This document shows positions 1 to 33,876 of a stretch of 33,876 nt of DNA, in pieces; position 1 is the first letter of the stretch, and each line of letters opens with the position of its first letter. The position numbers and the translations under genes were made by a program. The stretch is from Nevskia sp. (lineage in GTDB: Bacteria; Pseudomonadota; Gammaproteobacteria; Nevskiales; Nevskiaceae). Where the stretch lies: positions 1 through 33,876 of the forward strand of contig JAQGNS010000157.1 of NCBI GenBank assembly GCA_028291705.1, in the 5' to 3' direction. The notes beneath the pieces are model-generated. The model did no database searches. It was given only the letters and a program-made list of their open reading frames with translations, and was not told where the DNA came from.

Positions 1-2
1 TC

Positions 3-662
3 AGCGAGAACAGCGGCACCGGCGAGCGCCTGGACCTGATGTGCGGCCACTTCGCCTTCTCGGCGCCGCATCGTCGCCTGCTGCAAGGCTATCTGCCGCG
101 GGTGCTGGTGGTGCAGGCGGCCGAGCGCAGCGCGGCGACGGCGCGGCCGGGCACCGGCGCGCAACTCGCCGGGCTGGTTGCTCTGATGCGCACCGAGTCG
201 GCGCTGGACAACCTCGGCGGGCGGGCGATGCTCAACGCGCTGTCCACCGCAATGTTCACGCTGATCCTGCGCCTGGCCGGCGAATCGAACGAGGCGCCGG
301 CCGGCCTGCTGGCGCTGGCCGGACATCCCCGCCTGGCACCGGCCTTGACCGCGCTGCTCCACGAGCCGGCGCACCCCTGGTCGCTGCCGGAGCTGGCCAG
401 GCTGTGCAACATGTCCCGCGCCACCTTCGTGCGGCACTTCCAGGACAAGCTGGGCAAATCGGCCAGCGAGCTGCTGACCGACATCCGCATGACCCTGGCG
501 GCGAACGAGTTGAAGAAACCTTCAGCATCCACCGCCATCGTGGCGGAGATCGTCGGATACCAGTCCGAAGCCGCATTCCAACGCGTGTTCAAGCAACGCA
601 TGGGCATGACGCCCGCACGTTGGCGCAAGACTGTGCAGGTCGCCGGGCCTTCGGACGCGTGA
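3..662 (+). CDS. AraC-family transcriptional regulator, 5'-truncated
   Basis: The reading frame is open from the first bases of the window, so the start lies upstream and only about 219 codons are seen. The first half resembles the cupin-type sensor part of AraC regulators of the cupin_6 class. The second half is a double helix-turn-helix: LARLCNMSRATFVRHF is the first recognition region and IVGYQSEAAFQRVFKQRMGMTPARWR is the typical AraC C-terminal signature (G-Y-x-S-x-x-x-F-x-R-x-F-K-x-x-x-G-x-x-P-x-x-W-R). Such proteins bind DNA as activators, often of genes beside them. The target and ligand cannot be told, because the neighbouring gene upstream is outside the window and the gene downstream is convergent. 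An internal ATG at 39 is not the real start: the homologous sequence continues upstream of it. Confidence 0.9.
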   Translation, partial: SENSGTGERLDLMCGHFAFSAPHRRLLQGYLPRVLVVQAAERSAATARPGTGAQLAGLVALMRTESALDNLGGRAMLNALSTAMFTLILRLAGESNEAPAGLLALAGHPRLAPALTALLHEPAHPWSLPELARLCNMSRATFVRHFQDKLGKSASELLTDIRMTLAANELKKPSASTAIVAEIVGYQSEAAFQRVFKQRMGMTPARWRKTVQVAGPSDA

Positions 663-833
663 ATGCGTTTGTCGCGGGACGCCGTGTTTGTTTAACGGGC
701 GAGGACGCCTCGACTCATAGCCGCAGATCGTTACGCGCAAGAAATTAAAGGGGCCGCGCTCGATATTCCCGGCGCGTTCGCTAATTTATGGGGATTGACG
801 CTCGGAAATCGTGACTGCCCCTAATCGCAATTA

Positions 834-848
834 CCCTCTCGACGAGGG
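834..848 (-). terminator. Possible weak terminator hairpin after the minus-strand dehydrogenase operon
   Basis: A CCCTC arm (834-838), a five-base loop and a GAGGG arm (844-848) lie just beyond the TAG stop of the gene ending at 854. On the minus strand the hairpin is followed by TAATT, a short T-containing stretch. The stem is only 5 bp, so this is weak. The rest of 663-853 lies between two convergent genes and shows no other gene. Confidence 0.3.
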
Positions 849-853
849 GCAGC

Positions 854-1933
854 CTAGTGAAAGGCGCCGCGGCCGGCGATCAGCGGCAGGTCCAGGAAGG
901 TCCGAATGCCCGGCTCGGCGGCACAAACGTAAGGAATCGCATTGATGGCGTGCATCGCCGTGCAGATCATCGCCGGCGCGGTGTGGCCCTGCCCTTCGGC
1001 CGCGCGCTCGAACGATTCGGCCTGCTCGAACACGCAGCGCAGCGACGGGTCTCCCTCGATCGTCACGCTCCACTGCGTATCGTTGCTGGCATCCTGTGGC
1101 TGCGGCCAGCCCTCGCCCATATCGTAGGTTGCAACCCAGGTCAGGAGAATCTCGATCAGGGGACGTCCGCCGACGATTCCCGCGAAGCGGATCTTGATGC
1201 CGCCGATTGTGCCGGGCGGAATCGGCCCAGATTCAATGATGGCTCCCCCCGGGGTTACACCATGGATTTCAGCCTGCTCGATGCGATCCAGGTGCACGCC
1301 GAGGCCATCCGCCACCATGTGGATCGACTGGTGGAAGAAGCGCATCATCAGGTCGAAGTTCGGATGCTTGGTGGCCCGTACTTCCTCCAATGGCCGGCCA
1401 AAGCCGAGCATGAGGTGATTGAGTTCCGGCGAGTTGTAGGTGCGGAAGTCGGCGAATTCGCGCACCGTGATGTTTTCGATGCGCCGGCTCAGCAAGGACA
1501 TGGTGAGCGGCAGCACCTCTCCGCTGAAGCCGGGGTTGACGCCGGTGCCATGGACCGAGGTGCGGCCCTTGGCGCAGGCCGCCTCCAATCGGTCCACCAT
1601 TTCCTGGCCGAAGAATTTCGGGTAAAGCAGGCCTGATGTGGTGACGACGTTCTTGCCCGATTCCAGAAATCGGCAGATCAGGTCCACATCCGGCCACAAG
1701 GCCATGTAGGAAACGCAGTCGATGTCCATCGCCAAGGCTGCCTCGACGCTGTCGGTCGCCTTGACTCCAACCGGGAAGATGCCGGCCAACTCACCCGCGT
1801 CCCGGCCCACCTTCTCCTGGTGATGAACCAGCAAGCCAGCCAGCTCCAGCTCCGGATGGGCCACGATACCCGCGATCGCGTGCTTGCCGACACCGCCGGT
1901 GGCGTATTGCAGGACTCGATAACGCTTACGCAT
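854..1933 (-). CDS. DapB-fold NAD(P)-dependent dehydrogenase (dihydrodipicolinate reductase / 2,4-diaminopentanoate dehydrogenase-like), paralogue 1
   Basis: This 359-residue protein opens with a Rossmann nucleotide-binding strand-turn-helix (YRVLQYATGGVGKHAIAGI). It continues with PELELAGLLVH and a LESGKNVVTTSGLLYP segment typical of the family often annotated 'dihydrodipicolinate reductase N-terminal domain' or 'NAD(P)H-dependent amine dehydrogenase family'. It is a paralogue of the gene at 2437-3537: shared blocks include DVxxICxxLESGKNVVTT, NPGxxxEXLPLTMS and DTQWxVTIEGxPSLRC. True DapB enzymes are about 270 residues, so it is not the lysine-pathway enzyme. The substrate is unknown. It is the last gene of a three-gene operon: its ATG lies inside the end of the upstream membrane-protein gene (8-nt overlap), which suggests translational coupling. 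The first glycine of GxGxxG is Ala here, as I recall from mycobacterial members. Confidence 0.85.
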   Translation of the reverse strand: MRKRYRVLQYATGGVGKHAIAGIVAHPELELAGLLVHHQEKVGRDAGELAGIFPVGVKATDSVEAALAMDIDCVSYMALWPDVDLICRFLESGKNVVTTSGLLYPKFFGQEMVDRLEAACAKGRTSVHGTGVNPGFSGEVLPLTMSLLSRRIENITVREFADFRTYNSPELNHLMLGFGRPLEEVRATKHPNFDLMMRFFHQSIHMVADGLGVHLDRIEQAEIHGVTPGGAIIESGPIPPGTIGGIKIRFAGIVGGRPLIEILLTWVATYDMGEGWPQPQDASNDTQWSVTIEGDPSLRCVFEQAESFERAAEGQGHTAPAMICTAMHAINAIPYVCAAEPGIRTFLDLPLIAGRGAFH

Positions 1934-2444
1934 GGGAAAGTCTCAGGCCCTGCAAGCGCGAGCCACGATACAGACGGATGATCAGGAGCAGCGGCATGAT
2001 TCCCCATGGGATGTTGTAGCCGATGACCGGCCCCAAGGCACTGGCATAGCGGTCGGCCTCCAGCACTTCCCAGGTGAGGTAAAGGACCATGGCATAGATC
2101 ATGGCGCCGCAGGTCGAGTACGCGACAGCCCGGTAAAGCGGTGTATCGACCCGGCCCGTGGCCAAGGCATAAAGGCTGTAGACGTAGAAAGGGCTGAGCA
2201 GGAAGGTATCGAAGCCCACCAGCAAAGCCATCCACAAGGGCATGTCGAAGTAGACGCGGTCGTACTGGGCATACCCTTTCCAGATGGCTGCGATCGTCCG
2301 ATTGGTGCAGCTGTCGTGCCGCAAGCCGTCCCAGCCGCAGTAGAAGTAGAAGAGCGGCTCGTGCACGAAGGCGACCAGGCAGAACAGCAGGAACATCACG
2401 AAGAAGAATGCGTCCCAGGCCGGGAATGGCGAGCACTTAAACAT
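1926..2444 (-). CDS. Small membrane protein resembling emopamil-binding protein (EXPERA/EBP sterol isomerase-like)
   Basis: A 172-residue integral membrane protein with about four hydrophobic segments (near residues 10-28, 68-92, 104-126 and 144-162). The segment IWKGYAQYDRVYF resembles the LWKEYAKGDSRYI region of eukaryotic emopamil-binding protein (3-beta-hydroxysteroid delta8-delta7 isomerase). The later hydrophobic stretch ending MVLYLTWEV and the segment NIPWGIMPLLLIIRLYRG line up by eye with the last two EBP helices. The similarity is recalled, not searched, so treat EBP-like fold as probable and sterol isomerase activity as conjecture. The gene overlaps the upstream dehydrogenase by 8 nt (ATG within 2442-2444, upstream stop at 2437-2439) and the downstream one by 8 nt, so all three are almost certainly one transcript. 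A linked steroid or terpenoid substrate is plausible but unproven. Confidence 0.75.
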   Translation of the reverse strand: MFKCSPFPAWDAFFFVMFLLFCLVAFVHEPLFYFYCGWDGLRHDSCTNRTIAAIWKGYAQYDRVYFDMPLWMALLVGFDTFLLSPFYVYSLYALATGRVDTPLYRAVAYSTCGAMIYAMVLYLTWEVLEADRYASALGPVIGYNIPWGIMPLLLIIRLYRGSRLQGLRLSHA

Positions 2445-3537
2445 GGACCAAGTGCCGGTTGCGGGGCAGCGGCAGCTCCGCGCTGGTCAGGGGACGGGAT
2501 GGGGCGTCGCGAAGCGAGTGCAGGCTGTTGACCGCGGCCATCGCGGTTGCCAGGCCCGATGGATTGAAATCCGGGACGATCTGGCTCGCCGCAGTCCTGA
2601 GAAAGCTGTAGCGCGGCTCGAACGTACAGCGCAAGGAAGGCGTGCCTTCGATGGTGACGCGCCACTGCGTATCGTTGTCCATAGCCCCCGATCGCGGCCA
2701 GCTCTCGCCCAGGTCGAAGGCCGTGATCCAGTAGGTTTCCTGCACGATGCGCGGTACGCCAGCCGCCATGCCCTGCCACCGCCACCGCTGCCCGGCGATG
2801 GTGCCTGCCGGAATGTGCCCGGCGGCGATGTCGTAGGCGTGGGGCGTGACCGCGAATTCGCGCGACTCGTTGATTTCATCCAGCTCCAGATGCAGACCCT
2901 GGGCAAGCGCCACTACCGATTGCGTGAAGAAATCGCGCATGGTCGCAAGGTCCGGCAGTTTTCCGGACCGTACATCCTCGACGGTTCGGCCGAAGCCCAT
3001 GACGTTGAGGATGTGCGGTGCCGGATATTTGGCGCAGTCGGCGTATTCCCTGATGTTTATGGAACGAATGTCGCGGCACAGTGCCGACATGGTCAAGGGC
3101 AGGATCTCGTCCACCCAGCCGGGATTGATGCCGGTTACGTAGAACGTGGAGTCCCCCTTGGCGCAGGCGCGCTTCAGGCGCGCGGCCATTCCGGCGTCGC
3201 TCCAGCCTGGAAAGATCAGGCCTGCGGTGGTCACGACATTCTTTCCCGACTCGAGCAGGGCGCAGATCTGCTCCACATCGGGCAGCAGCATCATGTAACA
3301 CACCGCTTCGGCTTCGATGCGCAGAAGATCTTCAAACGACGTGGTCGCTTGTACCGTGCAAGCGCTGTCGACACCCGCAATCGCGGCGGCCTTTTCTCCA
3401 GCCCGGCTCTGGCCATGCACCAAGAGCCCCACCAGATCGAATGACGGGTTGCCGAGAATGGCGCGTAGCGCCTGGCGTCCGGCTACGCCGGTGCCGCACT
3501 GAATCACCCGCAATGGCTGCGATCGGTTCTGCTTCAT
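2437..3537 (-). CDS. DapB-fold NAD(P)-dependent dehydrogenase (2,4-diaminopentanoate dehydrogenase-like), paralogue 2
   Basis: This 366-residue protein begins MKQNRSQPLRVIQCGTGVAG, with a complete GxGxxG dinucleotide loop. It shares its length and many blocks with the gene at 854-1933 (LLPDVEQICALLESGKNVVTT, GINPGWVDEILPLTMS, DNDTQWRVTIEG). The frame is open further up to an ATG at 3636. I reject that start because a consensus promoter lies across it: -35 TTGACA at 3658-3663 and -10 TAGGAT at 3635-3640, so transcription would begin inside the longer frame. The extra 33 residues are also unlike the family. The ribosome site of the chosen start is weak. First gene of the three-gene operon. Reaction likely NAD(P)-linked oxidation or reduction of an unknown, possibly isoprenoid or steroid, substrate. 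That last point rests only on the EBP-like neighbour. Confidence 0.82.
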   Translation of the reverse strand: MKQNRSQPLRVIQCGTGVAGRQALRAILGNPSFDLVGLLVHGQSRAGEKAAAIAGVDSACTVQATTSFEDLLRIEAEAVCYMMLLPDVEQICALLESGKNVVTTAGLIFPGWSDAGMAARLKRACAKGDSTFYVTGINPGWVDEILPLTMSALCRDIRSINIREYADCAKYPAPHILNVMGFGRTVEDVRSGKLPDLATMRDFFTQSVVALAQGLHLELDEINESREFAVTPHAYDIAAGHIPAGTIAGQRWRWQGMAAGVPRIVQETYWITAFDLGESWPRSGAMDNDTQWRVTIEGTPSLRCTFEPRYSFLRTAASQIVPDFNPSGLATAMAAVNSLHSLRDAPSRPLTSAELPLPRNRHLVHV

Positions 3538-3634
3538 ATCTGCATTGCTCTGGACAGCCCTCGACCAGACGCGATCCTCCGGCTTGGCTTGGCCGCGGCG
3601 CAATGAGGCGCGGCTTATCGTGCTTATGCGGTCC

Positions 3635-3671
3635 ATCCTAGTTCAACAAAACATTTGTGTCAAAATGTTTT
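3635..3671 (-). promoter_or_regulatory. Sigma70-type promoter with overlapping inverted-repeat operator
   Basis: On the minus strand TTGACA (3658-3663, perfect -35) is followed after exactly 17 bases by TAGGAT (3635-3640, 4 of 6 of the -10 consensus). The -35 is embedded in a 9-bp perfect inverted repeat, AAAACATTT (3648-3656) and AAATGTTTT (3663-3671), separated by six bases. This is the layout of a repressor operator, for example of TetR type. No TetR gene is present in the window, so the regulator is unknown. It drives the three-gene operon 3537 to 854. Confidence 0.75.
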
Positions 3672-3769
3672 TTACGTGAAGCCGATGCCGAACTCATGAC
3701 GCTCCGCCGCGGGCTTTTTGTTTTGGTGTCCGGGCCAAGATCACCGTTCGATGCAATTTTGGTTTAGCA

Positions 3770-3782
3770 TCCCGAATCGGGA
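3770..3782. promoter_or_regulatory. Short palindrome upstream of the ICMT-like gene
   Basis: TCCCGA-A-TCGGGA is a perfect 6+1+6 palindrome about 105 bases before the methyltransferase start. It may be an operator or part of a promoter region. No convincing -35/-10 pair was found around it. The remainder of 3672-3887 holds no recognisable gene. Confidence 0.3.
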
Positions 3783-3887
3783 CACTTCGACCGGGGCGGC
3801 GTTGCGCTTTTGCGCGATGGCAAAAGAGTCGCAGCCTCCTACTGCGCTGCATGGGCAGCAAAACACCGCAACGGAAACCATGACTTC

Positions 3888-4559
3888 ATGAGCGATCCCG
3901 TTACAGGCGCCGGCGACAACGCCCCAGCCCGCGGCGGCCTGATGTCGCGCCTGCGGGAGCCGCTGTTCGACAGGTCGATCGCTGTCGTGGCCTGCACGCC
4001 GTATATCTACGTGGTTTATACGCAATTCCGGGCGGGCATCCTGCACTTCACCACCATCGTGTTGATGGCGCACATGCTGTTGTGGATCGGCATGATGAGC
4101 ATTCGGCGCAGCCCGGTGCGCGTCACCTCCAATCCCTGGTACTGGTTGCTGGCCTTTGTGGCGACCTACTGGCCTTACCTGGTGATCACATTCACCGAGA
4201 CCGGGGCGGCATTGGTTCCGAACTGGATACCCAGCGGGATCAGCCTGTTCAGCGCCTGCCTCGGCATTTATGCAAGGCTCAGCCTGGGCCGCAATATCGG
4301 CATCGTCCCCGCGCAGCGCAAGCTGGTCACCCACGGCGCCTACGGCCATGTGCGCCACCCGATCTACACCGCCCTGTTCATTTCCCTGTGCGCGGCGGTA
4401 CTGCAAAGGTATTCGCCGGCCAACCTGGCGATAGCGATCATCGGCGGCGTGCTCTTCGCCATCAAGGGCATCGTCGAGGAACGCTTCCTGGCCGAAGACG
4501 CGGAATACCGGCAGTACATGCAGGACGTACCCTGGCGCTGGATACCTGGAATCGCCTGA
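3888..4559 (+). CDS. Isoprenylcysteine carboxyl methyltransferase (ICMT)-family membrane methyltransferase
   Basis: A 223-residue protein with about five membrane segments and a C-terminal SAM-binding signature of the ICMT/PEMT family: LGRNIGIVPAQRKLVTHGAYGHVRHPIYTA, then an EERFL...YRQYM...WRWIPGI tail (R-H-P-x-Y, E-E, P near the end). Such enzymes methylate carboxylates, phospholipids or other small membrane substrates using S-adenosylmethionine. I chose the ATG at 3888 (MSDPVTGAG) over an in-frame ATG at 3810 because a GGAAA element lies upstream of it and the additional 26 residues look non-coding. The gene faces the RiPP-like operon tail to tail, 81 bases away. A tailoring role there is possible but not shown by orientation or overlap. 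Confidence 0.85.
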   Translation: MSDPVTGAGDNAPARGGLMSRLREPLFDRSIAVVACTPYIYVVYTQFRAGILHFTTIVLMAHMLLWIGMMSIRRSPVRVTSNPWYWLLAFVATYWPYLVITFTETGAALVPNWIPSGISLFSACLGIYARLSLGRNIGIVPAQRKLVTHGAYGHVRHPIYTALFISLCAAVLQRYSPANLAIAIIGGVLFAIKGIVEERFLAEDAEYRQYMQDVPWRWIPGIA

Positions 4560-4594
4560 TCATGGACAGGGCTGCACTACATTCCCCTGCCCCA

Positions 4595-4612
4595 CCGGGA
4601 TTATCAATCCGG
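4595..4612. terminator. Possible hairpin between convergent genes
   Basis: CCGGGATT (4595-4602), a three-base loop and AATCCGG (4606-4612) form an imperfect hairpin in the 81-base gap between the methyltransferase (+) and the B2 protease gene (-). No T-tract follows on either strand, so terminator function is uncertain. Confidence 0.3.
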
Positions 4613-4640
4613 ATCTGCTTGATGAATCCGACGGCGTCGC

Positions 4641-5075
4641 TTAACTGATCTGCGCCAGCACGGTGAAGCGTTCGTTCCTGATCCAGCCGAGCACCGGCTG
4701 TTGTCCGACTTCGACCCAGGCATGGGCGCGGAAATCACTGGAGTCCTCGGAGATGCCGATGCGGATGCAACTGTCCACGCCACGGCGCGCCAGCATGGAC
4801 CTGCCTGCCAGCGCGCGCATCAGGCAAGTGGGATCGCGCGGCAAGCGCACGCCGATGGCGTTGATCGACCAGGCGATCCGGTCAAACTGCTGCGGTGTCA
4901 GGGCAGGCGTTGCCTGCCTGGGGGTTGAGGGCGATTCAAGCAGACGCGACAGGCTCCGACCGTTCCACCGGACCTGAAACGTCGCCACGCCGAGGCTCGC
5001 GGCCGCTTCCACCAGCAGCATCAGCCGCCGCGGGCCCAGCAGGGCCAGTCGTCCGACGAGGTCAGTTGAGGACAT
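4641..5075 (-). CDS. Lasso-peptide biosynthesis B2-type leader peptidase (transglutaminase-like)
   Basis: This 144-residue protein matches the B2 family (PF13471-type transglutaminase fold). The nucleophile Cys sits in DPTCLMRALAGRSMLARRG and the catalytic His in FRAHAWVEVG, each in its characteristic setting. B2 proteins cleave the leader from RiPP precursors presented by the B1/PqqD partner. The start ATG (5073-5075) lies inside the end of the PqqD-like gene (14-nt overlap), so it is translated from the same transcript. Odd point: after HAWVE, where members usually carry an acidic residue following 'GxxVxG', this protein reads PVLGWIRNERFTVL. The third catalytic residue may therefore be missing or displaced. 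It is the last gene of the operon. No asparagine-synthetase-like lasso cyclase follows or precedes. Confidence 0.88.
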   Translation of the reverse strand: MSSTDLVGRLALLGPRRLMLLVEAAASLGVATFQVRWNGRSLSRLLESPSTPRQATPALTPQQFDRIAWSINAIGVRLPRDPTCLMRALAGRSMLARRGVDSCIRIGISEDSSDFRAHAWVEVGQQPVLGWIRNERFTVLAQIS

Positions 5076-5343
5076 GCAACAGCCGCGCGCCGATCATCTC
5101 GCACAGGAACCGGTCCAGGTCGGCGCCGCAGCGGTCCGCGCTCACGGCATACTCGGCAACGATCAGTTGCCGCAGTTGCTCCACTGTTCTGGGCGTATCG
5201 AGGTGATCCCAGATCCTGCGCCCCAGCGGATTCGCACTGAAGTATTTGCCGTTGGCGATGCTCAGCAGCGCCAGTTCGCCATTGCCAAGGCCGGTTGCAA
5301 CCAGTTCCGGCGAACGGGCCACCGCGGTTTTCGTATCGATCAT
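5062..5343 (-). CDS. PqqD-family RiPP recognition protein (lasso B1-like)
   Basis: A 93-residue winged-helix RiPP recognition element: beta strands with ALLSIANGKYFSANPLGRRIWDHLDTPRTVEQL, then helices (LIVAEYAV, DLDRFLCEMIGARLLHVL). The LN/NPxGxxIWxxLD pattern and C-terminal 'FLxxLxxxxLL' are diagnostic of PqqD-like proteins. These bind the leader peptide, contacting the Tyr-Pro-Leu motif seen in the precursor at 7147-7290, and deliver it to the B2 protease. The start at 5343 is fixed by a strong AGGAGG site seven bases upstream. A longer frame to 5436 is rejected. The ATG overlaps the stop of the ABC transporter gene by 4 nt (ATGA), and its 3' end overlaps the B2 gene by 14 nt. Confidence 0.9.
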   Translation of the reverse strand: MIDTKTAVARSPELVATGLGNGELALLSIANGKYFSANPLGRRIWDHLDTPRTVEQLRQLIVAEYAVSADRCGADLDRFLCEMIGARLLHVLN

Positions 5344-7205
5344 CGAATCGCCTCCTCTTGTTCCATTGCCGCAGGCTTCAGGATTGCGCCAGGCGCGCCG
5401 CTGCCACCACGATCCAGCGACACCAGGTTTCCACATCTGAGCTCCAGGACGTGGTCGGCGAGTGCGCGTACGGTCGGCCGGTGACTGACGATGAGCACGG
5501 TGCGGTCGCCCCGCCAGGCCCGCAGCCGGCTGAAGATGCGGGCTTCCGTTTCCGCATCCAGGGCATTGGTGGCTTCATCCAGAATCAGCAGCGCGGGGCG
5601 TTGCAGCACGGCGCGCGCGAGGCAGATGCGCTGGCGCTCGCCGCCGGACAGCATCGCGCCACGATCGCCGATCAGGGTGTCGAGGGCGTCCGGCAGGCGC
5701 GTCACGAAATCGCCGGCGGCGGCGAAGTCCAGCGCTTGCCATAGCTCCGCATCGCTGGCACCGGGCGCGCCCATGCACAGGTTTTCGCGCAGGCTGGTGT
5801 GGAATAGCGGGCTGTCGGTGCCGACGCAGGCGATGGAATTGCGCCAGGCGGCAAGCAGGTCCGGGCTCAGCCGGCGCCCGTCGATCAGCACCTGCCCGGA
5901 GGTCGGTTGCAGGAGCCCCGCCACCAGATCCAGCAGGGTGCTCTTGCCGGTGCCGGACGGCCCGATCAACGCGGTGATGGCGCCGGCATCGATTCTGGCG
6001 TTGAGCCGGTCGAGCACGGGCGATCGGCCATCCACTTGCGGGCCGTAGCGGAAGGAAACGTCGCGCAACTCGATTGCGCCGCGCAGCGCCATGCGCTCGC
6101 CACCGCTGTCCGAGCCCGCCTCCGCGGCAGCCTCGATGGTTTGCGTCAGCCGCAGTGTCTGCTCCAGGAACGGCAGGGCGTGATCGATCTGGTGATAGGT
6201 GGTCATCAGCGAGCCGACCCGCGGCCACAGGCGGAAGAAGACGAACAGCAGCACGACGATCTGGGCCAGGGGCAGATGCAGGCGGATCAACGCCAGGTAC
6301 AGCGTCAGCCCCATCATCAACGCACCCCACGCGGCCTGCATGGTGCGATTGGCGCTGGCATGCCGCAGCAGTGCCAGGTCGACATCGGCATACACATCGA
6401 GCGTCTGTTTCAGCTCCCCGAACACGCGCGCGGTCAGGCCATGGGTCTTGGCCCAGCGCACGGCGGCGAGCGAGTCGGCCACGGTGGCGTCGTAGGCGAG
6501 ACCGGCTTCGGCATAGCGCCGCCGCACCGCCCCCGAAGCGTCCCTGCGCATCGCGCCCAGCCAGAGCGGCAGCGCCAGGCCCAGCCCCGCCAGCAGGGTG
6601 ATCTGTGGCGACCAGGCGGCGCAGACGGCGGTGTAGACGGCAATCACCAGGCAGCCGGAAAGCAGTTGCCAGAACTGCTGGGCGCCGATCACCAGGTAGA
6701 CGGTGGCGGTGGTGAGCGCGTGCGTCACCTCCGCCGATTTGAGACCGCTGACGAAGGTCCAGCGCGCGCGCAGCAGGCCGGCGAGCAAGTCGCAGCGCAG
6801 CCGCCCGACAAAGGCATAGGCGATGCGGCGGTGCACGATGCCGGAATACTGGAGGACCACGCTCAGCAGGCCGAGCACCACGACATAACCGCACAGCAGG
6901 CCGTCGAATCCCAGGCGCGCCGCGATGGGATCGAACAAGCCGGCAAGCGGCGCACGCGCTGCAGCGCCGTCGTTATGCGCCTGCGCCAGCAGCGGCGTGA
7001 GCAAGAGCAGGGCGGCGAGTTCGAGCACGATGCAGCAGACCATGCCGACCACCGCGGCCATGGTGAGCCGAGGTGCGGCGGCCAGGATCTGCCTGCCGAA
7101 ATCGAGCAGGCGGTGTGCGGCCTGCCCGGTCCCGCCCTGCCCGGACTTATCCGCCAGAACCCCCGATGGGGACACGGGTTTTTTCCGTCCACTGGCCGTG
7201 TTCAA
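5340..7205 (-). CDS. ABC transporter, fused membrane and ATPase domains (RiPP exporter, lasso D-like)
   Basis: A 621-residue half-transporter. Residues about 45-330 form an exporter-type membrane domain with six hydrophobic segments. The ATPase domain holds Walker A GPSGTGKST, signature LSGGERQRI, Walker B ALLILDEATNALD and the H-loop SHR. It has no N-terminal C39 peptidase, so leader removal must be done by another protein, consistent with the B2 peptidase encoded downstream. The start is uncertain: TTG at 7205 has an AGGAG ten bases upstream and GTG at 7175 is an alternative. The next ATG (7061) would begin inside the first membrane helix. Either likely start overlaps the end of the precursor gene (7147-7290) in another frame, suggesting translational coupling. 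Likely exports the mature peptide. Confidence 0.9.
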   Translation of the reverse strand: MNTASGRKKPVSPSGVLADKSGQGGTGQAAHRLLDFGRQILAAAPRLTMAAVVGMVCCIVLELAALLLLTPLLAQAHNDGAAARAPLAGLFDPIAARLGFDGLLCGYVVVLGLLSVVLQYSGIVHRRIAYAFVGRLRCDLLAGLLRARWTFVSGLKSAEVTHALTTATVYLVIGAQQFWQLLSGCLVIAVYTAVCAAWSPQITLLAGLGLALPLWLGAMRRDASGAVRRRYAEAGLAYDATVADSLAAVRWAKTHGLTARVFGELKQTLDVYADVDLALLRHASANRTMQAAWGALMMGLTLYLALIRLHLPLAQIVVLLFVFFRLWPRVGSLMTTYHQIDHALPFLEQTLRLTQTIEAAAEAGSDSGGERMALRGAIELRDVSFRYGPQVDGRSPVLDRLNARIDAGAITALIGPSGTGKSTLLDLVAGLLQPTSGQVLIDGRRLSPDLLAAWRNSIACVGTDSPLFHTSLRENLCMGAPGASDAELWQALDFAAAGDFVTRLPDALDTLIGDRGAMLSGGERQRICLARAVLQRPALLILDEATNALDAETEARIFSRLRAWRGDRTVLIVSHRPTVRALADHVLELRCGNLVSLDRGGSGAPGAILKPAAMEQEEAIR

Positions 7206-7290
7206 CCAGCTTCGGCTCCTGATATGTTTTCTTGCCGATTTCGCTTTCTGCTTCCGGCTTTACCGTTTCCGCGGACTGCTGGACTTCCAT
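7147..7290 (-). CDS. Putative RiPP precursor peptide with lasso-type leader (47 residues)
   Basis: This small gene is not obvious from ORF length but is well supported. It has ATG at 7290, an AGGGGGAGGG ribosome site directly upstream, TAA at 7147-7149, and sits immediately before the exporter, RRE and leader-peptidase genes. The leader fits the lasso pattern Y-x2-P-x-L-x3-G-x5-T exactly: Tyr23, Pro26, Leu28, Gly32, Thr38 in KKTYQEPKLVEHGQWTEKT. With the conserved Thr at the second-last leader position, cleavage would follow Arg39. That leaves the eight-residue core VPIGGSGG. This core contains no Asp or Glu at positions 7-9, so it cannot form a lasso macrolactam. I infer either a linear or otherwise modified product, or a decayed core. 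Confidence 0.8.
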   Translation of the reverse strand: MEVQQSAETVKPEAESEIGKKTYQEPKLVEHGQWTEKTRVPIGGSGG

Positions 7291-7328
7291 GGTCCCTCCC
7301 CCTTGCTTCGGTTGAAAGCTGTTCCTGC

Positions 7329-7354
7329 CTGCCTGGCAATCAGCTTGCCGGCAG
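7329..7354 (-). terminator. Hairpin between FG-GAP gene and RiPP precursor (possible attenuator)
   Basis: Plus-strand arms CTGCCTGGCAA (7329-7339) and TTGCCGGCAG (7345-7354) pair with one bulge around a five-base loop. It lies in the 69-base gap between the FG-GAP stop and the precursor start. No T-run follows on the minus strand. It could partly terminate or protect the transcript and set different expression of precursor versus lipoprotein. No promoter is visible in this gap. Confidence 0.35.
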
Positions 7355-7359
7355 CACCC

Positions 7360-10300
7360 TTATTTTTGCGGCACGATGGAAATCGCGTTGGCGCTATAGG
7401 CAGTCGCCACGATGCCTAGCTCGTGGGTACCAAAAAAATCGCCCACAGCCACTGCTCCGGGATTTTGGCGGACCGACAGCGGCGAGCCCTTGGCCGGTGT
7501 CAGCACACCGGACTTCGAGCCGAGCAGCAGTGAAACGTTGTTGCTGCCGAAATTGGCGACCGCCACGTCCGCCACGCCGTCGCCGTCCAGGTCGCGGACC
7601 CGGATGCCGAAGGGGTTGATGCCGACGTTGTAGTTCTGCGCCGCGGCAAAGCCGCCGGCACAGTTGCCGAGCAGGACCGACACGTTGTTGGATAGGTAAT
7701 TGCCCGCGATCACGTCGATACAGCCATCGCCGTTGACGTCGCCCACCGCGATGGGATCGGGTGCCGAGCCGACGGCGTACGAGGGAGTCGGTGCCGGGTT
7801 GAAATTGCCCGCACCATCGCCCAGCAGGATGCCGACGCTGCCGCCGTTGGAGTTGGACACCGCCAGGTCGAGCTTGCCGTCGCCGTTGAAATCAGCCGCT
7901 TCCACACCCCAGGGGCCGGCCAGCACGGCGTTCCCCGTGAGGTTGCTGCTGAAGCCGAAACTGCCGGTATTGAGCAGGATAGACACACTGGTGGCGCCCT
8001 GGTTGGACACCGCCAGATCCGGCTTGCCGTCGCCGTTGAAGTCGCCCACCGTGACCCAGGCGGGAGTCGCACCCACCGAGATCGACCCTTGCGAGGTAAA
8101 GGTGCCGTTGCCGTTACCCTTGAGCAGGGTGACGGTGCCCGAGCCGCGGTTGACCACGGCGAGATCGATCTTGGCGTCGCCGTCGAAGTCCGCCGCGACC
8201 AGGTGATAAGGCGTGGTGCCGACCGTCACCGGCGAACCCGAAGCCGCGGTGAAATGACCGGCGCCGTCACCGAGCAGGATGGTCACGTTGTTGCTGCTCC
8301 CATTGGTGACGGCGACGTCGAGCTTGCCGTCGCCGTTGAAGTCGGCTTCCACCGCGTCGATGGGGTTGCTTCCGGTAGCGGCCGAGGCCTGCGCCAGCAC
8401 TGCCGAGGGGACGGCTAGGCTGCGCGTATTGTTGCCCAGGAGTACCGAGAAGGTGTTGGCGGCGCTGTTGATCACCACCGCATCGGCGGCACCGTCGCCG
8501 TTCAGGTCGGTGATGGCGATCGCGCCGGGGGCTGTGCCCACGGCGGTGGTGGCGCTGGCCGGCGACGAGAAGCCGCCAGAGCCGTTGCCGTAACCGGCGA
8601 GGACCGTTCCCGTGGTGGAGTTCGAGTTGAGGATGTCGATGTTGCCGTCGCCGTCGAGGTCTCCCGCGGCGATGCCGTCGGGCGCGGTCACGCCCGAGCC
8701 GTAGGTACCGCCGGACAGGCCGCCGGTGCCATTGCCGAACAGCACGCTGACGTTGTTGCTGCCCTTGTTCGCCGTGGCCACGTCCGGGATGCCGTCGTGA
8801 TTGAAGTCGGCCACCACCAACGCCACCGGCGTGGTGCCCACGCCCTGGGCCGAGCCGAACAGGTTGGCCGCGGCGATGCTGAAACCGCCGCTGCCGTTGC
8901 CGATGGCGAGGAACACCTGGTTGGTGGTCTGCGCGGCGACGACGATGTCGGTGTTGCTGCCGCCGTGGAACTTGCCGGCGCCGATGGCGCTGAAGCCGGT
9001 GGGCCCGGAGACGCCGATAGTGCCGACGCCGAAGGTGCCGGTACCGCTGCCGAACAGTACCGATACCGTATTGCTGGTGAAGTTGGCGACGGCAAGATCA
9101 AGCTTGCCGTCGTTGTTGAAATCGCCGGTCGCGATGGCCACCGGCTTGGTACCGACGGTGACGGGCGAACCGCTGGCGGCGGAAAAGAAGCGGTTGCCGC
9201 CACCCTGGTTGAGCAGGATGGTGACGTTGTTGGTGGTGCTGTTGGTGATCGCCAGATCGAGATAGCCGTCGCCGTTGAAGTCTCCCGCCACTACCGCCGA
9301 AGGCGCGGTTCCGGTGGAGAAGGAGGTCTGCACACCGTAAGTGCCATCCCCATTGCCGTAGTAGATGCTGACGAAGTTGTTGCCGGTCATGGCGATCGCC
9401 AGATCCGGGATGCCGTCGTGATCGAAGTCGGCGACCGCGACACCCGCCGGTGTCGTGCCGGTGATGTTGCCGCTGCTGTAGCTGCGGAACTGCGCCTCCG
9501 ACGGCGTCACGCCGCCAACGTAGAAACTGCCGACGAAGGGTGCGGGATGGGTGCTGCCGCTGCTGGTGAGCAGGCTGGTCAGACTGAAATCGACTTTCTC
9601 GCCGGCGAAAAACGGAGCCGAATGCCCGTAGGAAAGATTGCCGCCATTCAGGATATAGCTGGTCCCTACAGCAGCGCGAACTGACTCTGAACTGTTCACC
9701 ACGAATCCTGTGGCGACGTTGGTGAAGGTCATCGGTTGGCAGAAAGCGGTCTGAACGGCAGCAGTCCGTGCTATTCCGCTGAGGTTGTAAGGCGCCGAAG
9801 CCAGGTTGGGACTGCTGCCGGCGTTGACCAGGTAGGCGGTGGGACTGGCGACCGGGCCGGCGCTGCGCACGGTGCAGATGGGGTCGCCGATGTTGCTGGC
9901 GGTGACATGGCTGCCGCCCAGCACCGCCAGGTCGATGGATGAGAGGGTAGCGGCGCGCAGGTTCGCAGCGAGGTCGCCCAGCGGATTCTGTTCCTCCGGG
10001 CTCTGGGTGACGCGGGTGGTGCTGTCGGTCAGCACCTGCAGGTCGTACTGGAAGGAGTACACGGCATTGGCTTTGCTGCCCGGTGTGGGCAGCTTCACCG
10101 CGAAGGTGAACTGGCCGTCGAACTCCCCTGACTGGGGGTTGGCCTGGAGCGTGCGCCCCAGTGCCGGGTTGACGTTGTGCACCACGAAACCGTATGGCAG
10201 CAGGTAGGAGCCCGCAACATCTTCCGGGTCGATGGCGATACCGGCGATCTGGGACTCGCTGAAGACCTGCAGGGATTCCGCGCCGACTTGCACCTCGGCC

Positions 10301-10857
10301 GCGTCGTGCAGCGGATTGAAGACCATGCCGTGCGTGGGCAGGATGGTGGTGGCGATACTGGCCGGCTCGTTGCTGCCGTCGAATTTCTTGAGCGAGATAA
10401 ACGGGGTGCCGTTGATGGCGAAGCCGGGCTCGACCAGGCCGACCAGGGTGACGTTGCTGAGGGCGCCGTTGGCAGTACCGGCGGTGCAGCCGTTGCCGCT
10501 GACGCCTTGGGCATTGCGCACCAGGAAAGTGAAAGCAGCGTACTGCTGGGATGCAGTATTGAAGGCACCGGAGTCGATCGGGCTGCCCTGGATCTGCAGG
10601 AAGCAGGGTTGCGTGCTCAGCACACGGGCCTGCGGGCCACCGATGCTCTGGGAATTGGGCTGGTCGATGTTGGTGGCAGTCGCAACGGGATGCGGCGTGC
10701 CCAGGCCGTCGACGCTGATGCGGATGATGCCTGCCGCATGCGCTGTGGGCGGCGCAGCGGTGTCGCCACCCCCGCCGGAATCAGAGGAACCGCCGCAGGC
10801 ACTGAGTATCGTGACGGCCGCAAACAAGACAGCGGCAACTGCCGGCCTTTTTTCCAT
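7360..10857 (-). CDS. Large lipoprotein with 14 FG-GAP/VCBS-type repeats
   Basis: A 1165-residue exported protein. The N-terminus is a lipoprotein signal: hydrophobic AVAAVLFAAVTILSAC with the lipobox Cys at residue 21, then a Gly/Ser linker. Residues about 40-490 match no domain I recognise. From about residue 500 to the end lie 14 repeats of roughly 45 residues, centred on motifs such as VADFDHDGIPDLAIA. Twelve keep the calcium-loop pattern D-x-[DN]-x-D-G and two (AGKFHGGSNTDIVVA and VGDFFGTHELGIVAT) have lost it. Fourteen equals two seven-bladed beta-propellers. Such proteins act at the cell surface in binding or adhesion. Start: ATG 10857 has AAGGGGG about nine bases upstream. An ATG at 10866 abuts the same site and is less likely. 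It precedes the RiPP genes on the same strand. Confidence 0.9.
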   Translation of the reverse strand: MEKRPAVAAVLFAAVTILSACGGSSDSGGGGDTAAPPTAHAAGIIRISVDGLGTPHPVATATNIDQPNSQSIGGPQARVLSTQPCFLQIQGSPIDSGAFNTASQQYAAFTFLVRNAQGVSGNGCTAGTANGALSNVTLVGLVEPGFAINGTPFISLKKFDGSNEPASIATTILPTHGMVFNPLHDAAEVQVGAESLQVFSESQIAGIAIDPEDVAGSYLLPYGFVVHNVNPALGRTLQANPQSGEFDGQFTFAVKLPTPGSKANAVYSFQYDLQVLTDSTTRVTQSPEEQNPLGDLAANLRAATLSSIDLAVLGGSHVTASNIGDPICTVRSAGPVASPTAYLVNAGSSPNLASAPYNLSGIARTAAVQTAFCQPMTFTNVATGFVVNSSESVRAAVGTSYILNGGNLSYGHSAPFFAGEKVDFSLTSLLTSSGSTHPAPFVGSFYVGGVTPSEAQFRSYSSGNITGTTPAGVAVADFDHDGIPDLAIAMTGNNFVSIYYGNGDGTYGVQTSFSTGTAPSAVVAGDFNGDGYLDLAITNSTTNNVTILLNQGGGNRFFSAASGSPVTVGTKPVAIATGDFNNDGKLDLAVANFTSNTVSVLFGSGTGTFGVGTIGVSGPTGFSAIGAGKFHGGSNTDIVVAAQTTNQVFLAIGNGSGGFSIAAANLFGSAQGVGTTPVALVVADFNHDGIPDVATANKGSNNVSVLFGNGTGGLSGGTYGSGVTAPDGIAAGDLDGDGNIDILNSNSTTGTVLAGYGNGSGGFSSPASATTAVGTAPGAIAITDLNGDGAADAVVINSAANTFSVLLGNNTRSLAVPSAVLAQASAATGSNPIDAVEADFNGDGKLDVAVTNGSSNNVTILLGDGAGHFTAASGSPVTVGTTPYHLVAADFDGDAKIDLAVVNRGSGTVTLLKGNGNGTFTSQGSISVGATPAWVTVGDFNGDGKPDLAVSNQGATSVSILLNTGSFGFSSNLTGNAVLAGPWGVEAADFNGDGKLDLAVSNSNGGSVGILLGDGAGNFNPAPTPSYAVGSAPDPIAVGDVNGDGCIDVIAGNYLSNNVSVLLGNCAGGFAAAQNYNVGINPFGIRVRDLDGDGVADVAVANFGSNNVSLLLGSKSGVLTPAKGSPLSVRQNPGAVAVGDFFGTHELGIVATAYSANAISIVPQK

Positions 10858-10885
10858 GGCTTCCATCCCCCTTGATGCGTCCTCA

Positions 10886-10904
10886 ATCCTGCTGCAAGCA
10901 GGAT
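10886..10904 (-). promoter_or_regulatory. Perfect 8-bp hairpin/palindrome in the leader of the FG-GAP gene
   Basis: ATCCTGCT (10886-10893), GCA, AGCAGGAT (10897-10904) is a perfect inverted repeat about 30 bases upstream of the lipoprotein start. It could be an RNA hairpin in the 5' leader or an operator. I found no riboswitch consensus here. Confidence 0.4.
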
Positions 10905-10958
10905 CCGGACGGGTCCTCTCCGACCTCGTTTGATTCATTCTGGGGCGCGGTCTGGTGG

Positions 10959-11006
10959 GCGTATACCCCCTGTATGAGTACGGCATCCGGCATCACCCGT
11001 ATACGC
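10959..11006. repeat. Pair of GTATAC-centred 8-bp inverted repeats
   Basis: GCGTATAC (10959-10966) and GTATACGC (10999-11006) are perfect reverse complements 32 bases apart, in the divergent region between the FG-GAP gene and the sigma factor gene. The 363-base stretch 10867-11229 has no gene that I can support. It contains this repeat pair, the 10886-10904 palindrome and the direct repeat at 11072-11138. Confidence 0.4.
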
Positions 11007-11071
11007 GCGCCTGATAAAAAAGCATCCATCCGTCACCGCCCGAAGCGGATTCCGCTTTTTACAATCGGGTA

Positions 11072-11138
11072 TGTAGGTCTTACACGCTTTGGCGAATCCA
11101 TGGCTGGCAACCAGATGACGATGAAGGCCTAACACGCT
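11072..11138 (+). repeat. Direct repeat upstream of the sigma factor gene
   Basis: AGGTCTTACACGCT (11075-11088) and AGGCCTAACACGCT (11125-11138) are 14-base direct repeats with two mismatches, spaced 50 bases start to start. Agreement extends a little upstream (ATGtAGG / ATGaAGG). They end about 90 bases before the sigma factor ATG, a position suited to a regulator binding in register. Confidence 0.4.
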
Positions 11139-11229
11139 GAACGGATTGATATTTCGCTTCGACCTCGAAGATGGCACGCCGCTCGCTCGTATATCCGGGA
11201 CACGAGTCCCCAACCCCGGAGAATAAAAA

Positions 11230-11997
11230 ATGAGCGCAGTAGCCCTGATCAAGCTGAACACCCGCACCGCTGGCCGCCGCACCCGTCAACGTGCGGCGCA
11301 GGCCCCGAGCCGGCAGGGCAAGGTCACGGCGCTGGCTGCGCAGACCAGCGCGCTGCGGGCGCCGGTTGTTGCGCATATTGTGCCGGCGCAGGCCGAGCCG
11401 GTGGTTGCCCGCGAAGCGCAGGTCGATCACAACGCCGATCAGGCGCTGGTGGTGCGGGCGCAGGGTGGCGAGCAGATTGCCTTCGAGTTACTGGTGCGCA
11501 AGTACCAGGGCCGCGTCATCCAGCTCGTAGCGCGCCTGGTTGGTGAAGGCGACGCCCCGGACGTGGCGCAGGAATCCTTCATCAAGGCGTATCGCGCGCT
11601 CGGCAGTTTCCGCGGGCAGAGCGCGTTCTACACCTGGCTATATCGCATCGCCATCAACAGCGCCAAGAACCATCTCGTCTCGCGTTCACGCCGTCCGGCC
11701 ACCCAGGATCTGGATGTGGCGGATGCCGAGAAATACGGGCATGAGGAACATCTCAGCGATCTGGCCACGCCGGAAGCCAACCTGCTGGCCGACGAGATCA
11801 AGGACACGGTTGCGCATGTGATGATGAAGCTGCCGGCCGATCTGCGGCAGGCGATCACGCTGCGCGAGATGGAGGGGCTGAGCTACGAGGAAATCGCGCA
11901 GGTAATGGAATGCCCGATCGGCACCGTGCGCTCGCGCATCTTCAGGGCGCGTGAGGCGATCGACGTGGCGGTGAGTCCGCTGCTCGCCCACAACTAG
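11230..11997 (+). CDS. rpoE: RNA polymerase ECF sigma factor, RpoE/AlgU type, with N-terminal extension
   Basis: A 255-residue protein. Residues from about 66 onward are a normal RpoE/AlgU: region 2 with FELLVRKYQGRVIQLVARLVG, DVAQESFIKAYRAL and FYTWLYRIAINSAKNHLV, and region 4 with LPADLRQAITLREMEGLSYEEIAQVMECPIGTVRSRIFRAREAI. It directs RNA polymerase to envelope-stress promoters. The first 60-65 residues are an Ala/Arg/Gln-rich extension absent from the usual ~190-residue protein. The start has GGAGA eight bases upstream, so the extension looks translated, though an internal GTG start cannot be excluded. Unusually, no rseA/mucA-type anti-sigma gene follows. A terminator and an unrelated convergent gene come next. 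Confidence 0.9.
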   Translation: MSAVALIKLNTRTAGRRTRQRAAQAPSRQGKVTALAAQTSALRAPVVAHIVPAQAEPVVAREAQVDHNADQALVVRAQGGEQIAFELLVRKYQGRVIQLVARLVGEGDAPDVAQESFIKAYRALGSFRGQSAFYTWLYRIAINSAKNHLVSRSRRPATQDLDVADAEKYGHEEHLSDLATPEANLLADEIKDTVAHVMMKLPADLRQAITLREMEGLSYEEIAQVMECPIGTVRSRIFRAREAIDVAVSPLLAHN

Positions 11998-12075
11998 GCC
12001 ATCGTTGGGTTCCAGTTCAATCGGAGCGATTGACTCATGGTGTCCCGGGCCTGATTACCCTGCCCTCTTGAACAA

Positions 12076-12105
12076 GAAAGCCGGCTCCACGCCGGCTTTC
12101 TTTTT
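12076..12105 (+). terminator. Rho-independent terminator after the sigma factor gene
   Basis: GAAAGCCGGC (12076-12085), loop TCCAC and GCCGGCTTTC (12091-12100) form a perfect 10-bp stem followed by TTTTT. It ends the sigma factor transcript. It lies 6 bases from the end of the convergent regulator gene and may serve both strands. Confidence 0.93.
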
Positions 12106-12111
12106 ATGGCA

Positions 12112-12942
12112 TCAGGCACTCAGGTAAGTTTTGATCAGCGAACGAATCCGGTCGGCATCCTCCGGCGTTGACGGGTTGTAGATCACCATTCCAAGATCCG
12201 GCCGCCCATCGACGGCGAAAGACGAATATTCCATCCCGAGCCGGCCCACGGTCGGGTGAAGGATGTATTTGGTCCCCTCGCCATAGTTGCGGACATCATT
12301 GTCTTGCCACATCCGCTTGAATTCCGGACTCAAGCGACTGAGATCTTCGACCAAGGCTTCGACGTTCTTCGCCGATCCCGCCCGAATTGCGTCTGCGCGG
12401 AAGGCCGCCACCACGAACCGCGCCACGCTTTCCCAATCCTGTTGCGCCGCGCGGGCGCGCGGACTACAGAAAATCAGGCGCAGGATATTGCGTTGCTCGC
12501 GAGGGAGTTTTCCGTAGTCGGTCAGCACCGCAGCGGCAGCGCGATTCCACGCGACAATATCCCAGGTCAGGGTTTTCACGATGGCGGGACTCAGTTCCAG
12601 CGAGTCGAGCACCCGTTGCAGGCGTGGCGTCACGCCCTCGGGTGCCTGCGCCTGGTAATGAATCTCAGGCGGCCTGCCCAGCCCAAGCCGGAAGAGATGC
12701 TCGCGCTCCGCATCCGTCAGCATCAGCGCGTGGGCGATCCGTTCGAGCACCCCGGCTGAGGGCGCACCGCCTCGTCCCTGTTCGAGCCAGGTGTACCAGG
12801 TGGCACTCACCCCGGCGCGCTGCGCCACCTCTTCGCGCCGCAGCCCGGGCGTTCGTCTGCGGATCAACGGAAGGCCGAAGGCTATGGGGTCAAGCTTTCC
12901 GCGCCGATCCTTCAGATAGAGACCCAACCGGTTCTCGTCCAT
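12112..12942 (-). CDS. Helix-turn-helix regulator of the MmyB/XRE family
   Basis: A 276-residue regulator. Residues about 6-75 form an XRE-type helix-turn-helix (LGLYLKDRRGKL, then RTPGLRREEVAQRAGVSATWYTWLEQGR). This is followed by a MmyB-like ligand-binding domain (TWDIVAWNRAAAAVLTDY, NILRLIF, LSPEFKRMWQDNDVR, and a C-terminal SSFAVDGRPDLGMVIYNP). Members usually repress an adjacent short-chain dehydrogenase or oxidoreductase gene and respond to a small hydrophobic ligand. Here the divergent neighbour is the SDR at 13049, and the palindrome at 12968-12981 between them is the obvious operator. I chose the ATG at 12942. A GTG directly before it (12945) is an alternative. Confidence 0.9.
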   Translation of the reverse strand: MDENRLGLYLKDRRGKLDPIAFGLPLIRRRTPGLRREEVAQRAGVSATWYTWLEQGRGGAPSAGVLERIAHALMLTDAEREHLFRLGLGRPPEIHYQAQAPEGVTPRLQRVLDSLELSPAIVKTLTWDIVAWNRAAAAVLTDYGKLPREQRNILRLIFCSPRARAAQQDWESVARFVVAAFRADAIRAGSAKNVEALVEDLSRLSPEFKRMWQDNDVRNYGEGTKYILHPTVGRLGMEYSSFAVDGRPDLGMVIYNPSTPEDADRIRSLIKTYLSA

Positions 12943-12967
12943 CACGTGCAGACCATCCTGTTAGTGC

Positions 12968-12981
12968 TTATACCCGTATAA
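12968..12981. promoter_or_regulatory. Palindromic operator between the MmyB-type regulator and the SDR
   Basis: TTATAC-CC-GTATAA is a perfect 6+2+6 inverted repeat centred in the 106-base divergent region. A TATTAT element at 13001-13006 is a plausible -10 for the SDR gene, which would put the palindrome over its -35. Binding by the adjacent regulator is inferred from position and symmetry. Confidence 0.6.
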
Positions 12982-13048
12982 CGCCACTACTTTACCCGGA
13001 TATTATAAAGGCCGAGAGTAACCTCCATCCACGCCATGGAGAGTTTCA

Positions 13049-13942
13049 ATGAAAGTTTTTGTGACCGGCGCGACCGGTTTTATCGGTTCGGTGATTGTTC
13101 CGGAACTCATCGGCGCCGGCCATCAGGTGCTCGGACTGACGCGGTCGGATGTGGGCGCACAGGCCCTGATCGCCGCTGGTGCCGAGGTGCATCGGGGAAA
13201 TCTTGAAGACCTGGCGAGCCTGCGCAGCGGTGCTTCCGGATCGGACGGCGTGATCCATTGCGCCTTCGACCACGACTTCTCGAATTTCGTGGCCAATTGC
13301 GAAAAGGACACGCGCGCCATCGAGGCGCTCGGCGCCGCGCTCGCCGGATCGGACCGCCCCCTGCTCATCACTTCCGGCACGGGAATGGGCAGCGCCGGAC
13401 ATGGTCAGCCCGCGAGCGAAGACATCTTCAATCCCGATCATCCGAATCCGCGCAAGGCTTCGGAACTGGCGGGCATTGCGCTGTCGGCGGCTGGGGTCAA
13501 TGTATCGGTGGTACGCCTTCCCCAAGTCCACAACACGGTCAAGCAGGGCCTCGTCAGCCCCCTGGTGGAGCTGGCCCGCGAGAAAGGCGTCTCCGCCTAT
13601 GTCGGCGACGGACTCAATCGCTGGCCGGCCGGGCACCTCCACGATGTCGCACGCTTGTACCGGCTGGCGCTGGAGAAGCAGAAAGCCGGCAGCCGGTATC
13701 ACGCGGTGGCTGAAGAAGGCGTGCCGGCACGGGACATCGCGGAAGTGATTGGCCGCGGCTTGAAGGTGCCGGTCGTTGCCATCTCTCCGGACGAGATGGC
13801 AGCCCATTTCGGGTGGCTCGCGATGTTCGTCGGTTTGGATTTTCCGGCTTCGAGCGCGAAGACACGGGAACGACTGGGCTGGCACCCGGCCGGGCCTGGG
13901 CTGATCGCCGACCTGGAACAAATGCGCTACTTCGAGGCCTGA
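13049..13942 (+). CDS. SDR-family NAD(P)-dependent oxidoreductase/epimerase-like protein
   Basis: A 297-residue atypical/extended short-chain dehydrogenase. The N-terminus MKVFVTGATGFIGS has the TGxxGxxG cofactor loop, followed by LGLTRSD and a GVIHCAFDH strand. The usual YxxxK catalytic pair is not evident: the corresponding region reads NPRKASELAGIAL, so it is probably of the NAD-binding-10/NmrA-related type that acts as oxidoreductase on an unknown substrate. GGAGA six bases upstream supports the start. It is transcribed divergently from the MmyB-like regulator, a pairing commonly seen, and is probably under its control. It is monocistronic, with a long hairpin directly after the stop. Confidence 0.88.
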   Translation: MKVFVTGATGFIGSVIVPELIGAGHQVLGLTRSDVGAQALIAAGAEVHRGNLEDLASLRSGASGSDGVIHCAFDHDFSNFVANCEKDTRAIEALGAALAGSDRPLLITSGTGMGSAGHGQPASEDIFNPDHPNPRKASELAGIALSAAGVNVSVVRLPQVHNTVKQGLVSPLVELAREKGVSAYVGDGLNRWPAGHLHDVARLYRLALEKQKAGSRYHAVAEEGVPARDIAEVIGRGLKVPVVAISPDEMAAHFGWLAMFVGLDFPASSAKTRERLGWHPAGPGLIADLEQMRYFEA

Positions 13943-13948
13943 ACGGCT

Positions 13949-13982
13949 GCGTACCCGCAGCCCCCGTTGGCCGCGGGTACGC
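13949..13982. terminator. Strong hairpin between convergent SDR and GFA genes
   Basis: GCGTACCCGC (13949-13958) and GCGGGTACGC (13973-13982) form a perfect 10-bp stem with a 14-base loop, directly after the SDR stop and before the convergent GFA gene end. No T-tract follows. It may be a hairpin that blocks read-through from both sides or protects 3' ends. Confidence 0.5.
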
Positions 13983-14011
13983 CGGGAGTAAGCGGCGGAA
14001 TCAATCCCCGC

Positions 14012-14353
14012 CTACATCGAGGCACCGTCGCCGTGGATCACCGGGATGCCGGCGAGCACTTCAGCGGGCATCAGCCGGGCGTTGACGCCCATGCGTTCAT
14101 CGGCCCGGTCCGTAGCCAACCAGTGGGTGATGCAGCCGCACTTGCGGCAGCGGTGAAATTCTATTCTTCTGCCGCCCCAGGTATAGATGTCGGTAGGCCC
14201 GTTGTCGGCGGCAAAGCGTACCTGTGGGAGCCGGTAATAACCCCAGAGCGTGCCATAGCGACGGCAGATGGAGCAGTTGCAGTCGTTCACGTCGCGCGGC
14301 GCGGTCTCGACTGCAAACCGGATGGCGCCGCAGTGGCAGGAGGCTTCAATCAT
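14012..14353 (-). CDS. GFA/CENP-V domain zinc protein (glutathione-dependent formaldehyde-activating family)
   Basis: A 113-residue protein with the full GFA cysteine pattern: SCHCGAIRF near the N-terminus, CNCSICRRYG around residue 25-35, and CRKCGCITHW around residue 72-80. These cysteines bind zinc. The namesake family member was proposed to aid glutathione-formaldehyde adduct formation, but most homologues have no proven function and some act on thiol adducts. The gene lies downstream of the cytochrome P460 gene on the same strand with a 67-base gap, so it may be co-transcribed with it. Confidence 0.9.
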   Translation of the reverse strand: MIEASCHCGAIRFAVETAPRDVNDCNCSICRRYGTLWGYYRLPQVRFAADNGPTDIYTWGGRRIEFHRCRKCGCITHWLATDRADERMGVNARLMPAEVLAGIPVIHGDGASM

Positions 14354-14420
14354 CGGATATCCCGGGTGCGGTGACAGGCGATTCTATCTCCGCCGCAACG
14401 CACATCCTCAGTATCGACCT

Positions 14421-14948
14421 TCAGGGTGCGAAGCGCGTAAAGACGAAGTCGTGCCCTTTCACCTTGGCTTGATGGCAGGCGAAACAGGTCTGGTGCTGCG
14501 CCTCGTCCACCGGTTTGCCGTTTATGAAGCGGCCGTAGCCCCAGCCGCCGCTGGCGGCGTATTTCTTCGAGTCCTTGACCATGATCTGGACCGTGGTGGC
14601 GGGGCCGGGGACGAAGGCGCCTTCGGACTCGGGTAAGGGCACGCGCTTCCAGGCGAGCTTGGCGAGGATGGCGCCGTCCGGGAATGGCAACCTGCCATCG
14701 CGGTAGGCTTTCATCGCCAGCGGGTTGCCGAGGATGCCGCGGAATTCGTCGAAGGGCGCTTCGTAGGAGACGGCGACCATTTCCCACTGGCGGTATCCGG
14801 CGGGGATGGTGACGCCGTAGATCGGCGAGGCCTTGCTTGCGACGGGAGCCGCTGCGGCGGGAAGGTCCTTGGCATCCTGGGCGGATGCGGCGGCGGACAG
14901 CAGGATACAGGCAGCTATCGCGGATAGATGCTTGAGCGTGGTGCGCAT
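14421..14948 (-). CDS. Cytochrome P460-family periplasmic c-type heme protein
   Basis: A 175-residue protein with a signal peptide (MRTTLKHLSAIAACILLSAAASA, cleavage likely after ASA-Q). A single heme c motif CFACH lies near the C-terminus (QTCFACHQAKVKGHDFVFTRF). The length and position of CxxCH near the end, the GYRQWEMV start of the mature domain and the WGYGRFINGKPV segment fit the cytochrome P460 family. Related proteins oxidise hydroxylamine, bind nitric oxide or cytochrome c'-beta-like ligands, but the substrate of this one is unknown. The start at 14948 has AAGGAA seven bases upstream. A longer frame to 15038 is not supported. It follows the alpha/beta hydrolase gene by 53 bases on the same strand. 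Confidence 0.85.
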   Translation of the reverse strand: MRTTLKHLSAIAACILLSAAASAQDAKDLPAAAAPVASKASPIYGVTIPAGYRQWEMVAVSYEAPFDEFRGILGNPLAMKAYRDGRLPFPDGAILAKLAWKRVPLPESEGAFVPGPATTVQIMVKDSKKYAASGGWGYGRFINGKPVDEAQHQTCFACHQAKVKGHDFVFTRFAP

Positions 14949-15001
14949 GACGGTTCCTTCGAGATGGTGAAGCGATGCATGGAATCGCTTCGGAGAATTC
15001 T

Positions 15002-16084
15002 TCAACTGCTTTTCGCGCTCTTCGACGCCAGGTCCCACACCGCGGCTGCGAATGCGGCGGGGCTTTCCTGCGGTGGGTTATGGCCTACACCCGGAATGAT
15101 TCGATGCTGGCGCTGGCCGGTGAACCTGGCGGCGGTGGATTTGCCGTCCGTTGCCGGGATGACGCCGTCGGCACCGCCGTCGAGGGTGATGGTCGGTACG
15201 GTGATGGGCGGCAGCGCGGCGAGGCGCTGCTCGAGATCCGCGTACTGCGGGTAACCCGGCGCAGAACCCAGGCGATGGCGATAGGAGTGGATGACGACGT
15301 CGACGTAGTCGGGGTTGTCGAAGGCGGCGACGCTGCGCTCGAAGGTGGCGTCGTCGAAATGCCAGGTGGGGGAATTGTTGGTCCAGAGGATTCTGGCGAT
15401 GTCGCGCCGGTGCGCGGTGAGCCCGGCCCGGCCGCGTTCGGTGAGGAAGTAGAACTGGTACCACAGTCCCGATTCGACCTTGGCGGGGAGCGGCACGGCG
15501 GCCTTGGCGATGTCCTGGATCAGGTAGCTGTTGACCGAGACCAGGCCAGCGCAGCGTTCCGGCCAGAGCGCGGCGGCGACGCAGGCGGCGCGTCCGCCCC
15601 AGTCGTAGCCGGCAAGTACGGCGTGGGGAATGTTCAAGGCATCCATCAGGGCGAGGAGGTCGGCGCCGATGGCGGCCTGCTGGCCGGATCGGGGCGTGGC
15701 CTCGTCGAGGAAGCGGGTGGTGCCGTGGCCACGCAGGTGGGGCACGATAACGCGGCAGCCGTGGGCGGCGAGGATGGGAGCGACTTCCGCATAGCTGTGG
15801 ATGTCGTAGGGGAATCCGTGCAGGAGGATGACGGGCGGGCCATCCGCAGGGCCGGTCTCGTAGCAGCCGACGTCGAGGACGCCGGCCTTGATTTGCTTCA
15901 GCGTGCCGAACGCGGTGTTCGAGCCTGGCTTGATGGCGCGCGGCCTCGACGGATCCGTGCTGCTGGATTGCGCATCCGCGGAACCGTTGATGGCGAGTTG
16001 GGCGGCAGCGATGGTCATGGCAGCGGCGCCGAAGAAGCGGCGGCGATCGTGGTCGATGGCTTCGTGCATGGGGTGCGTATCCAT
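15002..16084 (-). CDS. Tat-exported alpha/beta hydrolase, epoxide hydrolase/haloalkane dehalogenase-like
   Basis: A 360-residue hydrolase. The N-terminus carries a twin-arginine signal (DRRRFFGAAAMTIAAAQLAI). The fold shows the HGFP oxyanion motif (VILLHGFPYDIHSY) and an Asp nucleophile in the elbow AGYDWGGRAA. Acid and His candidates lie in DGGADGVIPA and GVGHNPPQE. An Asp nucleophile and HGFP point to epoxide hydrolases, dehalogenases or fluoroacetate dehalogenase-like enzymes rather than Ser esterases. Substrate unknown. Start: ATG at 16084 or 16069, both without a clear ribosome site. The frame upstream of these is antisense-like sequence overlapping the ohr gene in another frame. It lies downstream of ohr, separated by two hairpins. 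Confidence 0.87.
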   Translation of the reverse strand: MDTHPMHEAIDHDRRRFFGAAAMTIAAAQLAINGSADAQSSSTDPSRPRAIKPGSNTAFGTLKQIKAGVLDVGCYETGPADGPPVILLHGFPYDIHSYAEVAPILAAHGCRVIVPHLRGHGTTRFLDEATPRSGQQAAIGADLLALMDALNIPHAVLAGYDWGGRAACVAAALWPERCAGLVSVNSYLIQDIAKAAVPLPAKVESGLWYQFYFLTERGRAGLTAHRRDIARILWTNNSPTWHFDDATFERSVAAFDNPDYVDVVIHSYRHRLGSAPGYPQYADLEQRLAALPPITVPTITLDGGADGVIPATDGKSTAARFTGQRQHRIIPGVGHNPPQESPAAFAAAVWDLASKSAKSS

Positions 16085-16109
16085 TGATGGAGGTCTTTGA
16101 GCGTCAGGC

Positions 16110-16158
16110 GCCGTGTATTGCACGGCTTGGCGGAAACCGGCCTGCGGGCAGGCCGGTT
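16110..16158 (-). terminator. Two consecutive hairpins after ohr
   Basis: AACCGGCCTG (16135-16144) with CAGGCCGGTT (16149-16158) makes a perfect 10-bp stem with a four-base loop, 18 bases after the ohr stop. A second stem GCCGTG (16110-16115) with CACGGC (16121-16126) follows on the minus strand. Only TTT follows the first stem, so termination of the ohr transcript is likely but perhaps partial. Confidence 0.55.
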
Positions 16159-16175
16159 CCGTGACGGGTCCAGAC

Positions 16176-16592
16176 TCAGACCAGGGTGACGACGACGTCG
16201 ATGTTGCCGCGCGTGAGCTTGGAATACGGGCAGGTCTGGTGGGCGGCGTCCACCAGGGCCTGGGCGACTTCGCGGTCCAGGCCCGGCAGGCTGACGTTGA
16301 GGCGGGCCTGGAGGAAGTAGGCACCGTCGGTGTTGCACAGGTCCACTTCGGCGTCGACAGCACGGTCGGCCGGGAGGGCGACCTTCATCTTGCCGGCGGC
16401 GAGGCCCATGGCGCCGATGAAGCAGGCGGACCAGCCGGCGGCGAAGAGCTGCTCGGGATTGGTCCCCATGCCGGAGGTACCGGGGGAGGAAAGCTTGATG
16501 TCCAGATAACCATCGGAACTGCGTGAGGCGCCGTCACGGCCACCGGTGGTGTGGGTCTTGCCGGTGTACAGGACTTTTTCGACGTGGTTCAT
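16176..16592 (-). CDS. ohr: Organic hydroperoxide resistance peroxiredoxin-like protein Ohr
   Basis: A 138-residue OsmC/Ohr-family thiol peroxidase that reduces organic hydroperoxides in the cytoplasm. Its catalytic pair is Cys57 (GWSACFIGAM) and Cys121 (QTCPYSK), with Arg19 and Glu47 in the usual places (GGRDG, NPEQLFAAG). The start ABC of the family, YTGKTHTTGGRDG, is intact, and its length is normal. AAGGAA eight bases upstream supports the start. It is transcribed divergently from ohrR, and the strong promoter TTGACA-16-TATCAT (16661-16688) lies in the shared 172-base region with the OhrR operator beside its -35. Confidence 0.97.
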   Translation of the reverse strand: MNHVEKVLYTGKTHTTGGRDGASRSSDGYLDIKLSSPGTSGMGTNPEQLFAAGWSACFIGAMGLAAGKMKVALPADRAVDAEVDLCNTDGAYFLQARLNVSLPGLDREVAQALVDAAHQTCPYSKLTRGNIDVVVTLV

Positions 16593-16651
16593 GTTGAATT
16601 CCTTGATAAAGATGACGAGGTTCGTTTTTAGATCGTGTCCGATTTATTCGG

Positions 16652-16721
16652 ATACGATGTATGATACCGGCAGATTTTCTGGTGTCAAGCTTTTACGATT
16701 AAATCGTATACGATGTATAAT
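16652..16721. promoter_or_regulatory. Divergent ohr/ohrR promoters with OhrR operator
   Basis: The ohr promoter reads TTGACA (16683-16688) and TATCAT (16661-16666) on the minus strand, 16 bases apart. The ohrR promoter has TATAAT at 16716-16721 with a poor -35 near 16692-16697. Between them TACGATT-A-AATCGTA (16694-16708) is a perfect 7+1+7 palindrome that runs into a second one, ATCGTATACGAT (16703-16714). The 14-mer ATACGATGTATRAT occurs twice, at 16652-16665 and 16708-16721, on the two start regions. From memory, the Bacillus OhrR operator TACAATTnAATTGTA has the same architecture with A in place of G. Confidence 0.88.
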
Positions 16722-16764
16722 GCACGGATCGTGAAGCACCACCCTCACGCTCAGGAGAACATGG

Positions 16765-17226
16765 ATGAATACCACCGCCGCCGCCGATCCGAGCACACGC
16801 AAGCTCTCCGAGTTCCTGTGCTTCGCGGTGTATTCGGCCAACCTCGCCTTCGGCAAGGCTTACAAGCCGATTCTCGAGGAACTGGGCCTCACCTATACGC
16901 AATACATCACGATCATTGCGTTATGGGAGGAGGACCATCAGACCGTCAGCGGGCTGGGCGAGAAGCTGTTTCTCGAGTCCAACACGCTCACGCCGATCCT
17001 GAAGAAGCTGGAGGTGATGGGTTACCTGCGCCGGCAGCGCGATCCCGCGGATGAGCGCCAGGTGCTGGTAAGCCTGACGGATGCTGGACGGCGCCTGCGG
17101 GAGCGGGGGTTCGGCATGAATCTCCTGAAGGAGACGGGCCTGACGCCGGAGGAGTTCTCCGCTTCGCTGAAGGCGGTCGTCACCCTGCGCAACAACCTGA
17201 TCAAGGCGACGCAGGGAAGGGAGTGA
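16765..17226 (+). CDS. ohrR: MarR-family organic peroxide sensor/repressor OhrR (one-Cys type)
   Basis: A 153-residue winged-helix MarR protein that represses ohr until oxidised by organic peroxides. The reactive cysteine is Cys19 in LSEFLCFAVYSANLAF, followed by the tyrosines of YKPILEELGLTYTQYITIIALWE that hold its thiolate. The DNA-binding part includes GLGEKLFLESNTLTPILKKLEVMGYLRRQRDPADERQVLVSLTD. No other cysteine is present, so it must be a one-Cys OhrR (Bacillus-like), which needs an external thiol, rather than the two-Cys Xanthomonas form. GGAG eight bases upstream selects ATG 16765 over an out-of-frame ATG at 16761. Confidence 0.95.
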   Translation: MNTTAAADPSTRKLSEFLCFAVYSANLAFGKAYKPILEELGLTYTQYITIIALWEEDHQTVSGLGEKLFLESNTLTPILKKLEVMGYLRRQRDPADERQVLVSLTDAGRRLRERGFGMNLLKETGLTPEEFSASLKAVVTLRNNLIKATQGRE

Positions 17227-17272
17227 TGGTCCACGCCGACATGCGCGCAGGCTTGATACTTTCAGGCCTGTT

Positions 17273-17680
17273 TCAGAATGCGTCGATATCGCCGAGTGCG
17301 TGGATCAGCCGGCGCGCGCGCTTGTCGGGCTTGGTGGGCGGTTTGGCGTAGCCGGCGTTCGCCATCTGGCGCTGCTGGGCAGCGTTCGCGCGCGCGGTGC
17401 GGCTCTCCTCGGTTTCGCGATAGCACTGCTGCGCCTGCGGGGCTGAGCCGCGCTGGGTGCTCGGCGCGACGACTTCGATTTCGTAGCGGTCCTGGCCGCG
17501 GGTGACTTCCAGGCGGTCGCCGACGCGCAGCAACTTGGCCGGCTTTCCCGCTGCGCCGCCGATCTTGACCTTGCCGCCCTCGATCGCCTGCTTGGCGAGG
17601 GCGCGCGTCCGGAAGAAGCGGATGGCCCACAGCCAGACATCGAGGCGCACGGTTTCCTGCGTATCGCTCACTTCGGTCAT
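17273..17680 (-). CDS. hslR: Ribosome-associated heat shock protein 15, S4 domain
   Basis: A 135-residue RNA-binding protein. Residues about 11-60 are an S4 domain (VRLDVWLWAIRFFRTRALAKQAIEGGKVKIGG...KLLRVGDRLEV) as in Hsp15, which binds stalled 50S subunits carrying peptidyl-tRNA and helps recycle them. The C-terminal third is basic and Gln/Ala-rich (TARANAAQQRQMANAGYAKPPTKPDKRARR), typical of the family. The length matches Escherichia coli Hsp15 (133). AGGCGG seven bases before the ATG at 17680 supports the start. It is convergent with ohrR and stands alone. Confidence 0.93.
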   Translation of the reverse strand: MTEVSDTQETVRLDVWLWAIRFFRTRALAKQAIEGGKVKIGGAAGKPAKLLRVGDRLEVTRGQDRYEIEVVAPSTQRGSAPQAQQCYRETEESRTARANAAQQRQMANAGYAKPPTKPDKRARRLIHALGDIDAF

Positions 17681-17711
17681 CGATTGCCGCCTGCTTGCAA
17701 GGTGAAGGTTC

Positions 17712-17750
17712 GTTGGTTCGGGTCGTTGGTCCGGGTCTTTGATCCGGGCG
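17712..17750. repeat. Three imperfect 13-base tandem repeats in a gene-free stretch
   Basis: GTTGGTTCGGGTC (17712-17724), GTTGGTCCGGGTC (17725-17737) and TTTGATCCGGGCG (17738-17750) follow each other directly. They lie in the 392-base stretch 17681-18072 between the divergent hslR and ferritin-like genes, which holds no gene I can support in any frame. No clear promoter is visible there apart from the AAGGAAG ribosome site of the gene at 18073. Confidence 0.5.
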
Positions 17751-18072
17751 GTGCAGCATCCGGAGCATCCATCCCAAAATATTACGGCGCGCGGCGCGAA
17801 TCAATCGCGTTCTTGTGGCTTTACCCCAAACCGTACCGGCCGTTCGATGGGCCGCGACGCTCCGGATCGACCGATGCCGCGGGGAATATCGTAGTCTGTG
17901 GCGGTGATCCGGCCGATGGCGCCGGTCTGCCCCGCCTGGATCCCGCCGTTGCTGCAAACTGTCTTTACGCAACTTTGGCGCCCATGGGGACGTCAAAGCA
18001 GGGAACCGGCCTGGCCCGGCGTCCGTTCGCACCCGCGAGCGGCGCTCTGCCCGTTCGAAAAAGGAAGCAGCC

Positions 18073-18882
18073 ATGAGCCTCAAGCAGCATTGGACACTGG
18101 ACAGCATTCCCTGGAGCGAACTGCGCCGGGACTGCGTGGTGGACAGTGAAGAGCTGTTCTATATGGTAGCCGGCGCTTCCTTCATCGAGACCACTTCGGA
18201 CCTCTACACGCGCAACCTGGTGCGGCATTTCGCCGGCAACCGGGAAGTGAGCGAATGGCTGGAGCAGGGTTGGGAGCCGGAGGAACTGCAGCACGGCCGC
18301 GCCCTGCGCGAATATGTGCGGCATGCCTGGCCGGAGTTCGACTGGGAGGCGCGGTACGCCGCGTTCTTCGCCGACTACAGCGCGCTGTGCAAGCCGGAGA
18401 TGCTGCTGCCGCTGCGCAGCCTGGAGCTGGCTTCACGCTGCGTGGTGGAGATGGGTACGGCCAGCTACTACACCGCCCTGCACCATGCCAGCGGCGAGCC
18501 GGTGCTGGCGCAACTGACCCAGCACATCTTCGAGGACGAGGTGGGGCACTACAAGTATTTCTACAAGTACTTCCGCCAGTACCGCGAGATCGAGAACACC
18601 AGCCGTACGCAGGTGCTGGGCGCGCTGTGGCACCGCCTGCGGGTGATCGAGGACGAGGATTCCTACATCGCGCTGCGGCACGTTCACGCCGCGCGGCATC
18701 CGGGGCAGCCTTACGACAAGGCGGTATACAAGGAAATCACCGGACGCCTGCGCAAGCTGGTCGGCAAGCACATCCCGCACCGCATGTCGGTGAACATGCT
18801 GCTCAAGCCGCTGGACATGGCGCCGATGGCGCGGCGAATGGTGCAGCCGGTGATGGAAGGAATGGCGCGGCTGGTGGCTTGA
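18073..18882 (+). CDS. Ferritin-like diiron protein (putative diiron oxidase/desaturase-like)
   Basis: A 269-residue helical protein carrying a full carboxylate-bridged diiron ligand set as far as can be judged: Glu39 (FIETTSD), Glu71-x-x-His74 (EELQHG), Glu126 (VVEMGTASYY) and Glu156-x-x-His159 (EDEVGHY). This E/ExxH/E/ExxH arrangement is that of acyl-ACP desaturases, ribonucleotide reductase R2 and related oxygenases. Bacterial members of this length are annotated 'ferritin-like domain-containing protein' and their substrates are unknown. Residues 200-269 are basic (GRLRKLVGKHIPHRMSVN) and may contact membrane or a carrier protein. The start is supported by AAGGAAGCAGCC. The gene stands alone. 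Confidence 0.82.
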   Translation: MSLKQHWTLDSIPWSELRRDCVVDSEELFYMVAGASFIETTSDLYTRNLVRHFAGNREVSEWLEQGWEPEELQHGRALREYVRHAWPEFDWEARYAAFFADYSALCKPEMLLPLRSLELASRCVVEMGTASYYTALHHASGEPVLAQLTQHIFEDEVGHYKYFYKYFRQYREIENTSRTQVLGALWHRLRVIEDEDSYIALRHVHAARHPGQPYDKAVYKEITGRLRKLVGKHIPHRMSVNMLLKPLDMAPMARRMVQPVMEGMARLVA

Positions 18883-18904
18883 AGCCGGGTGAACCGCGGA
18901 TTGC

Positions 18905-18923
18905 GCCGGGCATACTTCCCGGC
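18905..18923. terminator. Possible hairpin between convergent genes
   Basis: GCCGGG (18905-18910) and CCCGGC (18918-18923) pair around a seven-base loop in the 81-base gap between the ferritin-like gene (+) and the hemerythrin-like gene (-). No T-tract follows. Confidence 0.35.
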
Positions 18924-18963
18924 CGGATCAATCCATGAACGCCGGATCCGCCGCCGGTAGAGG

Positions 18964-19425
18964 TCAATGCAGACGCAGCAGTTGCTCGGCCTGGGCTATC
19001 AGTTGCATCCGCTCCTGCAACAGGGTGCGGTTGCTGCGCGTCCGCTCCAGCTGCCGTGACGCGATGCGCCGGGGCTGTGACTCTTCCTTTTCGATATAAA
19101 TCTCGAAGGCGCGCTTCAGTTCGAGGCCGCGGGCGAAATGGAGCTGGCTGCGGGCGTCGGTGCCTTCGACCTGTTCCATCAGGTCGTAGACCGCGTCGCG
19201 TTCCAGGGACAGGTCGTGGACCACCGGAAAGACCTGTTCCTCGATCGCGGAATGCAGGTCGAACAGGTCGACCACCAATTGCATGATGTCCCGGCGCACC
19301 ATGGGCTGGTCGTGCAGCTCGAAGCGCTCCAGCAATTGCCGAAACAGGCGATGATCCATGCGCAGGTCGCGCGCATGGACAATGAAGTTGCTGACCGGGC
19401 TATCGGCTGCGGCGTGTACGCTCAT
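18964..19425 (-). CDS. Hemerythrin HHE-like domain protein, degenerate iron site
   Basis: A 153-residue helical protein. Residues about 15-30 (NFIVHARDLRMDHRLFRQLLERF) and 55-75 (IMQLVVDLFDLHSAIEEQVFPVV) match the first two helices of HHE/hemerythrin domains, with the DHxxF and LHxxxEE-x-x-FP signatures. In helices three and four the expected 'EH' and 'HxxxEE' ligands are not conserved: the sequence has LMEQVEGTDA and IYIEKEESQ. Oxygen or iron binding may therefore be lost or altered. The C-terminal helix is Arg/Gln/Leu-rich. AAGGAG eight bases before ATG 19425 fixes the start over a longer frame to 19464. Function unknown. Confidence 0.8.
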   Translation of the reverse strand: MSVHAAADSPVSNFIVHARDLRMDHRLFRQLLERFELHDQPMVRRDIMQLVVDLFDLHSAIEEQVFPVVHDLSLERDAVYDLMEQVEGTDARSQLHFARGLELKRAFEIYIEKEESQPRRIASRQLERTRSNRTLLQERMQLIAQAEQLLRLH

Positions 19426-19582
19426 GGCGGTCGCTCCTTTGCTTTGCGTAACCGGCGCTTCCATGGCCGGTAAACAAGGGCAGCATGGAGCGTGCCAGGG
19501 AACGATGTGGATTACCGGGCAATGAATGCCGCGCCGGGCGGGGAGTCAGTCGGGATTTCCTGTCATCCACCCGACGGCGCAT

Positions 19583-19615
19583 GTAAAAAATACCGGCAAT
19601 CCGTTTATTTTTTAC
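19583..19615 (-). terminator. AT-rich terminator hairpin after glgA
   Basis: GTAAAAAATA (19583-19592) and TATTTTTTAC (19606-19615) are perfect 10-base complements around a 13-base loop, 19 bases beyond the glgA stop. Each strand carries a run of T, so termination could work in both directions. The rest of 19426-19634 holds no gene and presumably the promoter of the hemerythrin-like gene. Confidence 0.7.
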
Positions 19616-19634
19616 CAGGTACGGAGGCGCGGAT

Positions 19635-21119
19635 TTAATCCGCCGCCAGCGGGCCGCGGGGACGTGTTTCCTGCAGGGAGCGGTACAGATTGCGGTAGTC
19701 GCCGGCGGAGCGCAGCCACGAAAAGTCGCTGGCCATGCCAGCCTGGCGCAAGTGGTCGCGTGTCGCCTCGTCGGCGATGAGTTCCAGGCCGCGGCGCACG
19801 CCGTACAGCACTCCGCCGACATCGGCGTCGCGGAAATGCACGCCGGTGGCGCGGCCGGCGGCAAGCGCGGCCGTATCGGCATCGACCACCGTGTCGTTGA
19901 GACCGCCGGTGCTGCGCACCACCGGGATGGTGCCGTAGCGCTGCGCGTAGAGCTGGTTGAGGCCACAGGGCTCGAAACGCGAGGGGATCAGCAGCAGGTC
20001 GGCCGCGGCGAGGATCTTGTGGGCCAGCACTTCGTCGTGGAGCAGGCGGATGGCGACCTGGTCGGTTGGCGCGGCTTCGGCAAAAGCGGCAAAGGCTTCC
20101 TGCAGGGCGCGGTCGCCGGTGGCGAGGACCACGTATTGCGCATCCAGCCGCAGCAGTTCTTCGCGGGCCGCCAGGATCAGGTCGGCGCCCTTCTGGTCGG
20201 CGAGGCGGCCGATGAAGGCGACCAGGGGCCTGGCACTGACGGCCAGGCCGAGTTCTTCCTGCAGGGCGGACTTGTTGGCGCTCTTGCCGATGACGACATC
20301 GCCGGCGGTGTAGTGCGCCGCGATGAAGGGATCGGTCTGCGGGTCCCAGACGGCGGTGTCGATGCCGTTGAGGATGCCGTGCAGATCGGCGGCGCGGGCC
20401 CGCAGATTGCCATCCAGGCCGCAACCATACTCCGGCGTCCGGATTTCCCGCGCATAGCCGGGGCTGACGGTGGTGATGGCGTCGCTGAACTGGATGCCGG
20501 CCTTGAGGAACGAGCACCGGCCCCAGAATTCCATGGCTTGCGGCGACCACCAGCGCTCCGGAAAGCCGAGCTGCTGGAAAGTCCGGTAATCGAACAGGCC
20601 CTGGTAGGCGAGGTTGTGGATGGTCGTCACCACCGCGGGCCGTTGTGGCTGGGTGCTGAGCCAGGCGGCGGCCGGCGCCGCCTGCCAGTCGTGGAGATGG
20701 ACCAGGGCCGGCGAGAAGCCGTCGCCACGATGCAGGGCGAAGCGCGCCACGGCTTCGGCGAAGCAGCCGAAGCGCAAGGCATTGTCCGGGTGCTCGTTGC
20801 CTTCCGCGTCGCGGTAGGGGTCGCCGGCACGGTCGTACAGCTCCGGACATTCGAACAGGTACACCGGCAGGCGCTGCTCGGGGCCTTCGACGCTGTTCAG
20901 CATGCCCTCGGTGACGCTGAGCTGGAAACCCTGCAGGTCGAAGCTTGCCACGGTGCGGGTGAATTCGAGGCGGCGCGACAGGCCGCGGTAGCCGGGCAAG
21001 GCGACGCGCGCGTCGATACCGATGCGCCGCTGCGCCCGCGGCAGGGAACCGACCACGTCGGCAAGCCCGCCGGTCTTCACCAGGGGGAAGCACTCGGCGG
21101 CAACATGCAGCACCTTCAT
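19635..21119 (-). CDS. glgA: Glycogen synthase (ADP-glucose type, GT5)
   Basis: A 494-residue starch/glycogen synthase that adds glucose from ADP-glucose to alpha-1,4-glucan. It begins MKVLHVAAECFPLVKTGGLADVVGSLP, containing the KTGGL ADP-glucose-binding motif. Further marks are HLHDWQAAPAAAW, TTIHNLAYQGLF, ILNGIDTAVWDP, the GT-B linker FIGRLADQKGADL and the second nucleotide loop RFEPCGLNQLYAQRYGTIPVVRSTGGLNDTV. The length is normal. I place the start at ATG 21119 because family members begin here. ATGs at 21164 and 21170 also lie in frame, and none has a good ribosome site. It is transcribed divergently from glgC with about 150 bases between them. Confidence 0.95.
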   Translation of the reverse strand: MKVLHVAAECFPLVKTGGLADVVGSLPRAQRRIGIDARVALPGYRGLSRRLEFTRTVASFDLQGFQLSVTEGMLNSVEGPEQRLPVYLFECPELYDRAGDPYRDAEGNEHPDNALRFGCFAEAVARFALHRGDGFSPALVHLHDWQAAPAAAWLSTQPQRPAVVTTIHNLAYQGLFDYRTFQQLGFPERWWSPQAMEFWGRCSFLKAGIQFSDAITTVSPGYAREIRTPEYGCGLDGNLRARAADLHGILNGIDTAVWDPQTDPFIAAHYTAGDVVIGKSANKSALQEELGLAVSARPLVAFIGRLADQKGADLILAAREELLRLDAQYVVLATGDRALQEAFAAFAEAAPTDQVAIRLLHDEVLAHKILAAADLLLIPSRFEPCGLNQLYAQRYGTIPVVRSTGGLNDTVVDADTAALAAGRATGVHFRDADVGGVLYGVRRGLELIADEATRDHLRQAGMASDFSWLRSAGDYRNLYRSLQETRPRGPLAAD

Positions 21120-21269
21120 CGAGGTGCCGCTCAGTGACGGGGTTGAATCTTCCTTGTAGCGCATGGTCATACCGGTGTTGTGCCGCTCGCACGATTGAGT
21201 CCCGGGCCACGGAACAGGCACGGGAGGCTCGCACAACGCTCCGCAGTGATCAACCCAAGGATGGATCCG

Positions 21270-22529
21270 ATGGCCGGCGCGAGAGATGCCCGTTTTGTCA
21301 GCCGCCTGACCCGCGATACCCTGGCGCTGGTGATGGCGGGCGGTCGCGGTACGCGGCTGATGCAGCTCACCGCCACACGCGCCAAGCCGGCCGTGCCCTT
21401 CGGCGGAAAATTCCGGATCATCGATTTCACCCTCTCGAATTGCATCAACAGCGGCATCCGGCGCGTCGGCGTACTGATGCAGTACAAAAGCCATCCGCTG
21501 ATCAGACACCTGCAGAGGGGCTGGGGTTTCCTCCGCGGCGAATTCGGCGAGTTCGTCGAGATGCTGCCGGCGGAGCAACGCTCCGAAACTCCGTCCTGGT
21601 ATGCCGGCACGGCGGACGCAGTGTTCCAGAATATCGATTTCATCAAGCTGCACCAGCCGGCCCATGTGTTGATCCTGGCCGGGGATCATATCTACAAGAT
21701 GGACTACGGCCGCATGCTGGCCCACCATGCGCGCTGCGGCGCGAAAATCACCGTCGGCTGCCTGGAAGTACCGCTGGACGAGGCCGCAAGCTTCGGCGTC
21801 ATGGAGGTGGACAAGGACAGTCGCGTGGTGGGCTTCGAAGAGAAGCCGGATCAGCCCAAGGCCATGCCCGGCAAGCCCGGCACCGCCCTGGCCAGCATGG
21901 GCATCTATGTGTTCGACGCGCTGTTCCTGCTCGAGTGGCTGTCGCGCGATGCCGGGGTCAACGAGTCCAGCCACGACTTCGGCAAGGACATCATTCCGGC
22001 GGTGATCCGTGAGAACGTGGTGTACGCCTTCCCCTTCACCGACCTGTACGAGCCGCGCAAGCAGGGCTACTGGCGCGATGTCGGCACCGTCGATGCCTAC
22101 TGGAAGGGCAACCTGGAACTGATCGACGTGGTGCCGGAACTGAACCTGTACGACAAGGACTGGCCGATCTGGACGCACCAGGAGCAACTGCCGCCGGCGA
22201 AGTTCGTGTTCGACGATCCCGGCCGCCGTGGCAGCGCCTCGGATTCGCTGGTCAGCGGCGGCTGCATCGTTTCCGGCGCCGAAGTGAAGTGCAGCGTGCT
22301 GTTCTCCGGCGCGCGAGTCAACGAGGGCAGCACGGTCAGCGACTCGCTGCTGCTGCCCGGCGTGTTGGTGGGCCGCAACTGCCGCATTCATAAAGCGGTG
22401 ATCGACGAGGGCTGCGTCATCCCGGACAACACCGTGATCGGCGGCAACCTCGACGAGGACCGCAAGCGTTTCCATGTCAGCCCCGGCGGCGTTACGCTGG
22501 TGACGCCGGAAATGCTGCTGGATCGCTGA
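21270..22529 (+). CDS. glgC: Glucose-1-phosphate adenylyltransferase (ADP-glucose pyrophosphorylase)
   Basis: A 419-residue enzyme making ADP-glucose from glucose-1-phosphate and ATP, the committed step of bacterial glycogen synthesis. The nucleotidyltransferase N-terminus shows [17 protein letters not shown], the regulatory Lys region [28 protein letters not shown], the [10 protein letters not shown] active-site Asp and the substrate Lys region VVGFEEKP. The C-terminal left-handed beta-helix ([17 protein letters not shown]...[20 protein letters not shown]) is complete. I chose ATG 21270 because an AAGG lies nine bases upstream. ATG 21261 abuts it and is less likely. The gene heads the plus-strand glucan/trehalose cluster. 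Confidence 0.96.
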
Positions 22530-22637
22530 AGCCGCCGGGATCGAACGGCAGCCGGGATTCGCTGTCCATACCAGGAGACGGACCGGTCACCGCCAGAGGC
22601 ACGCGACGGTGCAACGAACGCAAAATTCGGGAATCAC

Positions 22638-24667
22638 ATGGTGCCAAGGAACGGCATGCCGCAAGCTGACACAATCGCGGACGGCGCCGCCCGCGTGAAC
22701 CGCCCCGATGTGGGCGCGGCAACCGCGGCGCCCCGCATCGTCATCGCGGCGGTTTCACCGCTGGTCGAAAACGGACGTTTTCCGTCCTGCGCGGTGGTCG
22801 GACAGCGGGTCGAGATCGAGGCCGATATCTTCCTGGATGGCCACGACAAGATCGCGGCCCGGGCGCTGGTGCTCCATGCCGGTGCGGAGCTTCAATCCTT
22901 GCCGATGCAGTCATTGGGCAATGATCGCTGGCGCGCGCCGTTCGAGCCGGCGCAGCCCGGCCGTTACCATTTGCGGATCGAGGCCTGGCTCGACCAGTGG
23001 GGCAGTTTTCGCAACGCACTCGACAAGAAGCACGCGGCGGGCAAGTCCATCACGCAGGAACTGCTGGAAGGCCGTCAACTGATCGAGGCGGCGCGCGGGC
23101 GTGCCACCGGCAATGAATTGCAGGCTTTGCAGGCGCTTGCAGCAGGCCTGGAAAATCCGGACGAATCGCTGCAGGTGGGTCTGCTGTTGAGCGAGACCTC
23201 CGCGGCGGTGATGGCCCGTGTCGATCCGCGCGCCTTCGAGACGCGCTCCGAAGTCGAGCTGCGCATCGAGGTGGAACGCAAGGCCGCCGGCTTCGGCGCC
23301 TGGTACGAGCTGTTCCCGCGCTCGCAGGTGCAAGGCGAGCAGCAGCATGGAACCTTCGACGACGTCATCGCCCGCCTGCCCTTCATCCAGGCGATGGGCT
23401 TCGACGTGCTGTACCTGCCGCCGATCCATCCCATCGGCACGACGCATCGCAAGGGCCCCAACAACAGTTTGCAGGTAGGCCCCCGCGATCCCGGCAGCCC
23501 GTATGCAATCGGCAGTCCCGAAGGCGGGCACGATGCGGTGCATCCCGAACTGGGCGGCATCGAGGGCTTCCGCCGGCTGCGCGCGGCGGCAGCCGAGCAC
23601 GGCATGGAGCTGGCGCTGGATTTCGCGGTGCAGTGTTCGCCCGACCACCCCTGGCTGAAGCAGCACCCGGAGTGGTTTTCCTGGCGGCCGGACGGTTCGA
23701 TCCGGCATGCCGAGAACCCGCCCAAGAGTTACGAGGACATCGTCAACGTCGACTTCTATGCCGCCGGCGCGATGCCCTCGCTGTGGCTGGCGCTGCGCGA
23801 CGTGGTGCGCGGTTGGATCAGCGAAGGGGTGAAGCTGTTCCGCGTCGACAATCCCCACACCAAGCCCCTGCCCTTCTGGGAGTGGCTGATCGCGGATATC
23901 CGCGCCGATCATCCGGACGTCATTTTCCTGTCCGAGGCCTTCACCCGGCCGGCGATGATGTATCGCCTGGCCAAGATCGGTTTCTCGCAGAGCTATACCT
24001 ATTTCACCTGGCGCAACACCAAGCCGGAGCTCACCGAATACCTGACCGAGCTGGCGCAGGGCGAGCCGCGGCATTTCTACCGGCCGCATTTCTTCGTCAA
24101 CACACCGGACATCAATCCCTGGTTCCTGCAGACCTCCGGCCGCGGCGGCTTCCTGATCCGTGCCGCGCTGGCGGCGACGCTGTCCGGGCTGTGGGGCTTG
24201 TACAGCGGTTTCGAGCTGTGCGAGGCGGCGGCGCTGCCGGGGAAAGAGGAATACCTGGATTCGGAGAAGTACGAGGTGCGGCGGCGCAACTGGCAGGCGC
24301 CGGGCAACATCATTCGTGAAATTTCCCGCCTCAATCAGATCCGCCGCGAAAACCCGGCGCTGCAGACGCATCTTGGGGTGAAATTCCACACCGCCTGGAA
24401 CGACCAGGTGCTGTTCTACGGCAAAGGCACACCGGACACGGACGATTTCATCCTGGTGGCGGTGAGCCTGGATCCGCACCACGCGCAGGCAGCGCAACTC
24501 GAAGTGCCGTTGTGGGAATTCGGCCTCGGCGACCACGACAGCCTGGAGGTTGAAGAACTGATGACCGGTACTCCCCTCACCTGGCGCGGCAAGCTGCAGC
24601 ACTGGTACTTCGATCCGGGCCGCCTGCCCTTCGCCATCTGGCGCGTGCGGAAAGCAGGAGCCGGCGC

Positions 24668-24671
<4 letters not shown>
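22638..24671 (+). CDS. glgE: Alpha-1,4-glucan:maltose-1-phosphate maltosyltransferase (GH13_3)
   Basis: A 677-residue enzyme that extends alpha-1,4-glucan with maltose from maltose-1-phosphate. The N-terminal beta domain (residues 30-130) precedes a GH13 barrel with signatures GAWYELFPRS, GFDVLYLPPIHPIGTTHRKGPNN, the nucleophile region GVKLFRVDNPHTKP, the acid region IFLSEAFTRPAMM, and FVNTPDINPWFLQTSGR. The GPNN and FRVDNPHTKP blocks separate GlgE from ordinary amylases. Start: ATG 22638 has GGGA six bases upstream, and ATG 22656 with AAGGAA is an alternative. The 108 bases between glgC and this gene hold no other gene. It overlaps treS by 4 nt (ATGA), so the two are translationally coupled. 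Confidence 0.95.
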
Positions 24672-30183
<5,512 letters not shown>

Positions 30184-30201
30184 GCCGCAAAGTCGAGCCC
30201 G

Positions 30202-30219
30202 CGGCGCCGGATGGCGCCG
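30202..30219 (+). promoter_or_regulatory. Intergenic hairpin between glgB and glgX
   Basis: CGGCGCC (30202-30208) and GGCGCCG (30213-30219) form a perfect 7-bp GC stem with a GGAT loop, 18 bases after the glgB stop. No T-run follows. It may stabilise the upstream message or attenuate glgX. A small second stem, GAAAG (30229-30233) with CTTTC (30240-30244), presents the glgX ribosome site AAGGAT in its loop. Confidence 0.45.
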
Positions 30220-30245
30220 TGATTTACTGAAAGAAGGATCTTTCG

Positions 30246-32435
30246 ATGACAGATTCCACGGCCGACCGCCTGCAGCCCTCGGCGCCCCACCCCTTGGGCG
30301 CGCACTGGGATGGACGCGGCACGCATTTCGCGGTGTTCTCCGAGCACGCGGAACGCATCGAGCTGTGCCTGTTCGATGCGGGCGGCCGTCACGAGACGCG
30401 CCTGCCGATGCCGGACTGCACCGACAGCGTGTGGCACGGCTACCTGCCGGGCGCCCGTCCCGGCACGCTGTACGGCTATCGCGCGTATGGCCCTTTCGAT
30501 CCGGCCAACGGCCACCGCTTCAATCCCAACAAGCTGCTGCTCGACCCCTACGCGCGCCAGCTCTCCGGCGAGATCCGCTGGCATGACGCGCTCTACGGCT
30601 ACCGGCTGGGCGCGCCCAAGGCTGACCTGGCCTTCGACCGCCGCAACAGCGCCGACTACATGCCCAAGGCGATGGTGGTGGACGATCACTTCGACTGGGG
30701 CAAGGACCATGCGCCGCGCGTGCCCTGGTCCGACACGGTCATCTACGAGATGCACGTCAAGGGCTATTCGAAGCGCAACCAGACCTTCGCCCCGCACGAT
30801 CGCGGCACCTTCGGCGCGCTGGGACACCCGCGCAGCATCGACTACCTGAAGCGGCTCGGCGTGACCGCGGTGGAACTGCTGCCGATCCATGCCTACGCCC
30901 GCGACCGCAACCTGCTGGAAAACGGCCTGACCAACTACTGGGGCTACAACACGCTCGGCTTCTTCGCGCCCGACAACGCCTATCTTTCGGACGGCACGCT
31001 GGGCCAGCTCAAGTGGGCGGTGCAGCAACTGCACGCCGCCGGCATCGAGGTGATTCTCGACGTGGTCTACAACCACACCTGCGAGGGCAGCGAACTGGGA
31101 CCGACGCTGTCGTTCCGCGGCCTCGACAACGTGAGCTACTACCGGCTGCTGCAGGAAGACCCGCGCCACTACGTCAACGACACCGGTACCGGCAATACCG
31201 TCAACACGGTGCATCCGCGGGTGATCCAGCTGGTGTTGGATTCGCTGCGCTACTGGGCGACGGAATTCCGTGTCGACGGCTTCCGCTTCGACCTCGGCGT
31301 ATCGCTGGGACGCGAGCTGAACGGCTTCGATCCCGGCAGCGGCTTCTTCGATGCATTGATGCAGGACCCGCTGCTCAGCACCCTCAAGCTGATCTCGGAG
31401 CCCTGGGATATCGGCCCCGGCGGCTACCAGATCGGCAATCATCCGCCGGGCTTCGCCGAGTGGAACGGCAAGTTCCGCGACGACGTGCGCAGGTACTGGA
31501 AGGGCGACGCCGGCATGCGCGGCGCGCTCGCGGCGCGCCTGCAGGCCTCGGCCGAGATGTTCGATCATCACCGGCGCAAGCCCTGGGCCAGTGTCAACTT
31601 CGTTACCGCCCACGACGGCTTCACCCTGCAGGACCTGGTCAGCTATGAGTCCAAGCACAACGACGCCAACGGCGAGGATGGCCGCGACGGCTCGGACCAC
31701 AACGAGAGCCGCAACTGGGGTGTGGAGGGGCCGAGCGACGATGCGCAGATCACGGCCCTGCGCGAACGGACCAAGCGCAACCTGCTCATGACGTTGCTCC
31801 TGTCGCAGGGCACGCCGATGCTGCTGGCCGGGGACGAGTTCGGCCAGACCCAGCAAGGCAATAACAACGTCTACTGCCAGGACAACGAGACCGCCTGGCT
31901 GGACTGGTCCCTGCCCGGCGCGCCGCGCGGCGCGGCGCTGCGCGACTTCACCGCGCGGCTGATCGAGATCCGCCGCAGGCATCCGGTGTTCCAGGGGCTG
32001 AATTTCCAGCACGGCCGGGTCGAGGTCGCGCCCGGACTGAGCGACATCATCTGGTTCGACGAGCGCGGCACCGACCTGTCGCAGGAAGACTGGGACAATC
32101 CCAATGCGCGCCTGCTCGGCGTGCGGCGCGCGGTGCGGCGCAAGGACGGCAAACTGGAAGTCGCCATCCTGCTGTTCAATTCCGATGATGCGCCGCATGA
32201 GTTCAAGCTGCCGGAGCCGGCGCTCGAATACCGCGTGCTGTCCGATACCGATGGGGCGGCGAAGCCGGATCCCGCGCCGGCGCATGAGCAATACGCCGTG
32301 GCGGCATTCAGCGCCGTGGCCCTGATCGCCGAAGTGGATGCCGCCGTCCTGGCCAGCCTCGCGGAACAGCGTAAGCCTGAGGCCTCGAACGAACAGCCGC
32401 CGGAGGCTGTGGCGGCGGTGGACAGCGAACCATGA
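30246..32435 (+). CDS. glgX: Glycogen debranching enzyme GlgX (isoamylase-type, GH13_11)
   Basis: A 729-residue debranching enzyme that cuts alpha-1,6 branches of glycogen. An N-terminal CBM48-like domain (residues about 15-110, HPLGAHWDGRGTHFAVFSEHAERIELCLF) precedes the barrel with VIYEMHVKGYSKRN, nucleophile region VDGFRFDLGVSLGRE, acid region KLISEPWDIGPGGYQIG, and FVTAHDGFTLQDLVSY. The signatures ANGHRFNPNKLLLDPYA and NNVYCQDNETAWLDW are those of GlgX. AAGGA eight bases before the ATG fixes the start. The C-terminal 40 residues are a Pro/Ala-rich tail not needed for the fold. The stop overlaps the treZ start by 4 nt. Confidence 0.97.
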   Translation: MTDSTADRLQPSAPHPLGAHWDGRGTHFAVFSEHAERIELCLFDAGGRHETRLPMPDCTDSVWHGYLPGARPGTLYGYRAYGPFDPANGHRFNPNKLLLDPYARQLSGEIRWHDALYGYRLGAPKADLAFDRRNSADYMPKAMVVDDHFDWGKDHAPRVPWSDTVIYEMHVKGYSKRNQTFAPHDRGTFGALGHPRSIDYLKRLGVTAVELLPIHAYARDRNLLENGLTNYWGYNTLGFFAPDNAYLSDGTLGQLKWAVQQLHAAGIEVILDVVYNHTCEGSELGPTLSFRGLDNVSYYRLLQEDPRHYVNDTGTGNTVNTVHPRVIQLVLDSLRYWATEFRVDGFRFDLGVSLGRELNGFDPGSGFFDALMQDPLLSTLKLISEPWDIGPGGYQIGNHPPGFAEWNGKFRDDVRRYWKGDAGMRGALAARLQASAEMFDHHRRKPWASVNFVTAHDGFTLQDLVSYESKHNDANGEDGRDGSDHNESRNWGVEGPSDDAQITALRERTKRNLLMTLLLSQGTPMLLAGDEFGQTQQGNNNVYCQDNETAWLDWSLPGAPRGAALRDFTARLIEIRRRHPVFQGLNFQHGRVEVAPGLSDIIWFDERGTDLSQEDWDNPNARLLGVRRAVRRKDGKLEVAILLFNSDDAPHEFKLPEPALEYRVLSDTDGAAKPDPAPAHEQYAVAAFSAVALIAEVDAAVLASLAEQRKPEASNEQPPEAVAAVDSEP

Positions 32436-33876
32436 ATCCCGGCCATGCGGTGAAGCTGCCCTTCGGCGCAGAGTTTCTGGAGAGCGGGCAGACGCGCTTT
32501 TCCTTGTGGGCGCCGGCCTTGCAACAGGCGTGGCTGGAACTGGAAGACTCCGGGCCGCTGCCGATGCGGCGCGATGAAGACGGCGTGTTCAGCGTGACCG
32601 CGGACTGCGGTGCCGGAAGCCGCTATCGCTACCGCGTCGGCGACGGACTCAGGGTGCCGGACCCGGCGTCGCGCGCCCAGGCCGGCGGCGTTCACGGCCA
32701 CAGCGTGGTGGTCGATCCACGTGCCCATGCCTGGAAGCACCAGGACTGGAACGGCCGGCCCTGGCCAGGCAGCGTGATCTACGAGCTGCATGTGGGCTGC
32801 TACGGCGGCAGCTTCGCCGAAGTGGCCAAGCGCCTGCCGCACCTGAAAGAGCTTGGCGTGAGCGCGGTGGAGCTGATGCCGATCGCGGATTTCTCCGGCA
32901 CGCGCAACTGGGGTTACGACGGCGTGTTGCCCTACGCGCCGAGTGCGGCCTACGGCACACCCGAAGAACTCAAGGCGCTGATCGACACCGCCCATGGCCT
33001 GGGCCTGTGCATCTACCTCGACGTGGTCTACAACCACTTCGGGCCGGACGGCAATTTCCTGCACAGCTATGCGCCGCAGTTCTTCGACGAGCAGCGCGCC
33101 TCACCCTGGGGCCCGGCGATCGATTTCAAACGGCCGCAGGTGCGCGAGTTCTTCATCGCCAACGCACTTTACTGGCTGATGGAATACCGCTTCGACGGCC
33201 TGCGCCTGGACGCCGTGCATGCCATCGGCGATAGCGATTTCCTGGACGAGCTGGCAAGGCGCGTCCGCGCCGCCGCCGAGCCGGGACGGCACGTCCACCT
33301 GGTACTGGAGAACGAGCACAACGACGCCGCGCGCCTTGAGGCTGGCTACGACGCGCAGTGGAACGACGACGGCCACAATGTGCTGCATGTCCTGCTCACC
33401 GGCGAGACCGAGAGCTATTACCGCAACTACGCCGAGGTCTCCGCGGCCAAGCTGGCGCGCTGCCTGGTCGAGGGCTTCGTCTACCAGGGCGAACCTTCAC
33501 CCAGCCACAAGGGCAGGCCGCGCGGCACGCCCAGCGCCGCCCTTGCGCCGGACCGCTTCGTGCTGTTCCTGCAGAACCACGACCAGGTCGGCAACCGCGC
33601 CCTCGGTGAACGTCTGAGCCTGCTGACCAGGCCGCAGGCCCTACGCGCCGCCATCGCCTTGCAGCTGCTCTCACCGCAGACGCCGCTGCTGTTCATGGGC
33701 GAGGAGTGGGGCGCCGACGAGCCCTTCCTGTTCTTCACCGATTTCCACGAGGAACTGGCCGATGCCGTGCGCGAAGGCCGGCGCAAGGAATTCGCGGCGT
33801 TTCCGGCTTTCGCCGAGCCGCAGCAGCGCGCAGCGATTCCCGATCCCAATGCCGAATCGACCTTCCGCCGTTCCTG
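32432..33876 (+). CDS. treZ: Malto-oligosyltrehalose trehalohydrolase, 3'-truncated by the window
   Basis: The frame from ATG 32432 stays open to the window end (481 full codons), so only the C-terminus is missing. The protein has an N-terminal CBM48-like domain (RFSLWAPALQQAWLELED) and a GH13 barrel with SVIYELHVGCYGGSFAEV, TRNWGYDGVLPYAPSAAYGTPEELK, nucleophile region DGLRLDAVHAI, acid region LVLENEHND, and LFLQNHDQVGNRA. These are TreZ marks. The enzyme releases free trehalose from maltooligosyl-trehalose made by TreY. Its ATG overlaps the glgX stop (ATGA). A treY gene, and often malQ, is expected just beyond the window but is not seen. Confidence 0.95.
   Translation, partial: MNPGHAVKLPFGAEFLESGQTRFSLWAPALQQAWLELEDSGPLPMRRDEDGVFSVTADCGAGSRYRYRVGDGLRVPDPASRAQAGGVHGHSVVVDPRAHAWKHQDWNGRPWPGSVIYELHVGCYGGSFAEVAKRLPHLKELGVSAVELMPIADFSGTRNWGYDGVLPYAPSAAYGTPEELKALIDTAHGLGLCIYLDVVYNHFGPDGNFLHSYAPQFFDEQRASPWGPAIDFKRPQVREFFIANALYWLMEYRFDGLRLDAVHAIGDSDFLDELARRVRAAAEPGRHVHLVLENEHNDAARLEAGYDAQWNDDGHNVLHVLLTGETESYYRNYAEVSAAKLARCLVEGFVYQGEPSPSHKGRPRGTPSAALAPDRFVLFLQNHDQVGNRALGERLSLLTRPQALRAAIALQLLSPQTPLLFMGEEWGADEPFLFFTDFHEELADAVREGRRKEFAAFPAFAEPQQRAAIPDPNAESTFRRS

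Follow-up and report, generated by a model that had tools for sequence, protein, structure and literature searches.

A lipoprotein N-terminal domain encoded beside lasso-type precursor peptide genes in Deinococcus and in a contig of Nevskia sp.

The N-terminal domain of a large FG-GAP lipoprotein of Nevskia sp. was found to belong to a family that heads lipoproteins of Deinococcus, a radiation-resistant genus unrelated to the host of the analysed DNA, and in both settings genes for this domain stand beside small genes for precursor peptides with a lasso-type leader. The DNA analysed (the window) was a stretch of 33,876 nt, positions 1 to 33,876 of the forward strand of contig JAQGNS010000157.1 (assembly GCA_028291705.1). 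The pairing of precursor and domain genes in Deinococcus is well supported by sequence comparison, and its extension to the window is less well supported. We give a probability of about 40% to the reading that the window lipoprotein and the small peptide gene next to it are two halves of one system, in which the matured peptide would be the dedicated partner of the N-terminal domain. No description of such a role for a RiPP, or of such a partnership of peptide and lipoprotein, was found in the literature.

The lipoprotein gene (7360 to 10857, 1165 aa, identified as an open reading frame with Pfam matches) lies on the reverse strand, as do all of its parts. Read from the translation, the product begins with a signal peptide bearing the lipobox ILSAC and Cys21 (10795 to 10857). 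This is followed by the membrane-proximal region that we call the N-domain (residues ~22-351, 9805 to 10794), a link region (residues 352-463, 9469 to 9804) in common with a paralog on contig C607 of the same genome, and a series of FG-GAP repeats (7363 to 9468). The Pfam matches were above cut-off, with 317 bits over 13 stretches for FG-GAP_3 (PF13517) and 164 bits for FG-GAP (PF01839). Canonical calcium loops start at residues 477, 526, 579, 684, 733, 784, 839, 890, 939, 989, 1040 and 1089 (n = 12), and degenerate repeats at ~629 and 1140 bring the total to 14; the repeats at 784 and 629 were taken from the printed repeat rows rather than from the loop list. The count of 14 repeats, 12 with a calcium loop, that had been made in the initial annotation was borne out by the Pfam matches and loop positions, and 14 repeats, as 2 x 7, would fit a putative pair of propellers. 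Single-sequence AlphaFold2 models, one for residues 22-463 and one for the repeats, had mean pLDDT values of 33 and 34, too low to use. In its 14 repeats of the calcium-loop type and its lipobox, the protein resembles the FG-GAP/VCBS beta-propeller surface proteins (PF13517, PF01839), from which it differs in being headed by the N-domain, which is absent from Pfam and NCBIfam.

The N-terminal region had been described as unrecognised, and this held insofar as it gave no Pfam or NCBIfam match above cut-off and no PDB match at E <= 1; residues ~22-351 nevertheless form a family common to Deinococcus lipoproteins. A tblastn search of plasmids with the N-domain matched 8 records, all from Deinococcus (E to 2e-26). 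A profile built from Deinococcus sequences alone matched the window protein at 6.6e-57 and three further proteins of the same genome, on contigs C607, C522 and C171, at 3.5e-69, 3.4e-61 and 2.5e-17, respectively, and matched 0 of 30 control loci. The N-domain alignment contained 20 rows, with the domain placed after the lipobox, and the four rows first added by eye (two ExeM, two IPT/TIG) matched a profile made without them at 8e-34 or better. The census of 12 Deinococcus plasmid records, in which one record stands for all near-identical D. radiodurans strains, gave 37 N-domain places on megaplasmids and plasmids. Of these, 32 were used as genes, leaving out three second pieces of genes already counted and two weak or fragmentary places. 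In these genes the N-domain stands alone or heads lipoproteins with varied C-terminal parts (FG-GAP, RCC1, Vgb-lyase-like, Ig or ExeM/NucH nuclease).

Within Pseudomonadota, the N-domain was found in just the four copies of the Nevskia genome, which was itself counted in the search of 117 relatives, 369 genomes of the class and 398 of the phylum; absence from the class and phylum genomes is not firm because at most four or five candidates per genome were scored. Three short matches in phylum genomes, with E of 6e-4 to 1e-3, covered just 60-90 model positions close to the lipobox and were not accepted as N-domains. Scans of genome contigs with the N-terminal alignment and with B2 confirmed nothing, the exact patterns being too strict to inform. 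With the N-domain of D. gobiensis none was confirmed in viral contigs. No phage record matched.

A precursor with a lasso-type leader was found upstream of 16 of the 32 Deinococcus N-domain genes. Viewed from the other side, the precursor profile identified 18 places, 16 of which have an N-domain less than 400 nt downstream on the same strand, whereas 20,000 random placements gave a mean of 0.03 and a maximum of 2 of 17. The fraction of 16 in 18 carries a bias, since the 12 records were picked for holding an N-domain, B2 or precursor gene and in part served to train the profiles; among precursor places outside the profile training, seven of eight have an N-domain so placed. The precursor lies directly upstream of the N-domain gene in D. 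gobiensis, D. ficus and Deinococcus QL22, and overlaps the next gene in D. radiodurans (ExeM), D. psychrotolerans and two KNUC1210 loci. On one plasmid, seven precursor places each precede their own N-domain gene, and in NZ_CP092196 near 322 kb the remnant of a precursor stands in line with an N-domain and with pieces of FG-GAP/VCBS. Of the 16 N-domain genes with no precursor, five are second in a tandem pair, three of them behind a precursor-bearing gene; one strong precursor (W07) has no N-domain gene downstream. In QL22, D. wulumuqiensis and D. psychrotolerans, PqqD and B2 genes occur within some 10 kb, and an HprK-like protein and a nucleotidyltransferase domain are found in some Deinococcus sets.

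In the window, the precursor gene (7147 to 7290, reverse strand, 47 aa) stands downstream of the lipoprotein gene and heads the ABC-B1-B2 genes. Its product has the lasso leader YQEPKLVEHGQWTEKTR, with the motif YxxPxL...G...T-x, and a predicted core VPIGGSGG; the match to NCBIfam NF033528 was below cut-off (E 0.0011). Five leader residues (Tyr, Pro, Gly, Trp and Thr) were invariant in 12 of 12 aligned precursors, which were picked partly by that motif. The three genes that follow, all on the reverse strand and identified by Pfam/NCBIfam, encode an ABC exporter (5340 to 7205, with an uncertain start at TTG 7205 or GTG 7175, both overlapping the precursor gene, or at ATG 7061), a B1 protein of the PqqD-family RRE type (5062 to 5343, PF05402 at 4e-15, with a likely start at ATG 5343 preceded by GAGGAGG), and a B2 lasso-type leader peptidase (4641 to 5075, NF033537 at 81.5 bits versus a cut-off of 33, with conserved Cys84 and His118).

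The spacing of 69 bases between the lipoprotein gene and the precursor ATG (7291 to 7359, reverse strand), given in the initial annotation, was confirmed, and the view that no promoter is visible agrees, as weak evidence, with the finding of 0 sigma-70-like sites in 6900-11300 against 0.7 expected. The gap could fold into a GC-rich hairpin that has no U-run and is no better than shuffles (z -0.8). No promoter sequence common to the two precursor genes of this genome was found, 131 of 300 shuffles scoring equally. The region upstream of the lipoprotein gene (10858 to 11229) is common to a divergent RpoE-type sigma gene and contains GTATAC inverted repeats at 10951-11014.

The window matches the Deinococcus arrangement in part. 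The N-domain gene adjoins a precursor gene, with the gene order reversed relative to Deinococcus, in which the precursor is upstream. The precursors of the Nevskia genome have in common with those of Deinococcus the lasso leader motif in its general form and, two residues beyond the Gly, a Trp, but not the xxSxPxGPG core: Ser3 is present in 16 of 16 Deinococcus cores, most of which follow the xxSxPxGPG... pattern, and the window core has neither Ser3 nor the P-x-G-x-G pattern. Assignment of the window precursor to the Deinococcus subtype was rejected, as a Deinococcus-only precursor profile gave the two precursors of this genome only 14.7 and 14.6 bits; other lasso-like loci scored 21.0 and 19.0 (G115), 17.1 (L045) and 13.9 bits (L066). 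A tblastn search with the window precursor matched no Deinococcus plasmid. In 369 genomes of the class, the precursor profile matched the two precursors of this genome, both members of the profile by construction, and weak matches in 16 other genomes (E 1e-4 to 0.08) were not counted. The second precursor-ABC-B1-B2 locus, on contig C63, has no lipoprotein in the 10 kb covered, no precursor was found for the three other N-domain genes of the genome, two of which are cut by contig ends, and one genome of the same genus has B1-B2 relatives in which no precursor, ABC or FG-GAP gene was found. The expectation that FG-GAP lipoproteins would neighbour the same B1/B2/ABC set elsewhere largely failed, as an FG-GAP profile made from the window repeats matched 0 of 30 other B2-type loci; the N-domain was likewise found at 0 of these 30 (502 kb). 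The sole locus seen with B2 beside an FG-GAP-like protein (G099), missed by the repeat profile, has a different architecture and was dropped. The proposal of a peptide-lipoprotein partnership gains from the presence of the N-domain beside lasso-leader precursors in a second phylum, but the link is not through FG-GAP: because the C-terminal part varies in Deinococcus, the N-domain is the element common to the pairs.

The closest described relatives are the bsf cluster of Bradymonas sediminis, with split B1/B2 and a kinase (PMC10368454), and paeninodin-type clusters. The likenesses include a leader of the YxxPxL type that has T or I at -2, a discrete PqqD-type B1, a transglutaminase-like B2, an ABC exporter and, for some Deinococcus sets, the HprK-like protein and nucleotidyltransferase domain. 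BsfA is described as phosphorylated on Ser3, a residue found also in the Deinococcus cores, and the bsf cluster as 'bordered at one end by an FG-GAP repeat protein' (PMC10368454). In contrast to these clusters, our loci yielded no cyclase and no Asp/Glu acceptor at 7-9, the window core is very short and Gly-rich, and the precursor genes are paired with N-domain lipoproteins.

The D. radiodurans gene DR_RS15795 (ExeM/NucH) on plasmid MP1, like the window gene, encodes an N-domain after a lipobox, and a lasso-leader precursor gene overlaps its start; unlike the window gene, it encodes a nuclease and a lamin-tail domain in its C-terminal part, has the precursor gene on its upstream side, and lies beside a divergent B2 gene. 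We infer that this gene is DRB0067, whose product is reported to be an extracellular nuclease that the hexagonal layer retains and that is released following irradiation (PMC3554781). Deletion of SEP068184 of D. radiodurans is reported to alter the level of DR_B0067 (PMC9650054). We did not equate SEP068184 with the precursor because it is described there as MPT synthase-like and interacting with cytoplasmic proteins (PMC9650054).

That the window encodes an ordinary lasso peptide with its cyclase elsewhere in the genome appears quite improbable. The leader motif, B1, B2 and ABC are all of the lasso type and by score the window precursor ranks with those of ordinary lasso peptides, but Asp or Glu was absent from core positions 7-9 in all 18 cores in the standard register (two from this genome, both ending at position 8, and 16 from Deinococcus, excluding the remnant W05:322198 and the weak W02:273294), and such cores cannot form a lasso ring in that register. 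No ORF for an SGGxDS-type cyclase was found in the window or in the 10 kb of C63 covered, and the SGGxDS motif was absent from 20 of 20 loci searched. Of the PF00733 matches in the genome, the one of full length has an amidotransferase-like N-terminus and the three others are short and weak. A cyclase query matched no Deinococcus plasmid, and it also missed the asparagine-synthase-type gene of a Thalassobaculum cluster. We hold it to be similarly improbable that the small ORF is a mere translational leader controlling the lipoprotein gene, its likeness to a lasso leader being incidental. That it overlaps the gene following it at several of the Deinococcus loci would suit such a role, which is difficult to reconcile with its place at the head of ABC-B1-B2 in the window and C63, its position after the lipoprotein gene in the window, the invariant leader residues and the PqqD and B2 genes near three of the Deinococcus loci.

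Lasso peptides are commonly secreted and bioactive. This, the exporter adjoining the precursor and the lipid anchor of the surface proteins are what would be expected if the peptide acted as a signal or as an antimicrobial agent, with the N-domain lipoprotein serving as receptor or for immunity. We consider this improbable, since nuclease, Ig and several unrelated repeat domains at the C-termini would be odd for receptors of one peptide. The plasmid on which seven precursor places each have an N-domain gene of their own behind them also speaks against it. A role as 'receptor or target', put forward in the initial annotation, is possible but ranked below that of a presentation or anchoring partner. 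An accidental adjacency in the window, with the pairing a Deinococcus matter and the FG-GAP lipoprotein unconnected to the neighbouring peptide genes, is unlikely, but it was given added weight, at the expense of the partnership readings, because the window precursor is not of the Deinococcus subtype. The reversed gene order, the three paralogs with no visible precursor and the second peptide locus with no lipoprotein also favour it. Against it stand the pairing of the N-domain family far above chance in Deinococcus, its absence from 30 other B2-type loci, and the chance of same-strand adjacency within 100 bases, which simple arithmetic puts near 1e-4 (4 N-domain genes, 2 precursors, 5.9 Mb).

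For the preferred reading, a dedicated peptide partner of the N-domain, we infer the following mechanism. B1 would hold the precursor leader and B2 would cut after the T-x site to give a short peptide. This would be VPIGGSGG in the window and would follow xxSxPxGPG... for most of the Deinococcus cores, and it may be phosphorylated in sets that include an HprK-like protein. Once moved out by the ABC exporter, the peptide would meet the N-domain of its Sec-exported, lipid-anchored partner. Its part there would be structural or regulatory, in folding, anchoring or releasing the lipoprotein at the envelope. The result would be display of the variable C-terminal part, in the window a calcium-binding and probably double propeller. 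More tentatively, and at rather less than even odds, these loci may represent a cross-phylum system in which cyclase-free lasso-type RiPP machinery makes short peptides, phosphorylated in places, that dock on or join the constant N-domain of surface lipoproteins and are not secreted natural products. One maturation set could then serve many precursor/N-domain pairs that differ in the head displayed, be it a calcium propeller, RCC1, Ig or a nuclease; the extracellular nuclease of D. radiodurans, which is linked to stress, would be among them.

The D. radiodurans nuclease, with its gene start inside the precursor gene, offers a tractable test case. If the proposed partnership is correct, it would account for some of the 'lasso B2' genes that have no cyclase and would assign a function to a so far unnamed domain of lipoproteins in two phyla. 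Lasso-type RRE and leader peptidase modules would then have been put to use in supplying surface lipoproteins with a processed peptide of their own, and in genome mining such small ORFs, some of them unannotated, would not have to be orphan lasso peptides.

The window is the entire contig C469 of a 5.88-Mb genome (614 contigs, completeness 98.9%, contamination 4.6%); its minus strand carries, in order, the genes for the lipoprotein (10857..7360), a 47-codon precursor (7290..7147), an ABC exporter (ending at 5340), a PqqD-type B1 (likely 5343..5062) and a lasso-type B2 (5075..4641), with the B1 and B2 genes overlapping. The lipoprotein has a lipobox, an N-terminal region of ~440 residues and 14 FG-GAP repeats, 12 of them with a canonical calcium loop; the initial annotation had counted these repeats correctly, as well as the 69 bases between the lipoprotein and precursor genes. 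Two upstream start candidates of the exporter fall inside the precursor gene, and therefore translational coupling of precursor and exporter is possible. The 69-base gap can be folded into a GC-rich hairpin, no better than shuffled sequence and without a trailing U-run; a search of 6900-11300 gave no sigma-70-like site, which is weak evidence. As judged from the sequence, nothing speaks for complete termination in the gap, and nothing proves the single transcript that had been proposed.

Between the FG-GAP gene and a divergent RpoE-type sigma factor gene (11230-11997; TIGR02939, 283 bits, the match beginning at residue 66 and thus leaving an N-terminal extension) lie 372 bases with inverted GTATAC repeats (10951-11014), a candidate regulatory site. 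Elsewhere in the window, two dehydrogenase genes (854-1933 and 2437-3636, minus) share the same 2,4-diaminopentanoate dehydrogenase C-terminal domain and have a gene for an EXPERA-domain membrane protein between them.

A second precursor-ABC-B1-B2 set was found on contig C63 of the same genome, with a precursor that is 62% identical to that of the window and ends in TLPPIGGSGF. No FG-GAP match and no match to the lipoprotein N-terminal family (here called the N-domain) was found in the 10 kb examined there, and no conserved sequence was found upstream of both precursors; a weakly HprK-like protein, far under curated cut-offs, is encoded beside the set. At least three more genes of this genome have the N-terminal region, on contigs C607 (44% identity), C171 (61%) and C522 (40%), and no precursor was found adjoining them within the 249 bases that C607 has upstream, or beside the C171 gene, truncated by the contig end, and the cut C522 gene. 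In another genome of the genus, relatives of B1 and B2 occur together, and the surrounding 18 kb yielded no precursor, ABC or FG-GAP gene. On this evidence alone, before the Deinococcus matches, the adjacency in the window looked accidental.

A tblastn search of 72,556 plasmid records with the lipoprotein N-terminal region matched 8 records, all from Deinococcus (E to 2e-26), where the region either makes up a lipoprotein of ~345 amino acids by itself or heads a longer protein of this kind. In D. gobiensis, D. ficus and Deinococcus QL22, a small ORF immediately upstream of the N-domain gene carries a lasso-type leader with Tyr, Pro, Gly, Trp and Thr in register with the window precursor, followed by a core of the form xxSxPxGPG. 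One precursor of D. radiodurans MP1 overlaps an ExeM/NucH nuclease gene and a second lies upstream of an Ig-domain gene; those of D. psychrotolerans and D. wulumuqiensis lie upstream of ExeM genes. The first N-domain profile (A4) matched ExeM of D. radiodurans (2e-16) and the Ig proteins of D. radiodurans (1e-22) and D. ficus (2.5e-22). It did not detect the IPT/TIG proteins or ExeM from D. psychrotolerans and D. wulumuqiensis; four of the missed proteins were added to the alignment by eye, and a profile without these four rows matched all four and a fifth at E 8e-34 or better. The architecture closest to that of the window is on the KNUC1210 plasmid NZ_CP092196 at ~322 kb, where the remnant of a precursor, part of an N-domain and fragments of VCBS/FG-GAP type follow one another; the annotation splits the protein into four.

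Several further features of these plasmids were observed. At loci L072, L073, L074, L075 and L080, genes for one or two large surface proteins come after a free-standing N-domain gene, and so do two or three annotated as encoding a tail fiber protein (collar domain checked in one). A third N-domain protein of D. radiodurans MP1, of DUF3616 type (L081:11410-14796), has no precursor and directly follows B2. In two KNUC1210 precursors (L107 and L108, NZ_CP092196 at ~33 kb and ~2 kb), the penultimate leader residue is Ile and not Thr, which is also reported for Bradymonas (PMC10368454). We infer that DR_RS15795 is DRB0067, which is reported to be the sole extracellular nuclease of D. radiodurans, kept at the hexagonal layer and freed after irradiation, its deletion leading to H2O2 sensitivity (PMC3554781).

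The pairing was quantified in 12 complete plasmid records, in which a precursor profile built from 12 precursors matched 18 places and an N-domain profile 37, of which 32 were retained as genes. Of the 18 precursor places, 16 had, on the same strand, an N-domain gene less than 400 nt downstream. This count carries a selection bias: 8 of the records were taken from the N-domain search, 3 from the B2 search and 1 from later homology searches, and both profiles were partly trained on the loci being counted. Random placement (20,000 trials) gave a mean of 0.03 and a maximum of 2 of 17 paired. Outside the training of the precursor profile, 7 of 8 places were paired with a downstream N-domain gene, 5 of these 7 partners having entered the N-domain alignment. 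The unpaired places are W02:273294 (E 0.128), probably a chance match, and W07:410081, a strong one; at the latter (L076:8782-9012, minus) no N-domain gene lies downstream, and the nearest faces the precursor from ~2 kb. Conversely, half of the N-domain genes (16/32) had a precursor, and 5 of the 16 that lacked one were the second of two N-domain genes in tandem, the gene ahead carrying a precursor in 3 cases. Control loci of B2 type, 30 in all (502 kb: 25 genome stretches, including the weak B2 locus of the window's genome, 4 plasmid loci and C63), gave no N-domain match, and the precursor profile matched C63 and, weakly, locus L045. An FG-GAP profile from the window's own repeats matched 0 of the 30, yet it misses an FG-GAP-like protein in genome G099 seen by tblastn. 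At L043:4975-8214, in G099, a B2-like gene adjoins a convergent FG-GAP-like protein of different architecture.

A profile made only from Deinococcus rows matched the window N-domain at 6.6e-57 and its three paralogs at 3.5e-69, 3.4e-61 and 2.5e-17, and the kinship of the N-domains, as sequence relatives, is firm. Kinship of the precursors is not: the Deinococcus-only precursor profile gave 14.7 bits for the window and 14.6 bits for C63, lower than for lasso-like precursors of genome G115 and L045, and the window precursor matched no Deinococcus plasmid in tblastn. Gene order also differs. Therefore, what is common to both phyla is an N-domain lipoprotein beside a cyclase-less lasso-leader precursor, not one demonstrable peptide family. 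In G115, two near-identical lasso-like precursors lie in tandem (L113, contig C221), the first with Asp at core position 8 (by eye), on a different contig from the B2 gene.

With the cut placed after T-x, the standard register, none of 18 cores has Asp or Glu at positions 7-9, and that of the window, VPIGGSGG, lacks acidic residues altogether. The SGGxDS cyclase motif, which marks a cyclase-like ORF in 10 of the 25 control genome stretches, was absent from 20 loci (365 kb). The motif-identified cyclase-like ORF of lasso-type locus L044, used as a query, reached Priestia and Butyrivibrio clusters and no Deinococcus plasmid; its sensitivity is limited, since the gene of asparagine-synthase type in a Thalassobaculum cluster escaped it as well. 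The sole full-length PF00733 protein of the window's genome has an N-terminus like that of glutamine-dependent asparagine synthetase. By these searches, the lasso determinants are absent. The window B2 retains its Cys and His, and leader cleavage is therefore plausible; in QL22, B2 and a nucleotidyltransferase domain form one fusion protein. HprK-like proteins, under curated cut-offs, adjoin PqqD in QL22 and D. psychrotolerans. In the Bradymonas bsf lasso cluster, the kinase phosphorylates Ser3, and the cluster borders an FG-GAP repeat protein that the authors set aside (PMC10368454). All 16 Deinococcus cores resemble the bsf substrate in having Ser3, whereas in the cores of the window and C63 the serine is Ser6. 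No description of the peptide/N-domain pairing was found among titles and abstract beginnings of the open-access papers searched.

Taken together, these comparisons place the N-domain family in two phyla, paired with lasso-leader precursors in Deinococcus and in the same neighbourhood in the window. We consider a functional link between peptide and lipoprotein likely in Deinococcus (probability roughly 0.8) and, with less assurance, somewhat favoured in the window. The precursor leader would be cleaved, the peptide exported, and the exported peptide might dock on the N-domain; docking or anchoring is a tentative mechanism, held at somewhat less than even odds. The gene overlap and the order of one precursor per lipoprotein suggest co-produced partners and not a free natural product. 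RCC1 and Vgb-type repeats are propellers. The varied C-termini of the lipoproteins suggest that the constant pair, peptide and N-domain, handles their location or display.
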